A stretch of 64,000 nt of DNA from Mycolicibacterium helvum. Its GTDB lineage: Bacteria; Actinomycetota; Actinomycetes; Mycobacteriales; Mycobacteriaceae. A program made the position numbers and the translations under genes. The DNA lies in assembly GCF_010731895.1 (NCBI RefSeq), contig NZ_AP022596.1:62001-126000 (forward strand), read 5' to 3'. Below, in pieces: positions 1-64,000 of the stretch. Numbering within the stretch: position 1 is the first letter of the stretch; the number at the start of each line of letters is the position of its first letter. Below the pieces are notes generated by a model. The model ran no database searches. It saw only the letters and a program-made list of their open reading frames with translations, and had not been told where the DNA came from.

Positions 1-98
1 TTTGGCACGTCAACCTCGTGTAGCGACAGTTCGAGCGTGCCAGCTGACGTGACCAACGAGCGCAGCTCGAGGGCTTTTTCAGGCAGATCTGCGGCCAT
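1..98 (-). CDS. N-terminal fragment of a probable NAD(P)-dependent oxidoreductase (cut by window edge)
   Basis: Reading the minus strand from an ATG at 98 gives 32 codons without a stop before the window ends. The peptide contains LRSLVTSAGTLELSL followed by a VDVP segment. This looks like the first strands of medium-chain quinone oxidoreductase/zinc alcohol dehydrogenase-type proteins, which often open with a short beta-rich catalytic-domain start ending in 'V.VP.P'. A purine-rich GAGGCG lies about 8 bases before the ATG and supports the start. The catalytic and NAD-binding parts are outside the window, so the family call is tentative. It is transcribed away from the tRNA gene. Confidence 0.45.
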   Translation of the reverse strand, partial: MAADLPEKALELRSLVTSAGTLELSLHEVDVP

Positions 99-178
99 GG
101 GCGGCGCCTCGTTCCTGGTTGTGGCTGATGCTCAAACCATACGAACTCAAGACACCGGACCAAAAATTTCCGCATTGG

Positions 179-252
179 TAGGGCGGGCGGGGCTCGAACC
201 CGCGACCAATGGATTATGAGTCCACGGCTCTAACCGACTGAGCTACCGCCCC
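179..252 (-). tRNA. tRNA with CAU anticodon (probably tRNA-Met, possibly tRNA-Ile2)
   Basis: The minus strand folds into a full cloverleaf of 74 nt. The acceptor arm is GGGGCGG/CCGCCCT with a G-U end pair. The D arm is GCTC..GAGC, the anticodon stem is GTGGA/TCCAT around loop CTCATAA, and the T arm is GCGGG-TTCGAGC-CCCGC. The discriminator is A and CCA is not encoded. The anticodon is CAU. An elongator methionine tRNA and the lysidine-modified isoleucine tRNA share this anticodon and the CTCATAA loop, and I cannot separate them by eye. It is not the initiator type, because the first acceptor bases can pair. Confidence 0.93.
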
Positions 253-262
253 CTGTAGGTTT

Positions 263-280
263 ACCTGCACGCATGCAGGT
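263..280. repeat. Perfect inverted repeat just upstream of the tRNA
   Basis: ACCTGCA-CGCA-TGCAGGT has 7-base arms with a 4-base centre, 11 bases from the 5' end of the tRNA gene. It could be a processing hairpin, an operator, or a mark left by an integration event beside the tRNA. Nothing in the sequence decides between these. Confidence 0.5.
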
Positions 281-314
281 CCCAGCTAACTTCCTACGTA
301 CCTCCCCGAATCTC

Positions 315-334
315 GATACCGGTAGGATACCGGT
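315..334. repeat. Tandem 9-bp direct repeat GATACCGGT (11-bp period)
   Basis: GATACCGGT occurs twice, separated by AG, inside the 217-base non-coding stretch between the tRNA and the first small gene. Each copy contains the palindrome ACCGGT, so the pair presents the same face of the helix about one turn apart, as a regulator site would. The rest of 253-469 shows no convincing gene. Confidence 0.45.
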
Positions 335-469
335 GTTGCATCTCTCGCCTTGCTCAACGCCGCAGCGGAAGGGGCGAGGTCGTCATCGAACAGGTCGGGT
401 TGGCTGGGGACTTCTCCGGTTGATTAAATCCGTCGTTGCAGATCACCAGGCTTGCCTTGAATCCCATTG

Positions 470-904
470 CTAGGGCTCTCCTGACATTCCGTCGCTGATT
501 GAGCGCATCGAAACGAAGGCGAACACTTTGCGCAGCCTCTCGCCCCAGGTGTAGCCGTCTGCGGTGACCCGCCACCAGGTCGACTCGTTGCGACCCTTGT
601 AGTAGATATGGCGTTCCCATCCGACCGGATGCCTGACCTTGCCTTCATGCCATAGGCGGTCGAGAATTTTGCCCATCGTCTCGTACGACGTGTCGAAGTC
701 GTGCGCAAGCGATTCAGTCAGCCGGAAGTTGGACGGCGAACTGCTGATGACACCGAGTACCAGCTCAGCATTGATGTGGCCTTTCGGCCGAATGTCGTAG
801 TGCTCCAGTAAGAATGGAGCCAGATTATCGCCGATTTCCCACGCGTCTTCGCGCCCGAGCAGGTGCGATGCGATGGATGTGCGCAGTTCTTTTTCGTCGT
901 TCAT
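470..904 (-). CDS. Hypothetical protein with a winged-helix-like C-terminal half (144 aa)
   Basis: I do not recognise the family. The start is the ATG at 904, because it overlaps the stop of the upstream gene in an ATGA arrangement; a longer reading would run through that gene. The N-terminal third is helical and acidic (MNDEKELRTSIASHLLG). Residues around 60-110 (LVLGVISSS..ETMGKILDRLWHEGKVRHP) have the rhythm of a winged helix-turn-helix: a helical pair followed by a basic wing with 'ERHIYYKGR'. It may therefore bind DNA. It is the last gene of a three-gene overlapping cassette whose base composition is less GC-rich than the flanks by eye, which suggests acquisition or weak selection. Confidence 0.62.
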   Translation of the reverse strand: MNDEKELRTSIASHLLGREDAWEIGDNLAPFLLEHYDIRPKGHINAELVLGVISSSPSNFRLTESLAHDFDTSYETMGKILDRLWHEGKVRHPVGWERHIYYKGRNESTWWRVTADGYTWGERLRKVFAFVSMRSISDGMSGEP

Positions 905-1149
905 CTGCGATACCTCTTCCACCAGAACCGCCAGATCCACCTCGGATCGTCGCCGCTCTGGTAGTCGTCCCAACTGTCCTTGACGCGTCCCCAGAATTGC
1001 CGGATGTCCCACAACGACAGCGATGGGCCGACCAGGTTGCACCGGGCTCCGGCATCGTCTTCCTGCTCAACGAGCCCTGTAGCCAGGAGCGCAGTTTCCC
1101 CTGTTACCGTTCCGACGGTCAGCTTTTCGATTCGCTCGGCGTTGCTCAT
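901..1149 (-). CDS. Hypothetical protein, second gene of overlapping cassette (82 aa)
   Basis: No family is recognised. The ATG at 1149 overlaps the stop of the gene before it (ATGA), and its own stop overlaps the next start in the same way, so translation is probably coupled across all three genes. A strong GGGGG stretch lies 6-10 bases upstream of the ATG. The protein has an acidic middle and an unusual aromatic, basic C-terminus rich in Trp (WIWRFWWKRYRR). That tail could sit on a membrane surface or bind a partner or nucleic acid. One Cys is present and no signal peptide. Confidence 0.6.
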   Translation of the reverse strand: MSNAERIEKLTVGTVTGETALLATGLVEQEDDAGARCNLVGPSLSLWDIRQFWGRVKDSWDDYQSGDDPRWIWRFWWKRYRR

Positions 1150-1391
1150 TGACCCCCTAGCAAATGTCTGTGTGTCGGCCCCGTTTTTATACACACTGGG
1201 TCCGCGCCACAGGTCGAGTAGTCGACTACGCATTTCAGGTACCCCCACTTGTGGTACACGATAACCTGGTCAGGGGCGGCACCTGGGGTGACCAGCATGG
1301 TTGGCGTCGTGCCCTCGACGAGGTCGACCTCGTGCTCACGGAAAAACTTAACGGCGTAGGGGTCGCCCCAACGTGGAGTTTGAGCAACCAC
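1146..1391 (-). CDS. Hypothetical protein, first gene of overlapping cassette (81 aa, GTG start)
   Basis: The reading starts at a GTG at 1391 and stops within the ATG of the following gene. Composition is coding-like (WGDPYAVKFFREHEVDLVEG). The C-terminal half has three cysteines (KCVVDYSTCGADPVC) that could bind metal or form a disulfide. Directly upstream in the same frame stand three consecutive stop codons (TAG TAA TAG, 1395-1403), so the gene cannot extend further. The Shine-Dalgarno is poor. Function is unknown. The start is less certain than for its two partners. Confidence 0.5.
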   Translation of the reverse strand: MVAQTPRWGDPYAVKFFREHEVDLVEGTTPTMLVTPGAAPDQVIVYHKWGYLKCVVDYSTCGADPVCIKTGPTHRHLLGGQ

Positions 1392-1533
1392 CCGCTATTA
1401 CTACCCGTGTCGCCCAAAGCTCACGTGCGCGACGTTGGTGATTCCGTCGGCCACTCGGCCAGGAAATTCGTCCATGTCTTTGGCGCCGAGCTCGCGGACG
1501 ACGGCACCAACCCCCGGGCGTACCAGGACCGGC

Positions 1534-2031
1534 TCAGCCCAGCGCGGTGTCGTCTTCGCGGACCACGTCCTCAACGTCACCGGCGAACGCGGCCAGCTCC
1601 GAGCGCTGCTCGTCGGTGTAGTCGCGCGCCGAATCGTCAAGCACGCACACTGTCCCGACGACCTTGCCCGAACCGTCGTGAATCGGCAGCCCGAGATAGT
1701 TGTGCAGGCCGAACTCCACCTCGTCCTCGTTGCCGGCGAACGTCGAGTCCTCGCGGGAGTCGCGGACGAACACCGCGCCGTCACTGTCGACCACGCGCTC
1801 GCAATACAACGGAACCCGGGTGGCATCGGTGAGAGCCTTCTTACCGGCCGCCCCGACGGTGTAATGCTGCGTGGCCTCACCCGCGGTGGCGGCAACCACC
1901 ATGGAATCCGGCTCGGAGCGCATCACCAGAACCGACTTCACCCCGAGCCGCTCGGCGAGGTGATCCAGTCGTCCCGCCAGCGGGGCGAGCCCTGCCGTGG
2001 TGTCGGTCTTGTGAGGTTCGGCACCGGCCAT
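1534..2031 (-). CDS. GAF-domain protein (165 aa)
   Basis: This small cytosolic protein consists almost wholly of one GAF domain, about residues 20-150. Diagnostic segments are the sensor core 'VLVMRSEPDSMVVAA', the loop 'FGLHNYLGLPIHDGSGKVVGTVCVLD' (read in two parts) and the end helix 'TDEQRSELAAFAGDVEDVV'. GAF domains bind small ligands or chromophores. Stand-alone GAF proteins of this length are common in mycobacteria, where the ligand is usually unknown. The ATG at 2031 is chosen because it leaves a normal N-terminus and avoids the divergent aldolase gene starting at 2108. No kinase or output domain is attached. Confidence 0.8.
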   Translation of the reverse strand: MAGAEPHKTDTTAGLAPLAGRLDHLAERLGVKSVLVMRSEPDSMVVAATAGEATQHYTVGAAGKKALTDATRVPLYCERVVDSDGAVFVRDSREDSTFAGNEDEVEFGLHNYLGLPIHDGSGKVVGTVCVLDDSARDYTDEQRSELAAFAGDVEDVVREDDTALG

Positions 2032-2107
2032 GCCCACATTGTCACGGCGGGCAATCGAGCGGGCAACCCTTCCACTCACGACGAGTGAGGACACAACCAG
2101 TGACATC

Positions 2108-3163
2108 ATGGACAGGGTGCCTGCCGTGCCTGCCGCGTCCACCGCGTTCGCCTCCGACAACGCCGCCCCCGCACATCCGAAGGCCCTCGAAGCGATCTTG
2201 GCCGCCAACGATGGCACCGCCGCGTCGTACGGTGGCGACCCGATCACCCAGCGCGCCGCCGAGCGCGTCAAAGAGCTCTTCGACTCCCCTAACGCCGAGG
2301 TCCTGTTTGCCTTCACCGGCACCGGTGCCAACATCATCGCGCTGGCCTCTGCGGTCCGGCCCTGGCACGAAATCCTCTGCAGCGATATCGCTCATTGCCT
2401 GCTCGACGAGGCCGGCGGTCCCGTCCTGGTCTCCGGCGCGAGCCTTCTCGCGCTACCAAGCGACGATGGCATCATCGACCCGGCCGTGTTGGACCGCCGC
2501 ATTACCCGCCGCGGCGACGTCCACCACTCCCAGCCCCGCATCGTCACCATCACCCAGTCCACCGAGAACGGCCGGCTCTGGCAGCCCGACGCCATCGCCG
2601 AATTCATCGACCACGCCCACGATCTCGACCTGCTGGTCCACATCGACGGCTCCCGGATCGCCAACGCGATTGCCGCCCTTGATGTTCCGCCGGCCCAGGC
2701 CGTCGGCGACGCCGATATCGTCACCATCGGCGGCACCAAGAACGGCATGCTGTTCGGCGACGCGATCCTGGTCCGCCGTCCCGAGCATTTCACCGGCATC
2801 GAGTTCGTCCAGAAGCAGATCGGCCATCTGGCAAGCAAACATCGTTATGTCTCAGCGCAATTCGACGCCATGCTCGCCGACGACGTATGGCTTGAGGCGG
2901 CCGCCCACGCCAATGCGATGGCTGCCCGGCTCAGTACCGGCATCACCGGCCTCGGCCTGCATCTGAGCTCGCCGACCGAGGCCAACGAGGTGTTCGTCGA
3001 CCTCCCCGCCGAGGCGCTGTCTGCGGTACGGCAGCGCTTCGCTGTGCATTCACCCGACCCACACAAGCTGGCGGTAAGGTTCGTCTGTTCGTGGGCGACC
3101 ACCGACGACGACGTCGACACCGCCCTGCACGCACTGTCGAAAGCCCAGGATCGCATCGTCTAA
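2108..3163 (+). CDS. Low-specificity L-threonine aldolase family protein (PLP-dependent, 351 aa)
   Basis: The protein belongs to the beta-eliminating lyase/threonine aldolase group of fold-type I PLP enzymes, which cleave L-threonine or related beta-hydroxy amino acids to glycine and an aldehyde. The PLP lysine is K211 in 'IGGTKNGM', and the cofactor-ring aspartate is in 'LLVHIDGSRIANA' (D180). The phosphate-binding 'FTGTGANI' is near residue 70. The length is normal for the family. The ATG at 2108 is preferred over earlier in-frame starts, which would overlap the divergent GAF gene. A phosphatase gene follows after 11 bases with its own AAGGAG site, so the two are probably cotranscribed. Confidence 0.88.
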   Translation: MDRVPAVPAASTAFASDNAAPAHPKALEAILAANDGTAASYGGDPITQRAAERVKELFDSPNAEVLFAFTGTGANIIALASAVRPWHEILCSDIAHCLLDEAGGPVLVSGASLLALPSDDGIIDPAVLDRRITRRGDVHHSQPRIVTITQSTENGRLWQPDAIAEFIDHAHDLDLLVHIDGSRIANAIAALDVPPAQAVGDADIVTIGGTKNGMLFGDAILVRRPEHFTGIEFVQKQIGHLASKHRYVSAQFDAMLADDVWLEAAAHANAMAARLSTGITGLGLHLSSPTEANEVFVDLPAEALSAVRQRFAVHSPDPHKLAVRFVCSWATTDDDVDTALHALSKAQDRIV

Positions 3164-3174
3164 GGAGCGACGGG

Positions 3175-3738
3175 ATGTCAGTCACCACGGTGTATCTGGC
3201 CCGGCACGGCCGCACCGCTTTCAATGTCGAGGACCGCATGCGGGGCCTGAGCGATCCGCCACTCGACGATGTCGGCATTGCCGAAGCCCAAAAACTGGCG
3301 AAAGCGCTGGCCGACGAACGCCCGGCCGCTGTGATCAGCAGTCCGCTGCAGCGCGCGGTCGCCACCGCGCAATCGATCGCCGACGCCGCCGGGGTGCCTA
3401 CGACCGTCGACATCCGCCTCAACGACCGCGACTATGGCCCGCACACCGGCGCCAAGCGTGCCGAGGTCATCGCTCGCTTCGGCAGCATCGACAACGCCCC
3501 GGGAGTCGAGCCGCCGGCGGCTGTCCGGCAGCGAGCCATCGCCGCGTTCACCGCGCTGGTCGACGAACATGACAGCGGCCCTTTGGTTCTCGTCTCGCAC
3601 GACGCGTTCAATCGCGCGCTACTCGGCCAGCTCGACCCCACCCTGACCGACGCGCCACAGCGCACCGCGTGCTGGAACAAGCTCACCAGGGTCGGCGGCG
3701 TGTGGCGCGTCGCAGAATACGACCAGAAGCCGGACTAG
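3175..3738 (+). CDS. Histidine phosphatase superfamily protein (phosphoglycerate mutase-like, 187 aa)
   Basis: The RHG motif 'LARHGRTAFNVEDRMRG' is at the N-terminus, with catalytic His10 followed by the phosphate-binding Arg. The second conserved histidine lies in 'LVLVSHDAFNRALL' near residue 141, and the general acid region is around 'LNDRDYG'. The enzyme should remove or transfer phosphate through a phosphohistidine. The substrate cannot be told from the sequence, since relatives act on sugars, 3-phosphoglycerate, alpha-ribazole phosphate or nucleotides. The start follows AAGGAG by 7 bases. It shares a strand with the aldolase and ends four bases past the stop of the convergent gene. Confidence 0.87.
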   Translation: MSVTTVYLARHGRTAFNVEDRMRGLSDPPLDDVGIAEAQKLAKALADERPAAVISSPLQRAVATAQSIADAAGVPTTVDIRLNDRDYGPHTGAKRAEVIARFGSIDNAPGVEPPAAVRQRAIAAFTALVDEHDSGPLVLVSHDAFNRALLGQLDPTLTDAPQRTACWNKLTRVGGVWRVAEYDQKPD

Positions 3739-4583
3739 AGCTCGGCGAAGACTGTCTGGCCGTCGGCGTCGATGCTGTAGCGGTCGGTACCCTCGGCGAC
3801 CCGAGCCTGATCGGCCTTCAACGACACCGCGATCTTGTTGCTCGCGTTGCGCATCACATCCAGCGTCAGCTCGCGGGCCTGCTCATGCGAGAAGTGCTCC
3901 CGCACACCGGCAGCCACCGCGGGGCTGATCCGCGCCGGTGACCAGATCAACGCGTCGGCGTAACGCAGCGCCGCCTTGTGTGCATCGGTCAGCAGCTCGG
4001 AGGACTCGAAGTGCTCGATGTCGTCGTACATCGACTCGCTGCCTCCGGCGTCCAGCGCATTGCTCTCGCGCAGCGACTTGCACAGCCGGCAGTCGTGCGC
4101 GACGGCCCCGCGCAGCCGGACCACCTCGGTGGTGACCGGGTCCACCGACTTCAGCTTCGCCACCCCCGGCAGCAGCTGGTTGAACAACACGTCGGCGGCG
4201 TCGATGCCCGGGTCCCAGACCGGATTCTCGGGCACCCAGCCCACCGGTAGGCCCAGCACCTCCAGCCCGTTGCGCACCCGCGGCAGGAAGTCGGCGAAGA
4301 ACATCTGCGCGACAGCCCCGAACACCCCTGCCCCCAGTGCGGTGGTCAGCGACTCCCGCTGGCGATCGGTGATCGCGGACACGTCGACGCAGAACTGCTC
4401 GGCGAACTCGGCCACCACCTTCTCGGCGTCCGTCTCCGGCGCGCTTACCGGCGTCTGCGCGGGCAGCGGCGTCAGCGACAGCGTGTTGCCGCATGTCGCG
4501 CGGATCAGTCCCACCAACCGCTGCTGATCGGCCGGTGACTGCACCACCAGCTTGGTCAGTACTGCAGCAAGATGGTCAGCCAT
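3735..4583 (-). CDS. AhpD-like/carboxymuconolactone decarboxylase family protein (282 aa)
   Basis: The C-terminal half carries the AhpD-type alkylhydroperoxidase signature, with C-x-x-C in 'HDCRLCKSLRESNAL' near residues 168-171 followed by helices. The family uses this disulfide pair for peroxide reduction or acts on lactones. The protein is longer than single-domain AhpD (about 175 aa) and has an extra helical N-terminal region. I think it corresponds to M. tuberculosis Rv2313c by position beside the tldE/tldD pair. The stop overlaps the phosphatase's by four bases in convergent orientation. The ATG at 4583 lies just 7 bases from the stop of tldE, so the two are likely co-transcribed. Confidence 0.75.
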   Translation of the reverse strand: MADHLAAVLTKLVVQSPADQQRLVGLIRATCGNTLSLTPLPAQTPVSAPETDAEKVVAEFAEQFCVDVSAITDRQRESLTTALGAGVFGAVAQMFFADFLPRVRNGLEVLGLPVGWVPENPVWDPGIDAADVLFNQLLPGVAKLKSVDPVTTEVVRLRGAVAHDCRLCKSLRESNALDAGGSESMYDDIEHFESSELLTDAHKAALRYADALIWSPARISPAVAAGVREHFSHEQARELTLDVMRNASNKIAVSLKADQARVAEGTDRYSIDADGQTVFAEL

Positions 4584-4590
4584 CTTTGGA

Positions 4591-5952
4591 TTATTGCGCT
4601 TGGCTGACCGAGGACATGTGGAAGTCGGGGATTCGCAGCGTCGGCATCACTGCGCGGGTGGCCCAGTCACCCCACTCCCGGGGCAGGGTCGGCTCGGCCA
4701 CGCCCGCCTCGGTGGTCCGGCGCAGCAGATCCAGCGGGCTCTCGTTGAAGCGGAAGTTGTTGACCGCCGCGGTGACTTCGCCGTCTTCGATCAGGTAGAC
4801 GCCGTCGCGAGTCAGCCCGGTCAGCAGCAGCGTGGTCGGATCGACGGTCCGGATGTACCACAGCGTGGTCAGCAGCAGCCCGCGCTCGGTGGCCGCCACC
4901 ATATCGGCCAGCTCGGCGCTGCCGCCGGTCATCAGCAGATTGTCGGCCGGTACTGCCGGTGCGGTCCCGAACTCGATGGCCGCCGCCCGCGGGTAGGCCA
5001 GCGCGTTGATGACGCCGTCGCGGATCCAGTCCACCCGCCCGATGTCCATCCCATTGTCGAACACCGAGATCGTCTCCGATCCGCTGGCGGCCGCGACGAA
5101 CGGCGCGCACTGAAGGCCCGCCGCGTTCGGGTCGGAGTACATCGTCAGCGGCAGCCCGGTAAGCTTCTCCCCCACCCGGGTTCCACCGCCGGGCGCCGAC
5201 AACGCGGTGCGGCCCTCTTCGGCGCCGCGGCCGTCCATCGACCAGCCCAGGTAGATCATCATGTCGGCCACCGTCGAAGGCGGCATCAGCGTCTCGTAGC
5301 GGCCCGCGGGCAACTCGACGGTGCGGGCCGCCCAGCCCAGCCGCAGCGCCAGGTCGTCGAGCAGAGCATCGGTCGAGACGTCGACGAACCATGGCGTGCT
5401 CACCCCCGCCCACGCGCTGGCACCGTCGCGTTTGGCGTTGATCTCCACCGAGCCGGTCGGCTGGGTGAAGCGCCGGCGGATCCCGGTGGAGGTGGCCAGG
5501 AACGTCGTCTCGACGACGTGGTGGGCGTAGCCATAGAGCCGGTCGGTGCGGCCGAAGCCACGCGACAACGATTCGGCGACCTCGGCGAACACCGCAGCAC
5601 CGGTCTGCGGCACCGGCTCATTCCAGCCGTCGGGAGTACCGGTGCCGGTCAGCAGTGGTGCGCTGTCCCGGGCGTCGGGAGCGGCGTGCGCGGCCTGCTC
5701 GGCGGCGGCCACCAGCGCACCGATCGCCGCCGGGTTGACGTCGCTGGTGCGGATCGCCCCGGTGTGCGAGGTATCACCTTTGCGCACAATGGAAATCACG
5801 GTGGTTGACCGGGTTGTCGAGACGCCGTTGGTGGTCATCGAGTTGCCGGCCCACCGCAGCGAGGCCTCGGCGCGGTCGGTGACGATGACGATGGTCTCGT
5901 CGACGGTAGCGGCCTGCAACGCCAGCTCGACTACCTGCTGTGCGGGAATCAT
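4591..5952 (-). CDS. TldE/PmbA family protein, partner of TldD
   Basis: The length (about 453 aa), the N-terminal domain with 'RWAGNSMTTNGV', and the C-terminal domain with 'NFRFNESPLDLL' are typical of PmbA/TldE, the non-catalytic subunit of the TldD/TldE metalloprotease heterodimer. The complex processes modified peptides and other unfolded peptides in the cytoplasm. No HExxxH is present here, as expected for TldE. The ATG at 5952 has GGGGTGGG upstream; an in-frame GTG at 5961 is the alternative. It follows tldD by 34 bases on the same strand, and I recall the same pair as Rv2314c/Rv2315c. Confidence 0.88.
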   Translation of the reverse strand: MIPAQQVVELALQAATVDETIVIVTDRAEASLRWAGNSMTTNGVSTTRSTTVISIVRKGDTSHTGAIRTSDVNPAAIGALVAAAEQAAHAAPDARDSAPLLTGTGTPDGWNEPVPQTGAAVFAEVAESLSRGFGRTDRLYGYAHHVVETTFLATSTGIRRRFTQPTGSVEINAKRDGASAWAGVSTPWFVDVSTDALLDDLALRLGWAARTVELPAGRYETLMPPSTVADMMIYLGWSMDGRGAEEGRTALSAPGGGTRVGEKLTGLPLTMYSDPNAAGLQCAPFVAAASGSETISVFDNGMDIGRVDWIRDGVINALAYPRAAAIEFGTAPAVPADNLLMTGGSAELADMVAATERGLLLTTLWYIRTVDPTTLLLTGLTRDGVYLIEDGEVTAAVNNFRFNESPLDLLRRTTEAGVAEPTLPREWGDWATRAVMPTLRIPDFHMSSVSQAQ

Positions 5953-5986
5953 CGGGCCCACCCCGATTTGGCCTCTTCGCTGCCGC

Positions 5987-7501
5987 TCATCGGCCGGACT
6001 CCTCCCGCGTATTGAGCACGTTCACACCTCGGAACAGGGCCGACGGGCAGCCGTGGCTCACCGCGGCGACCTGACCGGGTTGGGCCTTGCCGCAGTTGAA
6101 CGCCCCACCCAGGCGCCAGGTCGACGGGCCGCCAACGGCTTCCATCGAATTCCAGAAGTCAGTGGTGGTGGCCTGGTAGGCCACGTCACGCACCTGGCCT
6201 TCCAACCGACCGTGCTTGATCTGATAGAACCGCTGCCCGGTGAATTGGAAGTTGTAGCGCTGCATGTCGATCGACCAGGACTTGTCTCCGACGATGTAGA
6301 TGCCGTCATCGACTCGGGCGATCAGGTCGTCGGTGCTCAGATCATCGGTGCCCGGCTGCAGGGACACGTTGGCCATCCGCTGGATCGGGACGTGGTGCGC
6401 GGAGTCGGCATACGAACAGCCGTTGGAGCGGGCCTGACCCAGCCGCGGCGCGAACACCCGGTCCAGCTGATAGCCGACGAACATGCCGTCGCGCACCAGG
6501 TCCCAGCTCTGGGCAGCCACCCCTTCGTCGTCGTATCCGATTGTGGCCAAGCCGTATTCGACGGTACGGTCGGCGGTCACGTTCATCACCGGCGAGCCGT
6601 AACGCATCGTGTTCAGCTTGTCCGGGGTGGCGAACGAGGTGCCCGCGTAGGCCGCCTCGTAACCGATCGCGCGGTCATATTCGGTGGCGTGCCCGATGGA
6701 TTCGTGAATCGTCAGCCACAGGTTGGTCGGATCGATCACCAAGTCGGTTGGACCGGCGACCACCGTGGGCGCCTTCGTCTTGTCGGCCAGCAGGATGGGC
6801 AGCTCGGCCAGCTCGGTACTCCAGTTCCACACGTCGTCACCGGCGACTGCCTCCCAGCCGCGGGCCATCGGCGGGGCCAGCGTCCGCATCGATTCGAAGC
6901 TGCCCGCGGCGGCGTCGACGGCCACCGCGTCCAGCGCCGGCATCACCCGCACCCGCTGCTGGGTGATCGACGACCCGAAGGTGTCGGCGTAGAACACCTG
7001 CTCCTTGACCGCGTTCACCGTCGCCGAGACATGGTCGACACCGTTGCTGGCCAGCAGCCGCCCCGAGTACTCCCCCAGCACGGCGATCTTGTCGGCGGTC
7101 GACACCGTGAACGGATCGATGGCATAGCTCGACACCCAGGTCACATCGGCGTACACCGGCTCGGGCGCCAGCTCGATGCGCTCGGCATTCAGCGCGGCCA
7201 GCGAGGTGGCCACCTCGACCGCGCGCCGCGCCGTGTCGGCGGCAACCTCGGGGGCCAGCTCGGCATGCGAGGCGAACCCCCAGGTGCCATCGACGATCAC
7301 CCGCACCGCCAACCCGATCTCACGGTCGGTGACCGCGCTCTGCAGCTCACCGTCGCGCAGCTGCACCACCTCGGTGGTGATGGCATGGATGCGCAGGTCG
7401 GCGTAGCTGGCGCCGGCCGCACGGGCCGCCGACAGGGCGGCGTCGGCGAGCGCATGGCGCGGCAGGGCCAAGAAGTCGGCGTCAACATCACGAGGACTCA
7501 C
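5987..7501 (-). CDS. tldD: TldD family zinc metalloprotease subunit (504 aa)
   Basis: The zinc motif HExxxH is present as H266-ESIG-H271 in 'LTIHESIGHATEYDRAIG', the hallmark of the catalytic TldD subunit. The third ligand, a Cys, is probably in 'SNGCSYADSAHHVP'. The N-terminal domain includes 'GELQSAVTDREIGLAVRV', where modified-peptide proteases of this family align substrate. GTG start at 7501. It is divergent from the sugar importer, with 38 bases between the two starts. It probably acts with the PmbA-like partner immediately downstream. Known roles of the pair include maturation of microcins and degradation of antitoxin; the mycobacterial substrate is not evident. Confidence 0.92.
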   Translation of the reverse strand: MSPRDVDADFLALPRHALADAALSAARAAGASYADLRIHAITTEVVQLRDGELQSAVTDREIGLAVRVIVDGTWGFASHAELAPEVAADTARRAVEVATSLAALNAERIELAPEPVYADVTWVSSYAIDPFTVSTADKIAVLGEYSGRLLASNGVDHVSATVNAVKEQVFYADTFGSSITQQRVRVMPALDAVAVDAAAGSFESMRTLAPPMARGWEAVAGDDVWNWSTELAELPILLADKTKAPTVVAGPTDLVIDPTNLWLTIHESIGHATEYDRAIGYEAAYAGTSFATPDKLNTMRYGSPVMNVTADRTVEYGLATIGYDDEGVAAQSWDLVRDGMFVGYQLDRVFAPRLGQARSNGCSYADSAHHVPIQRMANVSLQPGTDDLSTDDLIARVDDGIYIVGDKSWSIDMQRYNFQFTGQRFYQIKHGRLEGQVRDVAYQATTTDFWNSMEAVGGPSTWRLGGAFNCGKAQPGQVAAVSHGCPSALFRGVNVLNTREESGR

Positions 7502-7539
7502 GGCTACACCGTAACTGCCATGTCGGCGGACCCGCTTTA

Positions 7540-8421
7540 ATGGCCAAGGTGACCACTCGGCGTGTGCGTTCCACCCTGCTGGGGTACGCGCTGTTGGCGC
7601 CGAGTCTGTTCGGGGTGGTGTGCTTCCTGCTGCTGCCGATGCTGGTGGTGGTGTGGCTGAGCCTGCATCGCTGGGATCTGCTGGGCCCGATCCGCTATGT
7701 GGGGCTGGATAATTGGCGCTCGGTACTCACCGATGCCAGTTTCGGCAATTCGCTGCTGGTGACGCTGGTCTTCATCGCGATCGTCGTTCCCGCCCAGATC
7801 GTCCTCGGTTTGGTGGCCGCCGCGCTGCTGGCCCGGGAGCTGCCGGGCAGTGGCGTCTTCCGCACCGTGTACGTACTGCCGTGGGTGTGCTCGCCGCTGG
7901 CGGTCGCGGTGCTGTGGCATTGGATCCTGGCGCCCACCGACGGTGCGGTGAGCACCCTTGCGGACCGCCGCATCGAATGGCTGACCGATCCGGGGCTGGC
8001 GCTGCCGGTGGTCTCGGCGGTGACGGTGTGGACCAACGTCGGTTACGTGACGCTGTTCTTCCTGGCCGGTATCCTGGCGATCCCCCCGCAGATCCACGCC
8101 GCCGCGCGACTCGACGGCGCGACGAGCTGGCAACGGTTCTGGCGTATCACCCTGCCGATGCTGCGCCCCACGCTGTTCTTCGTTTCGGTCACCGGCATCG
8201 TCAGCGCGGCCCAGGTGTTCGACACCGTGTACGCGCTGACCGGGGGCGGACCGGCCGGCCGCACCGATCTGGTGGCTCACCGTATCTACGCCGAGGCGTT
8301 CGGCGCCGCGGCGATCGGGCGGGCCGCGGTGATGGCGCTGGTGTTGTTCGTCATCCTGGTCGGCGCAACGATCGTCCAGCATCTCTACTTTCGCCGCCGG
8401 ATCAGCTATGACCTCACGTAA
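7540..8421 (+). CDS. uspA: ABC sugar transporter permease UspA (293 aa)
   Basis: Six hydrophobic membrane segments and the EAA loop 'HAAARLDGATSWQRFWRITL', with the conserved G, identify an inner-membrane permease of the carbohydrate uptake (MalF/UgpA) class. Order and sizes match the Usp importer of mycobacteria (Rv2316-Rv2318), which has been linked to amino-sugar uptake. Its end overlaps the second permease start by 14 bases, so uspA, uspB and uspC form one coupled operon. No ATPase gene is nearby; like several mycobacterial sugar importers it may use a shared ATPase encoded elsewhere. Confidence 0.9.
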   Translation: MAKVTTRRVRSTLLGYALLAPSLFGVVCFLLLPMLVVVWLSLHRWDLLGPIRYVGLDNWRSVLTDASFGNSLLVTLVFIAIVVPAQIVLGLVAAALLARELPGSGVFRTVYVLPWVCSPLAVAVLWHWILAPTDGAVSTLADRRIEWLTDPGLALPVVSAVTVWTNVGYVTLFFLAGILAIPPQIHAAARLDGATSWQRFWRITLPMLRPTLFFVSVTGIVSAAQVFDTVYALTGGGPAGRTDLVAHRIYAEAFGAAAIGRAAVMALVLFVILVGATIVQHLYFRRRISYDLT

Positions 8422-9220
8422 CGCGCTGATCTACCTGGGGCTGCTGGCCGGTGCGCTGATCACCCTGGCCCCGTTCGGGTTGGGGCTTTTGACGTCGTTC
8501 ACCTCCGCGCAGCAGTTCGCCACGGGCACACCGCTGTCGCTGCCCAACCCGCCGACGCTGGCCAATTACGCCGGGCTCGGTGACGCCGGCTTTGGCCGGG
8601 CGCTGGCGGTCACCGCGCTGATGACAGCGATGATCACGCTGGCGCAGCTGACGTTTTCGGTACTGGCGGGCTACGCGTTCGCCCGCTTGGAGTTCGCCGG
8701 CCGCGATGCGTTGTTCTGGGTGTACATCGCCACGCTGATGGTGCCTGGCACCGTCACGGTCATTCCGCTCTATCTGATGATGGCCGAGCTGGGGTTGCGG
8801 AACACGTTCTGGGCGTTGGTGTTGCCGTTTCTGTTCGGCTCGCCGTATGCGATCTTCCTGCTGCGCGAGTACTTTCGGGGCATCCCCGCCGACCTGGTCA
8901 ACGCCGCCCGCCTGGACGGGGCCAACACCCTGGACGTGATCGTGCACGTGGTGCTGCCGGCCAGCAAGCCGATCCTGGTGACGCTGACGTTGATCACCGT
9001 TGTCAGTCAGTGGAATTCGTTCATGTGGCCGCTGGTCATCACCAGCGGCGGCACCTGGCGGGTGCTGACCGTTGCGACGGCCGGGCTACAGACCCAGTAC
9101 AACGCCCAGTGGACGCTGGTGTTGGCGGCGACGACGGTGGCGATCGTCCCGCTGATCGCGCTGTTCCTGGTGTTCCAACGCCAGATCGTGCGCTCGATCG
9201 TCGTCACGGGGCTGAAGTGA
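8408..9220 (+). CDS. uspB: ABC sugar transporter permease UspB (270 aa)
   Basis: This is the second permease of the importer, MalG/UgpE class, with six hydrophobic spans and the EAA loop 'NAARLDGANTLDVIVHVVLP'. The start lies inside the 3' end of uspA and the stop (TGA) overlaps the GTG start of the binding-protein gene, which indicates translational coupling. It should pair with UspA to form the membrane channel for an amino sugar or related carbohydrate. Confidence 0.9.
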   Translation: MTSRNALIYLGLLAGALITLAPFGLGLLTSFTSAQQFATGTPLSLPNPPTLANYAGLGDAGFGRALAVTALMTAMITLAQLTFSVLAGYAFARLEFAGRDALFWVYIATLMVPGTVTVIPLYLMMAELGLRNTFWALVLPFLFGSPYAIFLLREYFRGIPADLVNAARLDGANTLDVIVHVVLPASKPILVTLTLITVVSQWNSFMWPLVITSGGTWRVLTVATAGLQTQYNAQWTLVLAATTVAIVPLIALFLVFQRQIVRSIVVTGLK

Positions 9221-10491
9221 GCTGGCCACCGCGGTTCTCCACCCGGATGCTGGCCGGGCTGATCACGGCCGCGTTGCTGCTCGTGGCCGGCGCACTGGTA
9301 CTGGGCCGGACCGACGAGTCGTCCGGGAAAATCATTGTCACGGTGCGGCTGTGGGACCCCGCAGTGGCCGCCGCCTACACCGAGTCGTTCGCGGAGTTCA
9401 GCCGCACTCATCCCGATATCGAGGTGCGCACCGACGTCGTCGCCTACGCCAGCTACTTCGACACCCTGCGCACCGACGTGGCCGGCGGCGGCGCCGACGA
9501 CATCTTCTGGATCAACAACGCCAACCTGGGCGAATACGCCGACAACAACCGGCTGATGGCCATCGAGCCCAACCCGGACTGGGACCCTTCGGTGGTCGCC
9601 CAGTTCACCCGCGACGGCAGGTTGTGGGGTGTTCCGCAGTTGACCGACGCCGGAATCGCCCTGTACTACAACGCCGACCTGCTGGCCGCCGACGGTGTCG
9701 AACCGGCCGAACTGGACACCCTGCGCTGGGATCCCAACCCAGGTGTGGACACCCTACGGCCGATGCTGATGCGTCTGACTCATGGCAGGCAGTGGGGCTA
9801 CAACGCCGCCAACGACTTACAGGCCATCTACCTCAACTACATCGGCTCGGCGGGCGGGATATTCTCCGACGGCGACCGCTTCGCTTTCGACAACCCGCAG
9901 GCAGTCACCGCATTCCGTTACGTCATCGGCCTGATCAACACCGATCGAGTCGCCCCTCCCGCGTCGGACACCAACGACAACGGCGACTTCTCCCGCAACC
10001 AGTTCCTGTCCGGTCGGATGGCGCTGTTCCAATCCGGCACCTACAACCTGGCCCAGGTGGCGGAGCGCGCGACGTTCCGCTGGGGTGTTGCGCTGCTGCC
10101 GGCCGGACCTGCGGGCCGGGTCAGCGTCACCAACGGCATTGTCGCCGCGGGCAATCCGGCCAGCCGCCATCCTGAGGCAGTACGCCAGGTGCTGGCCTGG
10201 CTGGGCGGCACCCGAGGCAACGAGTATGTCGGCCGCCACGGTGCAGCCATCCCTGCGGTGCTGCCGGCCCAGGCGGTCTATTTCGACTACTGGTCGGCCA
10301 AGGGGGTGGACGTGCGGCCGTTCTTCACGGTGCTCGACGGTCCGCGCATCGCGGCGCCGGGTGGGGCCGGTTTCGCCGCCGGGTATCAGGCGATCAAGCC
10401 TTATTTTGACGAGATGTTCCTGGGCAGAACGCCCGTGCCCGAGTCACTTGCCGCCGCCCAGCGGGCCGCCAACGCCGCCGCCGCGCGTTAG
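9217..10491 (+). CDS. uspC: Extracytoplasmic sugar-binding protein UspC (424 aa)
   Basis: This is a family-1 solute-binding protein. After a hydrophobic N-terminal segment (residues about 12-28), the two-lobe domain begins with '[11 protein letters not shown]'. It includes typical pieces such as '[22 protein letters not shown]' (in parts) and '[18 protein letters not shown]'. The GTG start overlaps the uspB stop (GTGA). No cysteine lies at the end of the hydrophobic segment, so it does not look like a classic lipoprotein; it is probably held by an uncleaved N-terminal helix or released. M. tuberculosis UspC binds amino sugars, and the same role is inferred here. Confidence 0.88.
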
Positions 10492-11312
10492 ATCCCGGCG
10501 AGCACTGTCGCCTGGAGAACCACCGACACCACACACACCACCGCCGAGACGGTCAGTACCACCCAGTCGGCCCGTCGCGGGCGCGACGGTGCCGCCGAAA
10601 TCATGCCGGTCCCGCCACGTGTGGTGATCGCATCGCCCATCTCGTCAGCGCGGCGCAGTGCGACCGTGATTCCCGCTGCCAGCAGATCCACCATCTCGAT
10701 GGACCAGCGCCGGCGTCGGGCCCGCCGGCTGGTCAGCACTGGTGGTGGCCGCAGCCGACGCGCCGCGTAGAGCAACCGGAACTCGTCGAGCAGCATCGGA
10801 AAAGCCCGCAGCGACAGGGCAAGTGCGACCGCCCAGTCGTCGACCGGGATACCGAAGACCTTCAGCGGCCGGCCCAGTCGCGCCACCGCGGGTGCGACAT
10901 CGGCGACGTTCGTCGTCCACGACACCAACATGCCCAGCGCCAATAGCACGATCGACACCACGGTGAAGCGCACAAATTTCAGGAGGCCACCAAGCGCGAT
11001 GCCGTAGGGCCCCAGGTGGAATTCCGGGGACCCGCCTCCGATTGTCGCGGTGACGGCGCCCAGCAGCAGCAGAATCCACAGCCACCTGGGCACCGACGGC
11101 ACAGCGCCGCGCGGGATTCGCGCCAGCCGGATCGCGATGCCTATTCCGATCGTGACCAGCGCCAGTGGCACCCAGTCCGGGTAGAACGCCAGCAGGGCCG
11201 AAAACCCGAGGACGACAATTATTTTGGTGCCCGCCCACAGCTCGTGGATCGGCGAGGTGCCGGGTACCGGACGCAGCAGCACCACCGGGCGGGTTTGACG
11301 TGCAGTCGTCAT
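10488..11312 (-). CDS. ECF-type transporter transmembrane component EcfT (274 aa)
   Basis: This membrane protein of the CbiQ/EcfT family has several hydrophobic spans in the first 150 residues. Its C-terminal cytoplasmic signature '[17 protein letters not shown]' corresponds to the coupling-helix motif that docks on the ATPases. The ATG at 11312 is selected because the stop of the ATPase gene overlaps it (ATGA). It works with the fused ATPase protein upstream to import a vitamin or metal; the substrate is not obvious. The stop overlaps the 3' end of uspC by four bases on the opposite strand. The order matches Rv2325c/Rv2326c. Confidence 0.88.
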
Positions 11313-13363
11313 GACGACCCCTCGGTCAGCACGCCCTCGCGCAGATGCAGGGTGCGCGGACACAGTTCTTCCAAGCCGACGAAGTCGTGCGAGATCACCA
11401 CGACGGTCAGGCCACTGTTGCGGCGCAGATCGCTGAGCAGCCGCAGTAGGCCGCGCTGACTGGCAGCATCGAGCCCGGCCAGCGGCTCGTCGAGGATAAG
11501 TGCCTGCGGCGAGCGGGCCAGCAGCCCGGCCATCACCACCCGGCGCATCTGCCCACCGGAGAGCTGGTCGATCCGGCGCCCCGCCAGCGACGCGTCCAAC
11601 CCAACCTTCGCCAGTGCGGCACCCACCCGGGCGCTGTCGTGGGGTGAAAACCCGGCCGCAGAAGCGACTTCGGTGTCCACGCGGCTGCGCATCAGCTGCA
11701 GCCGGGCGGCCTGGAATGCGATCGCCACGTCGCCGACGCACTCCGACGCGGGGCGTCCGCGCACCAGGCAGGAGCCGGTGGTCGGCGTGGTCAGCCCCGC
11801 CATGATCCAGGCCAGAGTGGACTTTCCCGAACCGTTGCCACCGTGGATCAGGACGCCTTCGCCTTCGTGGACGGTGAAGTCGATATCGTGCAGAGCAGCC
11901 TTGGACCACGGTGTGCCACTGGCATATTCGTGGCCGACATGCTCGAGCTGCAGTACCGGCTCAGCCCCACCCGGCGCGGCGTTGACCGTCGGCGTGGGTG
12001 CGGCGGTGCTCTCGACCAAGTGAGCGTTGTCCTGCGACTCGCTGAGCTTGACGATCCGGTCGGCGGTATCGGCCTCGTTGTTGTAGTGGGTGATCTGCAC
12101 CAGCGCCATCTTGTGGCGTTCGGTAAGGCCGGACAGCACGCTCAGCAAGGCCTCCCGCCCGCGTTGATCAACCATGCTGGTGACCTCGTCGGCGATCAGC
12201 AGCGACGGCTGACGCGCCAGCGCGGCGGCGACCGCCAGGCGCTGCAGCTCGCCACCGGACAATCCGCCGGTGTCGCGCTCCTCCATGCCGGCCAGGCCGA
12301 CCTCGCCGAGCAGTCCCGCCACGTCGGTCTCCGTTCCCGGTGGCAGACCCCAGACGACGTCGTCGGCGACTCGCGTTCCCAGTACTTGACTTTCGGGATG
12401 CTGCATGATGACCGCCGTCCCGCCCAGCTGACCGAGACCGACCGCACCGGGGCGCTCGATCACGCCGGAGGTGGGTTCACGCCCGGACAGCAGCAGCATC
12501 AGCGTGGTCTTCCCGGACCCGTTGGCTCCGGTGATCGCCACGTCCTCTCCCGCGTCGACAGTCAGGCTGAGCGGTCGCAGCGCGTCGTGCGTGGCGTTGG
12601 GGTAACGAAAGCGGGCGTCGACCAGCCGCACCGGAACCGGTGCGACAGGCCCGGTTTCGTCGGGGGTCTCGAGCTTGTGCACGTCGGGGATACCGCTGAG
12701 CCGATCCAGTACCCGCGACAGTGCCCACCACCCGACCAACGTCACGATCATGATCGAGAACATCGCGTAGACCATCAACAGCAGCGGCCAGTACTGCAGC
12801 GCGACACCGAAGAGGTGCCTGGCGTCTTGGGCCGCCGGCCGGAACGGCTCGAAGTGCGACACCACCGACACGACGCCGTCGAAATTCGCGGTCATCGCTG
12901 AGAAGGTCAAGGAGCGCAGCCGCACCAGAACGGTCAGCGCGGCGACGATGAAGAGCCCGAAGACCACGCCGGCCACCAGGCCCACGGCGATGACGGTGGG
13001 GGTGCCGCGCCCACGGCGTTTCATGATGCCGGCCAGCCCACCCACGTAGGCGCAGTTGACCACCACCATCAACCCGCTGACACCAGCGATCAGGAACGCG
13101 ACGACACTCGCCGCGAACGTCGCGGCCACCAGCACGCGCAGCCGGTAGCGGTAACCGAGCAGTCCCATCGGAACGGTGGTCAGCAGCGACAGTCCCCCGG
13201 CAAACGGAACGACGACGGCAATAATCGACAATGCGGCCGCGAGTGCGGCCATCACGGAGGCCTGGGCCATCTCCACCGGTGACAGCGCGCCACTTCGGCG
13301 GCGATCGACCGCTGACTCGGAGGGCTGCGCCGCAGTAGCCTCCGGTCTGGTCGCGGTCATCAC
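11309..13363 (-). CDS. ECF transporter fusion: S-component-like membrane domain plus two ABC ATPases (684 aa)
   Basis: Residues about 30-215 are hydrophobic with about six spans, resembling a substrate-capture (S) component. Two complete ABC ATPase domains follow. Domain 1 has Walker [10 protein letters not shown] (279-287), signature LSGGE (368-372) and Walker B LLIADE. Domain 2 has Walker [10 protein letters not shown] (508-516), LSGGQ and ALILDEP. A low-complexity Ala/Pro/Thr linker lies near 450-466. EcfA1, EcfA2 and S are normally separate proteins, so this is a three-in-one fusion. It starts with GTG followed at once by ATG, so the start is 13363 or 13360. It is coupled to EcfT by ATGA and divergent from a MarR gene. 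Confidence 0.9.
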
Positions 13364-13465
13364 CCGATTCTGCCAGCCGTTGCGACCGGGCAGTCGGGTC
13401 GACCTGCCGCCGCCAGGCCACCTGTGGACATCCTGTGAGGAAGGCCACCAGGCCGCTAGGCGACA

Positions 13466-13482
13466 ACATAGTATTTCTATGT
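13466..13482. promoter_or_regulatory. Candidate MarR operator in front of the marR gene
   Basis: The perfect inverted repeat ACATAG-TATTT-CTATGT sits 4 bases before the marR start and contains a TAGTAT hexamer that could serve as a -10 box. The position suits autorepression of marR and the downstream MFS pump, and possibly control of the divergent ECF operon about 100 bases away. Confidence 0.65.
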
Positions 13483-13486
13483 AAAT

Positions 13487-13960
13487 ATGGGAGGTATGAA
13501 TCCGACGCCCACCCAGGAACGGCCCGGTGCCGCATCAGGACTGGGATCCGAGCTACTCACGGTGGTCGCGAGGCTCAACCGGCTGGCCACCCAGCGCATC
13601 CGGCTGCCGCTGCCCTGGGCGCAGGCCCGACTGCTCGGCACCATCGACGACCAGGGCGAAGCCCGTATTTCCGATCTGGCCGAACTCGACCACTGTTCCC
13701 AACCGACGATGACCACCCAGGTCCGCCGTCTGGAGGACGCCGGCCTGGTGGCCCGCACCCCCGATCCTGGTGATGCGCGCGCCGTCCGCATCCACATCAC
13801 CGGAAAGGGCCAGACGATCCTGGCTCAGGTCCGGGCAGACCGCGCCGCGGTGATCGACCCACGCATCGAGCGGTTGTCTGACGAAGACCGCGAAGTTCTG
13901 TCGACCGCCATCGGAGCACTGCATCGCCTGCTCGACGACCTCGACACCTCCCCGAAGTAG
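13487..13960 (+). CDS. MarR family transcriptional regulator (157 aa)
   Basis: The central winged helix-turn-helix spans about residues 50-110: '[45 protein letters not shown]' (read in pieces), with the DxR wing (D..AR). Flanking helices provide the dimer interface. The start is either the ATG at 13487 or the ATG at 13496; the GGGAGG between them is too close to the second to be an ideal ribosome site. It probably responds to a small lipophilic ligand and controls the MFS pump that begins immediately after it. It resembles Rv2327 in position next to the ECF genes. Confidence 0.88.
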
Positions 13961-13992
13961 TGAGGCCCGAAATAGTGAGGAGTGAGCCACTC

Positions 13993-15240
13993 ATGTGGCG
14001 TCAACCCAGGGCCGTTTGGGCAGTCGCGTTCGCATCCGTCGTCGCCTTCATGGGCATCGGGCTCGTCGACCCGATCCTGAAACCCATCGCCGACAATCTC
14101 GACGCCACCCCGTCACAGGTGTCACTGCTGTTCACCAGCTACATGGCTGTCATGGGTGTGGCGATGCTGATCACCGGCGTGGTGTCCAGCCGCATCGGCC
14201 CGAAACGCACACTGCTGCTAGGCCTGGTGATCATCATCGCCGGCGCCGGACTGGCCGGGATGAGCGACACCGTGATGGGCATCGTCGGCTGGCGCGCACT
14301 GTGGGGCCTGGGTAATGCGCTGTTCATCGCGACCGCGCTGGCCACCATCGTCAACTCCGCGCGCGGCTCGGTGGCCCAAGCCATCATCCTCTACGAGGCG
14401 GCGCTGGGTCTGGGCATCGCGGTCGGCCCACTGGTCGGCGGTGTGCTGGGTTCGATCTCGTGGCGCGGACCGTTCTTCGGGGTGTCTGCACTGATGGCGG
14501 TCGCACTGGTGGTGACGACCCTGCTGCTACCCGAAACGCCGCGCCCGCAACGGGTGACGACATTGGCCGATCCGTTCCGAGCGCTGCGGCACCGTGGCCT
14601 GCTCGGCGTCGCAATCACCGCTCTGCTGTACAACTTTGGGTTCTTCACGCTGCTGGCGTTCACACCGTTCCCGCTCGACATGACCGCCCATGAGATCGGG
14701 CTGATCTTCTTCGGCTGGGGCCTGTGCCTGGCGTTCACCTCAGTGGTGGTCGCACCCAGGCTGCAGCACCGCTTCGGCACCGTGCGGGTGCTGGTGATCA
14801 ATCTGCTGTGTTTCTCTGCGTTATTGGCGGTGATGGCGGTGGCCACCGACGACAAGGCCGTCCTGGCCGCATGTGTGGTGGTCGCCGGTCTGTTCATCGG
14901 TATCAACAACACGCTGATCACCGAGACCGTGATGAAGGCCGCGCCCGTCGAGCGCGGGGTGGCCTCGGCCGCGTACAGCTTCATGCGATTTGGCGGCGCT
15001 GCCGCCGCGCCGTGGCTGGCTGGGGTGCTGGGCGAACGGGTCAGCGTGCACCTGCCGTTCTGGGTGGGCGCGGGTGCAGTGCTGGCCGGCGCCGGCGTCC
15101 TTGCTCTGACGGCCCGGCATCTGGGCGCTCTTGACACTTCCGGTGGGCAGGAGCGAAGCGAATCGGGGATCACCGGGGAAGATGCGTTGGAGGAGATCAC
15201 CGAGCAGGCCACTGCGGTGACCATCGGCAGCGACAGCTGA
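13993..15240 (+). CDS. MFS multidrug efflux-type transporter (415 aa)
   Basis: About 12 hydrophobic segments carry the MFS loop 2-3 motif in 'GVVSSRIGPKRTLLLGL' and the antiporter motif C-like 'YEAALGLGIAVGPLVGGVLG' in segment 5, which indicates a drug:H+ antiporter. The ATG at 13993 is preceded by GAGGAG. GTGs at 13960 (touching the marR stop) and 13975 are possible alternatives. The final 40 residues are polar and cytosolic. Placement after marR suggests ligand-induced expression of an exporter. Confidence 0.88.
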   Translation: MWRQPRAVWAVAFASVVAFMGIGLVDPILKPIADNLDATPSQVSLLFTSYMAVMGVAMLITGVVSSRIGPKRTLLLGLVIIIAGAGLAGMSDTVMGIVGWRALWGLGNALFIATALATIVNSARGSVAQAIILYEAALGLGIAVGPLVGGVLGSISWRGPFFGVSALMAVALVVTTLLLPETPRPQRVTTLADPFRALRHRGLLGVAITALLYNFGFFTLLAFTPFPLDMTAHEIGLIFFGWGLCLAFTSVVVAPRLQHRFGTVRVLVINLLCFSALLAVMAVATDDKAVLAACVVVAGLFIGINNTLITETVMKAAPVERGVASAAYSFMRFGGAAAAPWLAGVLGERVSVHLPFWVGAGAVLAGAGVLALTARHLGALDTSGGQERSESGITGEDALEEITEQATAVTIGSDS

Positions 15241-15294
15241 GCGGCGCGGGAAACCGCGGCCGGCGAGAACATTGTCGCCCAGTGCCGTGAACGC

Positions 15295-16182
15295 TCACAT
15301 CCAGATGGTGGCCTTCGGCCCCTCCCTGGGCTGAGCGAGCGGATGGCCGGCGCCGAGCAGGTTGCCGGAGATCACACTGCAGAACCGGTACATCGCAATG
15401 TCGAAGATGCTGTTGCTCATCGGTGTCTCGATGAAGTGCCCGAGTCGTTCGGCGCCGATGAACACCACCATCAGTAGCAGTCCGATCACGACGCCGGCAT
15501 AGGGGTGGGCGGACCCGTCCAACCGGCTGAAAGCCATCACCGCGAAGAACCAGGCCAGCGAGCGAATGAAGATCTCGTACTGCAGCGGGATCGGCTCGTT
15601 GCGGATGCGCTCCAGGCCGCTCTGCGCGCTCACCAGCGCGGTGTTGACGCTCATCAGCATGACGCGGGCCTGGTTGTCGATACTGCCCGCGGCCGACAGC
15701 GCCTGAATGTCGACGGCCTGGCGGGTCATCAGGTCGACGGCGGTGGCGTCGGCAGGATCCTCCGGCGTCAACTCGACGACCCCGGGAACCGGGGTGACGC
15801 CACGCAGCTCGGCGGCGAGCTGCCAGGAGTACCGGACCTGCCGCCGGCGCATCCGGTCCAGGATGGGGGTCATCTCGGGCGCACCGGAGTCCACCGAACA
15901 CAGGGTGTTGTGGGTCGCGCGGGAGTTGATGATGATGTTGCCCCACAGCGTGCGGGCCTCCCACCATCGGTTGTAGGCGGTGGTGTTGCGAAAGCCGATG
16001 AACACCGAAGCGCCGATGCCCAGTACGGACAGCACGGCTGCGGCGTAGTCGATCTGGGTGGGATCGGGAATGGGGATCAGTGCGGCGGCCACCACAACGA
16101 TCGCCAGCAGATCCCATCGCATCTGCTGGCATACCAGCCACGACACCTTGAGTGGGCCCAGCTTCCCGACGCTACGAATCAC
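15295..16182 (-). CDS. Bestrophin-like (UPF0187) membrane channel protein (295 aa)
   Basis: The family motif 'GFRNTTAYNRWWEAR' follows two N-terminal hydrophobic helices, and a second hydrophobic pair is near residues 205-245 ('SLAWFFAVMAF', 'VVIGLLLMVVFIG'). Bacterial bestrophin relatives form pentameric ion channels, reported as cation-selective in some bacteria. The GTG start at 16182 follows a TACGCT -10-like box by 6 bases, which suggests a leaderless mRNA. The gene stands alone, convergent with the MFS gene. Confidence 0.85.
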   Translation of the reverse strand: MIRSVGKLGPLKVSWLVCQQMRWDLLAIVVVAAALIPIPDPTQIDYAAAVLSVLGIGASVFIGFRNTTAYNRWWEARTLWGNIIINSRATHNTLCSVDSGAPEMTPILDRMRRRQVRYSWQLAAELRGVTPVPGVVELTPEDPADATAVDLMTRQAVDIQALSAAGSIDNQARVMLMSVNTALVSAQSGLERIRNEPIPLQYEIFIRSLAWFFAVMAFSRLDGSAHPYAGVVIGLLLMVVFIGAERLGHFIETPMSNSIFDIAMYRFCSVISGNLLGAGHPLAQPREGPKATIWM

Positions 16183-16196
16183 CGCGTCAGCGTATT

Positions 16197-16214
16197 ACCT
16201 GGGCCGGCCCAGGT
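16197..16214. promoter_or_regulatory. 18-bp perfect palindrome at the bestrophin promoter
   Basis: ACCTGGGCCGGCCCAGGT is a perfect palindrome with no loop. It lies directly upstream of the TACGCT -10-like box of the bestrophin gene, where an activator or repressor dimer would sit. The remaining 180 bases to the acyl-CoA oxidase start show no further gene. Confidence 0.5.
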
Positions 16215-16401
16215 CGGGCAGATACGGCGGGCCCGCCACGATGAACGCATCTTCGCCGAGCACCCGACCGCAGCGCCGGCTCCGGCGTGCGGAGTGGCGT
16301 GTGGCCATTGAACGCCAGGCGGCCGGCTCACATTCATTGAGGTTGGCCTGCGTTTGCCACATCCGCGTTTACGGAAAGGGCCGCGGGGATACTTTCGGGG
16401 G

Positions 16402-18315
16402 ATGACCACCACTGCGGAACACCTGCGAAACGCCCTCGACGGCCGCTGGCGCGACGTCAAGAACGAAGTGCGCGCCGAACTGGCCGCCGAGGTTTTCCGG
16501 CCGCACTACACCCCCAACACCGCCATCGCCCGCGCGAAAGTGGCCGAGCAGATGAAGATCATGGCCGCGGCCGGCGCCGCCGAGGACGGGTTCCGAAAAG
16601 AGCACGGCGGCAACGGCGATGTCGGCGCAGCGGTTGTCCGCATCGAGATGCTCGCAATGTCCGACCTGTCCCTGATGGTCAAGGCCGGGGTGCAGTGGGG
16701 GCTGTTCGGTGGCGCCATCGAGAACCTCGGCACCGAGCGCCACCACAAGGCCTACGTGCAGCGCATCATCGATCTGGACCTGTTGGGCTGTTTTGGGATG
16801 ACCGAAACCGGACACGGCAGCGACGTGCAGTCGCTGGAGACGACCGCCACCTACGACCCGGCAACCGAAGAGTTCGTGATCAACTCCCCCACGCCGTCCT
16901 CACGCAAGGACTACATCGGCGGCGCGGCCGAAACCGCCCGGGTGTCAGCGGTTTTCGCTCAGCTGATCACCGGCGGCGAAACGCATGGCGTGCACTGTTT
17001 CGTGGTGCCGATCCGCGACGAGGACGGAAACGACCTGCCGGGCGTGACCACGTCGGACTGCCTCTACAAGGGCGGGCTGCCCGGCGTCGACAACGGCCGC
17101 ATCATGTTCGACCACGTCCGCGTTCCGCGGGAGAACCTGCTGAACAAGTACGCCGATGTCGCCCCCGACGGCACGTACTCCTCGCCGATCGAGAACCCCA
17201 ACCGACGCTTCTTCACCATGCTGGGGACCTTGATCCGCGGCCGGGTCACCGTCGGCGGCAGTGCGGCCGCCTCGGCTCGGGTGGCCCTGGACATCGCCGT
17301 GCGATATGCCCTGCAGCGCAAGCAGTTCAGCGCCCCGGGCGACGAGGACGAGGTGCTGATCATGGACTATCTGGCCCATCAGCGCCGCCTCTTCCCGCTC
17401 ATCGCCCGCTCGTACGCGCTGCAGTTCGCCCAGAACGAGTTGGTGGCCAAGCTGCACGATGTACAGACCGCGGACAGCGCTGACGCCGAGGAGCAGCGCG
17501 AGCTGGAGTCCCGTGCCGCAGGCCTGAAGGCAGCCAACACCTGGCATGCCAGCGCCGCGATCCAGGAAGCCCGTGAAGCATGTGGCGGCGCAGGCTATCT
17601 CGCCGAGAACCGGCTGATCGCCCTGCGCGCCGACACCGACGTGTTCACCACCTTCGAGGGTGACAACCACGTACTGACCCAGCTGGTTGCCAAAGAACTG
17701 CTGACCGCCTACGCCGACGACATCAAGAGCATGAGCCCGGTGGAATGGGTGCGCTTCGCCGCTAACTTCGCCGGCGACCGGGTGCTGAAAAGGACTGCCG
17801 CCGAGACGATCATGCAGACCATCGTCGACTCGCGCCAGGACAACGAAGAGGAAGGCAGCCTGTTCAACCGCGGCACCCAGGTGAAGATGTTCGAGGACCG
17901 CGAGCAGTATCTGCTCTCGTCAGTAGCCCGACGGTTGCAGAGCAAGTCCAAGGAGATGTCGGCGTTCGATGCGTTCAACGCGGTGCAAGATCACGTGCTG
18001 CACACCGCCAAGGCGCACATCGACCGAATCGTGCTCGAGGCATTCGTCGCGGGTATCGATGCCTGCGAGGACGAGGAAGCCCGCACCATTCTCGGGTTGG
18101 TGTGCGACCTGTACGCGCTCTCGGTGATCGAAGACGACAAGGCCTGGTTCGTCGAACACCGCTTCCTGTCCACCGAGCGAGCCAAGGCCGTCACTCGCGG
18201 CATCAACGAACGCTGCCGGGCGCTGCGGCCGTATGCCGAACTGCTGGTCGACGGATTCGGGGTCCCCGAGCAGCTGCGCTACGCGGCGATGCTGCACCCC
18301 GAGCAGCTGGACTAG
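16402..18315 (+). CDS. Acyl-CoA oxidase/dehydrogenase family flavoprotein (637 aa)
   Basis: Length and layout fit acyl-CoA oxidases: a helical N-terminal region, a beta domain ('GCFGMTETGHGSDVQSLET' contacts FAD and substrate), then two helical domains. The catalytic glutamate is in 'TTFEGDNHVLTQLVAKELL', and 'EACGGAGYLAENR' is the FAD/dimer motif. It should oxidise acyl-CoA to enoyl-CoA using FAD in beta-oxidation; whether oxygen or an electron-transfer protein is the acceptor is not settled. ATG at 16402 has both GGGGG and a TACTTT -10-like box just upstream, so initiation may be leaderless. An earlier in-frame reading to 16354 is less likely. Confidence 0.87.
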   Translation: MTTTAEHLRNALDGRWRDVKNEVRAELAAEVFRPHYTPNTAIARAKVAEQMKIMAAAGAAEDGFRKEHGGNGDVGAAVVRIEMLAMSDLSLMVKAGVQWGLFGGAIENLGTERHHKAYVQRIIDLDLLGCFGMTETGHGSDVQSLETTATYDPATEEFVINSPTPSSRKDYIGGAAETARVSAVFAQLITGGETHGVHCFVVPIRDEDGNDLPGVTTSDCLYKGGLPGVDNGRIMFDHVRVPRENLLNKYADVAPDGTYSSPIENPNRRFFTMLGTLIRGRVTVGGSAAASARVALDIAVRYALQRKQFSAPGDEDEVLIMDYLAHQRRLFPLIARSYALQFAQNELVAKLHDVQTADSADAEEQRELESRAAGLKAANTWHASAAIQEAREACGGAGYLAENRLIALRADTDVFTTFEGDNHVLTQLVAKELLTAYADDIKSMSPVEWVRFAANFAGDRVLKRTAAETIMQTIVDSRQDNEEEGSLFNRGTQVKMFEDREQYLLSSVARRLQSKSKEMSAFDAFNAVQDHVLHTAKAHIDRIVLEAFVAGIDACEDEEARTILGLVCDLYALSVIEDDKAWFVEHRFLSTERAKAVTRGINERCRALRPYAELLVDGFGVPEQLRYAAMLHPEQLD

Positions 18316-18318
18316 CAG

Positions 18319-18353
18319 GCCGGTTGTTTTGACAATTTTGACAAAACACCGGC
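18319..18353. repeat. Stem-loop with internal TTTTGACAA direct repeat
   Basis: GCCGG-TT-GTTTTG pairs with CAAAAC-A-CCGGC around an AT-rich loop, and TTTTGACAA is repeated inside. It may end transcription of the acyl-CoA oxidase gene. It also overlaps the -35 region (TTGACA, 18338-18343) of the next gene, so a repressor site is equally possible. Confidence 0.5.
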
Positions 18354-18363
18354 GCTGACCCCG

Positions 18364-18376
18364 TAACGTCGCCGCC
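18364..18376 (+). promoter_or_regulatory. Leaderless promoter -10 (TAACGT) for the membrane operon
   Basis: TAACGT (18364-18369) fits the mycobacterial TAnnnT -10 pattern, and the GTG start codon follows after exactly 7 bases, as in leaderless mRNAs. TTGACA upstream is a possible -35, with a spacer of about 20. Confidence 0.6.
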
Positions 18377-19078
18377 GTGGAATTGACGCTGCAACGCATC
18401 GGCGCGTGGTGCGGGACCATCATGATCGTGCTGTACGGGACGAGCCTTTCGGGGATAGCGCGGATGTTTCCGCCGCTGTCACCTGTCGCGTCTCCCGAGG
18501 AGATCGCCGACTTCTACATCGACCACAAGATCTGGATCCGCATCGGCGTCGCCGGGTGCCTGCTGACGTCGGTGATCGCGCTACCGTTCCTGGCCACCAT
18601 CGTGCTGCGCATCCGCCGCATCGAAGGGCAGTGGGGCATGCTGTCGATCACGCAGCTGTTCGCCGCGACGATTTTCGTTCCCGCCCTGCTGTTTCCGTTC
18701 CTGATCATGGCGGCGGCTGCATTCCGTCCCGAATCCCGGCCACCGGATATCACCCAGGCACTCAACGACGTGTTCTGGCTGATGTTCATCGGCATCGTCG
18801 GGACGATCATCGTGCAAAACATCACCCTGGCGATCGCGTCCTTCATCGACAAGACCGAGCCGCAGACGTTCCCGCGCTGGTACGGCTACCTCAACCTGTG
18901 GGTGGCCCTGCTGTCGCTGCCGGGGTGCGTGGTCGTGGTGTTCAATGACGGCCCACTGGCCTGGCACGGGGTATTCGCGTTCTACATTCCGGGTGCGGCG
19001 CTGACGATATGGATGTTCTCGACAACCTACGTGCTGAACCGCGGCATCAAGGCCCAGCAGCTCGCCGAAGCACAATGA
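18377..19078 (+). CDS. Six-span integral membrane protein of unknown function (233 aa)
   Basis: Hydrophobic segments lie near residues 8-30, 55-80, 92-115, 133-155, 170-190 and 195-220. There are no catalytic motifs I recognise. A soluble loop 'SPEEIADFYIDHKIWIRIG' follows the first span and resembles mycobacterial membrane proteins found beside cytochrome oxidase-like subunits. The GTG start is probably leaderless. Its stop overlaps the start of the oxidase III-like gene (ATGA), so it belongs to that operon and may be an assembly or structural partner. Confidence 0.7.
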   Translation: MELTLQRIGAWCGTIMIVLYGTSLSGIARMFPPLSPVASPEEIADFYIDHKIWIRIGVAGCLLTSVIALPFLATIVLRIRRIEGQWGMLSITQLFAATIFVPALLFPFLIMAAAAFRPESRPPDITQALNDVFWLMFIGIVGTIIVQNITLAIASFIDKTEPQTFPRWYGYLNLWVALLSLPGCVVVVFNDGPLAWHGVFAFYIPGAALTIWMFSTTYVLNRGIKAQQLAEAQ

Positions 19079-19659
19079 CGGCGGTGGGACAACCACCAGC
19101 CAGCGCGCGACGCATTCCCGGCGAACAGGGCACGTGGGTATTCCTGTTCGGCGACATGCTGGTGTTCGCCGTGTTCTTCGCAACCTTCATGGTCGAAAGA
19201 TCCAAGGCACCAGAAGTTTTCGACGTGGCGCGCAAGACTTTGCATGTCAACATCGGCCTGGTCAACACGCTGGTGCTGCTGACCAGCTCGCTGTTCGTGG
19301 TGGCCGCGATCGGCGCCATCCGCACCGGTGCGCGCTCGATTGCCGCCCGCGCGCTGCTGATCGCGATCGGCTGCGGTGTCGCGTTCGTGGCCCTGAAGGT
19401 GACCGAGTACGTCTTGCTGGGCACTGCCGGGCATGGGCCGGGCGCCAACCACTTCTACCTCTACTACTTCATCCTGACCGGGCTGCACCTGCTGCACGTC
19501 CTCATCGGGCTCCTGGTGCTGACGTTGATGTTCACCCAGACCCGGCGGACCGAACTCTCGGCCACCCGGCTTGCGGTGATCGAGGGCGGCGGCTGCTTCT
19601 GGCACCTGGTGGACCTGTTGTGGATCGTCTTGTTCCCACTCCTGTACCTGGTGAGCTGA
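19075..19659 (+). CDS. Cytochrome c oxidase subunit III family protein (NorE-like, 194 aa)
   Basis: Five hydrophobic spans carry heme-copper oxidase subunit III hallmarks: 'GEQGTWVFLFGDMLVFAVFF' near the start, 'YLYYFILTGLHLLHVLIGL' in the middle (conserved H-x-x-H) and 'CFWHLVDLLWIVLFPLLYL' at the end. It is shorter than a respiratory subunit III (about 260 aa) and matches the NorE/CyoC-type accessory subunit. No catalytic subunit I or NorB is adjacent, so it may join an oxidase or nitric-oxide reductase encoded elsewhere. The ATG overlaps the preceding stop, and its stop overlaps the next start (TGATG). Confidence 0.85.
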   Translation: MTAVGQPPASARRIPGEQGTWVFLFGDMLVFAVFFATFMVERSKAPEVFDVARKTLHVNIGLVNTLVLLTSSLFVVAAIGAIRTGARSIAARALLIAIGCGVAFVALKVTEYVLLGTAGHGPGANHFYLYYFILTGLHLLHVLIGLLVLTLMFTQTRRTELSATRLAVIEGGGCFWHLVDLLWIVLFPLLYLVS

Positions 19660-19922
19660 TGTTGCAGTACGTGCGTAACCGCGCCGGCGTGAGCTGGCTG
19701 ATCCTGGTCGCCGCCACCCTCGCCTCGTTTGCACTGGGCGCCGACCACGGCACCGGGTCCCTGGTCGCGGTCGCCGTGTTGGCGATCGCGGCGATCAAGG
19801 TGCGGCTGGTGGGCCTGGACTTCATGGAATTGCGGCACGCCCCGATTCCGTTGCGGGTGGCGTTCGAGGTGTACTGGGTGACGCTATGGGCGCTGCTGTC
19901 CGGCCTTTATTTGTGGCTCTGA
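19659..19922 (+). CDS. Cytochrome c oxidase subunit IV family protein (NorF-like, 87 aa)
   Basis: This small membrane protein has three hydrophobic stretches ('WLILVAATLASFAL', 'LVAVAVLAIAAIKV', 'VYWVTLWALLSGLYLWL') and the family segment 'LVGLDFMELRHAP'. It is coupled to the subunit III-like gene by a TGATG overlap. As a small subunit it would stabilise a heme-copper oxidase or nitric-oxide reductase complex. It ends 24 bases before the tRNA-Asn gene on the opposite strand. Confidence 0.82.
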   Translation: MLQYVRNRAGVSWLILVAATLASFALGADHGTGSLVAVAVLAIAAIKVRLVGLDFMELRHAPIPLRVAFEVYWVTLWALLSGLYLWL

Positions 19923-19945
19923 CGCGATCGCCTTGGAAGGTCTTG

Positions 19946-20018
19946 CTCCCCCGCTTGGACTCGAACCAAGAACCGTCCGATTAACAGTCGGAAGCTCTGC
20001 CAATTGAGCTACAGGGGA
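19946..20018 (-). tRNA. tRNA-Asn (GUU anticodon)
   Basis: The minus strand gives a complete 73-nt cloverleaf. The acceptor is TCCCCTG/CGGGGGA with discriminator G. The D arm is GCTC..GAGC, the anticodon stem is TCCGA/TCGGA around CTGTTAA (anticodon GTT), and the T arm is CTTGG-TTCGAGT-CCAAG. The CCA end is not encoded. Confidence 0.97.
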
Positions 20019-20171
20019 CTATCTTCTTCCCGCGCCAGCGCGCTTGCGCTGATGCGGACCGGAGAGTGACTCTAGCCTATCGGGCACCCTCGACGCCAAA
20101 ACGGGTGGGCGGGCGCCAACCCGGTCGCGTCAGGCAGGATGGTGGGGCGGGGTTTCGATGGAGGGAGCGCA

Positions 20172-20420
20172 GTGATCCGGTTTCTAGCCGCACTTGGAGT
20201 GGGCTACGTGTTGGGCACCAAGGCCGGTCGTAAGCGCTACGAGCAGATCGTCGGCACCTATAAAGCGCTGACCGGTCATCCCGCCACCAAAACCGTCATC
20301 GACGCCGGGCGCCGCAAGATCGCCGACCGGGTGTCACCGGATCCGGATCCGAAGATGGTCACACTGACCGAAATCGACGCCAACACCACCGTGGTGGAAC
20401 CACAGCGGTCGGAGAACTAG
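20172..20420 (+). CDS. Small conserved protein, YtxH/Rv2342-like (82 aa)
   Basis: The N-terminus 'VIRFLAALGVGYVLGTKAGRKRYEQI' is a short glycine-containing membrane-associated helix followed by a basic helix, as in YtxH-type proteins. The rest is polar. GTG start at 20172 has GGAGGGAG about 8 bases upstream; an earlier in-frame start is possible but lacks a site. It sits before dnaG as Rv2342 does in M. tuberculosis. Function is unknown; relatives are envelope-associated. Confidence 0.75.
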   Translation: MIRFLAALGVGYVLGTKAGRKRYEQIVGTYKALTGHPATKTVIDAGRRKIADRVSPDPDPKMVTLTEIDANTTVVEPQRSEN

Positions 20421-20473
20421 GCACAACGAGATCGACCCTAGGGTCGTCAGTAGAAGAGAATCACAGCCCTCGT

Positions 20474-20492
20474 GTCGGTCTCGACGACCGAC
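20474..20492. terminator. Stem-loop between convergent genes
   Basis: GTCGGTC-TCGAC-GACCGAC forms a 7-bp stem with a 5-base loop between two convergent genes. A second perfect palindrome, CGACCCTAGGGTCG, lies about 30 bases earlier. No T-run follows, which is usual for mycobacterial terminators. Confidence 0.55.
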
Positions 20493-20498
20493 CGACGA

Positions 20499-20816
20499 TT
20501 AGCCCAGCGGAATGCTGATGGTCTGACCCGGCAGCAGCGGGCCAGTGCTGACACCGATACCGCCGCCACCGTAACCCGGGCCGCCCGCGTCCGGGCCCCA
20601 GACGCCGAGCTGCGGGGTGCCCACGCTGACGTTGTTGTTCGAGTAGCTCAGGCACTGCCCGTCGCCGCGGGAACCGAACCACGCCAAGCAGGTGCCGCCG
20701 GGGTTCGCCGACGCGGTCGGGGCGGTCAGTGCAGCCACAGCCGGGACCGCAGCCGCAGCCACGGCGAGCGCGCCAACAACGGCGATACGCCGAGCACGAG
20801 TATTCGCGGTAGTCAT
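20499..20816 (-). CDS. Small secreted protein with Gly/Pro-rich C-terminus (105 aa)
   Basis: An N-terminal signal peptide is clear: basic 'TRARRIAVVGALAVAAAAVPAV', then cleavage after 'ASA' before 'NPGGTC'. The mature part has two cysteines (GTCLAW and GQCLSY) that probably form a disulfide, and a glycine-rich stretch 'GGPGYGGGGIG'. It ends with a short beta-like segment. The ATG at 20816 follows AAAGG by about 7 bases. No enzymatic motif is visible. Short exported proteins of this kind are common in mycobacteria and mostly uncharacterised. Confidence 0.8.
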   Translation of the reverse strand: MTTANTRARRIAVVGALAVAAAAVPAVAALTAPTASANPGGTCLAWFGSRGDGQCLSYSNNNVSVGTPQLGVWGPDAGGPGYGGGGIGVSTGPLLPGQTISIPLG

Positions 20817-20871
20817 ATCTGACCTTTCGCTCCAGACAGGCAGTCCGTTAACCATAGCCTGCTGACTCTTC

Positions 20872-22806
20872 TCACGCAGTCAGGTCGTCGCCGCTCGCTT
20901 GTTCCAGCAGGCTGCGCCGATACGCCTCCAGCGCCACCAGATCGCCGAACAAGGCGTGATATTCGTCTCCCTGTTCCACCGGCGACATCCGCTGCAGCTT
21001 GGACTTGACCTCGGCGACTTGGCGGCCCACCCAGACCTCCTGCAGCCGGGCCAGCACACTGCCGATGTAGCGGGGCAGTTTCTCCTCGTCCTCGACCCGG
21101 ATCGTCTCCACCCCGAGCTCCATGATCAGGCCTTCTGTCGCAGCGGCGCCGCTCTGTTCGCGCACCGTATCGATCCACTGACCGCCGGTCATGCCCGACG
21201 ACGTCCCACCGGCCACCTCGATCGCGGTGCGCACCGCGGCATAACCGGGATGGGTGAAGCTCTCCACGGTCAGCGAATCGAAGACCGGTCCCGCCAGCGC
21301 GGGATACTGCAGCGCGGCCTTGAGCGCTTCACGTTGCGGCCACAGCGTCGGATCGCGAGGGTCAGGACGGCGGGCCGCACCATCGGCAACCGGTTTGGGC
21401 CCCCCAGCGGCCGCGCGCCGGTTGTCGCCTCGGGCCCCAGGCTTGTGGCCGGCCTCCTCACGGACCCGTGCGATCACCTGGGCGACATCCTCCCAGCCGA
21501 CCCAGCCGGCGAGCTGGCGGGCGTACTCGTCGCGCAACGTCGGGTCCTTGATCTGGGCGACCATCGGCACGCACCGACGTAACGCCGCCACCCGGCCCTC
21601 AGCCATGTCAAGGTCGTGCTCGGCCAGCGCGGTGCGGATGGCGAACTCGAACAGCGGCGTGCGCCGGGCCACCAGATCGCGCAGCGCCGTGTCGCCCTGC
21701 GCCAGCCGCAGATCGCACGGGTCCATGCCGTCGGCCGCGACGGCCACGAAACTCTGGCCCGCCAGGTTCTGTTCACCCGCGAACGCCTTCAGGGCGGCCG
21801 CGCGGCCGGCTGCGTCTCCGTCGAACACGTAGATCAGTTCGCCGCGAAAGAACTTGTCATCCATCATCAGTCGTCGCAGCATCGACAGGTGTTCGTCGCC
21901 GAACGCCGTGCCGCAGGAGGCGACCGCGGTGGTCACCCCGGCCAGGTGCATGGCCATCACATCGGTGTAGCCCTCGACGACGACGGCTTGATGGCCCTTG
22001 GCGATGTCCCGTTTGGCCAAGTCGATGCCGAACAAGACGTTGGACTTCTTGTACAGCACGGTTTCTGGGGTATTGACGTACTTGGCTTCCATCTGGTCAT
22101 CGTCGAAGATCCGGCGCGCGCCGAAGCCGACGACCTCGCCGCTGGCGCTGCGAATCGGCCACAGCAGCCTGCGGTGGAAGCGGTCCATCGGACCGCGCCT
22201 GCCCTCCCGGGACAACCCGGCGGCTTCGAGTTCCTTGAACTCGAAGCCTTTTCGGATCAGATGCTTGGTCAGCGAATCCCAGCCCGACGGCGCGAATCCG
22301 CAGCCGAACTGCCGCGCCGCGGCGGCGTCGAAGTTGCGCTCGGTGAGGTAATTCCTGGCCGGCGCGGCTTCCTCGGATTCCAGTGCGGCAGCATAAAACT
22401 CCTGCGCGGCGGCGTTCGCGGCGGTCAGCCGGCTGCGGCTGCCGCGGTCGCGCTGCACGCTCGTGCCGCCGCCGCTGTAGGTCACGGTGTAGCCGATGCG
22501 GTCGGCCAGCATCTCCACGGCTTCGACGAAGCTGACGTGTTCGATCTTCAGGATGAAGGCGTAGACGTCACCGCCCTCCCCACAGCCGAAGCAGTGGAAG
22601 TGGCCGTGGTTGGGGCGCACATGGAACGACGGCGATTTCTCGTCGTGGAACGGGCACAAACCCTTCATCGAATCGGCACCGGCGCGGCGCAACTGGACGT
22701 AGTCGCCGACGACGTCTTCGATGCGGACTTGTTCGCGGATGGCGGCGATATCGCGTTCGGAGATGCGGCCCTTTCGGTCCCCGCTCCCGCTTACCGCTGT
22801 CACCAT
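20872..22806 (-). CDS. dnaG: DNA primase DnaG
   Basis: This primase makes RNA primers at the replication fork. The N-terminal zinc finger is visible as 'GLCPFHDEKSPSFHV' and 'HFHCFGCGEGGDVY' (CHC2 type). The TOPRIM core follows, with 'VVEGYTDVMAMHLAG' (catalytic Glu) and 'ELIYVFDGDAAGRAAA' (DxD). The C-terminal region binds helicase. About 640 aa is the normal length. The start is one of GTG 22812, ATG 22806 or GTG 22803; the ATG is listed. It follows dgt by about 10 bases on the same strand, an order also known from M. tuberculosis (Rv2343c/Rv2344c). Confidence 0.97.
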   Translation of the reverse strand: MVTAVSGSGDRKGRISERDIAAIREQVRIEDVVGDYVQLRRAGADSMKGLCPFHDEKSPSFHVRPNHGHFHCFGCGEGGDVYAFILKIEHVSFVEAVEMLADRIGYTVTYSGGGTSVQRDRGSRSRLTAANAAAQEFYAAALESEEAAPARNYLTERNFDAAAARQFGCGFAPSGWDSLTKHLIRKGFEFKELEAAGLSREGRRGPMDRFHRRLLWPIRSASGEVVGFGARRIFDDDQMEAKYVNTPETVLYKKSNVLFGIDLAKRDIAKGHQAVVVEGYTDVMAMHLAGVTTAVASCGTAFGDEHLSMLRRLMMDDKFFRGELIYVFDGDAAGRAAALKAFAGEQNLAGQSFVAVAADGMDPCDLRLAQGDTALRDLVARRTPLFEFAIRTALAEHDLDMAEGRVAALRRCVPMVAQIKDPTLRDEYARQLAGWVGWEDVAQVIARVREEAGHKPGARGDNRRAAAGGPKPVADGAARRPDPRDPTLWPQREALKAALQYPALAGPVFDSLTVESFTHPGYAAVRTAIEVAGGTSSGMTGGQWIDTVREQSGAAATEGLIMELGVETIRVEDEEKLPRYIGSVLARLQEVWVGRQVAEVKSKLQRMSPVEQGDEYHALFGDLVALEAYRRSLLEQASGDDLTA

Positions 22807-22815
22807 CGGCACAGT

Positions 22816-24060
22816 CTAGAGCTCGATGCGCTCCAGCCGGCCTTCGGTGAAGGACGCGATCTGATCGACAACAACGCGCATCCGGGCGGCGTCGTCGGCA
22901 GCGCCGTTGAATTCGGGCGCGAACACCGGATCCAGCGTCGCTGGCGCGCCGTCGAGCAACCAATGCGCCACCTGGTGAATGCGCTCCCGCTGCCGTGCCT
23001 GCAGTTCGAGGTGCCGTGGGTCGGACATGATGAATTGCAGAGCCAGCGTCTTGAGCAGCGCGACCTCGGCCCGGACCGTCGCCGGCACCTGCAGATCAGC
23101 CTGATAACGCACCAGCGGCTGCGGCCCGGCCTGGTCGTGGGTGAGCCGCACCGCCGCCGAGGCGAACCGGCCCACCAGTTCACTGGTCAGCCGCTTGAGT
23201 GCGACCGACGCCGCGAGGGTCCCGTCGTACTTGCCGATGCCGGCCACCACCGGCAGCTGGGACAGCCGGCGCGCCGCGGCCTCCAGATCGTCGGCGCTCA
23301 CACCGCTGGACTCCCCCAGCCGGCCCAACGCCGCCGCGGCGTCGTCGTCGGCCAGCACCCGCAGGTCGATCCGGCCCGACACCACACCGTCCTCGACGTC
23401 GTGCACCGAGTAGGCGACATCGTCGGCCCAGTCCATCACCTGGGACTCCAGACAGGGCCGCTGCGACTGTGCGCTTGTCCGCACCCAGTCGGCGAGCGCC
23501 CGGTCGTCTTGGTAGAAACCGAACTTGCGTCCGCGCTCACCACGGAACCACGGGTATTTCGTGACCGCGTCCAACGCCGCGCGGGTCAGGTTCAGTCCGA
23601 CGCTACGACCCTGCCCATCAAGCACTTTGGGCTCGATGCGGGTCAGGATCCGGAAGTTCTGGGCGTTGCCTTCGAATCCGCCGCAGGCGGCCGCGAACTC
23701 GTCGAGGGCGCGTTCGCCGTTGTGGCCGTACGGCGGGTGACCGATGTCGTGGGCCAGTCCGGCCATGTCCACCAGGTCGGGATCACAGCCCAGCGGCACC
23801 GCCATGCCTCGCCCGATCTGAGCGACCTCCAGCGAGTGGGTCAGCCGGGTGCGGGGGTTCTCACTCTCCCGGGGTCCGACCACCTGGGTCTTGTCGGCCA
23901 GCCGGCGAAACGCAGCGCAATGCAGCACGCGCGCGCGGTCGCGGGCGAAATCGGTGCGGTGCTCGGTCGACGTACCGGGCAGCCCGGCAGTCTTCGGGGG
24001 TTCATCCACCACCCGCTCACGGTCGGCCTCGTCGTACTGGCCATGCTCATTCGTCCTCAC
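22816..24060 (-). CDS. dgt: Deoxyguanosinetriphosphate triphosphohydrolase-like protein
   Basis: This HD-domain phosphohydrolase hydrolyses dNTP to deoxynucleoside and triphosphate and helps set nucleotide pools. Metal ligands are visible in '[15 protein letters not shown]' (H), '[17 protein letters not shown]' (HD) and '[17 protein letters not shown]' (D). The GTG at 24060 is chosen: the other candidate, an ATG at 24105, would overlap the start of the divergent TPM gene. No Shine-Dalgarno precedes this GTG, but TATGCC lies 7-8 bases before, so translation may be leaderless. It forms a unit with dnaG. Confidence 0.92.
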
Positions 24061-24103
24061 CGAGGCATAGTCTGCCAGCCCAGCCCTACTACATTTGACG
24101 CTC

Positions 24104-26158
24104 ATGCGCCTCACTCGTGTGCTCAGCCTGCTTGCGGCCATCCTGACCGCTGCCACCTTGGTCGCGCCCGCCGCGGTGGCCGACCCGCCATTCCGGCTGC
24201 CGAACTACGTCACCGACGATCTCGGCATCCTGACCCACAATCAGCTCACCGAAGTGCAGCAGGCGGTCGACGCGCTGTATCGCGACCGGCACATTCGTCT
24301 CTGGGTGGTCTACGTCCGCTCCTTTTCGCCTCAGACCAGCATGGGCTGGACTCAGGCGACCCGACAGGCCAGTGATCTCGGCGATTTCGACGCAATTCTG
24401 GCAGTGGCAGTCCTAGACCGCTCGTATTACTTCCAGGTGCCATCCGACGCGGTCGGTGGCGCTGCGGCGGAAGTCGATGCACTGCGCCGCGACAAGATCG
24501 AGCCCGCGCTGCACAACGACCACTGGGCGGATGCTGCGATTGCTGCGGCTGATGGGCTGACCACTGTCGGCACCGGCAGTTCCAACAGATCCTGGTTGAA
24601 GCCGCTACTGATTGTTCTGGCGGTCATTGTGCTGGCGATCTCAGCGCTGCTGTTGTGGAGCTACCGGCGCTCACGCAAGCGGCACGAAGCCCAGCTAGCG
24701 GCCGCCAAGCGAGTGGACCCGACCAACGCCAAGGCGCTGGCCGCGGTCCCCCTCGACGTGCTTGACGAACTGTCCCGATCGATCGTCGTCGATGTCGACA
24801 ACGCGGTGCGTACCAGCACCAACGAATTGGCATTGGCTGCCGAGGAATTCAACCACCAACAGACAGATCGGTTCAAAAGGGCCGTCGAGAACGCGAAGTC
24901 CACACTGCAACAGGCGTTCAATGTGCGCCTCGTACTCGACGACGAATATTTCGAAACGCCGGAAGATCGCCGTAATCTGCTCACCCGGGTCGTGGTCGCG
25001 GCCGCGCGAGCCAACCGCGAACTGGACGCCCAGACGAAGTCGTTCCACGAACTCCGGGATCTAGTCATCAATGCCCCCGACCGGCTCGACAGTCTGACCC
25101 AGAAGTTGGTGGACATCAGCGCCCGCATTGACCCCGCTAAGGCAAAGCTGACCCAGCTGCATGGTGAATTCGCCGAGACCGCGCTCGTGTCGGTGGCCCG
25201 CAACGCCGACGCCGCCAAGGAGCGGCTGGACTTCGCCGACCACTCGATCAGCCGCGCCCGCGAGTTGGTGGCCAGACCGGCAACCGGTGGGCAGAGTGAA
25301 CTGGTCGACTGTGTGCGCGCCGCGGAAGCCGCTCTGCAGCAAGCCGGTTCGATACTCGATGCGGTGGACAGTGCGGCAAGCGACATCCGGCGCGCGGTGG
25401 CCACCCTGCCGGCCGCCATCGACGACACGCAGCAGGGCATCAACGAGGCCGTGGCCCAGCTAACCCAGGGCGGACTGTCCAACGCCGAAGAGCTGACGAA
25501 GGGGCGCGATGCCGCAGTGGCAGCCGTTGCCGCCGCGCAGGCGAACGGGAGCGCCGATCCGCTGGGAGCATTCACCCAGTTGACCCAGGCCGACGCCGAG
25601 CTGGACCGGCTGCTGGCCGGCGTGACGCAGGAGCGCGCAACTGCCGAGCGGCTCAGCCGTTCGTTCGACAAGGCGCTGTTCACCGCGGAGTCGCGGGTGC
25701 GCTCGGTGACCGACTACATCGATACCCGCCGCGGGAGCGTCGGTCCCGAGGCCCGGACTCGACTCAGCGAGGCAGCACGCCAACTGGAGGCTGCACAGGC
25801 AAAGCAGAAGACAAACATCACCGAGGCCATTGCGCACGCCAACGGTGCGTCGAGGCTGGCCGCTCAGGCCCAGCAGTTAGCCAACGACGACGTCGAGTGG
25901 ACCCAGCAGAGATATATGAATAACAACGCCGGACAGAGAGATCCGGTCGAGACGGCCGCGATGGTCGGCGGAATCATCCTCCGCGCCCTTGCGAACGGGG
26001 CTTCAAGCCCCAGATACCGCAGTGGCGGCGGATCGACCTCGAGCAGTGGCGGCGGATCGACCTCGAGCAGTGGCGGCGGTGGATGGACGTCGAGCACCTA
26101 CGGCGGATCATCGGGATCCTCCGGGGGCGGGATGCTCGGCGGCGGCGGCCGCTTCTAG
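24104..26158 (+). CDS. TPM-domain envelope protein with coiled-coil region and Gly/Ser tail (684 aa)
   Basis: A signal peptide (residues 1-27, ending 'PAAVADPP') leads into a TPM/Psb32-like domain at about 30-160, with '[18 protein letters not shown]' and '[17 protein letters not shown]'. One membrane helix lies near 170-190 ('[17 protein letters not shown]'). A long alpha-helical, Ala/Glu/Arg-rich coiled-coil region runs from about 195 to 610. The last 45 residues are Gly/Ser repeats (GGGSTSSS) ending in GGGGRF. Rv2345 has this design. TPM proteins assist membrane-complex assembly or repair; the role here is unproven. TACATT lies 8 bases before the ATG, so it may be leaderless. Confidence 0.83.
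26021..26095 (+). repeat. In-frame 24-bp tandem repeat coding Gly-Ser
   Basis: A 24-base unit encoding SGGGSTSS occurs twice exactly (26021-26044 and 26045-26068). A third, diverged copy follows with a codon insertion, at the 3' end of the TPM gene. Tandem units of this kind vary in number between strains through slippage. Confidence 0.85.
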
Positions 26159-27549
26159 CCCTTGAGCCGGGTGGCCAGGTAGTCGACGACCGAATCGATG
26201 CCGATGCGTTCCTGCGTCATCTCGTCGCGCTCACGCACGGTGACCGCGTGGTCGTCGAGAGTGTCGAAATCGACTGTCACACAATAGGGCGTGCCGATCT
26301 CGTCCTGGCGGCGATAGCGTCGGCCGATCGCACCGGCGTCGTCGAACTCGATGTTCCAGTACTTACGCAGTTCCGCGGCCAGGTCCTTGGCCTTCGGGCT
26401 GAGGTCGGCGTGCCGGGACAACGGCAGCACCGCGGCCTTGACCGGCGCCAGCCGCGGGTCCAGCCGCAGCACCGTACGCTTATCCACCCCGCCCTTGGCG
26501 TTGGGCGCCTCATCCTCGGCGTAGGCGTCGACAAGGAACGCCATGAACGAACGGGTAAGTCCCGCTGCGGGTTCGATGACGTAGGGGATGTAGCGGGTGT
26601 CGGCAGCCTGGTCGTAGAACGACAGGTCGGTCCCCGAATGCTCCGAGTGCGTCTTGAGGTCGAAGTCAGTGCGGTTGGCGATACCTTCGAGCTCGCCCCA
26701 CGGGTTGCCCTGAAAGCCGAACTTGTACTCGATATCGGTGGTGCCGGCCGAGTAGTGCGACAGTTTCTCCTTGGGATGCTCGAAGAGCCTCAGGTTGTCG
26801 CGATTGATGCCAAGGTCGATGTACCACCGCAGCCGAGTGTCGATCCAGTACTTGTGCCATTCCGGCGCGGTGTCGGGTTCGACGAAGAACTCCATCTCCA
26901 TCTGTTCGAACTCGCGGGTGCGGAAGATGAAGTTGCCCGGGGTGATCTCGTTGCGGAAGCTCTTGCCGATCTGGCCGATGCCGAACGGCGGCTTCTTGCG
27001 CGAGGTCGTCACCACATTGGCGAAGTTCACGAAGATGCCCTGCGCGGTCTCCGGGCGCAAGTAGTGCAGGCCTTCCTCGGATTCGATCGGCCCGAGGTAG
27101 GTCTTGAGCATCATGTTGAATTCGCGAGGCTCGGTCCACTGACCCTTGGTGCCGCAGTCCGGGCAGACGATGTCGGCCATCGGGACCGATTCGGGGTCCG
27201 CGAGTCCCTTCTTCTCGGCGTAGGCCTCTTGCAGGTGATCCTGGCGATGACGCTTGTGGCAGTTCAGGCACTCGATGAGCGGATCGTTGAACACCTCGAC
27301 GTGACCGGAGGCAACCCACACCTCGCGCGGCAGGATGATCGAGCTGTCCAGGCCGACGACGTCGTCGCGGCCGGTCACCACCGAGCGCCACCACTGGCGC
27401 TTGATGTTCTCCTTGAGCTCGACGCCTAGCGGGCCGTAGTCCCATGCCGACTTGGTGCCGCCGTAAATCTCGCCGGCTGGGTAGACCAAACCACGACGCT
27501 TGGCCAGATTGACGACGGAATCGATGACGGACGCCACGGTGGGTGCCAC
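26155..27549 (-). CDS. glyS: Glycyl-tRNA synthetase (dimeric alpha2 type, 464 aa)
   Basis: This class II synthetase charges tRNA-Gly. The N-terminal '[20 protein letters not shown]' and motif-2 region '[25 protein letters not shown]' (in parts) are diagnostic, and motif 3 is near '[18 protein letters not shown]'. A zinc-type pair of CxxC (CLNCHKRH and CPDCGTKG) is present in the insertion. The listed start is the GTG at 27549; a GTG four codons later has a better placed GGAGTGG and may be the true start. Its stop overlaps that of the TPM gene within CTAG. No T-box leader is evident upstream. Confidence 0.96.
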
Positions 27550-27660
27550 TCCTATCTATTGACAGACGCATTCTGCGGACGTGCAACAGCCCATACAGCC
27601 TAACGACACGCCAAACCGACTTTTGACATGCGTCATCGTGCATGGAAAAGTGGCCGGTAG

Positions 27661-27675
27661 TGGAAATCGTTTCCA
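27661..27675. promoter_or_regulatory. Zinc-regulator-type palindrome (Zur/SmtB box candidate)
   Basis: TGGAAA-TCG-TTTCCA is a perfect inverted repeat 20 bases before the smtB start. It differs at few positions from the AT-rich Zur boxes described in mycobacteria (TGAAAAT.ATTTTCA type). Its location at the promoter of the smtB-zur pair fits zinc-dependent autoregulation by SmtB or Zur. Confidence 0.68.
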
Positions 27676-27694
27676 ATAACGCGGAGGTGACGAC

Positions 27695-28027
27695 ATGACC
27701 ACACCCACCCACGGGCGGGTCGACGAACTGTCATCGCCGCGCGCCGACATCCTGGAACATGCCGGCGAGCTTCTACGCGCACTGGCGGCACCGGTGCGCA
27801 TCGCGATCGTGCTGCAGCTGCGGGAATCCCAGCGCTGTGTGCACGAGCTCGTCGACGCCCTCGACGTCCCGCAGCCGCTGGTCAGCCAGCACCTGCGGAT
27901 CCTGAAGGCCGCGGGGGTGGTGGCCGGCGAACGCTCCGGGCGCGAGGTGATGTACCGGCTGGTGGACGATCACCTGGCCGAGATCGTCGTCGCCGCGATC
28001 AGCCATGCCAGCGAGGAGCGTCCGTGA
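27695..28027 (+). CDS. smtB: ArsR/SmtB family metal-responsive repressor (110 aa)
   Basis: This is a winged-helix repressor of the ArsR/SmtB group. The recognition region is 'CVHELVDALDVPQPLVSQHLRILKAAGVV'. C-terminal helix residues 'DDHLAEIVVAAISHASEE' supply the alpha-5 type Asp/His/His/Glu zinc site typical of SmtB/CzrA sensors. It overlaps zur by GTGA, as Rv2358/Rv2359 do. In mycobacteria SmtB represses zur when zinc is low, and zinc binding releases it. A GGAGGTG site precedes the ATG. Confidence 0.9.
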   Translation: MTTPTHGRVDELSSPRADILEHAGELLRALAAPVRIAIVLQLRESQRCVHELVDALDVPQPLVSQHLRILKAAGVVAGERSGREVMYRLVDDHLAEIVVAAISHASEERP

Positions 28028-28446
28028 CCGGAGCCGATATTCGTCCCCGCGCCACCGCGACCGGGGTACGCGCCACCCGCCAGCGGGCGGCGATCATCGC
28101 GGTGCTCGACACCGTCGACGAATTCCGCTCGGCCCAGGAGTTGCACGACGAACTGCGCCGCCGCGGCGAGAACATCGGGCTCACCACGGTGTACCGGACG
28201 CTGCAGTCACTGTCGGCGGCCGATCTGGTGGACATGGTGCGCACCGACACCGGGGAGTCGATGTACCGGCGTTGCGAGGGTGCGGACCATCACCATCACC
28301 TGGTGTGCCGCAGCTGCGGCGCGACGGTGGAGGTCAGCGGGCGCGAGGTCGAGGCATGGGCCGCCGAAGTGGCGCAGCAGCACGGGTTTTCGGATGTGAG
28401 CCACACCATCGAGCTGTTCGGCACCTGCGGTCAGTGCCGGAGCTGA
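28024..28446 (+). CDS. zur: Zinc uptake regulator Zur (FurB, 140 aa)
   Basis: This Fur-family repressor senses zinc. The N-terminal winged helix includes 'LTTVYRTLQSLSAADLVD'. The structural zinc site is formed by C95xxC98 and C135xxC138, and a run of four histidines (89-92, 'DHHHHLVC') belongs to the regulatory zinc site. With zinc bound it represses uptake systems and paralogous zinc-free ribosomal proteins. GTG start overlaps the smtB stop, so the two regulators are translated together. Confidence 0.94.
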   Translation: MTGADIRPRATATGVRATRQRAAIIAVLDTVDEFRSAQELHDELRRRGENIGLTTVYRTLQSLSAADLVDMVRTDTGESMYRRCEGADHHHHLVCRSCGATVEVSGREVEAWAAEVAQQHGFSDVSHTIELFGTCGQCRS

Positions 28447-28500
28447 GCCGGCAAACCTCGCCACCTCGAGGCGACAACCGCGCACGGCCAGGGGCGCCAT

Positions 28501-28561
28501 CGCGAGATTGAACTCACGCAGAGAGTCACTCGCACTTTCTCCGCGCAGTGTCAATCTCGCG
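28501..28561. repeat. Long imperfect palindrome between convergent genes (terminator or dispersed element)
   Basis: CGCGAGATTGA (28501-28511) is exactly complementary to TCAATCTCGCG (28551-28561). The 39 bases between them also pair partly (ACTCACGCAGAGA against TCTCCGCGCAGTG). The right arm contains the stop codon of the gene on the minus strand. It can act as a bidirectional terminator between zur and that gene. Its size and near-perfect symmetry also look like a small dispersed palindromic repeat. Confidence 0.65.
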
Positions 28562-28949
28562 GGGACGCGACGATTGCGCGGCGGGCATCGGCTCCGCCGG
28601 CGAGCACCATCAGCACCAGCGTCTGCAACGCCTTGTCAGCCAGCCCCTCGCCGGGAAAGTTGTAGCGCAGCATCACATCTCCGCGCTTGCCGGACTGTTC
28701 AACGAAGGTCACAGTACCCAGCATCGTCGACTGCGCAAGGGCGGCAACCCGTTTGCGCAGATCGGCGTTGACCGGCAGATCCCACGCCAAAACCTGCGTC
28801 ACCGAGACCATCTCGATGTCGTCGGCGATCGTGACCGTCCGCAGCGAGGCGAACGTCCCCTCGTAGCGCACCGTCAGTGCACCGTCGGGTTCCACCTCGA
28901 CGGGGACCACCGCGGTCAGCACCTCGGCCAGCCTGGCCCCTAGCTCCAC
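28551..28949 (-). CDS. Conserved hypothetical protein, Rv2360c-like (132 aa)
   Basis: The GTG at 28949 is chosen because it begins 2 bases after the uppS stop; a longer reading would overlap uppS heavily. The protein has a beta-rich core ('GALTVRYEGTFASLRTVTI', 'KRGDVMLRYNFP') and a final helix 'LADKALQTLVLMVLAGGADA'. The shape recalls YbjN/type III chaperone-like folds, but this is a guess. It lies between zur and uppS on the opposite strand from zur, as Rv2360c does. No catalytic residues are evident. Confidence 0.7.
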   Translation of the reverse strand: MELGARLAEVLTAVVPVEVEPDGALTVRYEGTFASLRTVTIADDIEMVSVTQVLAWDLPVNADLRKRVAALAQSTMLGTVTFVEQSGKRGDVMLRYNFPGEGLADKALQTLVLMVLAGGADARRAIVASPRD

Positions 28950-28951
28950 GA

Positions 28952-29860
28952 TCAGGCCCGGCCGAAGCGCCGGTTTCGCTCGGCGTACTCTTCGCACGCC
29001 GCCCACAGATCCCGCCGGTCGTAGTCGGGCCAGAGCTTGTCCTGGAACACATATTCGGCGTACGCGGCCTGCCACAGCATGAAGTTGCTCGAGCGCTGCT
29101 CCCCCGACGTCCGGATGAACAGGTCGACGTCAGGAATGTCGGGCCGGTGCATGTATTCCGAGAGCGTGGCCTCGTTCACCCGTTCCGGGTCGACTCGTCC
29201 AGCCACCGCGTCACGGGCGATATTCTTTGCCGCCTCCGCGATTTCGGCCCGCCCGCCGTAGTTGACGCAGTAGTTCACCGTGATGACGTCATTGCCCACC
29301 GTCATGTTCTCGGCGACGTCGAATTCCTTGATGACGCTGCGCCACATCCGCGCGCGCGAACCCACCCAGCGCATTCGCACACCCATGGCGTCGAGGTTCT
29401 CGCGCCGCCGGCGTACCACCTCGCGGTTGAAGCCCATCAGGAAGCGCACCTCCTCGGCACTGCGCCGCCAGTTCTCGGTGGAGAACGCATACACCGTCAG
29501 GTGTTGCACGCCGATCTCGATGGCTCCGCAGGTGATGTCGATCAGCACCGCCTCACCCATCTTGTGGCCTTCGGTGCGGCTCAGCCCGCGCTGGGTGGCC
29601 CAGCGTCCGTTGCCGTCCATCACGACGGCGACATGCTTGGGCATCTGGTCGGCGGGGATCGCCGGCGGCACGGCCTTGGACGTGTGCTGGGGCGGGCGGC
29701 GCGGCCCACCGCCGGGTGCCGGCGGCAGCTCAGGGAACACCACCGGCCATACCGAGGTGTCGGGGAATATCGGGTAGTCGTCGGGCGCCGGGGGGAGCTG
29801 CGGAAACTGGTCCTTCCGCTTGCGCTCAGCCCCCCGCCACGAGCTGGTTACCCGGTTCAT
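28952..29860 (-). CDS. uppS: Decaprenyl diphosphate synthase (cis-prenyltransferase UppS)
   Basis: This enzyme extends prenyl diphosphates with cis-isoprene units to make the decaprenyl carrier for arabinogalactan and peptidoglycan. Family motifs are '[17 protein letters not shown]' (catalytic Asp), '[12 protein letters not shown]', '[13 protein letters not shown]', '[12 protein letters not shown]' and '[28 protein letters not shown]' (in parts). An N-terminal extension of about 75 residues, Pro-rich, is as in Rv2361c. ATG at 29860 is listed; a GTG at 29848 is possible. The start lies inside the recO end, so the genes are coupled. Confidence 0.95.
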
Positions 29861-30647
29861 CGCCATGGGCCTCATCCTGCCTGAACATCTCCTTGACGTG
29901 ATCGGCGGGCTGCCGGTAGACACGCTCCACCAGCGGCAAAGTGCGCAACTGGCGTTCCAGGTGCCACTGCAGATGCGCGGCCACCAGGCCGCTGGCGTGG
30001 CTGCGGTGCGACGCCGACGACGCCTCGGCGGCCTCCCAGTCGCCGTCGTGCAGCGCCGACATCAGATCGAGTACCGCCTGCGGCGGGGTGGTCGAACCCG
30101 ACGGCCGGCAATGCATACAGACGCTGCCACCAGCGGCGATGTGGAAAGCGCGGTGCGGGCCTGGCGCCGCACACCGAGCACACTCGATCAGCGAGGGCGC
30201 CCAGCCGGCGATGCCCATGGCCCGCAACAGGTAGGCATCCAAGACCAGCTCACGAGACCGTGCCCCGTCGGCTACCGCCCGCAGCGCACCGACCGTGAGC
30301 CGGTGCAGCGCCGGCGCCGGGGCGCGCTCCTCGCCGGCGAGCCGCTCAGCGGTTTCCAGGATCGCGCAGGCGCTGGTGTAGCGGCCGTAGTCGCTGACGA
30401 TGTCGGTGGCGAAGGCGTCAATGGACACCACCTGGGTGACGATGTCCAGGTTGCGGCCGGGATGCAGCTGGACGTCGATATGCGCGAACGGTTCCAGCCG
30501 GGAACCGAATTTGCTGCGGGTACGGCGCACTCCCTTGGCGACCGCGCGGACCAGGCCGTGGTCACGAGTCAGCAGGGTGACGATGCGGTCTGCTTCACCG
30601 AGCTTGTGCTGGCGCAGCACAACAGCCCGATCCCGATACAACCGCAT
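29826..30647 (-). CDS. recO: DNA repair protein RecO
   Basis: RecO helps load RecA on SSB-coated single-stranded DNA in the RecFOR pathway. The OB-fold N-terminus '[20 protein letters not shown]' and '[17 protein letters not shown]' are typical. Zinc-binding cysteines appear as '[10 protein letters not shown]' and '[10 protein letters not shown]' near residues 160-190. ATG at 30647 is used. It overlaps uppS by 35 bases and is divergent from the amidase gene with 64 bases between starts. Confidence 0.93.
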
Positions 30648-30711
30648 CGGAGAAGTTTCCCACCGCAATGCGACATAAGTGCGGACGCGCGCCGTTAGTC
30701 TCGACGTCGCC

Positions 30712-32163
30712 ATGACAGCTCATGCGAGTTTGGGCAGGCCGCCGCGGTTTCCCACCATCGGCGAGCAGCTCTACCAGCTGGCCAGCGGGACGGTGACCTC
30801 CACCGAGCTGGTCCGCCGCTCGTTGCGCGCGATCGCGGCCAGCCAGTCCACCCTCAACGCCTTCCGGGTGGTGCTCACCGAATCGGCGCTGGCCGAAGCC
30901 GCCGACGCCGACCGGCGTCGTGCCGCGGGCGAGCAGGCACCGCTGCTGGGGATCCCGATCGCGGTCAAGGACGACGTCGACGTTGCCGGGGTGCCGACCT
31001 CTTTCGGTACCGCCGGACCTATCCGGCCGGCCACCGAGGACTCCGAGGTGGTGCGCCGGCTGCGGGAAGCCGGCGCGGTGATCGTCGGCAAGACGAACTG
31101 CTGCGAACTCGGCCAGTGGCCGTTCACCAGCGGGCCGGCCTTCGGCCATACGCGAAATCCCTGGTCGCGCAAGCACACTCCGGGTGGATCGTCGGGCGGC
31201 AGCGCGGCGGCGGTAGCCGCCGGCCTGGTGGCCGCGGCCATCGGATCCGATGGCGCGGGCAGTGTCCGGGTGCCCGCCGCCTGGACCCACCTGGTCGGCA
31301 TCAAACCGCAACGGGGGCGCATCTCGACCTGGCCGATTCTCGATCCGTTCAACGGCATCACGGTCAACGGCGTGCTGGCCCGCACGGTCGCCGACGCCGC
31401 ACTGGTCCTCGATGCGGCGTCGGGCAACGTCGAGGACGACCTGTACAAGCCGCCGCCGGTGCGGATGTTCGATTCTGTCGGCGCTGCGCCGGGGCCGTTG
31501 AAGATCGCGCTGTCGACGCGGTTTCCGTTCACGATCTTCCCCGCCAGGTTGCACCCCGAGATCCGGGCGGCGCTCACCGAGGTTGCCGAACAGCTTGGCA
31601 TGCTGGGCCACACGGTGATGGAAGGCAACCCGAATTACGGGCTGCGGCTGCCGCTGTCGTTTCTGCCCCGTTCGACCGCCGGGCTGCTGGAGTGGGCCGA
31701 GCGCCTCGGCGACGACGTCACACTGGACCCCCGGACCGAGGCCAACATGCGGATGGGCCGGCTGCTGTCGGGTGCCCTATTGCGCTGGGCCAAGGCCACC
31801 GAGCCGCTCCTGCACCGCCGGGTCGGGGCGATCTTCCGTTCCGTCGACGTCGTGGTGGCTCCGACGACGGCGCAGCCACCACCGCCGGCCCGTAAGTTCG
31901 ACGACCTCGGCGCAAGCGCCACTGACCGCGCAATGATCGCCGACTGCCCGGTCACCTTCCCGTGGAACGTACTGGGCTGGCCCTCGATCAACGTCCCGGC
32001 CGGCTTCACCTGTGATGGACTGCCCATCGGCGTGCAATTGATGGGCCCGGCCAACAGCGAGCCGCTGCTGATCTCGCTGGCAGCCGAGCTGGAGGCCATC
32101 AACGGCTGGGCCAACAAGCAGCCAGAGATCTGGTGGAACACTCCCCTGGCAACCGAGAGCTAA
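30712..32163 (+). CDS. Amidase signature family protein (AmiA2-like, 483 aa)
   Basis: The Ser-cisSer-Lys triad is visible. The Lys is in 'IPIAVKDDVDVAGVPT', the Ser-rich loop in 'KHTPGGSSGGSAAAVAAGL' and the nucleophile Ser in 'IGSDGAGSVRVPAAW'. Substitution of the usual 'GGSIR.PA' by GAGSVRVPA is within family variation. The enzyme hydrolyses a carboxamide of unknown identity. Length and position between recO and era match amiA2 (Rv2363). Its stop codon overlaps that of era on the other strand. Confidence 0.92.
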   Translation: MTAHASLGRPPRFPTIGEQLYQLASGTVTSTELVRRSLRAIAASQSTLNAFRVVLTESALAEAADADRRRAAGEQAPLLGIPIAVKDDVDVAGVPTSFGTAGPIRPATEDSEVVRRLREAGAVIVGKTNCCELGQWPFTSGPAFGHTRNPWSRKHTPGGSSGGSAAAVAAGLVAAAIGSDGAGSVRVPAAWTHLVGIKPQRGRISTWPILDPFNGITVNGVLARTVADAALVLDAASGNVEDDLYKPPPVRMFDSVGAAPGPLKIALSTRFPFTIFPARLHPEIRAALTEVAEQLGMLGHTVMEGNPNYGLRLPLSFLPRSTAGLLEWAERLGDDVTLDPRTEANMRMGRLLSGALLRWAKATEPLLHRRVGAIFRSVDVVVAPTTAQPPPPARKFDDLGASATDRAMIADCPVTFPWNVLGWPSINVPAGFTCDGLPIGVQLMGPANSEPLLISLAAELEAINGWANKQPEIWWNTPLATES

Positions 32164-33062
32164 AACCCAAGCCGCCCAAGCTGTTTGGGATCGCGTTGCC
32201 AGTTCTTGGCGATCTTGACCCGCAGGTCGAGGTAAACCTTCGTGCCCAACAGCTTCTCGATCTGCGTACGAGCCGCCGTCCCAACCTCTTTGAGGCGGGC
32301 GCCGCCCTTGCCGATCACGATGCCCTTTTGGCTGTCCCGCTCCACGTAGAGCACGGCATGCACGTTGATCATGTCGTCGCGGTCGGGATGATCCTCGACC
32401 TCCTCGATCACCACGGCCAGCGAGTGCGGCAGCTCGTCGCGCACCCCTTCTAGTGCGGCCTCCCGGATCAGCTCGGCCATGAGCACCTCTTCGGGCTCGT
32501 CGGTGAGCTCCCCGTCGGGATAGAACGCCGGCCCGGGCGGCAGCTGACCGGCCAGCACATCGGTGAGGACATCGACCTGGTCGCCCCGGGTCGCCGAGAC
32601 CGGCACGATCTCGGCGACAGTGTCGCCGACCAATTCCTGGACGGCCATCAACTGCCCTGCCACCCGGTCCTTGGTCACCTTGTCGATCTTGGTGACGATC
32701 ACGACGAGTGTGGTCCTGGGGGCCACCTCGCGGATCTGCGCGTAGATCCACCGATCACCGGGCCCGATCGCCTCGTCGGCGGGAATGCACAGCCCGATCA
32801 CGTCAACTTGCGAGTAGGTGTCGCGTACCAGGTCGTTGAGCCGCTTGCCCAGCAGGGTGCGCGGCCGGTGCAGGCCGGGGGTGTCGACGAGCACGATCTG
32901 GAAGTCGGGGCGGTGCACGATGCCGCGGATGGTGTGCCGAGTGGTCTGCGGCTGGTTGGCGGTGATCGCCACCTTGGCGCCGACCAGTGCGTTGGTCAGC
33001 GTCGACTTGCCGGTGTTGGGCCGGCCCACCAAACATACGAAGCCGGAACGGAACTCGCTCAC
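32160..33062 (-). CDS. era: GTPase Era (300 aa)
   Basis: Era is a ribosome-assembly GTPase that binds the 3' end of 16S rRNA. G1 is 'GRPNTGKSTLTNAL', G3 'DTPGLHRPRTLLG', G4 'IVTKIDKVTKD' and G5 in 'VSATRGDQVDVL'. The C-terminal KH domain contains 'IVIGKGGARLKEVGTAAR'. The GTG start overlaps the upstream stop (GTGA). It is the last gene of the phoH-ybeY-corC operon. Confidence 0.97.
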   Translation of the reverse strand: MSEFRSGFVCLVGRPNTGKSTLTNALVGAKVAITANQPQTTRHTIRGIVHRPDFQIVLVDTPGLHRPRTLLGKRLNDLVRDTYSQVDVIGLCIPADEAIGPGDRWIYAQIREVAPRTTLVVIVTKIDKVTKDRVAGQLMAVQELVGDTVAEIVPVSATRGDQVDVLTDVLAGQLPPGPAFYPDGELTDEPEEVLMAELIREAALEGVRDELPHSLAVVIEEVEDHPDRDDMINVHAVLYVERDSQKGIVIGKGGARLKEVGTAARTQIEKLLGTKVYLDLRVKIAKNWQRDPKQLGRLGF

Positions 33063-33379
33063 TGCAGTGCCCCCGAGCGGTCGGTCACGACGATCGTCGC
33101 GGTCGGCGAGAGTTCCCGGACAGCGGCGACACCGTCGTCGTCAACCGAGCCGCCGACCAACACCGCGGCCTCCAAACCCGTTGCGCCACTGGACACTGCT
33201 GCAGCGACGGCCGCCTGCAGACCCGTCAGCCGCAGGGCCGACAGGGTGACCGGCGCACCGGCGTAGGTGCGCCCGTCGAGATCGCGGACCGCAGCCCCTT
33301 GGCCTGACTCAGCGCGCGCCATCGCGCCGCGCGCGAGCACGACCAGCTTCGCGTCTTCGGCCTCTAGCGCATCACTCAT
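33059..33379 (-). CDS. Cytidine deaminase-like fold protein, Rv2365c-like (106 aa)
   Basis: The small protein has a deaminase-type layout: '[33 protein letters not shown]' (in parts), then '[21 protein letters not shown]'. The zinc-binding HAE and PCxxC motifs of active cytidine deaminases are missing, so it is probably not a working deaminase. The gene sits between corC and era, overlapping the former by 8 bases and the latter by GTGA, which suggests a role linked to ribosome or RNA metabolism. Confidence 0.75.
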
Positions 33380-34664
33380 CTTCGTCTTCTTCCTCCAGGT
33401 CGGTCCGGCTGACCAACACGGTGCCAATGCGCAGCCGGCCGCGATGGTCGCGGCCGCCCTCGGCGCGCAGCCGCAGCCCATGGGACACCACCTCGGCGCC
33501 GGGCAGCGGAATTCGCCCGAGCTCGAGGGCCAGCAGCCCGCCCACGGTGTCGACGTCCAGGTCTTCTTCGAACTCGACGTCGTACAGTTCGCCGAGGTCT
33601 TCGATTGGCAGCCGAGCCGACACCCGGAACTTGTTGTCGCCGAGCTTCTCGACCGGCGCCACCTCGTCGTGGTCGTACTCGTCAGCGATCTCGCCGACGA
33701 TCTCTTCCAGGACATCCTCGATGGTCACCAGACCGGCGATGGCACCGTATTCATCGACCAGCAGGGCCATGTGGTTGCGGTCGCGCTGCATCTCGCGCAG
33801 CAGTTCGTCGAGCGGTTTGGAGTCGGGAACGAAGACCGCCGGGCGCATGATCTCGGACACCTTGGCACCCTGGCCATTGTCGGACGAATAGTAGGTGCGC
33901 TGGACGAGGTCTTTGAGATAGACGACGCCGACCACGTCGTCGACGTTCTCCCCGATCACCGGGATGCGGGAATAGCCGCTGCGCACCGCCAGTGATGTCG
34001 CTTGGCTCGCCGTCTTGTCACTTTCGATCCACACCATCTCGGTGCGCGGGACCATCACCTCGCGCGCGGCGGTATCGCCGAGTTCGAACACGGACTGGAT
34101 CATCCGGCGTTCGTCGTCGGCCACCACACCGCGCTGCTGCGCCAGGTCGACCACCTCACGCAGCTCGATCTCGGAGGCGAACGGCCCGTTGCGGAAACCG
34201 CGGCCCGGGGTGAGCGCATTACCGAGCACGATGAGCAGCCGACTGATCGGGGTCAACAGAATCGAGATCGCCTGCAGCGGAACCGCTGAGGTGAGCGCGA
34301 TGGTGTAGGCGTTCTGGCGACCGATGGTGCGCGGCCCCACTCCCATGGCGACGAAGCTGGCGACTGTCATGATCGCGGCCGCCGCCACCAGGCCCCATGT
34401 CAGGCCGAGGTCGTCCCATAGGAAGGCGACCAGCAGTACCGTCGCCGCCGCCTCGCACGCAATACGCAGCAGCACAACAAGATTGATGTAGCGCGGCCGC
34501 TCAGCCATGATCCGGGCCAGCCGCAAGGCGCCGGGCCGCTCATCGCGCACCAGTTCCTCGACCCGCGCGATCGACACCGTACTGATGGCGGCGTCGATCG
34601 CGGCGAACAGACCACCCAGTGCTATCAGCGCGATCGCACCGAGAAGCGCACTGAAGCCCGTCAC
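33372..34664 (-). CDS. CorC/HlyC family membrane protein with CBS domains (430 aa)
   Basis: The N-terminal DUF21 (CNNM) membrane domain has about four hydrophobic spans in residues 1-180. Two CBS domains follow ('[20 protein letters not shown]', '[19 protein letters not shown]') and then a CorC/transporter-associated C-terminal domain. Such proteins are implicated in divalent-cation (Mg/Co) homeostasis. The protein is of the 435-aa Rv2366c type. The GTG start overlaps the ybeY stop, making translation coupled. Confidence 0.9.
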
Positions 34665-35197
34665 GGTTCGTCGAAGAACTGTGACTTATCGAGCAGTCGA
34701 CGGTCCTTCTCGATTTGCCGATCCTGGTGGTAGGCCTGCACCTGCTCGCCGACCCACTCCTCGAGCAGCTTGCGCTGCAGGTCGAACATCTCTTTTTCCT
34801 CGTCAGGCTCGGCGTGGTCGTAGCCGAGCAGATGCAGCACACCGTGCACGGTCAGCAGGGCGAGTTCCTGGCCGAGGCTGTGTCCTGCCGCGGCGGCCTG
34901 GTCGGCGGCGAACTGCGGGCACAGCACGATATCGCCGAGCATCGACGGCCCCGGCTCGGGCGCATCGGGGCGGCCGCCGGGCTCGAGCTCGTCCATCGGG
35001 AAGCTCATCACGTCGGTGGGACCGGGCAGGTCCATCCAGCGCATGTGCAGATCGGCCATCGCACTGGTGTCCAGCAGCACCATCGACAATTCGGCGGCCG
35101 GGTTGACATCCATTCGGCGGATCACGAAGCGGGCGACACTGATCAGTTCCTCTTCGGACACGTCAAGGCCGGATTCGTTGGAAACCTCGATAGTCAT
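34661..35197 (-). CDS. ybeY: Endoribonuclease YbeY (rRNA maturation, 178 aa)
   Basis: The zinc motif H-x3-H-x5-H is visible in '[20 protein letters not shown]'. YbeY is a single-strand endoribonuclease needed for 16S rRNA 3' processing and ribosome quality control. The upstream '[29 protein letters not shown]' (in parts) is also family-typical. It lies 14 bases after phoH, and the neighbouring era binds the same rRNA end. Confidence 0.95.
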
Positions 35198-35211
35198 GTT
35201 CGCACTCGCCC

Positions 35212-36228
35212 CTAACGCCGTGTCGAGCGACGTTGGGAGCGGTTCACCAGACCGGGCTGCTCAGCCTTGGCGTAGGCATCGACGATCTCCGAGACCAGCC
35301 GGTGGCGCACCACATCGGCGCTGGTGAGTTCGGAGAAGTGGATGTCGTCGATACCGTCGAGCACATCCATCGCCGCGCGCAGACCGGATTTGGCGCCGCC
35401 GGGCAGATCGACCTGGGTGATGTCACCGGTAACCACGATCTTGGATCCGAAGCCCAGCCGAGTGAGGAACATCTTCATCTGCTCGGCGGTGGTGTTCTGG
35501 GCCTCGTCGAGGATGATGAAGGCGTCATTGAGCGAGCGGCCACGCATGAATGCCAGCGGCGCAACCTCGATCACACCGGCACTCAACAGGTTCGGGATTG
35601 CGGTGGGATCCATCATGTCGTGCAGCGCGTCATACAGCGGCCGCAGGTAGGGGTCGATCTTCTCGGTCAGCGTGCCGGGCAGAAAGCCGAGGCGCTCACC
35701 GGCTTCCACCGCAGGGCGGGTCAGGATGATCCGGGTGACCTGTTTGGTCTGCAGCGCATTGACCGCCTTGGCCATGGCCAGATAGGTCTTGCCGGTACCT
35801 GCCGGGCCGATACCGAACACGATGGTGTGGGCGTCGATGGCATCGACATAGCGCTTCTGGTTCAGCGTCTTGGGCCGAATTGTCTTGCCACGCCGGGACA
35901 GAATGTCCAGGGTCAGCACCTCGGCCGGCGACTCGTTGTCGGCGCCGGTAACCATGGCGATGCTGTGTCGCACCGCATCCGGCGACAGCGTCTGGCCGCC
36001 GGCCACGATCGCGATAAGTTCGGAGATCACCCGCTCGGCCATCGCGACATCGGCCGCCTCACCGGACAGGGTGACGGTGTTTCCTCGGACGTGCAGGTCG
36101 GCTGACAGGCTGCGTTCGAGGGCGCGCAAGTTTTCGTCGGCGGAACCCAACAGGCCCATGACGAGGTCGGGCGGAACACTCATGCTGCTGCGCACTTGCG
36201 AGGCAGCGGTCGTCTCGCGGGGCGTCAC
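35212..36228 (-). CDS. PhoH-like ATPase (PhoH1)
   Basis: The C-terminal ATPase domain carries Walker A '[18 protein letters not shown]' and Walker B '[14 protein letters not shown]', and the N-terminus has a KH-like part ('[24 protein letters not shown]'). PhoH proteins are linked to RNA metabolism and adjoin ybeY in many bacteria. The GTG at 36228 aligns with the M. tuberculosis start as I recall it; an in-frame GTG at 36273 would add 15 residues. It is the first gene of the operon that runs to era. Confidence 0.9.
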
Positions 36229-36322
36229 GTGGTCTTCGATGCCTGCTTCCTGGGTTTCCGGTGAACGTTGCACCCAGTTTACCGCCAGGAAGGCACAGCT
36301 CTACCGGTTCATCCACGCGCTT

Positions 36323-36733
36323 CTACTCGCGGGTGAAAGCGTCGTGGGTCAGTGCGGAGTTCATGAAGTCGCGGAAGTGCAGCCACTTGCCGCCCCGCAG
36401 CGCAATGATGTGGGCGAACTCCGACTCCCAGGTGTGCCCGGTGGCTGTCCGAAGGAACGTCTGATGACCCCAAACCGCCAGGTTGTCACCGTCCTCGATG
36501 AACAGCCACGGTTCCATCGCCGTGATCTGGATGTGGCTGCCGACAATGGTGAAGAAGTCCACCGCCTCCTTGATCCCGCGGTAGTCACCGGCATACGGGA
36601 TGGCGTCACTGCCGTAGTAGGTGATCCGGACCTCCGGATCCAGATGGCTCAGCGCGGTTTCCAGATCACCGGCGGGGACCGCGGCATAAATCGCCTTGGT
36701 GGCGGCGATGTTGCCGCTCTCGACCGTGGTCAT
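36323..36733 (-). CDS. SnoaL/NTF2-like domain protein (136 aa)
   Basis: This cone-shaped alpha+beta barrel protein has typical segments: 'TKAIYAAVPAGDLETALSHLDPEVRITY' (in parts) at the start, 'IPYAGDYRGIKEAVDFFTIV' in the middle and 'KWLHFRDFMNSAL' at the end. Family members are small isomerases, hydrolases or binding proteins. The ATG overlaps the stop of the P450 gene (ATGA), so it is co-made with the P450 and probably acts on the same substrate or product. Confidence 0.8.
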   Translation of the reverse strand: MTTVESGNIAATKAIYAAVPAGDLETALSHLDPEVRITYYGSDAIPYAGDYRGIKEAVDFFTIVGSHIQITAMEPWLFIEDGDNLAVWGHQTFLRTATGHTWESEFAHIIALRGGKWLHFRDFMNSALTHDAFTRE

Positions 36734-37968
36734 CGGACCAGCTGCAGCGGCAGGCGGACGAAACCGTGGGTCAGCAGGCTGGCGGTCTGCCGCACGCCCG
36801 GTTCCTCGGAAAGGCCGATCGCCGAATAGCGGTCCAGCACCGCGTTGACGACCGCGAACACCTCCAGTCGAGCCAGCGGCGCGCCGAGGCAGAAGTGCAG
36901 GCCGTGGCCGAAGGCCAAATGCTGACGGATGTTGGGCCGATCCAGGTCCAGGCGTTCGGGATCTTCGAAGACCGCCGGGTCGTGGTTGGCCGCTCCGAAG
37001 AACAGCGCCACCCACTCCCCCTTCTTGATCTCGGCGCCGCCGATCTCGATATCGCGGGTCGCGATCCGGAACAACCGCTGCGGCCCGGTCAGCCGCGCGA
37101 CCTCCTCGATGAAGGTGTTCACCAGCGAGCGGTCGGCCCGCAGCCGGGCGGTCACCGCAGGCTCACGCGCCATCGCATGCAGAACGCTGCCGATCAGATA
37201 GGTCGTCGTCTCGCTGCCGGCGACCACCAACGTCACGCAGAGCCGCACGATCTGCTCCGGGGTGAGCCGCTGCCCGTCGAGCTCAGCCCGCAACAGCGCC
37301 GAGATCAAATCCTCCGCCTCCTCGACATCCTGCGAATCATCAAGGCGGGCACTGTGTTCGATGACCCGTTCGGTGAACGCGGTCACCATGTCGGCATTGC
37401 TGGCCATCCGCTCCTCGGGTGTCATCGTCGACGACAACATGAAGGCGTTGGCCCAGTTCTTGAACCGGATATGGTCTCCGTCGGGCAACCCCAGCAGCCG
37501 CACCATCGCGCGGGTGGGCACTTCGTCGGCGAACTCCATGACGTCGGGATCACCGTCGCGGGTACGGGCGTCGAACTCGGCGAGCAGGACCGGTACCAGT
37601 TCGGCAAGCCAGTTCTCGAGCCGGCGGATGCGCCGCGGTGAGAAGGCCTGGCTGACCAGTTTGCGTTCGCCGGTGTGCGCGGGCGGGTCGGTGTTGACCA
37701 GCATCAGACTCGGGGCCGATGACGCCTCCTGGATGGGGTCGCGCGAGGAGAACGTCTCGCCATCACGGGCCGCCGCGAGGACCTGGTCGTAGCGGAACAA
37801 CGCCCAGGCGGTCACCGGCTCGTCGGCGCCGGGCACGGTCCCCGGGGGCCAATCCTGGTAGCCCGCCACCGGCGAGGATTCCCGCAGTTGCTCGAAGAGC
37901 GGGTACGGGTTTGCGATCCCCTCGGGAGTGGTCAGCAGTTGGAGTGCAGAAGCGGTGGTCGAGGTCAT
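36730..37968 (-). CDS. Cytochrome P450 (412 aa)
   Basis: The heme-ligand Cys360 is in 'FGHGLHFCLGAPLAR'. The oxygen-activating I-helix motif is 'VVAGSETTTYLIG' (A250-T255), and the ExxR pair is E289-R292 in 'EEVARL'. Length and soluble nature fit bacterial class I CYPs, which need ferredoxin and reductase from elsewhere. The substrate is unknown. ATG at 37968 is chosen; an earlier reading would enter the divergent promoter. It is paired with an NTF2-like gene and faces a LuxR regulator, so it may be induced by a ligand of that regulator. Confidence 0.92.
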   Translation of the reverse strand: MTSTTASALQLLTTPEGIANPYPLFEQLRESSPVAGYQDWPPGTVPGADEPVTAWALFRYDQVLAAARDGETFSSRDPIQEASSAPSLMLVNTDPPAHTGERKLVSQAFSPRRIRRLENWLAELVPVLLAEFDARTRDGDPDVMEFADEVPTRAMVRLLGLPDGDHIRFKNWANAFMLSSTMTPEERMASNADMVTAFTERVIEHSARLDDSQDVEEAEDLISALLRAELDGQRLTPEQIVRLCVTLVVAGSETTTYLIGSVLHAMAREPAVTARLRADRSLVNTFIEEVARLTGPQRLFRIATRDIEIGGAEIKKGEWVALFFGAANHDPAVFEDPERLDLDRPNIRQHLAFGHGLHFCLGAPLARLEVFAVVNAVLDRYSAIGLSEEPGVRQTASLLTHGFVRLPLQLVR

Positions 37969-38085
37969 GTGAACAGCTTCGATGCTCCTACGGGGCCGGT
38001 CGATCTCCCGATAGAGGTCAGTTGCGCCCCCGACCGGGCGGTTTTGCCACAACTACCCCCGTCGCGGTGAGACGATCGGCGCACT

Positions 38086-39273
38086 GTGACCGCCACCACT
38101 GACTCTCTTGACTGCCTGCCCGTGACCGCGCTCGTCGACGGCAATCACCCCGGCTGGGCCTCCAAACAACCGCCGACCAGCGCGGTGACGCGCCGCTACG
38201 ACGAGGCCTGCCGGCTGGGCATCGTCGAGCGGGCAGACGATCCGATCCGGGCTGTCGCCGACACCGTCGACGCGCATGCCACCCTGGTGCGCGAGGCGCT
38301 GGAAAGCCTCGGCGACGAGAAGGCGCTGGCCGCGCTGGAGGCGGTGCTCGATCTATCGCTGCTGGAGCGCCAACTGATCGAGGATGCCGCCCGGCGCAGA
38401 ACGCTGGCGCTGCTGCGTGTGCAGGAAGGGTTGTCCAAACTGCGCGGCATCGATGAGGTCGCCAAGATCGTCGACCGCGCCCCGCGCGAGCTCGTCGAGT
38501 CGTGCGGCTTCGACCGGGCGGTGCTGTTCCGGGTCCACGAAGGCCGAATGATGATGGAGGCGGCGTACTTCGGTGACGACGTCGAGGGTGCTGAGAAGAT
38601 GGTCGCCTTCGCCCAGTCCGTCGCCCCGCCGCTGGACCACATGCTGCTCGAGACGCAGATGATCCGCAGGCACGCACCGGAAATCGTGCGCGACGCCCAG
38701 AACGATCCCCGCGTCAACCGTCCGATCATCGACTTCTCGCTGACCCACTCCTATGTCGCGGCTCCGGTCATGCCGACCGGAAAGGTGATCGGCTTCCTGC
38801 ACGCCGACCGGCTGTACTCCGGGCGGACCGTCGACGAGATCGACCGCGACACCGTGTGGGCGTTCGCCGAAGGGTTCGGTTACGCCTTCGAGCGCACCGT
38901 GCTGATGGAACGGATGCGCCGCCAGCACGCCGAGGTGCGTAGCGCGCTGGCCACCGCCGAGCAGGCCGCCCAGGCATTGCAGGATGCCGATCTGGAATTG
39001 CGCAAGGTCGAGCCGGCCGAGCGCAGCCCGGCCAGTCGCCGGCTGGCCGAGGTCGAGTCGCGGGTCCATGACATGCTGACCCGCCGCGAAGCCGAGGTGC
39101 TACGGCTGATGGCCGATGGCCGGACCAACCAGCAGATTGCCGACGAACTGGTGATCACCCCGGGCACGGTGAAATCCCATGTGAAGCGGGTGCTTCGGAA
39201 GCTGCATGCCAGCAACCGGGCCGAGGCCGCATCGATCTATGCGCGGCTAGCGGCCCGGACCGATCCGGCCTGA
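38086..39273 (+). CDS. GAF-domain LuxR-type transcriptional regulator (395 aa)
   Basis: A GAF domain is at about residues 120-290 ('ELVESCGFDRAVLFRVHEGRM', 'THSYVAAPVMPTGKVIGFLHADRLY'). A helical linker follows, then a C-terminal LuxR helix-turn-helix at 325-390: 'LTRREAEVLRLMADGRTNQQIADELVITPGTVKSHVKRVLRKLHA' (in parts). This is a one-component regulator that senses a small ligand through GAF. Its GTG start lies 117 bases from the start of the divergent P450. It resembles regulators found beside mycobacterial aromatic or steroid oxygenases, so control of the P450/SnoaL pair is likely. Confidence 0.86.
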   Translation: MTATTDSLDCLPVTALVDGNHPGWASKQPPTSAVTRRYDEACRLGIVERADDPIRAVADTVDAHATLVREALESLGDEKALAALEAVLDLSLLERQLIEDAARRRTLALLRVQEGLSKLRGIDEVAKIVDRAPRELVESCGFDRAVLFRVHEGRMMMEAAYFGDDVEGAEKMVAFAQSVAPPLDHMLLETQMIRRHAPEIVRDAQNDPRVNRPIIDFSLTHSYVAAPVMPTGKVIGFLHADRLYSGRTVDEIDRDTVWAFAEGFGYAFERTVLMERMRRQHAEVRSALATAEQAAQALQDADLELRKVEPAERSPASRRLAEVESRVHDMLTRREAEVLRLMADGRTNQQIADELVITPGTVKSHVKRVLRKLHASNRAEAASIYARLAARTDPA

Positions 39274-39282
39274 CCGGTCCGC

Positions 39283-40035
39283 TCAGCTGATCGACCAGCG
39301 CGGCGTCAGTACCCCCAGCGCGCCCAGGGCGACGGCCGCGGCCGTGGTGGTGCGCAGAACCGTAGGCCCCAACCGGACCGCCATAGCGCCTGCGGCGACC
39401 AGCGCGTCGAGCTCACCGCCACTGATCCCCCCTTCGGGCCCCACGATCAACATGATCGAATCCGCTTGCGCGACAGGGAGTTCAGCTAGTGGCCGGTCAG
39501 CGGATTCGTGCAACGCGAGGACCAGTCCACCAGCGGCTACCCGCTCGGCGACCTGCGCGACCAGCGCAGGCTTGGCCACCGGCCCGCTGATGTCCGGGAT
39601 GTAGGCGCGCCGCGACTGCCGGGCAGCCGACCGCGCCACCGCACGCCAGCGACGCAGCCCCTTCTCCGCGCGCTCGCCGTCCCAGCGGGCGACACACCGC
39701 TCCGCCTGCCAGGCGATGAAGTCGTCAGCACCGGCTTCGGTGGCCAGTTCGATTGCCAGCTCTGAGCGTTCCGATTTCGGGATGCCTTGTGCGACAGTCA
39801 CCGTCGGGGCGGGGCGGGCTGCAGTCCAGCACTCGAGCACCCGGGCGGAGAACCCCCGCTTGCTCGTTTCCTCGACCTCGCAACGGGCTAGTGCGCCGTT
39901 CCCGTCGGAGAGCACCAACGCCTCACCGGGACGGATGCGCCGCACCGTGGCGGCGTGGAAGCCTTCGTCGCCCTCGACGACGGCCCACTGCCCGACCGCC
40001 GGGATGGCGTCGGCGTAGAACAGGGTGTCGGCCAA
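39283..40035 (-). CDS. rsmE: 16S rRNA (uracil-1498-N3)-methyltransferase RsmE
   Basis: This SPOUT-fold methyltransferase has the knot motifs '[19 protein letters not shown]' and '[19 protein letters not shown]'. The N-terminal PUA-like domain includes '[24 protein letters not shown]' (in parts). The most plausible start is the TTG at 40035, four bases after the dnaJ2 stop; no ATG/GTG is available close by. The gene is the third of the hrcA-dnaJ2-rsmE unit. Confidence 0.9.
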
Positions 40036-40039
40036 CGCC

Positions 40040-41179
40040 TCAGCGGCCGCTGAAGGTCTCGCGCAGCCGGTTGAACAGGCCGCCGGAATTGGCGGTCGCG
40101 GCGTGCGTGGATTTGACCTCGGCTTCGGCGTGGCTGCGCGTCTTGAACTCACTGAGCAGTTCCTTGGCCCGCGCATCGAGCTTGCCGGGGACCGTCACCT
40201 CGATGTGCGCGTGCAGGTTCCCGCGAACACCCGAGCGCAGATGGGGCATACCGTGCCCGCGCAGCGTCGTCACCGAGCCCGGCTGAGTGCCGGGCGCGAT
40301 CGTGATCTCGGTCAGCCCGTCGAGGATGGCGTCAACGGTGACCGTGGTCCCCAGCGCGGCGTCCACCATCGGCACCGAGACAGTGAAGTGCAGGTCGTCA
40401 CCGTCTCGGATGAAGATGTCGTGCTGCTGCTCGTGGACCTCGACGTAAAGGTCGCCCGCCGGGCCACCGCCCGGGCCCACCTCACCCTGAGCGGCCAGCC
40501 GGACTCGCATGCCGTCGCCGACTCCGGCCGGGATCTTGACGCTGATGTCGCGGCGGGCCCGCACGCGGCCGTCGCCGGCGCACCGGTGACACGGGTCGGG
40601 GATGACCTCACCGACTCCGCGACAGGTCGGGCAGGGGCGTGAGGTCATCACCTGTCCGAGCAGCGAGCGCTGGACGGTCTGCACCTCGCCACGGCCGCCG
40701 CAGGTGTCACAGGCGACCGGAGTGGAATCGGCATGGGTTCCCTTGCCCTGGCAGACGTCGCACAGCACGGCGGTGTCGACGGTGACCTGCTTGGTCACGC
40801 CGGTCGCGCACTCGGACAGATCCAGCCGCATTCGCAGCAGCGAGTCCGAGCCGGGGCGCACTCGGCCGATCGGGCCGCGCGATGCACCGCCGCCGCCGAA
40901 GAAGGCTTCGAACACGTCACCCAGGCCACCAAAGCCACTGAACCCGTTGGCCGCGGCGGCGCCTTCCAGCGGATCACCGCCGAGGTCGACGATGCGGCGC
41001 TTCTCCGGATCGGACAGCACCTCATATGCCGCACTGATTTCCTTGAACCGGTGCTGGGCGGCCTCGTCGGGGTTGACGTCGGGATGCAGCTCGCGGGCCA
41101 GCTTTCGATAGGCGCGCTTGATCTCCTGATCGCTTGCGCCCTGACTCACCCCGAGCAAGCCGTAGTAATCCCGTGCCAC
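40040..41179 (-). CDS. dnaJ2: Chaperone protein DnaJ (DnaJ2, 379 aa)
   Basis: This Hsp40 co-chaperone stimulates DnaK. The J domain carries HPD in '[19 protein letters not shown]'. A Gly/Phe-rich linker follows ('[20 protein letters not shown]'). Four CxxCxGxG zinc repeats come next: [24 protein letters not shown] and CHRCAGDG. The substrate-binding C-domain completes the protein. It is downstream of hrcA by 26 bases and under the same CIRCE-controlled promoter. Confidence 0.96.
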
Positions 41180-41205
41180 AGTTGACCTTTCGACAATCTC
41201 GCCGG

Positions 41206-42243
41206 TTATCCGGCCCGGTGTCCTAGGACATCGCCGATGTACATCGCAACCGCGGCGACATTGGCGATAGTTCCCGGATAGTCCATTCTGGTGGGCCCCA
41301 ACACACCCATGCCGCCGTACACGGTGCCCGAACTGCCGTAGGTCGTGGTCACCACCGAGGTGCCGACCATCTGCTCGGCCTCGGTCTCATGGCCGATGCG
41401 CACCGTGACCTTACCTGCTTCCTGCTGGGCGGCCAGCAGCCGAAGGACCACCACCTGTTCCTCGAGGGCTTCCAGGATCGAGCGCAGCGAGCCACCGAAG
41501 TCGGCGGTGTTTCGGGTCAGGTTGGCGGTGCCGCCCATCAGCAGACGTTCTTCATTGTGTTCGACCAGCGACTCCAACAGGACGGTCGCCGAGCGGCCGA
41601 CGGCGTCGCCCAGCCCGCCGGAGCCATCGAGCCGGGCAGCGAGGTCGGCCACCGCCGCCGAGGCCGCCGCGAGCCGTTTACCCTCCAACGCCTGCCCGAG
41701 CAGTTCACGCAACTGGGACAGCTGCTGATCGTCGATGGTGTCACCCAGCTCGACGATGCGCTGGTCGACCCGGCCGGAGTCGGTGATGACGACCATCAGC
41801 AGCCGGGCGGGCGTGATCGAGACGATCTCGAGGTGGCGCACGGTCGATGTGGACAGGGTCGGGTACTGCACGATCGCCACCTGGCGGGTCAGCTGGGCCA
41901 ACAGCTTCACCGCGCGGCGCAGCACGTCGTCGAGGTCGACTCCGGACTCAAGGAACTGAAGGATCGCGCGGCGTTCGGGCGTCGACAGCGGCTTGACGTC
42001 GTCGATGCGGTTGACGAACTCGCGATAACCCTTCTCGGTGGGCACCCGCCCGGAGCTGGTGTGGGGCTGGGTGATGTACCCCTCGGCCTCCAGCACCGCC
42101 ATGTCATTGCGAACGGTCGCGCTCGATACGCCGAGGTTGTGACGGTCGACCAGGGCTTTGGAACCGATCGGTTCCTTGGTCGCGACGAAGTCGGCGACGA
42201 TCGCGCGCAGCACCTCAAAGCGACGGTCGTCGGCACTTCCCAT
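41206..42243 (-). CDS. hrcA: Heat-inducible transcription repressor HrcA (345 aa)
   Basis: HrcA binds CIRCE sites and represses chaperone genes at normal temperature. The N-terminal winged helix is seen as '[32 protein letters not shown]' (in parts), and the GAF-like C-domain contains '[28 protein letters not shown]' (in parts) and '[18 protein letters not shown]'. ATG at 42243 has GGAGGTG 7 bases upstream. A CIRCE copy lies about 50 bases before the start, so it represses itself and dnaJ2. Confidence 0.96.
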
Positions 42244-42292
42244 CTGAGTACACCTCCAAGTTGCCCCCATTTTACGGCCAGTATCAGCTCAA

Positions 42293-42319
42293 TTAGCACC
42301 CACGCGCTGCGAGTGCCAT
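42293..42319. promoter_or_regulatory. CIRCE element (HrcA operator)
   Basis: TTAGCACCC-9 bases-GAGTGCCAT matches the consensus TTAGCACTC-N9-GAGTGCTAA at 8 of 9 bases in one arm and 7 of 9 in the other, with the exact 9-base spacer. It lies upstream of hrcA on its promoter side and also upstream of the divergent gene at 42430. Confidence 0.88.
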
Positions 42320-42429
42320 CACGCACCGTCGACACAAGCCCACCGTCGGCTGGCATTCCGGCCGCCAGCGACTAGCCTTGCTCGAATGTGGATGCGGAGT
42401 CGGGGGGCTGCGCTGGGGGCGACGGCCCG

Positions 42430-42753
42430 ATGATCTTCAAGGGCGTTCGGGAGGGCAAGCCGTATCCCGAGCATGGTCTGACCTACCGCGACTGGTCGCA
42501 TATTCCCCCGCGACAGATCCGCCTCGACGAGTTGGTCACCACGACCACCGTGCTCGCACTGGATCGTCTGCTGTCCGAGGACTCCACCTTCTACGGCGAC
42601 CTGTTTCCCCATGCGGTCAGGTGGCGGGGCGTGGTCTACCTCGAAGACGGCCTGCACCGGGCGGTGCGGGCCGCGCTGCGTAATCGCACCGTGCTGCACG
42701 CCCGGGTCTACGACATGGACCCCGGCACCGACGGCCAGTTCTCGGGGAGCTGA
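42430..42753 (+). CDS. Conserved hypothetical protein, Rv2375-like (107 aa)
   Basis: This highly conserved mycobacterial protein has segments such as 'MIFKGVREGKPYPEHGLTY' and 'TTTTVLALDRLLSEDSTFYG'. The later part 'VVYLEDGLHRAVRAALRNRT' recalls small ParB/Srx-fold proteins that carry a 'DG.HR' motif, and this one has the variant 'DGLHRA'. Function is unknown. ATG at 42430 is the recalled family start. It is divergent from hrcA, and the CIRCE site lies between them. Its last 46 bases overlap the 3' end of the histidine kinase on the other strand. Confidence 0.82.
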   Translation: MIFKGVREGKPYPEHGLTYRDWSHIPPRQIRLDELVTTTTVLALDRLLSEDSTFYGDLFPHAVRWRGVVYLEDGLHRAVRAALRNRTVLHARVYDMDPGTDGQFSGS

Positions 42754-44249
42754 CCGGGCACGGGCGCTGACCCCGCAGGTAGCCGAACCATGAATACTGT
42801 TCTGCCCGGTCTAGATTCGGCCACAACGGTACCTTTGTGCGCCTCCACGATCGACAGGACGATCGCCAGCCCGAGGCCACTGCAGCCGAGTTCGCGAGAC
42901 CGCGCCTTGTCGGCGCGGACGAACCGACCGAACAGATTGGGCATGATCTCGTCGGGAATCCCGGGCCCGTCGTCGGCCACCACCAGCTCGACCACCGTGC
43001 CGGTGCCTGCGGCGCGGGTCGACAGTGACGTCGTCACGGTCACCCCGTCGGGGGTATGCACTCGCGCATTACTCAGCAGGTTGCCCAGCAGCTGATGGAG
43101 CCGGGCACGATCACCGCGCACCCAAATCGCGTGGTCGGGCAACTCGGTGACGAAATGGTGTTCCGGTGCGGTCACCGACACGTCGTTGACGGCATCGGCG
43201 ACAACATCGCACAGATCGAGATCCTCGAGCTCCAGATCGAGTCCCTCGTCGAGCCGGGACAGCAGCAGAAGATCCGCCACGAGTGCGGCCATCCGCCGCG
43301 ACTCCGCCTCGATGCGCGCCAGGGCGTACTCGGTGGTCGGCGGCAGGACGTCGCTGTCTTGCCGGGTGAGTTCGGCATAGCCGAGGATCGCGGCCAGCGG
43401 AGTGCGCAGTTCGTGGCTTGCGTCGGTGAGGAACTGCCGCGTCCGCCGATCCGACGCCGCCATCTCGGTCAGTGCGGTGTCGACGTTGGCCAGGAGCCGG
43501 TTCAGCGTCTGCCCGACGACACCGACCTCGCTTTCCGGGTCGGTGTCGGCGTCCCCCACCCGTGCGGTGATGCGATGGTCCGTGGCATCCAGCGGCATCG
43601 CGGCGACCTGGCCGGCGACCGCGGCGACGCGCCGGAGTGGCTTCAGCGCATAGTTCACCGCCACGACGGTGCCAAGGGCGGTAGCCACCAGCGCGAGCAC
43701 CACCAGTCCCACCACGGTCAGTACCTTGCCGGCCACGGTCTTGTTCGCTTGATGCAGCGATACCGCTGAAACCAGCCGCTCGCCGCCGGCGAAGTCGCGG
43801 TGGCCAACGCGATGCGAGCCAAGATCACCCAGCTCGACGGTTTGGGGATCCCCGTCCCCCCAGTCGATGGATTCCAACGCCCGCATGACGTCCGACGACG
43901 CCGGAAGGGGCTCGCCGTCGGTGAACACCGTGCCGTACACGGCGGTGTCGTTGCCCAGCATGGCGATGACCGTGCCCGGCGCCTGACCGGGGAAGTCGAT
44001 CAGATCCCCGTGCGACTCATCGGCCGGCACCAGGGCGGTCTGACCCCGCTTGACCTTGGCATAGGAATAGCTGAATACCGCCAACGAGTTGGACACTTGA
44101 CTGTCGGCCAGGCTGACAGCTTCATCTCGCAGGCTGATGACGGCGACCGCACCAACGCCGACCAGCGCGACGCTGACGATCACCGACACCCACAGAACCA
44201 GCCGCCGGCGCAGCGACCTCGGCCGCCACGACCAGGTTCGGGGATTCAC
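42708..44249 (-). CDS. Sensor histidine kinase (OmpR-class partner, 513 aa)
   Basis: Two membrane helices flank a periplasmic sensor: residues about 17-40, a loop to about 170, then 172-200. A HAMP region (to about 262) comes next. The dimerisation domain has phospho-acceptor H279 in 'FLTDASHELRTPLAAILGY', and the HATPase has N-box 'LLSNARVH' and G-boxes 'VADDGPGIP' and 'GCSGLGLAIV'. The signal is unknown. The start overlaps the regulator's stop, so the two are coupled. The pair resembles TcrXY/TrcRS/PrrAB-type systems; I do not assign an orthologue. Confidence 0.9.
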   Translation of the reverse strand: MNPRTWSWRPRSLRRRLVLWVSVIVSVALVGVGAVAVISLRDEAVSLADSQVSNSLAVFSYSYAKVKRGQTALVPADESHGDLIDFPGQAPGTVIAMLGNDTAVYGTVFTDGEPLPASSDVMRALESIDWGDGDPQTVELGDLGSHRVGHRDFAGGERLVSAVSLHQANKTVAGKVLTVVGLVVLALVATALGTVVAVNYALKPLRRVAAVAGQVAAMPLDATDHRITARVGDADTDPESEVGVVGQTLNRLLANVDTALTEMAASDRRTRQFLTDASHELRTPLAAILGYAELTRQDSDVLPPTTEYALARIEAESRRMAALVADLLLLSRLDEGLDLELEDLDLCDVVADAVNDVSVTAPEHHFVTELPDHAIWVRGDRARLHQLLGNLLSNARVHTPDGVTVTTSLSTRAAGTGTVVELVVADDGPGIPDEIMPNLFGRFVRADKARSRELGCSGLGLAIVLSIVEAHKGTVVAESRPGRTVFMVRLPAGSAPVPGQLPENWPSVPGSMS

Positions 44250-45025
44250 TGCTGGGGCCGCAGCATGTAGCCGACCCCTCGAACGGTGTGGATCATCGGC
44301 TCACGGTTCGTGTCGATCTTTCGACGTAGGTAGGAGATGTAGAGGTCGACGATGCTGGACCGTCCACCGAAGCCGTAGTTCCAGACCCGATCCAGGATCT
44401 CCGCGCGAGGCAGCGCGCGCCGGGGGTTGCGCATGAGGTAGCGCAGCAACTCGAACTCGGTCGTGGTCAGCGAGATGGGTTCACCGGCCCGGCGAACGTC
44501 ACGGCTGGCACCGTCGAGGACCAGGTCGCCCACCTTGAGCACCTCGTCCTCGGGGTCCATGGTGGCCTTGGCCCGGCGCAGCAGGCCGCGCAACCGGGCC
44601 ACCAGCTCCTCGAGGCTGAAGGGTTTGGTCAGGTAATCGTCGGCGCCGGCGGTCAGGCCCGTCACCCTGTCGATCACCGAATCGCGCGCCGTCAGGAACA
44701 GCGTCGGCGTGTAGCCCTCCGATTCCCTGGTCATCTTCAGGATCTGTAGGCCGTCGGTGTCGGGCAGCATGATGTCCAGGACCAGCAGGTCCGGCTCGAA
44801 ATCCCGAAACTTCTCCAAAGCGTCGTGGCCGTCGCCGGCCGTCTCCACATCCCAGCCCTCATAATGCAGCGCCATCTTGACCAGATTGGTCAACGCCGGC
44901 TCGTCGTCGACGAGCAGAACACGAATCGGCGATCCGTCGACCCGTGAGATGCGGGGCAGCTGGCCGAGAATCGCCTGGCGCGGCTGGAGTGGACGGGACG
45001 AAGTGGGTGCGACCGGTAGAGCCAT
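44246..45025 (-). CDS. OmpR/PhoB family response regulator (259 aa)
   Basis: The receiver domain has the acidic pocket D40-D41 and phospho-acceptor D84 in 'LLVLDIMLPDTDG', and the conserved Lys in 'DDYLTKPFS'. A PhoB-type winged helix follows, with 'LTTTEFELLRYLMRNPRRAL' and 'VDLYISYLRRKID'. The N-terminus is extended by about 30 residues before the receiver. No Shine-Dalgarno stands before the ATG at 45025; the region is AT-rich and the mRNA may be leaderless, or an internal start may be used. It forms an operon with the kinase and faces the SulP-carbonic anhydrase gene. Confidence 0.9.
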   Translation of the reverse strand: MALPVAPTSSRPLQPRQAILGQLPRISRVDGSPIRVLLVDDEPALTNLVKMALHYEGWDVETAGDGHDALEKFRDFEPDLLVLDIMLPDTDGLQILKMTRESEGYTPTLFLTARDSVIDRVTGLTAGADDYLTKPFSLEELVARLRGLLRRAKATMDPEDEVLKVGDLVLDGASRDVRRAGEPISLTTTEFELLRYLMRNPRRALPRAEILDRVWNYGFGGRSSIVDLYISYLRRKIDTNREPMIHTVRGVGYMLRPQQ

Positions 45026-45345
45026 ATTTCAATTCTGTAGAAAACACACGAATCTGTCATGGAGCCCATATCTGTTTCATATTTTGGCTGGCAGCAGCGC
45101 ATCACACGAGGTGACGTATTGCGTTCGCCGCCATGATCTTCCGCAAAGTTCTGTTACGCGCGACACAGTTTGATCACGACCGCGCACCGTTCATCGGATC
45201 CAGATATGGATCCGATATGGATTCCTTGAAGACTTTGCGACACCACACCTACTGTCGCGCTTGTGAATTCGATCCGCATCAGCGGCTCGATACGCGAATC
45301 GCTTGTTACTGAAAAGATCTCGCATGCGCAGACAGGAGTCTTACC
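45026..45345. other. 320-base intergenic control region between response regulator and SulP-carbonic anhydrase gene
   Basis: No gene is apparent here. On the regulator side there are three TCTGT repeats (around 45032-45038, 45051-45057 and 45069-45075) spaced 18-19 bases. On the transporter side lie a perfect 24-bp inverted repeat (45193-45216) and the partly repeated ATATGGATTCC. This is the only gene-free stretch over 300 bases in the window and looks like a shared regulatory zone for the divergent genes. Confidence 0.6.
45193..45216. promoter_or_regulatory. Perfect 10-4-10 inverted repeat upstream of SulP-carbonic anhydrase
   Basis: ATCGGATCCA-GATA-TGGATCCGAT has 10-base arms that pair completely. 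A further half-like copy (GATATGGATTCC) follows directly. It lies about 130 bases before the TTG start of the transporter gene and could bind the neighbouring response regulator or another dimeric factor. Confidence 0.55.
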
Positions 45346-47616
45346 TTGCAGCGTTCCACCGAGCCGACCACGGGTTCTGATGACCCGGGCAGGATGTCCA
45401 CGATCCTGCGCCATGATCTACCGGCCTCGCTGGTGGTCTTCCTGGTGGCCTTGCCGCTTTCACTGGGTATCGCGATCGCCTCCGACGCACCGGTGCTGGC
45501 CGGCCTGATCGCCGCGATCGTCGGCGGCGTGGTCGCCGGCGCGCTAGGCGGATCACCACTGCAGGTCAGCGGCCCTGCCGCCGGGCTGACGGTCATCGTC
45601 GCAGGCCTGATAGCCGAATTCGGCTGGGCGGTGACCTGCGCTGTCACCGTCTGCGCCGGACTCCTGCAGATACTGCTCGGGGTCAGCCGGGTCGGCCGTG
45701 CGGCGCTGGCGATTTCACCGATGGTGGTGCACGCCATGCTGGCGGGCATCGGTGTCACGATCGCACTGCAGCAAGTCCACGTCCTCCTTGGCGGCAGCTC
45801 CGAAAGTTCGGCCTGGCGCAACATCACCGAACTGCCCGATCAGCTCATCGCCGCCGATGGGGCCGGGTTGGCCGTCGGCTTGCTGGTGATCGGAATCCTC
45901 GTGGCGTGGCGCTGGGTCCCCGCACGGATTCGCAAAGTGCCCGGCCCGCTGGTCGCCATCGTCGTCGCCAGCGCGGTATCGGTGCTCTTCGCCTTGAACG
46001 TGCCCCGCATCCAGCTCAACGGGTCGCTGCTCGACGCCCTGCAGGCACCCGGCCTGCCGGCGGGCCATTGGGGAGCGTTCGCGACGGGCGTCATCACTGT
46101 CGCGCTCATCGCCAGCGTGGAAAGCCTGCTCACGGCCGTCGCCGTCGACCGCATGCAAGACGGTCCGCGGTCGAACCTGAACCGTGAACTTGTGGGCCAG
46201 GGTGCGGCCAATGTGGCCTCGGGCGCTGTCGGCGGACTTCCGATCACGGGTGTGATTGTGCGTAGTTCGGCCAATGTGACCGCAGGCGCCAAGACCCGTG
46301 CATCGTCAATCTTGCACGGCCTGTGGGTGCTGGTCTTCGCCCTGCCGTTCGCCGGCCTGGCCCAGCAGATTCCGACCGCGGCGCTGGCCGGTCTCCTCAT
46401 CGTCATCGGTATCCAGCTGGTCAAGCTCACCCACATCAAGACGGCCCGACGGACCGGCGACATCGCGGTCTATCTGGTGACGATCACCGGCGTGGTGTTC
46501 CTCAACCTGCTCCACGGCGTCCTGCTCGGGCTGGCGTTGGCGATCGTGCTGACCGTGTGGCGGGTGGCGCGTGCCAGGATTCACGCCCAACCCGCCGACG
46601 ACGCGGACAACGATGATTGGCGCGTCGCCGTGGAGGGGTCGTGCACGTTCTTGTCCCTGCCCCAGCTGCACAAGGCGCTGGCATCCGTGCCGCCGGGCGT
46701 GCGCGTCACGCTGGAGGTATCGGTGGACTTCATCGACCACGCCGCACACCAGGTGCTCGAGGATTGGCAGCGTCAGCACGAGGCCTCCGGCGGCAGCGTA
46801 CTGGTGCAGGAAGTCGGTTCCGTCGAGCTGCGCAGCGCGCTCACCGGTCCGCCGCAGCGCGCCTTCACGCTCATCGACAAGAGGCTCGGAGTCGTGCCGT
46901 GGAGTTCGTGGCAGGACCCGCATACCAAGAACGGCCATGAACGGCGCGATACCCCGCCTCAAGCGGTTCTCGACGGCCTGGAGGTGTACCACCGCAGGAC
47001 CGCGCCTCAGATACGCCCGCATATGGCGAAATTGGCGCATACCCATCAGGCCGAGACACTGTTCATCACGTGCACCGACGCCAGGATTGTGCCCAATGCG
47101 ATCACCAGCAGCGGCCCCGGTGACCTGTATACGGTGCGCAACGTCGGCAACCTGGTACCCGCCGATCAGCTCGACCCTTCCGTGGAAGCGGCAGTCGCCT
47201 ATGCGGTCGGCAGGTTGGCGGTGTCCTCGATAGTCGTGTGCGGCCATTCCGCTTGTGGCGCAATGCACGCCGCTTTGCGTGAGCAGGGCGTCGCCGCCGA
47301 GCGAGTGCCCGGCGAGGAACACCTGCGGTCCTGGCTCAAGTACGCACAGCCGGCTTTGGACGCCTTCGACGAAGGCCGTCACCCCATCGCCCTGTCGGCC
47401 GCTGATCAAGGATTCAACACCGTGGACCAGCTGAGCATGGTCAGCGTCGCGGTCCAGGTCGACACTCTGGTACGGCATCCACTGGTCCGTGGACCGCACG
47501 AGGAGGGCCGACTGAAGGTCGTCGGCTTGTTCTACGACATTGCCAGCGCACAGGTGCTCCACGTCGACCCGACCACCACCGCGTCGTTGCAGACCAATGG
47601 AATTGCTGTCCGATGA
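45346..47616 (+). CDS. SulP-family anion transporter fused to a beta-carbonic anhydrase (756 aa)
   Basis: Residues about 20-420 form a SulP/SLC26 membrane domain ('LPASLVVFLVALPLSLGIAIA', 'GVVAGALGGSPLQVSGPAAGL', 'GGLPITGVIVRSSANVTAGA'). An STAS-like region follows at about 425-520. The C-terminal 220 residues are a beta-class carbonic anhydrase with zinc ligands C576, H634 and C637 and the D578-R580 dyad ('CTDARI', 'CGHSACGAM'). Such fusions couple bicarbonate import with CO2 hydration; Rv3273 is a recalled relative. The start is a TTG with AGGAG 8 bases before. Confidence 0.93.
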   Translation: MQRSTEPTTGSDDPGRMSTILRHDLPASLVVFLVALPLSLGIAIASDAPVLAGLIAAIVGGVVAGALGGSPLQVSGPAAGLTVIVAGLIAEFGWAVTCAVTVCAGLLQILLGVSRVGRAALAISPMVVHAMLAGIGVTIALQQVHVLLGGSSESSAWRNITELPDQLIAADGAGLAVGLLVIGILVAWRWVPARIRKVPGPLVAIVVASAVSVLFALNVPRIQLNGSLLDALQAPGLPAGHWGAFATGVITVALIASVESLLTAVAVDRMQDGPRSNLNRELVGQGAANVASGAVGGLPITGVIVRSSANVTAGAKTRASSILHGLWVLVFALPFAGLAQQIPTAALAGLLIVIGIQLVKLTHIKTARRTGDIAVYLVTITGVVFLNLLHGVLLGLALAIVLTVWRVARARIHAQPADDADNDDWRVAVEGSCTFLSLPQLHKALASVPPGVRVTLEVSVDFIDHAAHQVLEDWQRQHEASGGSVLVQEVGSVELRSALTGPPQRAFTLIDKRLGVVPWSSWQDPHTKNGHERRDTPPQAVLDGLEVYHRRTAPQIRPHMAKLAHTHQAETLFITCTDARIVPNAITSSGPGDLYTVRNVGNLVPADQLDPSVEAAVAYAVGRLAVSSIVVCGHSACGAMHAALREQGVAAERVPGEEHLRSWLKYAQPALDAFDEGRHPIALSAADQGFNTVDQLSMVSVAVQVDTLVRHPLVRGPHEEGRLKVVGLFYDIASAQVLHVDPTTTASLQTNGIAVR

Positions 47617-47767
47617 GCGAGATCTGCTGGCCATCAACATATTTGACTCCGATATGAATAGCGTGACGCGCCAAAGTCCATCGCATATGTTGGAGATATC
47701 GGGCAGATACCACGAAACCTGCACTCCCCCAATGGGTTTCTCTTCCCGAAACACGAAAGGACGACCA

Positions 47768-48001
47768 ATGACCATCAAACTCCGCCACCTCGCCCCCCTC
47801 GTCGCAGCCGGTGCAGCCGCACTTGCCGTCAGCCTCGCTCCCAGCGCTGCGGCAGCACCCAATCCGATGGACTGCCTTCAGAAGGGCGGCGCGACCATGT
47901 GCCAGAAGCAGGGCCACGCCCGGATTCACGCCACACCCCCTGTCACCTCGCCCCAGCAGGCATTCGGATTCAACGGAATTCCGGTGTGGGCGCTGGGCTA
48001 G
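47768..48001 (+). CDS. Small secreted protein (77 aa)
   Basis: The N-terminal signal peptide is 'KLRHLAPLVAAGAAALAVSLAPSAAAAP', cut after AAA or AAAA. The mature peptide of about 48 residues has two cysteines (DCLQKGGATMCQKQGH) likely to form a disulfide, and a hydrophobic end 'FGFNGIPVWALG'. AAAGGA lies 8 bases before the ATG. Function is unknown. The gene has its own 150-base upstream region with AT-rich half-palindromes (CATAT..ATATG) and is followed by a strong terminator hairpin. Confidence 0.8.
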   Translation: MTIKLRHLAPLVAAGAAALAVSLAPSAAAAPNPMDCLQKGGATMCQKQGHARIHATPPVTSPQQAFGFNGIPVWALG

Positions 48002-48018
48002 ACGGCAGGCCCGCCGAG

Positions 48019-48065
48019 CAAGGCCGCGGGAAGTGCCTACCCCCCAAGGCTTCCCCGCGGCCTTG
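48019..48065. terminator. Strong bidirectional stem-loop terminator
   Basis: CAAGGCCGCGGGAAG pairs with CTTCCCCGCGGCCTTG (one bulged C) around a 16-base loop, between the convergent secreted-peptide gene and hemW. No T-run follows, as is usual for mycobacteria. Confidence 0.85.
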
Positions 48066-48078
48066 CCATGTCCGACCT

Positions 48079-49254
48079 TCAGTCGTCGAGCACGTCGCGC
48101 ACCACGGCGTCGGCCAGCAACCGGCCGCGGTCGGTGAGCACCAATCGGTCACCTGCGTGGATCAGCAGGCCGGAAGCCACCGCGTCGTCGGCCCGCAGTC
48201 GCTCGGAGTCGGTCAGCGCCGCAACCGGCAGCCCGGTACGCAACCGGATCTGCAGCAGGACGTTCTCGATGTGGCGGGCGTGGGCGTTGAGGCGCTCGAA
48301 CTCCGCGGCCGGCAGCTGACCACCGGCGAGCGCTTCGGCGTAAGTGCTCGGGTGCTTGACGTTCCACCAGCGGGTGTCACCGACGAACGCGTGTGCGCCG
48401 GGCCCTGCCCCCCACCACTGGCCGCCGTTCCAGTACCCGACGTTGTGCCGGCACTGCCCGTCGGGACGGCTCCAGTTCGACACCTCGTACCAGCTCAGCC
48501 CAGCCGCCGACAGCCGCTGGTCGAGCAGTTCGTAGCGGTGCGCAAGCACGTCGTCATCGGGTGCGTCGATCTCACCGCGCCGCACCCGGCGGGCCAGCGC
48601 GGTGCCGTCCTCGACGACCAGCGCATAGGCCGACACGTGGTCGACGCCGGCGGTGAGCGCCGCGTCGAGCGAGCGCAGCAGATCGTCGTCGGTCTCCCCC
48701 GGCGTGCCGTAGATGAGGTCGATGTTGAGGTGTTCGAAGCCGGCCGCCGTCGCTTCGGCGGCGGCATGCAGCGCCCGGCCCGGTGAGTGAGTCCGGTCCA
48801 GCACCGCCAACACCCGCGGCGCGACCGACTGCATGCCCAGCGATACCCGGGTATAGCCCGCGGCGCGGATCTGCGCGAAAAACTGCGGTGACGTCGACTC
48901 CGGGTTGGCCTCGGTGGTTACCTCCGCGTCGGGGGCCAGGACGAAATTGCCCCGCACCGCGTCGAGCACCTCGGCCAGTCCGGCGCCCCCGAGTAGCGAC
49001 GGTGTGCCGCCGCCGACGAACACGGTGTCGACAGGCACCGTGCCCATCAGGTCGGCGGCCAGTTCGAGCTCGGTACGCAGCGCGGTCAGCCAGCCCTGCG
49101 GGGATGCGCCGCCGAGCTCGGCGGCGGTATAGGTGTTGAAATCGCAATACCCGCAGCGGGTGGCACAGAACGGCACATGAACGTAGATGCCGAACGCCGT
49201 GCCGGGAGTCAGGACGACTTGCGGCAGGGCGGCCAGTGCGGGACGGACCGACAT
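48079..49254 (-). CDS. hemW: Radical SAM protein HemW (HemN-like, 391 aa)
   Basis: The radical SAM cluster motif CxxxCxxC is 'VPFCATRCGYCDFNTYT'. The following 'GGGTPSLL', 'EANPES', 'VSLGMQSV' and 'NIDLIYGTPGET' are typical of the HemN/HemW group. In bacteria HemW is thought to handle heme delivery rather than coproporphyrinogen oxidation; the two cannot be told apart fully by eye. The gene is recalled as Rv2388c. ATG at 49254 is chosen because longer readings enter the sulfite-reductase leader. It is divergent from the sirA leader. Confidence 0.9.
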   Translation of the reverse strand: MSVRPALAALPQVVLTPGTAFGIYVHVPFCATRCGYCDFNTYTAAELGGASPQGWLTALRTELELAADLMGTVPVDTVFVGGGTPSLLGGAGLAEVLDAVRGNFVLAPDAEVTTEANPESTSPQFFAQIRAAGYTRVSLGMQSVAPRVLAVLDRTHSPGRALHAAAEATAAGFEHLNIDLIYGTPGETDDDLLRSLDAALTAGVDHVSAYALVVEDGTALARRVRRGEIDAPDDDVLAHRYELLDQRLSAAGLSWYEVSNWSRPDGQCRHNVGYWNGGQWWGAGPGAHAFVGDTRWWNVKHPSTYAEALAGGQLPAAEFERLNAHARHIENVLLQIRLRTGLPVAALTDSERLRADDAVASGLLIHAGDRLVLTDRGRLLADAVVRDVLDD

Positions 49255-49347
49255 CCGTTCAGTGTCCCAGAGCCGACTTTTACTCACCGCGAACCAAAAT
49301 TTGTCCCGGTTAGAGCTACCGGCGCGGTTCGTGGCAGAATGGCCGGC

Positions 49348-49440
49348 ATGCCCGCCCCCCAGAACCTGCGCCCGGTGGCTCTGGTGGTTCGGCGGCATGT
49401 TGATTTCAAGCGCGTCTGTACCTGTTGTTGTCTGGCTTGA
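49348..49440 (+). CDS. Leaderless cysteine-rich leader peptide upstream of sirA (30 aa)
   Basis: This short ORF starts at ATG 49348. CAGAAT, a weak -10 with the conserved A and final T, ends 7 bases before the ATG, consistent with a leaderless mRNA. The peptide ends V-C-T-C-C-C-L-A (Cys at 24, 26, 27 and 28, all TGT codons). Leader ORFs with terminal polycysteine runs are known in mycobacteria as cysteine-sensing attenuators. Ribosome stalling on these codons when Cys-tRNA is scarce changes folding of the following RNA and raises sirA expression. An in-frame ATG at 49339 is a less likely start. Confidence 0.83.
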   Translation: MPAPQNLRPVALVVRRHVDFKRVCTCCCLA

Positions 49441-49530
49441 CGCCGTAGACCCGCCCACCTGCACTTCAGCTGGCCGCCGGATCTGCGCCGCCGGTACAGC
49501 TCACCGGTGGGCCGCGCGATTCGAACGCCA

Positions 49531-49551
49531 GCTCCTTGACATATGAGGAGC
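49531..49551 (+). promoter_or_regulatory. Hairpin sequestering the sirA ribosome-binding site
   Basis: GCTCCT (49531-49536) pairs with AGGAGC (49546-49551) around a 9-base loop. The right arm contains the GAGGAG Shine-Dalgarno of sirA, 8 bases before its ATG. Pairing would hide the site. A ribosome stalled on the cysteine codons of the leader could shift pairing upstream and free it. Confidence 0.72.
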
Positions 49552-49558
49552 ACAATTC

Positions 49559-51229
49559 ATGAGTCAGCCGACCAAAGCCGCGCCGAAACCGCGTGATGAG
49601 GGCCAATGGGCCCTGGGCAACCGCGAACCCCTCAACGCGAACGAGCAGAGCAAGAAGGACGATAACCCGCTCAATGTGCGGGCACGGATCGAGGACATCT
49701 ACGCCAAGAACGGCTTCGACAGCATCGATAAGGGTGATCTGCGGGGCCGCTTCCGCTGGTGGGGTCTCTACACCCAGCGCAAACCCGGTTATGACGGCAC
49801 CTGGACCGGTGACGAGAACACCGACATGCTCGAAGACGAGTTCTTCATGCTGCGGGTCCGCAGCGACGGCGGCGCCCTGACCACCGCGGCACTGCGCACG
49901 CTCGGCGGCATCTCGACCGAGTTCGCCCGCGACACCGCCGACATCAGCGATCGCGAAAATGTGCAGTACCACTGGATCCGGGTCGAGGACATGCCTGAGA
50001 TCTGGCGTCGGCTCGACGAGGTCGGCTTGCAGACCACCGAGGCGTGCGGTGACTGCCCCCGCGTGGTGCTGGGCTCCCCGCTGGCCGGGGAATCGCTCGA
50101 CGAGGTCATCGACGGTACCCCCGCGATCGACGAGATCGTCAAGCGCTACATCGGCAAGCCGGAGTACTCGAACCTCCCCCGTAAGTTCAAGACCGCCATC
50201 AGCGGCCTGCAGGACGTGGTGCACGAGGTCAACGACGTCGCCTTCATCGGGGTCAACCACCCCGAGCACGGCCCCGGTTTCGACCTGTGGGTCGGCGGCG
50301 GATTGTCCACCAACCCGATGCTGGGTCAGCGGGTCGGCGCCTGGGTGCCACTCGACGAGGTGCCCGACGTGTGGGAAGCCGTGGTCAGCGTGTTCCGCGA
50401 CTACGGCTACCGCCGGCTGCGCGCCAAGGCGCGGCTGAAGTTCCTGATCAAGGACTGGGGTGTAGAGAAATTCCGTCAAGTTCTCGAGACCGAATACCTC
50501 AAGCGCCCGCTGACCGACGGACCCGCGCCCGAACCGGTCACCCGTCCCATCGATCACGTCGGCGTGCAGCGGCTCAAGAACGGGCTCAACGCCGTCGGGG
50601 TGGCACCGATCGCCGGGCGTGTCTCGGGCACCATCCTGACGAAGGTCGCCGACCTGGCTGAGGCGGCCGGCTCCAGTCGGGTCCGGTTCACCCCGTACCA
50701 GAAGCTGATCATCCTCGATGTCCCCGACGACAAACTGAACGAGCTTCGCAGTGGGCTCGACGCCATCGGCTTGCCGTCGACACCCTCGCACTGGCGGCGA
50801 AACCTGATGGCCTGCACGGGAATCGAGTTCTGCAAGCTCAGTTTCGCCGAGACCCGGGTACGCGCTCAGAGCTTGGTGCCCGACCTTGAGAAGCGGCTCG
50901 AGGACATCAACTCCGACCTCGATGTGCCGGTCACGGTGAACATCAATGGCTGCCCCAACTCGTGCGCTCGGATCCAGATCGCCGATATCGGATTCAAAGG
51001 CCAGATGGTCGACGACGGCGACGGCCCGGAGGAAGGATTCCAGGTTCACCTGGGCGGCAGCCTCGGCCTGGACAGCGGTTTCGGCCGCAAGCTGCGTCAG
51101 CACAAGGTGCTCTCCTCCGAGCTCGGCGACTATATCGAGCGGCTCGTTCGCAACTTCGTGAAACAAAGACACGAAGGAGAACGTTTCGCCCAGTGGGCGG
51201 TACGAGCGGAAGAAGATGATTTGCGATGA
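49559..51229 (+). CDS. sirA: Ferredoxin-dependent sulfite reductase SirA (NirA family, 556 aa)
   Basis: The enzyme reduces sulfite to sulfide with siroheme and a 4Fe-4S cluster held by C419, C425, C465 and C469 ('ACTGIEFCKLSF', 'NINGCPNSCARIQI'). Two ferredoxin-like half-domains precede each cluster segment. Y71 ('RWWGLYTQ') and C163 ('ACGDCP') correspond to the Tyr-Cys pair reported as covalently linked in the M. tuberculosis enzyme (recalled as Tyr69-Cys161), which supports sulfite over nitrite. Its stop overlaps cysH (ATGA). Regulation by the polycysteine leader upstream is likely. Confidence 0.95.
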   Translation: MSQPTKAAPKPRDEGQWALGNREPLNANEQSKKDDNPLNVRARIEDIYAKNGFDSIDKGDLRGRFRWWGLYTQRKPGYDGTWTGDENTDMLEDEFFMLRVRSDGGALTTAALRTLGGISTEFARDTADISDRENVQYHWIRVEDMPEIWRRLDEVGLQTTEACGDCPRVVLGSPLAGESLDEVIDGTPAIDEIVKRYIGKPEYSNLPRKFKTAISGLQDVVHEVNDVAFIGVNHPEHGPGFDLWVGGGLSTNPMLGQRVGAWVPLDEVPDVWEAVVSVFRDYGYRRLRAKARLKFLIKDWGVEKFRQVLETEYLKRPLTDGPAPEPVTRPIDHVGVQRLKNGLNAVGVAPIAGRVSGTILTKVADLAEAAGSSRVRFTPYQKLIILDVPDDKLNELRSGLDAIGLPSTPSHWRRNLMACTGIEFCKLSFAETRVRAQSLVPDLEKRLEDINSDLDVPVTVNINGCPNSCARIQIADIGFKGQMVDDGDGPEEGFQVHLGGSLGLDSGFGRKLRQHKVLSSELGDYIERLVRNFVKQRHEGERFAQWAVRAEEDDLR

Positions 51230-51939
51230 GTATTGGGGTGGGTGAATTGACGGAGGCCGACCTACGGCAGCTTGCCGAGCAGGGCGCCGCCGAACTGGAC
51301 GGCGCCAGCGCGGCCGAGCTGCTGGCCTGGACCGACCAGCATTTCAGCGGCGAATACGTCGTGGCCTCCAACATGCAGGACGCGGTGTTGGTCGACATGG
51401 CAGCCAAGGTGCGCCCCGGAGTGGACGTGCTGTTCCTGGACACCGGCTATCACTTCGCCGAGACGATCGGCACCCGTGACGCGGTCGAGGCGGTCTATGA
51501 CATCCACGTCGTCAACGTCACACCCGAGCACAGCGTGGCCGAACAGGACCAGCTGCTGGGCAAGGATCTGTTCGCCAGCAACCCGACCGAGTGCTGCCGA
51601 CTGCGTAAGGTGACTCCACTGCGCACGGCGCTGCAGGGATATTCGGCCTGGGTCACCGGCATCCGCCGCGTCGAGGCGCCCACCCGCGCCAACGCGCCGC
51701 TGATCAGCTTCGACGAGGCGTTCAAGCTGGTGAAGATCAATCCGCTGGCGGCATGGACCGATGACGAAGTAGACGCCTATATCCAGGCCAACAGCGTGCT
51801 GGTGAATCCCCTTGTCGAAGAAGGCTATCCGTCGATCGGCTGCGCGCCGTGCACGGCGAAGCCGATCGAGGGCGCGGACCCGCGCAGTGGACGCTGGCAG
51901 GGTCTGTCCAAAACCGAATGCGGCCTCCACGTTTCGTGA
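51226..51939 (+). CDS. cysH: Phosphoadenylyl/adenylyl-sulfate reductase CysH (237 aa)
   Basis: CysH reduces activated sulfate to sulfite with thioredoxin. Cluster cysteines C123-C124 and C206-C209 ('ECCRLRKV', 'GCAPCTA') show the 4Fe-4S type that uses APS. The catalytic C232 is in the C-terminal 'TECGLHVS', and nucleotide-binding residues include 'LFLDTGYHF'. ATGA overlap with sirA and GTGA overlap with the next gene make a three-gene operon that goes from APS to sulfide and supplies siroheme. Confidence 0.96.
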   Translation: MSIGVGELTEADLRQLAEQGAAELDGASAAELLAWTDQHFSGEYVVASNMQDAVLVDMAAKVRPGVDVLFLDTGYHFAETIGTRDAVEAVYDIHVVNVTPEHSVAEQDQLLGKDLFASNPTECCRLRKVTPLRTALQGYSAWVTGIRRVEAPTRANAPLISFDEAFKLVKINPLAAWTDDEVDAYIQANSVLVNPLVEEGYPSIGCAPCTAKPIEGADPRSGRWQGLSKTECGLHVS

Positions 51940-52643
51940 GGCTCGTCTTGACGGCACACGGCAGTGCTGATCCGCGCTCATCGGCCACCACACATGCGGT
52001 GGCCGAGCTCATCCGCGCGCTGCGGCCCGAGCTGGACGTCCGAGTAGCGTTCTGCGAACAGAACTCTCCGAATCTCGGCGACGTTCTGCGCACTCTCGAT
52101 GGTCCCGCCGTCGTCACGCCCCTGCTACTGGCCAGCGCTTACCACGCCCGCACCGATATCCCGGCGATGATCGCCGACTCCGGCGCCGACGTGATCCAGG
52201 CCGACACCCTCGGTGAGGATCCTCGGCTGCTCCACGTCATGCGGGAACGCCTGGCACAGCACCAGATTCACCAATTCGAGCGCGGCCTGGGCGTGCTGGT
52301 GGTGGCGGTCGGTTCCTCACACGCCGCCGCGAACGCCCGCACCTCGGCGCTCGCGGACACACTGGCACGAGGGACCCGATGGTCCGGGGTCCAGGTGGCC
52401 TACGCCACGGGACCCCAGCCATCGGTCTTGGACGGGGTCGAATCGCTGCGCCGCCAGGGCGCCCGGCGAATCGTCGTGGCACCGTGGTTCATCGCGCCGG
52501 GACGGATCACCGACCGGGTGGCAGCCATCGCGGACGCCGAGGGCATGTCGATGGTCGCGCCACTGGGCGCACATCCGTTGGTGGCCCAGACCGTGCTCGA
52601 CCGGTTCGACCACGCGGTGGCCGCCAGGGCCGCGGCGGCCTAA
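51936..52643 (+). CDS. Sirohydrochlorin ferrochelatase (CbiX/SirB-type, 235 aa)
   Basis: The N-terminal '[23 protein letters not shown]' has the catalytic His of class II chelatases. Two-domain CbiX repeats are visible ('[21 protein letters not shown]' and '[20 protein letters not shown]'), with a second His in '[10 protein letters not shown]'. It should insert iron into sirohydrochlorin to make the siroheme of SirA. The GTG start at 51936 (GTGA with cysH) is preferred; an ATG at 51918 is possible. It is the Rv2393/che1-type gene. It ends against cysA with overlapping stops. Confidence 0.9.
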
Positions 52644-53662
52644 CTCGCCGCAACCTGCACTTCGCCGGCGATCGGCGGCACCCGGGTGGCCCGCACATAC
52701 ACCGAGTCGCCCTCTTTCAGCCCCAGGGCCTCGGCGTCGCCGCGAGTGATCTGGGCGGTGAACGGCGCGCCATTGGTTGCGCTGGTCAGTTCGACTCGCA
52801 CCTCGAAGCCCAGGTACACGACCCGGTCGATGGTGGCTCGCACAACACCCGTGGACTCCGCGGTGCCGTCGCCCGCGGCGATCGCCATCTCGGGGTTGCG
52901 TCCGACCCGAATATCGTGCGGGCGCACCAGGATTCCGTTGAGCGACGACACCGTGCCCAGGAACGACATCACGAACGCGTTGGCCGGGCTGTCATAGACA
53001 TCGGTCGGTGAGCCGACCTGCTCCACGCGCCCCTTGTTGAGCACCGCGATCCGGTCCGCGACGTCGAGCGCCTCGGCCTGGTCGTGGGTGACGAGCACCG
53101 TCGTGACGTGCACCTCGTCGTGCAGCCGGCGCAGCCAGGCCCGCAGATCCTCGCGAACCTTGGCATCCAGCGCGCCGAACGGCTCGTCGAGCAGGAGCAC
53201 TTCGGGATCGACGGCCAACGCCCGGGCCAGTGCCATCCGCTGGCGCTGGCCGCCGGAAAGCTGGTTGGGATAGCGGTTCTGGAAGCCGGCCAACCCGACG
53301 ACCTCAAGCAGATTGTCGACCTTGTCCTTGATCTCGGCTTTGGGCTTCTTGCGGATCTTGAGCCCGAACGCGACGTTGTCGCGCACGGTCAGGTGTTTGA
53401 AGGCCGCGTAATGCTGGAACACGAAACCGATACCGCGACGCTGTGGCGGCACATTGGTGACATCGCGACCGTTGATGGTGATGCTGCCAGTGTCAGGCTG
53501 GTCCAGTCCGGCGATGGCGCGCAGCAGCGTGGACTTGCCCGACCCACTGGGGCCCAGCAGCGCAGTCAACGACCCGGCGGGTACCACGAAGTCGACGTTG
53601 TCCAGGGCCGCGAACTCGCCGTAATGTTTGTTGGCGCCGGTAACGGTGATGGCATTGGTCAT
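52640..53662 (-). CDS. cysA: Sulfate/thiosulfate ABC importer ATPase CysA (340 aa)
   Basis: The ATP-binding subunit has Walker A '[14 protein letters not shown]', Q-loop 'FVFQHYAAF', signature '[15 protein letters not shown]', Walker B '[12 protein letters not shown]' and H-loop '[11 protein letters not shown]'. The C-terminal TOBE-like part ('[10 protein letters not shown]') is common in CysA. Length is about that of family members. ATG at 53662. It follows cysW by about 22 bases and is the last gene of the subI-cysT-cysW-cysA operon. Confidence 0.96.
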
Positions 53663-53684
53663 GAGAGTCGTTCTCCTAGTTGGA

Positions 53685-54497
53685 TTACTCGCTCGCCTTG
53701 GCGCGCCGAGCATCGAGGATCACTTGAACGATGAGGACGATCACGGCCACCGCCATCAGCAGTGTGGAGATCGTGTAGGCGCCGTATTGGTCGCCGCGAC
53801 TGTAGCGGTCGGACACCAACAGCGTCAGGGTCTGCGAGGTGCCCGGCAGATTGGACGACACCATGATCACACCGCCGTACTCACCGAGTGTGCGGGCGAT
53901 CGTCAATACGACGCCGTAGGTGAGTCCCCACCGTATCGACGGCAGGGTGATCCGCCAGAACGTCTGCCACCAGCTGGCTCCCAGCGTGGCGGCCGCCTGC
54001 TCCTGGTCGGTGCCGATCTCGTGCAGCACCGGTTCGACCTCACGGATCACGAACGGAACGGTGACGAAGATGCTGGCCAGCACGATCCCGGGGAACCCGA
54101 AGATGATCTTGAAGCCGAGGCTGTTCTCGACGAACCCGAACACTCCCGCGCTGCCCCACAGCAGGATCAGTGCCACACCGACAACCACCGGCGACACCGC
54201 GAAGGGAAGATCGATGATCGCCTGCAATGCAGACTTTCCGCGGAATTTGTTGCGCGCCAGCACCAGCGCGGTGGGTATCCCGAAGATCACATTGAGCGGC
54301 ACCACGATCGCGACCACCAGCAGCGAAAGCTGCAATGCCGATATCGCGGCCGGCGTGGTGATCGAGTGGTAGAACGCAGTGATTCCCGGCTCGAATGCCC
54401 GCAAGAGGATCAATCCAACGGGGACTATCACCAGCACGGCGACGTAGGCCAGCGCGACATAGCGCAGGAGGTACTTAACCAGCGGTGACAGTGTCAC
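53685..54497 (-). CDS. cysW: Sulfate ABC transporter permease CysW (270 aa)
   Basis: Six hydrophobic spans and the EAA loop '[21 protein letters not shown]' show an ABC import permease. '[20 protein letters not shown]' matches the CysW/CysT group. The GTG start overlaps the cysT stop (GTGA). With CysT and CysA it forms the sulfate importer. Confidence 0.93.
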
Positions 54498-55375
54498 TGT
54501 GCCAGCTCCTCACGCTTGGCTGCCCGCGATCCGATGGTGCGCAGGATGAACAACACGATGAAGGAGACAAGAAGCAGCACAATCGAAATCGCCGCCGCAC
54601 CGGTCCTGTCATCATTCTCGATCAGCGTGCGGATCCACTGCGAGGACACCTCGGTCTCCCCCGGCACCGCGCCACCGATCAACACCACCGAACCGAACTC
54701 GCCGATGGCACGGGAAAACGCCAGACCCGCACCGGACAACAGCGATGGCAGCAGCGCGGGCACAATCACCTTGGTGAAGATGATCGTGTTGCTGGCGCCC
54801 AGCGATGCGGCCGCCTGCTCGACCTCGCGGTCGAGCTCGAGCAAGACCGGCTGAACGGAACGCACAACGAAGGGCAGCGTGACGAACAGCAGCGCCACCC
54901 CGACACCCCACTTGGTGTGCTGCAGATGGACGTCGATCGGGCTGTACGGGCCATACAGCGCGAGCATGACCAGGCTGGCGACGATGGTGGGCAGCGCGAA
55001 CGGCAGGTCGATCACGGCATCGACCAATCGCTTGCCCGGGAAGTCATCGCGGGTCAGCACCCAGGCGACCAGCAACCCGAAGACCGCGTTGACCAGGGTG
55101 ACGCCGATCGAGATCGTGAGCGTCACCTTGAACGACTCCAACGCGGCGTTCGAGGTGACCGCCAGCCAGAAGAGGCGCCATCCGCCCTTTGCCGACTGCC
55201 ACACGATCGCGGCCAGCGGGAGCAGGACGATGACACTCAACCAGATGGACGCCGCCCCAACCCGCAGGCTGGTCGTGCCGTGCCTGCGGCCGCCGAGGCG
55301 GGACGGCCCGCCCGAGTCACCTCCGGTGAGCTCGGGCCGGACCGCCTGCGGATTCGGTTCGATGGCTGCTGTCAT
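54494..55375 (-). CDS. cysT: Sulfate ABC transporter permease CysT (293 aa)
   Basis: This permease has six spans after a polar N-terminus of about 40 residues. The EAA loop is 'EVEQAASLGASNTIIFTKVI' and the family signature is 'GEFGSVVLIGGAVPGETEV'. The start overlaps the stop of the binding-protein gene (ATGA). It is the second gene of the operon. Confidence 0.94.
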   Translation of the reverse strand: MTAAIEPNPQAVRPELTGGDSGGPSRLGGRRHGTTSLRVGAASIWLSVIVLLPLAAIVWQSAKGGWRLFWLAVTSNAALESFKVTLTISIGVTLVNAVFGLLVAWVLTRDDFPGKRLVDAVIDLPFALPTIVASLVMLALYGPYSPIDVHLQHTKWGVGVALLFVTLPFVVRSVQPVLLELDREVEQAAASLGASNTIIFTKVIVPALLPSLLSGAGLAFSRAIGEFGSVVLIGGAVPGETEVSSQWIRTLIENDDRTGAAAISIVLLLVSFIVLFILRTIGSRAAKREELAQ

Positions 55376-56412
55376 CCAGTGGCCTGCTTGTAGATCTTCG
55401 TGATGGAGCCATTGTCCTTATCGAAGAGCGCCGGATCCACCTTGCTCCAGCCGCCGAGGTCGGCGATGGTCCACAGCTTCTGCGGAGTCGGGAAGTCGGT
55501 GGCGAAGTCAGCGGCCACCGCGGGATCGACCGGACGGAATCCGGCCTGCGCCCAGATCTTCTGCCCCTCGGGGGTGAAGAGGTAGTTGTTCAGCGCGGTC
55601 GCCTTGTCCACATGCGCGCTGGTGGTCACGACCGCGACCGGGTTCTCGATCTTGAACGTCTGCGGCGGGTTGATGTGCTCAACCGGCTTGCCCTGACGCT
55701 CGGTGTTGATGGCCTCGTTCTCGTAGCTGATCAGAACGTCACCGGTGCCCTGCAGGAACACGTCGGTGGCTTCCCGACCGGAGCCCGGACGGGTCTTGAC
55801 GTGCTCGGTGACCAGCTTGGTGATGAAGTCGAGGCCGGCTGCGTCATCCTGACCGCCGTTGCTCTTGGCAGCGTAGGGCGCCAACAGGTTCCACTTGGCC
55901 GATCCCGAACTCAGCGGGCTCGGGGTGACAACCTCGATGCCAGGCTGCAGCAGGTCGTCCCAGTCCTTGATGTTCTTCGGGTTGCCCTTACGGACAACCA
56001 GCGAGACCACCGAGCCGAACGGGATCCCCTTGGTGGTGGCCTTGTTCCAGTCGGCGGAGACCTTGTTGGCCTTGACTAGGCGGGTGATGTCCGGCTCGAC
56101 CGAGAAGTTGACGATGTCGGCCGGCTTGCCGTCGACCACTGCGCGCGACTGGTCACCGGAGGCGCCATAGGACGTCGTCACTGCCACGCCCTTGCCTTCC
56201 GGGGTCGCGGCGAACGCGGGGATGATCTTGCTCCAGCCAGGTTCGGGCACCGCGTAGGCAACCAGAGTCAGGGTGGTGTCAGCCTTGGGTTGGTTACCGC
56301 CGCCGGCAACATCGCTCGAACCGCCGCCGCCACAGGCGGCGAGCACCGTTGCGGTCGTCGCGAGCGCGACTGCTGTGCTCCACCGTCTGACGGGGACGTG
56401 AATCTTGGGCAT
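55372..56412 (-). CDS. subI: Sulfate-binding lipoprotein SubI (346 aa)
   Basis: A lipoprotein signal is present: 'WSTAVALATTATVLAACGGGG', with the lipobox Cys after LAA. The mature part is a sulfate-binding protein ('TLTLVAYAVPEPGWSKIIPAF', 'VTTSYGASGDQSRAVVDGKPADI' in parts, 'NPKNIKDWDDLLQPGIEVVTP'). It delivers sulfate or thiosulfate to CysTWA. AAAGG precedes the ATG by about 7 bases. Upstream lie an RNA hairpin and a short cysteine-ending leader ORF, so cysteine-dependent control like that of sirA is expected. Confidence 0.95.
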   Translation of the reverse strand: MPKIHVPVRRWSTAVALATTATVLAACGGGGSSDVAGGGNQPKADTTLTLVAYAVPEPGWSKIIPAFAATPEGKGVAVTTSYGASGDQSRAVVDGKPADIVNFSVEPDITRLVKANKVSADWNKATTKGIPFGSVVSLVVRKGNPKNIKDWDDLLQPGIEVVTPSPLSSGSAKWNLLAPYAAKSNGGQDDAAGLDFITKLVTEHVKTRPGSGREATDVFLQGTGDVLISYENEAINTERQGKPVEHINPPQTFKIENPVAVVTTSAHVDKATALNNYLFTPEGQKIWAQAGFRPVDPAVAADFATDFPTPQKLWTIADLGGWSKVDPALFDKDNGSITKIYKQATG

Positions 56413-56427
56413 TGCTGGCCTTTCTCA

Positions 56428-56459
56428 TTGCGGGTTACGGGAATCGAGCCCCGTCGCAA
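56428..56459 (-). promoter_or_regulatory. Hairpin just upstream of the subI ribosome-binding site
   Basis: Read as RNA from the minus strand, TTGCG-ACGGG pairs with CCCGT-CGCAA (with an 'aacc' bulge on one side) around an 8-base loop. It ends a few bases before GAGAAAGG, the subI Shine-Dalgarno. It is placed between the cysteine leader and subI and could switch between alternative folds. Confidence 0.6.
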
Positions 56460-56530
56460 CGGAATGGCGATGTTTGACAACTAAAGCCAACGACCATCAC
56501 CGACACCAGACCGCGGACGGGTAGAGGGTG

Positions 56531-56623
56531 TCAGCGACAACAAGCAACATCAGCAACGGCCAACGCACCGACGGCAATAAGGGCCAAAACATGGCCCTCG
56601 CCGTAACCGGTCGCCGCTTGCAT
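56531..56623 (-). CDS. Leaderless cysteine-ending leader peptide upstream of subI (30 aa)
   Basis: This short ORF starts with ATG at 56623, and TAAGCT (56636-56631) ends exactly 7 bases before it, the TAnnnT box of a leaderless mycobacterial mRNA. The peptide is hydrophobic in the middle (LALIAVGALAVADVA) and ends A-C-C-R with two TGT codons just before the stop. The subI start follows about 120 bases later. The layout mirrors the sirA leader: leaderless start, terminal Cys codons, hairpin near the next ribosome site. It therefore looks like a cysteine-responsive attenuator of the sulfate importer. Confidence 0.78.
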   Translation of the reverse strand: MQAATGYGEGHVLALIAVGALAVADVACCR

Positions 56624-56667
56624 GGCGCGAAGCTTAACAGACATTTTTTCGGCAGCCAGCCGGGGTA

Positions 56668-56754
56668 TCAGCGGTTGATCAACCACACGACGACGACGAG
56701 AATCAACAGCGCGACCAGGGCCAGCGTCACGCGCGAACGCGGCATCCCGCTCAT
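56668..56754 (-). CDS. 28-residue single-span membrane peptide
   Basis: The ATG at 56754 overlaps the stop of the preceding membrane-protein gene (ATGA). After 'MSGMPRSR' comes a membrane helix, 'VTLALVALLILVVVVWLI', and the peptide ends NR. The basic start before a single helix predicts an N-in anchor. Translational coupling and the clear hydrophobic helix argue for a real microprotein, perhaps a partner of the 64-73 residue membrane protein before it. Confidence 0.65.
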   Translation of the reverse strand: MSGMPRSRVTLALVALLILVVVVWLINR

Positions 56755-56945
56755 CGGAGCCGCCGGTCGGGGCCGCGCAGCCGACGCAACACCCGGATGC
56801 CGTTACCCAGGATCACGTCGATGACCAATGCGATGGCGTAGGCGAGCATTAAAACCACGGGCATCACGATTATCGTCTGGAGAACGAAACCGAGGCCGGA
56901 CAACCACAGTTCGACGCCGTCCCACCAACTCAACAGCCCGTGCAC
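56751..56945 (-). CDS. Small membrane protein, Rv2401A-like
   Basis: GTG at 56945 gives 64 residues beginning VHGLLSWWDGVELW; a GTG at 56972 would add nine. One or two hydrophobic stretches are present ('LGFVLQTIIVMPVVLMLAYAIALVIDVI'), with a basic end 'RVLRRLRGPDRRLR'. Function is unknown. It lies between trehalase (divergent) and the subI leader, and its stop overlaps the start of a 28-residue membrane peptide. Confidence 0.68.
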   Translation of the reverse strand: MHGLLSWWDGVELWLSGLGFVLQTIIVMPVVLMLAYAIALVIDVILGNGIRVLRRLRGPDRRLR

Positions 56946-57055
56946 GGCACCAGCGTATGCCGCGCCCGTCACCGCGTTGTCACCGGCAGTAACAGCAAAG
57001 CCACGGATCGGCGCATAAGTGGACGCCGCGTGGCCCCGCGGTTGATGATGTCCCC

Positions 57056-59071
57056 ATGGTTCTGCAAGCCCAGCCGGCCGGCGAGGACACTAGAGACGTG
57101 GCCATCGACTCAGCCCCGCCGCCGTTGTCCGCAACCGCCCCGGTGCCGTATGCCTCGCCCGCTGCGCTGCGCAACCCATTCCCACCGATCGCCGACTACG
57201 CCTTCCTGTCCGACTGCGAGAACACCTGCCTGATCTCGTCGGCCGGCGCGCTGGAATGGCTGTGCGTACCGCGACCGGACTCCCCCAGCGTGTTTGGGGC
57301 GATCCTGGACCGCGGTGCCGGGCATTTCCGGCTTGGGCCCTACGGCGTATCGGTGCCGGCCGCCCGCCGCTACCTTCCCGGCAGCCTCATTCTGGAGACC
57401 ACCTGGCAGACCCACACCGGCTGGCTGATTGTGCGGGATGCCCTGGTGATGGGTCCGTGGCACGACATCGATACCCGGTCCAGGACGCATCGGCGCACCC
57501 CGATGGACTGGGACGCCGAGCACATCCTGCTGCGCACCGTGCGGTGCGTGAGCGGGACGGTGGAGCTGGTGATGAACTGCGAGCCGTCCTTCGACTACGC
57601 CCGGGTCAACGCCAGCTGGGAGTACTCGGCCAACGCCTATGGCGAAGCGATCGCGCGGGCCAGGAAAGACCCGGACGCCCATCCCACGCTGCGCCTGACC
57701 ACCAACCTGCGGATCGGGCTGGAGGGCCGCGAAGCACGCGCCCGCACCCGGCTCAAAGAGGGCGACAACGTGTTCGTCGCCCTGTCATGGTCGAAGCATC
57801 CGTCGCCGCAGACCTACGAAGAAGCCGCCGACAAGATGTGGCAGACCAGCGAAGCATGGCGGCAGTGGATCAACATCGGTGACTTCCCCGACCATCCGTG
57901 GCGTTCCTACCTGCAGCGCAGCGCGCTCACGCTCAAGGGCCTGACGTATTCGCCGACCGGCGCGCTGCTGGCCGCCAGCACTACGTCGTTGCCGGAGACT
58001 CCGCAGGGCGAACGCAACTGGGATTACCGCTACGCCTGGGTGCGTGACTCGACGTTCGCGTTGTGGGGTCTCTACACCCTGGGCCTGGATCGGGAAGCCG
58101 ACGACTTCTTCTCGTTCATCGCCGACGTGTCCGGCGCCAACAATGGTGAACGGCATCCGCTTCAGGTCATGTACGCCGTCGGCGGGGAACGCGAGCTGGT
58201 CGAGGAAGAACTCAACCACCTGTCCGGCTACGACAACGCCCGGCCCGTCCGCATCGGCAACGGCGCTTACAACCAAATGCAGCACGACATCTGGGGCACC
58301 ATGCTCGACTCGGTGTACCTGCACGCGAAGTCCCGCGAACAGATCTCCGATCAGCTGTGGCCGGTGCTCAAGGAGCAAGTCGAAGAGGCGATCAAACACT
58401 GGCGGGAACCCGACCGCGGTATCTGGGAAGTGCGCGGTGAGCCGCAGCATTTCACCTCATCGAAGGTGATGTGCTGGGTGGCTTTGGATCGCGGCTCCAA
58501 ACTGGCCGAGCTGGTCGGTGAGAAGAGTTATGCCCAACAGTGGCGGGCGATCGCCGAGGAGATCAAGGCCGACATCCTGGCGAACGGGGTGGACAAGCGC
58601 GGAGTCCTCACGCAGCGCTACGGCGACGACGCGCTGGATGCGTCGCTGCTGCTGGTCCCGCTGGTGCGGTTCCTGCCATCCGACGACCCCAGGGTGCGGG
58701 CTACGGTTCTGGCGATCGCCGACGAGCTCACCGAAGACGGGTTGGTGCTGCGGTATCGCGTCCACGAGACCGACGACGGCCTGTCCGGCGAGGAGGGCAG
58801 CTTCACGATCTGCTCGTTCTGGCTGGTGTCGGCGCTGGTCGAGATCGGCGAGGTCAGCCGGGCCAGGCATTTGTGTGAGCGGCTGCTGTCGTTCGCCAGC
58901 CCGCTGCACCTGTATGCCGAGGAGATCGAGCCACGTACCGGCCGGCACCTGGGTAACTTCCCGCAGGCATTCACCCACCTGGCTTTGATCAACGCGGTGG
59001 TGCACGTCATCCGGGCCGAAGAAGAAGCCGACAGCACGGGGGTGTTCCAGCCGGCGAACGCGCCGATGTAG
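57056..59071 (+). CDS. Trehalase, glycoside hydrolase family 15 (671 aa)
   Basis: This GH15 glucoamylase-type protein has an N-terminal beta domain ('IADYAFLSDCENTCLISSAGALEWLC' in parts) and an (alpha/alpha)6 barrel. Key pieces are 'GERNWDYRYAWVRDS', 'QMQHDIWGTMLDSVY', 'WREPDRGIWEVRGEPQHFTSSKVMCWVALDRG' (in parts, with a catalytic Glu) and 'GEEGSFTICSFWLV' (second Glu region). The M. tuberculosis and M. smegmatis relatives (Rv2402 type) cleave trehalose to glucose and reportedly need phosphate and magnesium. ATG at 57056. It stands alone. Confidence 0.92.
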   Translation: MVLQAQPAGEDTRDVAIDSAPPPLSATAPVPYASPAALRNPFPPIADYAFLSDCENTCLISSAGALEWLCVPRPDSPSVFGAILDRGAGHFRLGPYGVSVPAARRYLPGSLILETTWQTHTGWLIVRDALVMGPWHDIDTRSRTHRRTPMDWDAEHILLRTVRCVSGTVELVMNCEPSFDYARVNASWEYSANAYGEAIARARKDPDAHPTLRLTTNLRIGLEGREARARTRLKEGDNVFVALSWSKHPSPQTYEEAADKMWQTSEAWRQWINIGDFPDHPWRSYLQRSALTLKGLTYSPTGALLAASTTSLPETPQGERNWDYRYAWVRDSTFALWGLYTLGLDREADDFFSFIADVSGANNGERHPLQVMYAVGGERELVEEELNHLSGYDNARPVRIGNGAYNQMQHDIWGTMLDSVYLHAKSREQISDQLWPVLKEQVEEAIKHWREPDRGIWEVRGEPQHFTSSKVMCWVALDRGSKLAELVGEKSYAQQWRAIAEEIKADILANGVDKRGVLTQRYGDDALDASLLLVPLVRFLPSDDPRVRATVLAIADELTEDGLVLRYRVHETDDGLSGEEGSFTICSFWLVSALVEIGEVSRARHLCERLLSFASPLHLYAEEIEPRTGRHLGNFPQAFTHLALINAVVHVIRAEEEADSTGVFQPANAPM

Positions 59072-59133
59072 GCGGATGGCCTACAAACAGGCAGATGTAG
59101 GCGGATGGCCTACAAACAGGCAGATGTAGGCGG
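59065..59133. terminator. Tandem 29-bp repeat with GTAGGC/GCCTAC hairpins after trehalase
   Basis: A 29-base unit is present twice exactly (59065-59093, 59094-59122) plus 11 bases of a third. Each unit holds GTAGGC-GGATG-GCCTAC, a 6-bp hairpin. The first copy contains the trehalase stop codon and the last ends next to the stop of the convergent marR gene. It looks like a terminator that was duplicated by slippage. Confidence 0.8.
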
Positions 59134-59135
59134 CG

Positions 59136-59594
59136 TCAGCCCAAGCGGCCGGCCACCAGCCCCGCTTCGACGCGCTCGAGCAAGGCCTTGGCTGATGCCA
59201 CGTCCTGGAGGTCGCCGCCCAGCGCGCTTGCCATCTGATCGGCCCACTGCCGACGCAGCCGCTTGAGGTTGTCGGCGGCCCGGTCGGTGGGAAACAGATT
59301 GATGCCCCTGGCGTCGTGCGGATCGGTGCGACGCTCGACGAAGCCACGACGTTCAAGCGCGCGCAGCGCGGTGGACAGATTGCTGCGCTGCAGGCCAGTC
59401 GCGCGCGCAACATCGCTCGGTGTGACGCCAGGATGGTGATCGATGTGCCGCATGACGTGGGCTTCCTGTGCGGTCAAGTGGATGACAGCCGCATCAGATG
59501 TCGCCGGCCCAGTGGCTCCGGCCTCGATCCGCAGCCGAAGTTCTCGCCCGACGCCGAGGATCGCTTCGGCCAGATCGGCCAGCTCACTATCCAT
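59136..59594 (-). CDS. MarR family transcriptional regulator (152 aa)
   Basis: The winged helix is visible as 'VTPSDVARATGLQRSNLSTALRALERRGFVERRTDPHDARG' (in parts), with the wing DPHDAR. Helices at both ends form the dimer. ATG at 59594 has AGGA 8 bases upstream. It is divergent from a Bcr-type efflux gene with 69 bases between starts, so it most likely represses that pump and itself. Confidence 0.88.
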   Translation of the reverse strand: MDSELADLAEAILGVGRELRLRIEAGATGPATSDAAVIHLTAQEAHVMRHIDHHPGVTPSDVARATGLQRSNLSTALRALERRGFVERRTDPHDARGINLFPTDRAADNLKRLRRQWADQMASALGGDLQDVASAKALLERVEAGLVAGRLG

Positions 59595-59612
59595 GGACAA
59601 ATCCTACCTCAC

Positions 59613-59646
59613 TAGTTATGATTCAATAGTTATAGTTTCATAGCTA
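59613..59646. promoter_or_regulatory. Candidate MarR operator between marR and the Bcr-type pump
   Basis: TAGTTATG (59613-59620) is nearly complementary to CATAGCTA (59639-59646), and TAGTTAT is repeated directly between them. This AT-rich cluster stands out in a GC-rich genome and fills the space between the two divergent starts, where a MarR dimer would cover both promoters. Confidence 0.6.
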
Positions 59647-59663
59647 ACCAGACTGAGGACTTC

Positions 59664-60911
59664 ATGCCCGCCGCAGTGCAACCCGCCCCCAATCCCGGCC
59701 CGATGTCGCCGGCGGAGCGGCTCCAGCCGCGCGAAGGCGTCATTTCGCCGTGGCTGCTGGTCGTCCTCGCCCTGCTGAGCGCCGTCGCACCGGTGGCCAC
59801 CGACCTCTACCTTCCGGCGTTCCCCGAGATGACCGCGGAGTTACAGGCGAGCGCCACCACTGTGCAGCTGACGCTGACGGCGTTCCTGCTCGGGCTGACC
59901 TTCGGACAGTTGGTGTTCGGCCCCCTCTCCGACCGACTCGGCCGGCGCCGCCCGCTCGTCGTCGGCGCCCTGCTGTGTGTGGTCGCGAGCATGATCGCGG
60001 CCACAGCGCCGAATATCGGCATTCTCATCGCGGCGCGGTTTGCCCAAGGCTTCACCGGCGCCGCCGGCATGGTGATCGGCCGCGCTGTGATCTCCGACCT
60101 CACCACCGGTAAGACCGCCGGGCGGGCGTTCAGCCTGATGATGATCGTCGGCGGTGTTGCGCCGGTGGTTGCGCCGTTCGCCGGGGGCCTGCTGGTGAAC
60201 TCACTCGGCTGGCGCGGCATTCTCTGGGTGGTCTGCGCCATCGCGGTGGCGATGCTGATCTCCATCGTGGCAGTGGTCCGCGAGTCGCACCCCGAAGCGC
60301 GCCGAGGCGAGCTGAAAGCCGATGCTGCTCAGGGCATCTCACCGTGGTCTGCGTTACGGTCCCGAACCTACCTCGCCAACACACTGGCCTTCGGGTTCGG
60401 CTTCTCGGTGATGATGGCCTATATCTCAGCCTCGCCGTTCGTCTACCAGGTGATGGTGGGCCTCACGCCAATGCAGTACGGCATCGCCTTCGGCGTCAAC
60501 GCGTTGGGCATGATCACCGTCAGCGCGGTGTCCGCACGGCTGAACCACACCATCTCCAGCGCCAAACTGCTCGGCGTCGGGCTCGGGCTGACCCTGGCTG
60601 CGACGCTGGTACTGCTCGCGTTGGTGCTCACCGGCATGCCGGCGCGGCTGATCATGATCCCGATTTTTGTCGCGGTCGCCTGCCAGGGCCTGGTCCTCGG
60701 CAATGCCACCGCCTTGGCGTTGTCCGCCGTTCCGCGTGCGGCCGGGTCCGGCTCGGCCGGCCTGGGCGCCCTGCAGTTCGGGCTCGGCGCTGCCGTCTCA
60801 CCCTTGGTCGGCCTCGGCGGCGAGCACACCGCCCTGCCGCTGGCCGTGGTGATGGTGACGATGACAGTGCTGGCACTGGCGGCCTACCTGGCCGGCCGGC
60901 GGGTCAGCTGA
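59664..60911 (+). CDS. Bcr/CflA family MFS drug efflux transporter (415 aa)
   Basis: Twelve predicted spans carry the Bcr/CflA opening 'SAVAPVATDLYLPAFPEMTAEL' and the MFS motif 'GQLVFGPLSDRLGRRRPLVVG'. The fifth segment has 'IVGGVAPVVAPFAGGLLVN', the antiporter motif. Likely export targets are drugs or metabolites such as bicyclomycin-type or sulfonamide compounds; the natural substrate is unknown. ATG at 59664. It overlaps the convergent MetE-like gene by 8 bases. Confidence 0.9.
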   Translation: MPAAVQPAPNPGPMSPAERLQPREGVISPWLLVVLALLSAVAPVATDLYLPAFPEMTAELQASATTVQLTLTAFLLGLTFGQLVFGPLSDRLGRRRPLVVGALLCVVASMIAATAPNIGILIAARFAQGFTGAAGMVIGRAVISDLTTGKTAGRAFSLMMIVGGVAPVVAPFAGGLLVNSLGWRGILWVVCAIAVAMLISIVAVVRESHPEARRGELKADAAQGISPWSALRSRTYLANTLAFGFGFSVMMAYISASPFVYQVMVGLTPMQYGIAFGVNALGMITVSAVSARLNHTISSAKLLGVGLGLTLAATLVLLALVLTGMPARLIMIPIFVAVACQGLVLGNATALALSAVPRAAGSGSAGLGALQFGLGAAVSPLVGLGGEHTALPLAVVMVTMTVLALAAYLAGRRVS

Positions 60912-61950
60912 CCAACGCCGGCTCATGGGCGGCCGAATACTCCTGCCACGCAACCAGAACGGCCTCCAGCTGTTCGGTCGAGTGCCGGCCCAGACCGCAC
61001 TCGGTGGATATTCCGAACTCGGGCAGGAACTCAGCCGCCAAATCCGCGCGGGTCTTCGCCCCCTGCGCGCCGTCCTCGGCGTGCAGCAGCCCAAGGTAGA
61101 ACTCGGTGCTGGGCTCCAGCGCCAGATCGGCCAGCGGCTGCCAGTGTGCACGTTTGGTCCAGGCGGCCATCGTTGCCGCCTGAATCGCATCGATGCGCCG
61201 GGTTACGTGACGAGACAAACCGTTGGCCAACGCGACGACGGCCGACGCGTCGCGGGGCAGGATGTGCCGTCCGCCGCGGGCGGCGGCCTCCTCGTTGGGC
61301 GGTGCACCCATGAACGGCGAGGCACCGAACTTCGAGTCGCCGTAGCACAAATGGAAGGTCAGCTCGGCCTCGGGACGGACCCAGTCGCCCACCCGCCCGG
61401 TCGCTGCGAAGATCGGTTCCAGGCTTCCGTAGGGATTGTCGAACCAACCTTCGACTGTCGCGAGCTCGGTCGGTAGATCCCACTGAATAGCCAGGTCAGC
61501 GGGTGGAATGGCATCCTGGATCGCATCGACGCTGTGCCGCAACGCCTTCTCGTAGGCATAGGCCACCTGAACGCGGTCGGCGAACTCGACGAACGAGTTC
61601 ACCGCGTTGAACGGGGTCGGAATCGACACCAGAAACCGCGAATCCGCCGCGAGTACGCCCTCGTCGCGGGCGCGGCGGAAGCTGGCGTACGACTCGGTGG
61701 CAATGCTGTGGTAATCCACCGGCCCGAACTCCACTGGCACCCCGGGCCGGGTCCTGACGCGGTCCCCGACGACCTCCAGCGTCGGATTCTTCTGGAAGTG
61801 GTCAGCCTGGGTGAACACCCAGTTGGCCCTGTCCCCCGGTTCACCGTCGGGCACCCGGCGGACGCCGGGCTGCAGACGAGAACCAACCAGCCGGAAGGCC
61901 TCGTCGACGGTCGGAACATTGATGCTGCCGGTCACGTAGAAGGTGGTCAT
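60904..61950 (-). CDS. Putative UROD/MetE-like TIM-barrel protein (348 aa)
   Basis: The protein has a TIM-barrel rhythm. A C-terminal 'PEFGISTECGLGRHSTEQLEAVL' resembles the zinc-site end of cobalamin-independent methionine synthase (conserved Cys-Gly near a late beta strand), and a His/Cys pair 'LTFHLCYGDSKFG' recalls the middle zinc ligands H-x-C. The catalytic methyl-folate domain of MetE is missing, and it is half the size. It may act on a methylated or sulfur compound. It starts 24 bases after the flavin monooxygenase stop on the same strand, so both are likely in one operon. Function is uncertain. Confidence 0.6.
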   Translation of the reverse strand: MTTFYVTGSINVPTVDEAFRLVGSRLQPGVRRVPDGEPGDRANWVFTQADHFQKNPTLEVVGDRVRTRPGVPVEFGPVDYHSIATESYASFRRARDEGVLAADSRFLVSIPTPFNAVNSFVEFADRVQVAYAYEKALRHSVDAIQDAIPPADLAIQWDLPTELATVEGWFDNPYGSLEPIFAATGRVGDWVRPEAELTFHLCYGDSKFGASPFMGAPPNEEAAARGGRHILPRDASAVVALANGLSRHVTRRIDAIQAATMAAWTKRAHWQPLADLALEPSTEFYLGLLHAEDGAQGAKTRADLAAEFLPEFGISTECGLGRHSTEQLEAVLVAWQEYSAAHEPALVS

Positions 61951-61974
61951 CGAAACTCCAATGATTGCACTGGT

Positions 61975-63207
61975 TTACAACAGGACACCGAGGCGCGGCG
62001 GGAAGGTGCCGCGCAGCGTGAAATTGCCGAGGTGGACGTATTTCCACCGGGCCGGGTCGTGAAGGGAATGCACCCGAACGTTGCGCCAGTGCCTGTCCAG
62101 GGCGAGTGCGCGGTCGGTGGCCGAGGAACCGGCGAGTTCGAGGACCCCGCTGGCGATCTCGACCGCGAACTCCTGGGCCAGCGCTTTAGCCGCCGCCACC
62201 TGCAGCGAGGCGGCGGCCGCAGACTCGCGCGTCAGCTCCGGTTCAGCCAGCGCTTTGTCGACGAGTTCCGCACCGTGCGCCAGCAGCGCCTCCAGCGCGA
62301 ACAACCGCGCGGTGAGCTCACCGAAGCGCCGCACCACGTGTGGTTCCTCGGCCGCCGAATCGACCTGCGCCTCGAACCACGGCCGGCTCCTGGTGCCGAC
62401 AAATTGCGCACCGTCTTCCAGCGCAGCCCTGGCGATGCCGATGTCGACGGCGGCGTGCAGCGCCTGGTCGAACGCGCCGAGGACCGACGGGTCCGCTGTC
62501 ACCGGATCGGGTGCCGGCCCCTCATCGAGGACCAGAGCGTCGTCGACCACGACGTTGTCGAAAACCACCTCGCCGCTGGCCGTACCGCGTTGGCCGAACG
62601 ATGACCACTTCTCCAGATTCAGCGTCACGCCCGGGTCGTCGGTACGGACGAACACCGTTGCACCGTGGGCAGGTTCGGTGCCCGGGATGCGTGCGGCGAC
62701 ACCAATCCACGTCGACCCCAGGGTGCCGGTGGCGTAGTACTTCGTACCGTTGAGCAGCCAGCCCCCCTCGGGCCTGCGCGCCACGGTGGTCAGCCGATCG
62801 ACCGAGAGGCGGGTGCCACGTTCGACGGTGGCGTTGCCCAGCTGGGCACCGGCCAGGATGTCGGCGAAGATCCGGGGCGCGGGGTCGGTCTGACCCAGTC
62901 CCCGTATCGCCGCGCTGAGCACGAAGTGCGCGAGCAACAACTGCCCAACGGCCGAGTCGGCCCGGGACAGGATGCGCAGTACCTCGACCGCGGTGGCCCG
63001 CGGCAGGTCTGGACCGCCGTGTTCGGCGGGCACGATGATGCCGAGCAAGCCTGACGACGCGACGGCGCGCAGCTGTTCGGTCGGCAAGGTGCCGTCGATC
63101 TCGCGCTGGACGGCGCCGGCGGCGATGTCAGCGGCAACCTCAGCGGCGACTGCCAGCGCGTCGTCGACCGACTGCAGCACAGGGGTTTTCGATTCAATGG
63201 TCGTCAT
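61975..63207 (-). CDS. DszC/SfnB-type flavin-dependent oxidoreductase of the acyl-CoA dehydrogenase fold (410 aa)
   Basis: Acyl-CoA dehydrogenase fold: N-terminal helices, 'SGLLGIIVPAEHGGPDLPRA', beta domain ('WLLNGTKYYATGTLGSTWIG') and C-terminal helices. The usual catalytic Glu of dehydrogenases is not evident, and the pattern fits the monooxygenase branch (DszC, SfnB), which uses reduced FMN to open sulfur compounds. ATG at 63207 follows GAGGAG by 9 bases. It is downstream of a LysR gene and upstream of a MetE-like gene, suggesting use of an organic sulfur source, though this is inference. Confidence 0.82.
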   Translation of the reverse strand: MTTIESKTPVLQSVDDALAVAAEVAADIAAGAVQREIDGTLPTEQLRAVASSGLLGIIVPAEHGGPDLPRATAVEVLRILSRADSAVGQLLLAHFVLSAAIRGLGQTDPAPRIFADILAGAQLGNATVERGTRLSVDRLTTVARRPEGGWLLNGTKYYATGTLGSTWIGVAARIPGTEPAHGATVFVRTDDPGVTLNLEKWSSFGQRGTASGEVVFDNVVVDDALVLDEGPAPDPVTADPSVLGAFDQALHAAVDIGIARAALEDGAQFVGTRSRPWFEAQVDSAAEEPHVVRRFGELTARLFALEALLAHGAELVDKALAEPELTRESAAAASLQVAAAKALAQEFAVEIASGVLELAGSSATDRALALDRHWRNVRVHSLHDPARWKYVHLGNFTLRGTFPPRLGVLL

Positions 63208-63273
63208 ACAACTCACTCCTCGGGAAAGGTGTACCGAAATATTAAGGGGCGCTGCGCTATCGGAGAGTAGGCG

Positions 63274-64000
63274 TCAAGCAACGCTGGATGGGCGTGCAGG
63301 AACGCTGTACACGGCATCCGCCGCCAGGCGTGCACCGACGCCCTGCAGGAGCGCGACCAGAGTGGCCAAGGCAGTCCCCTGTCCCGGGGGTGCTGCAGTC
63401 GCCACCGCGATACGTCGCGCCGGGCGACGGCCCGCCACCCGGCGCACGGCCACATCTGAGCGGGCGCCGGCGGCGGCAAGCGAAGGCACCAACGACACCC
63501 CCAGGTTCGCCGCAACCAGACCCTGCACCGTCGAGTAGTCCTCGGCACGGAACGTCACCGAAGGCTCGAAACCCGCATGACGGCAGGCATTGTGGAAGAC
63601 GCGGGTGTCCGGACAGGTGCCCGTTGCCGAGCTGACCACCCACTGCTCAGCCGCCAGTGCGGGCAGCGCCACCTCGGCGGCCGCAGCCAACCGGTGATTG
63701 GGTGGCAGGACGACGAAGAACTCGTCGTCGTAGACGGGTACAGCCACGACGCCGGTGTACCGGCTGGGCTCACCGGGAACCTCGGTGATCATCGCCGCAT
63801 CGGCGCCGCCGTTAGCCAGTAGCGCGACCCCGTCGTCGGGGTCGGCATCGACGAGTTGCACCTCGGTGCATGGGTGCCGGGGCCGAAACCTGGCCAATGC
63901 TCGCGGCAGGATCGCCGCGGCAGCGCTGGTGAAGGACGCCACCCGGATGAGGTCGGGCCCTGCGGTAACCAGGCTTTGGAGATCCTGCTCGGCCTGGGTT
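63274..64000 (-). CDS. LysR family regulator, C-terminal effector domain (5' end outside the window)
   Basis: The reading runs from the window end without a start. It begins in the linker 'LQSLVTAGPDLIRVASFTSA' typical of LysR regulators, followed by the periplasmic-binding-like effector domain ('RFRPRHPCTEVQLVDADPDDGVALLANGGADAAMI' in parts, 'VVLPPNHRLAAAAEVALPAL', 'GLVAANLGVSLVPSL'). The DNA-binding N-terminus lies beyond 64000. It lies upstream of the flavin monooxygenase on the same strand, 66 bases apart, so it may control that operon and possibly be part of it. Confidence 0.85.
   Translation of the reverse strand, partial: TQAEQDLQSLVTAGPDLIRVASFTSAAAAILPRALARFRPRHPCTEVQLVDADPDDGVALLANGGADAAMITEVPGEPSRYTGVVAVPVYDDEFFVVLPPNHRLAAAAEVALPALAAEQWVVSSATGTCPDTRVFHNACRHAGFEPSVTFRAEDYSTVQGLVAANLGVSLVPSLAAAGARSDVAVRRVAGRRPARRIAVATAAPPGQGTALATLVALLQGVGARLAADAVYSVPARPSSVA

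Follow-up and report, generated by a model that had tools for sequence, protein, structure and literature searches.

The sirA gene of Mycolicibacterium helvum is preceded by a cysteine-rich leader ORF of the Ms4527A family, and ribosomes stalling on it are expected to release the sirA ribosome site from a GCTCCT/AGGAGC hairpin, a reading that we hold at a probability of about 0.7. Both the stalling and the switching are inferred. The leader is already known, and its detection here chiefly adds another species to a published class; its interest lies in a sensor that is fixed and an output that is not, and in the question of how the sensor works in mycobacteria without the hairpin. The comparison of loci adds further testable questions, namely, why the last cysteine codon of the leader is always UGU while sirA nearly always uses UGC, and why the residues before the cysteine cluster are kept as protein.

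A cysteine-rich leader ORF lies upstream of sirA and cysH

The window analyzed here is a 64,000-nt stretch of the M. helvum genome (GCF_010731895.1, NZ_AP022596.1, positions 62,001 to 126,000, forward strand), and the features of the sirA locus within it are collected in Table 1. Every element named in the original prediction (CAGAAT, the 7 bases after it, the ATG at 49348, 30 codons, the cysteine-rich end, and GCTCCT/AGGAGC) is present in the sequence. The leader peptide, MPAPQNLRPVALVVRRHVDFKRVCTCCCLA, ends in C-T-C-C-C-L-A before a TGA at 49438 to 49440, and 7 nt separate CAGAAT from its start codon, which is thus placed at leaderless-type spacing to TGG-CAGAAT, as judged by spacing only and with a predicted transcript start. 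Screening the window for short ORFs (8 to 60 codons) that encode three or more Cys, including C-C or C-x-C, left this ORF as the only one with a -10-like hexamer 5 to 9 nt before the start. A pattern of TGY runs gave 998 matches in the M. helvum genome, below its reversed control, and was set aside as uninformative.

The name sirA is given by homology, NCBIfam models of nitrite/sulfite reductase and kin being matched below their cut-offs; the published ortholog is nirA/Msmeg_4527 (PMC4633059). The divergent neighbor is hemW (48079 to 49251, minus strand). Its frame stays open beyond the likely start at 49251 up to a GTG at 49464, crossing the leader (48079 to 49464, minus), and automatic annotation could stretch hemW over it. 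Farther upstream, a single ORF (45346 to 47616) combines a SulP-type transporter part with a carbonic-anhydrase part, both recognized by NCBIfam matches below cut-off.

Table 1. Features of the sirA leader region, numbered from the first base of the window
Feature	Position	Strand	Basis or remark
Extended -10-like element TGG-CAGAAT	49332..49340	+	hexamer CAGAAT at 49335-49340
Leader ORF, 30 codons plus TGA, predicted leaderless, Ms4527A family	49348..49440	+	NF042936.1, loci comparison
RRHVDFKRV segment, protein-level conservation, synonymous codons free	49390..49416	+	pN/pS 0.12
TGT-ACC-TGT-TGT-TGT, four Cys codons, all TGT	49417..49431	+	sequence
C-rich, G-poor stretch after leader stop (15 C, 6 G), possible Rho-loading site	49441..49470	+	
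AGCTGGC, 5' arm of candidate competing helix	49468..49474	+	pairing across window-type and M. avium-type sets, ensembles
GCCAGCT, 3' arm of candidate competing helix; last three bases overlap anti-ribosome-site arm	49527..49533	+	
GCTCCT, 5' arm of predicted ribosome-site hairpin	49531..49536	+	sequence, stem counts, folding
AGGAGC, sirA ribosome site and 3' arm of predicted hairpin	49546..49551	+	sequence, stem counts, folding
sirA, nirA-type sulfite/nitrite reductase, 556 aa, ATG 49559	49559..51229	+	homology
cysH, (phospho)adenylylsulfate reductase, overlaps sirA end	51226..51939	+	NF002537.0, 275.1 bits (cut-off 154)

The leader is a member of a published class

Scored as a peptide alone, the leader reaches 45.1 bits with NF042936.1 (NCBIfam Ms4527A family Cys-rich leader peptide; cut-off 45), a model that takes its name from Ms4527A, the ortholog in M. 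smegmatis, and in a six-frame genome search it reaches 43.8 bits, below the cut-off. The score is borderline; the position of the leader and its core are not in doubt. Across the order, 14 of 150 genomes pass this model and 106 of 150 contain matches at an E value of 0.001, with 0 of 14 among the controls. The model NF042934.1 (cis_reg_atten putative leader peptide; cut-off 27) is not passed by the leader, which scores 17.4 bits, or 16.2 in the genome search. At gathering score, Rfam recovers two tRNAs only in the window and no known riboswitch or leader RNA. Experimental work by Canestrari 2020 (Mol Microbiol 114:93) reportedly deals with polycysteine leaderless short ORFs upstream of cysteine-pathway operons, where stalling is said to free the downstream ribosome site.

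The leader stands directly upstream of the sirA/nirA homologue, as does the published ortholog before nirA/Msmeg_4527. Shell 2015 depicted small conserved ORFs upstream of cysA2, Rv0485, and nirA/Msmeg_4527 and speculated on cysteine attenuation (PMC4633059); Seliverstov 2005 had already put forward Cys leader peptides for the cys operons of mycobacteria as a prediction (PMC1262725). Canestrari 2020 is cited by PMC9094748 and by PMC13236596, the latter for cysteine biosynthetic genes of M. smegmatis shown to be under translation attenuation. The assignment to a known class of cysteine leaders, made in the original prediction, is borne out by the NCBIfam model, the published ortholog, the leaderless spacing, and the conserved Cys codons.

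Two other cysteine leaders were found in this genome. A two-Cys leader, MQAATGYGEGHVLALIAVGALAVADVACCR (56531 to 56623, minus), precedes a sulfate-binding gene and cysT-cysW-cysA; it lies at leaderless spacing (TAAGCT, 7 nt) and matches NF042937.1 (Ms4533A family; cut-off 31) with 45.8 bits, or 43.5 bits in a repeat search. The other, RRAVDLCRVAGCCCCCCSC, is located outside the window (G000:C1:3131335-3131388, minus; locus L228), carries six Cys in a row after RRAVDLCRV, and scores 37.9 bits with NF042934 (cut-off 27). It precedes DUF4395-like and sulfurtransferase genes, names that reflect our reading of the proteins.

The -10-like element, the Cys tract, and the residues before it are conserved

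For comparison we assembled 190 sirA loci, i.e., the window, 80 from genome records, and 109 from genomes of the genus, in which 213 of 218 genomes contain sirA and 110 of those, the M. helvum genome included, were read. Some genomes occur in both sources, and distinct-sequence counts are used where relevant. The leader search required the motif R[RL]H-x-D and a CANANT located 6 to 8 nt ahead of the start codon. By their peptide sequences and the titles of their records, we divided the loci into a window-type set, an M. avium-type set, and a third set of Rhodococcus, Nocardia and kin, and Mycobacteroides-like genomes. Two genomes of the genus (G075 and G115; single-contig, ∼3.3 Mb, 99 to 100% complete) have no sirA match at an E value of 1e-100. 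The mycobacterial-type sirA locus L030, leader included, comes from a record that bears the title of an Acidobacteria bin, probably through a binning error.

A leader was found at 189 of the 190 loci, the exception (L057) being cut by the contig end 124 bases before the match. With this near-universal occurrence, the coding part of the leader is far beyond chance. TGG-CANANT precedes all 189 leaders, a count in which CANANT at 6 to 8 nt was a search condition and TGG was not. Loss of the Cys codons had been set beforehand as the result that would tell against the leader, and no loss was seen: all 189 tracts have at least two Cys and 184 have at least three. The segment RRHVDFKRV shows a pN/pS of 0.12, and RRHVD shows one of 0.075 (uncorrected proportions from 4,000 random pairs among 147 distinct cores); the first Arg of RRH is invariant across 164 distinct segments and is written with 5 codons. 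The residues before the Cys cluster are thus held as protein, not as RNA.

The last cysteine codon is locked to UGU

Codon usage along C-x-C-C-C was counted in 159 distinct leaders, two of which lack Cys at the last position. TGT encodes the first Cys in 78 of 158 cases, the second in 123 of 130, the third in 68 of 127, and the last in 157 of 157; Cys codons beyond this block are mixed (21 TGT, 20 TGC). The lock at the last position extends to Rhodococcus, Nocardia, and kin (19/19). By comparison, 109 sirA genes use TGT for 44 of their 719 Cys codons. In the window, the leader writes each of its four Cys as TGT, and the sirA gene contains TGC six times and TGT not once. Mycobacteria generally have a single tRNA-Cys, with a GCA anticodon, and wobble reading of UGU may raise the sensitivity to loss of charged tRNA; a local RNA constraint is another possible origin of the bias.

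The ribosome-site hairpin is a feature of one clade

Five window-type loci without a recognizable ribosome motif were excluded from the stem counts, the partner-swap test, and the window-type fold. One further window-type row (L080), whose RNA resembles the M. avium type, was excluded from the covariation tests and from the folding of 64 leaders described below, and kept in the stem counts, the partner swaps, and the window-type fold. Of 102 window-type sequences, 83 can form a stem of at least 6 bp on the ribosome site, where 21.0 would be expected according to shuffles. The other two sets do not exceed chance, with 5 of 39 in the M. avium-type set (4.0 expected) and 3 of 28 in the remaining set (7.2 expected). 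The hairpin therefore cannot be the general output of the leader, since two groups that bear the leader show no excess of it, and as judged from these sequences it is a clade feature confined to the window type, across whose 102 sequences it is clearly conserved.

In the window's sequence alone, the hairpin is only modestly beyond chance, with 79 of 2,000 dinucleotide shuffles giving an equal or better ribosome-site stem. The best predicted fold contains it in 4 of 30 window fragments, and in one fragment the fold with the hairpin forced has −50.9 kcal/mol, compared with −53.1 for the best fold. The repeat around the sirA ribosome site that the original prediction had pointed out is thus there, and conserved within the window type; the covariation proposed as its check in other mycobacteria turned out to be nil in the window-type set, where 644 of 1,000 shuffles reach the pairing observed.

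A competing helix has moderate comparative support

A consensus fold of 58 mixed sequences (RNAalifold) yielded 3 pairs with an energy near zero, and we therefore used group-wise tests. The candidate helix AGCTGGC:GCCAGCT takes three bases of the 5' arm of the hairpin. In 106 window-type sequences it is 97.1% paired with little variation; 49 of 1,000 shuffles reach this pairing and 78 of 1,000 reach its pair types, a marginal covariation. Among M. avium-type sequences, whose 3' arm has diverged strongly, pairing stands at 77.2%, a value that none of 2,000 shuffles reaches, and the helix's own partners there outscore all 300 partner swaps (14.6 versus at most 14.2); its pair types are not above shuffles (1848/2000), and its GGCA:UGCC columns are 86.4% paired, with 62 of 2,000 shuffles reaching that figure. 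These comparisons, with controls that carry no correction for relatedness, lend the competing helix moderate support.

Several other pairings were tried and rejected. Direct pairing of the Cys tract with the ribosome site, suggested by the fold of one locus (L056), did not outperform partner swaps in any group, and its GTCTCC:GGAGAC columns reach 69.1% pairing, a level matched by 2,000 of 2,000 shuffles. CGTAGA:TCTGCG is 96.6% paired in the M. avium-type set with no covariation. A helix between the Cys tract and the downstream hairpin, GCTGTCTG:CGGACAGC, is 93.8% paired in the window-type set, also with no covariation; we do not claim it, since we estimate that chance would give an 8-bp match somewhere in a leader this long. 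A local hairpin, CCACCTG:CAGCTGG, which would use the 5' arm of the competing helix, is 71.1% paired in the window-type set (6 of 1,000 shuffles reach this) and 80.6% paired in the M. avium-type set (3 of 2,000), and was left unclaimed for its probability of at most 0.17 in the window.

A ribosome is predicted to shift the fold in long fragments of the window, with no general shift across leaders

Hairpin and competing helix are mutually exclusive in the ensembles of 30 window fragments, with probabilities that sum to nearly one. The whole leader followed by 52 or 82 nt of sirA forms the hairpin with a probability of 0.96 or 0.91, respectively; in ten fragments with the same ends that begin at 49417 or later, the hairpin falls to 0.10 or less and the helix rises to 0.89 or more. 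With three shorter 3' ends the shift is weaker or absent (0.37 to 0.80 free, up to 0.61 behind a ribosome), and at one shorter end the hairpin is more probable behind the ribosome (0.46) than in the free leader (0.37). The sirA start codon itself is in a small stem in the fold with the competing helix.

We extended this folding to 64 window-type leaders, the window included, that have at least 82 nt of sirA and a stem of at least 5 bp. On average, the hairpin has a probability of 0.77 in the free leader and of 0.73 when a ribosome occupies either the last Cys codon or the stop (0.76, 0.72, and 0.70 for the three states with the longer end), and from free to stalled this probability falls by more than 0.1 in 12 leaders and rises in 6 (11 and 5 with the longer end). 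As modeled, the fold shift of the window is not general, and a stalled ribosome is not told apart from a terminating one by folding. The cost of opening the ribosome site in 80 leaders is 4.9 kcal/mol in the free state, 5.0 and 4.7 in stalled states, and 4.4 with a terminating ribosome (4.4, 3.8 and 3.9, and 3.8 kcal/mol in the window). This model with ribosome footprints left stalled and free states unseparated over the 80 leaders and was discarded.

The original prediction had held that the full mechanism, from stalling codons to ribosome-site hairpin, was visible at this locus. That claim goes too far: a ribosome stalled on the Cys codons misses the hairpin, which begins 99 nt after the last of them, and an intermediate is needed that the prediction did not name. 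Moreover, the mean over 64 leaders hardly shifts, the opening cost modeled over 80 leaders is not lowered by stalling, and two groups show the hairpin no more often than chance.

Proposed mechanism and alternative explanations

According to our model, the leader is likely translated as a leaderless ORF from 49348. When cysteine suffices, the ribosome would complete the leader and depart, the RNA would refold, and the sirA ribosome site would be masked by the hairpin. Under a shortage of charged tRNA-Cys, the ribosome would stall at the four UGU codons and hold the leader RNA, AGCTGGC:GCCAGCT would win, and the ribosome site would be less hidden. The predicted outcome is more SirA and CysH, leading to more sulfide for cysteine synthesis. 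Since the hairpin lies ∼100 nt past the Cys codons, stalling must act via an intermediate structure, for which the competing helix is the best candidate. The M. avium type, Rhodococcus, and Nocardia probably combine the same sensor with another output, because the hairpin was not found there above chance.

That other route might be early termination. No terminator-like site was found between 49200 and 49700, and the locus does not fit a classical transcription attenuator; Rho could instead load on the C-rich RNA after the stop once the leader is finished, with a stalled ribosome covering or crowding the site. The 30 nt after the stop are C-rich in the window-type, M. avium-type, and remaining sets (mean C of 0.43, 0.43, and 0.47; n = 107, 39, and 28) and G-poor (mean G of 0.21, 0.20, and 0.23), the groups that lack the hairpin included. 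Rho has also been proposed for mycobacterial cys leaders in an account that saw no conserved terminator hairpins, and that itself calls the Rho prediction weak (PMC1262725). However, composition alone is weak evidence, and Rho would leave the conservation of the ribosome-site hairpin in the window type unexplained; as the explanation for the sirA leader we regard it as doubtful. Control by the nascent chain, with RRHVDxKRV in the upper exit tunnel aiding the stall of an arrest peptide tuned by Cys-tRNA, seems similarly unlikely to us. It would fit the low pN/pS of the segment (0.12), the invariant first Arg with its 5 codons, and the RRAVDLCRV that precedes the Cys run of the leader before the DUF4395-like and sulfurtransferase genes. 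The cysteine leader of the sulfate transporter, MQAATGYGEGHVLALIAVGALAVADVACCR, lacks the motif, however, which indicates that the class does not need RRHVDxKRV.

It is also conceivable that GCTCCT/AGGAGC is a DNA operator or a chance repeat and that the leader merely couples ribosomes to sirA, with no sensing of cysteine. The element is indeed an inverted repeat, and in the single sequence 79 of 2,000 shuffles match it, but the repeat contains the ribosome site itself, the Cys cluster and UGU bias are conserved in all groups, and the leader stop does not overlap the sirA start, the gap being 118 nt in the window and at least 102 nt in all 189 loci. We therefore consider this explanation highly improbable. 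Stalling that frees the ribosome site from the hairpin remains our preferred reading for sirA. Beyond it, we tentatively suggest, as a possibility short of even odds, an ancient sensor with swappable outputs, in which a fixed RRHVDxKRV and a UGU-locked stall module would be common to Mycobacterium, Rhodococcus, and Nocardia, the hairpin and the competing helix would belong to one clade, and Rho would perhaps serve elsewhere.

Comparison with known systems

The literature searched, which did not include Canestrari 2020, makes no mention of the UGU lock or of the clade limit of the hairpin. The polycysteine leaderless ORFs of Canestrari 2020 reportedly share with the sirA leader that they are leaderless, polycysteine, and upstream of a cysteine-pathway operon; the switch between AGCTGGC:GCCAGCT and GCTCCT:AGGAGC is a proposal of this analysis for sirA. 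The candidates of Seliverstov 2005 are likewise short ORFs upstream of mycobacterial cys operons, with runs of Cys codons close to their stop, and that paper notes no conserved hairpin that could serve as a terminator and suggests Rho (PMC1262725). Translation attenuators that occlude the Shine-Dalgarno sequence are based on the same idea, namely, that stalling in a uORF relieves occlusion of the downstream ribosome site (PMC13236596). In contrast to these, pairing between a uORF tract and the ribosome site is not general here, and the stalled ribosome would stand ∼100 nt away from the hairpin. The closest relative is the Ms4527A leader that M. smegmatis and M. tuberculosis carry ahead of sirA/nirA, with the same downstream gene, core, leaderless spacing, and terminal Cys cluster; there is essentially no difference from this family, of which the window's leader is a member at the edge of the cut-off that ends in CTCCCLA.
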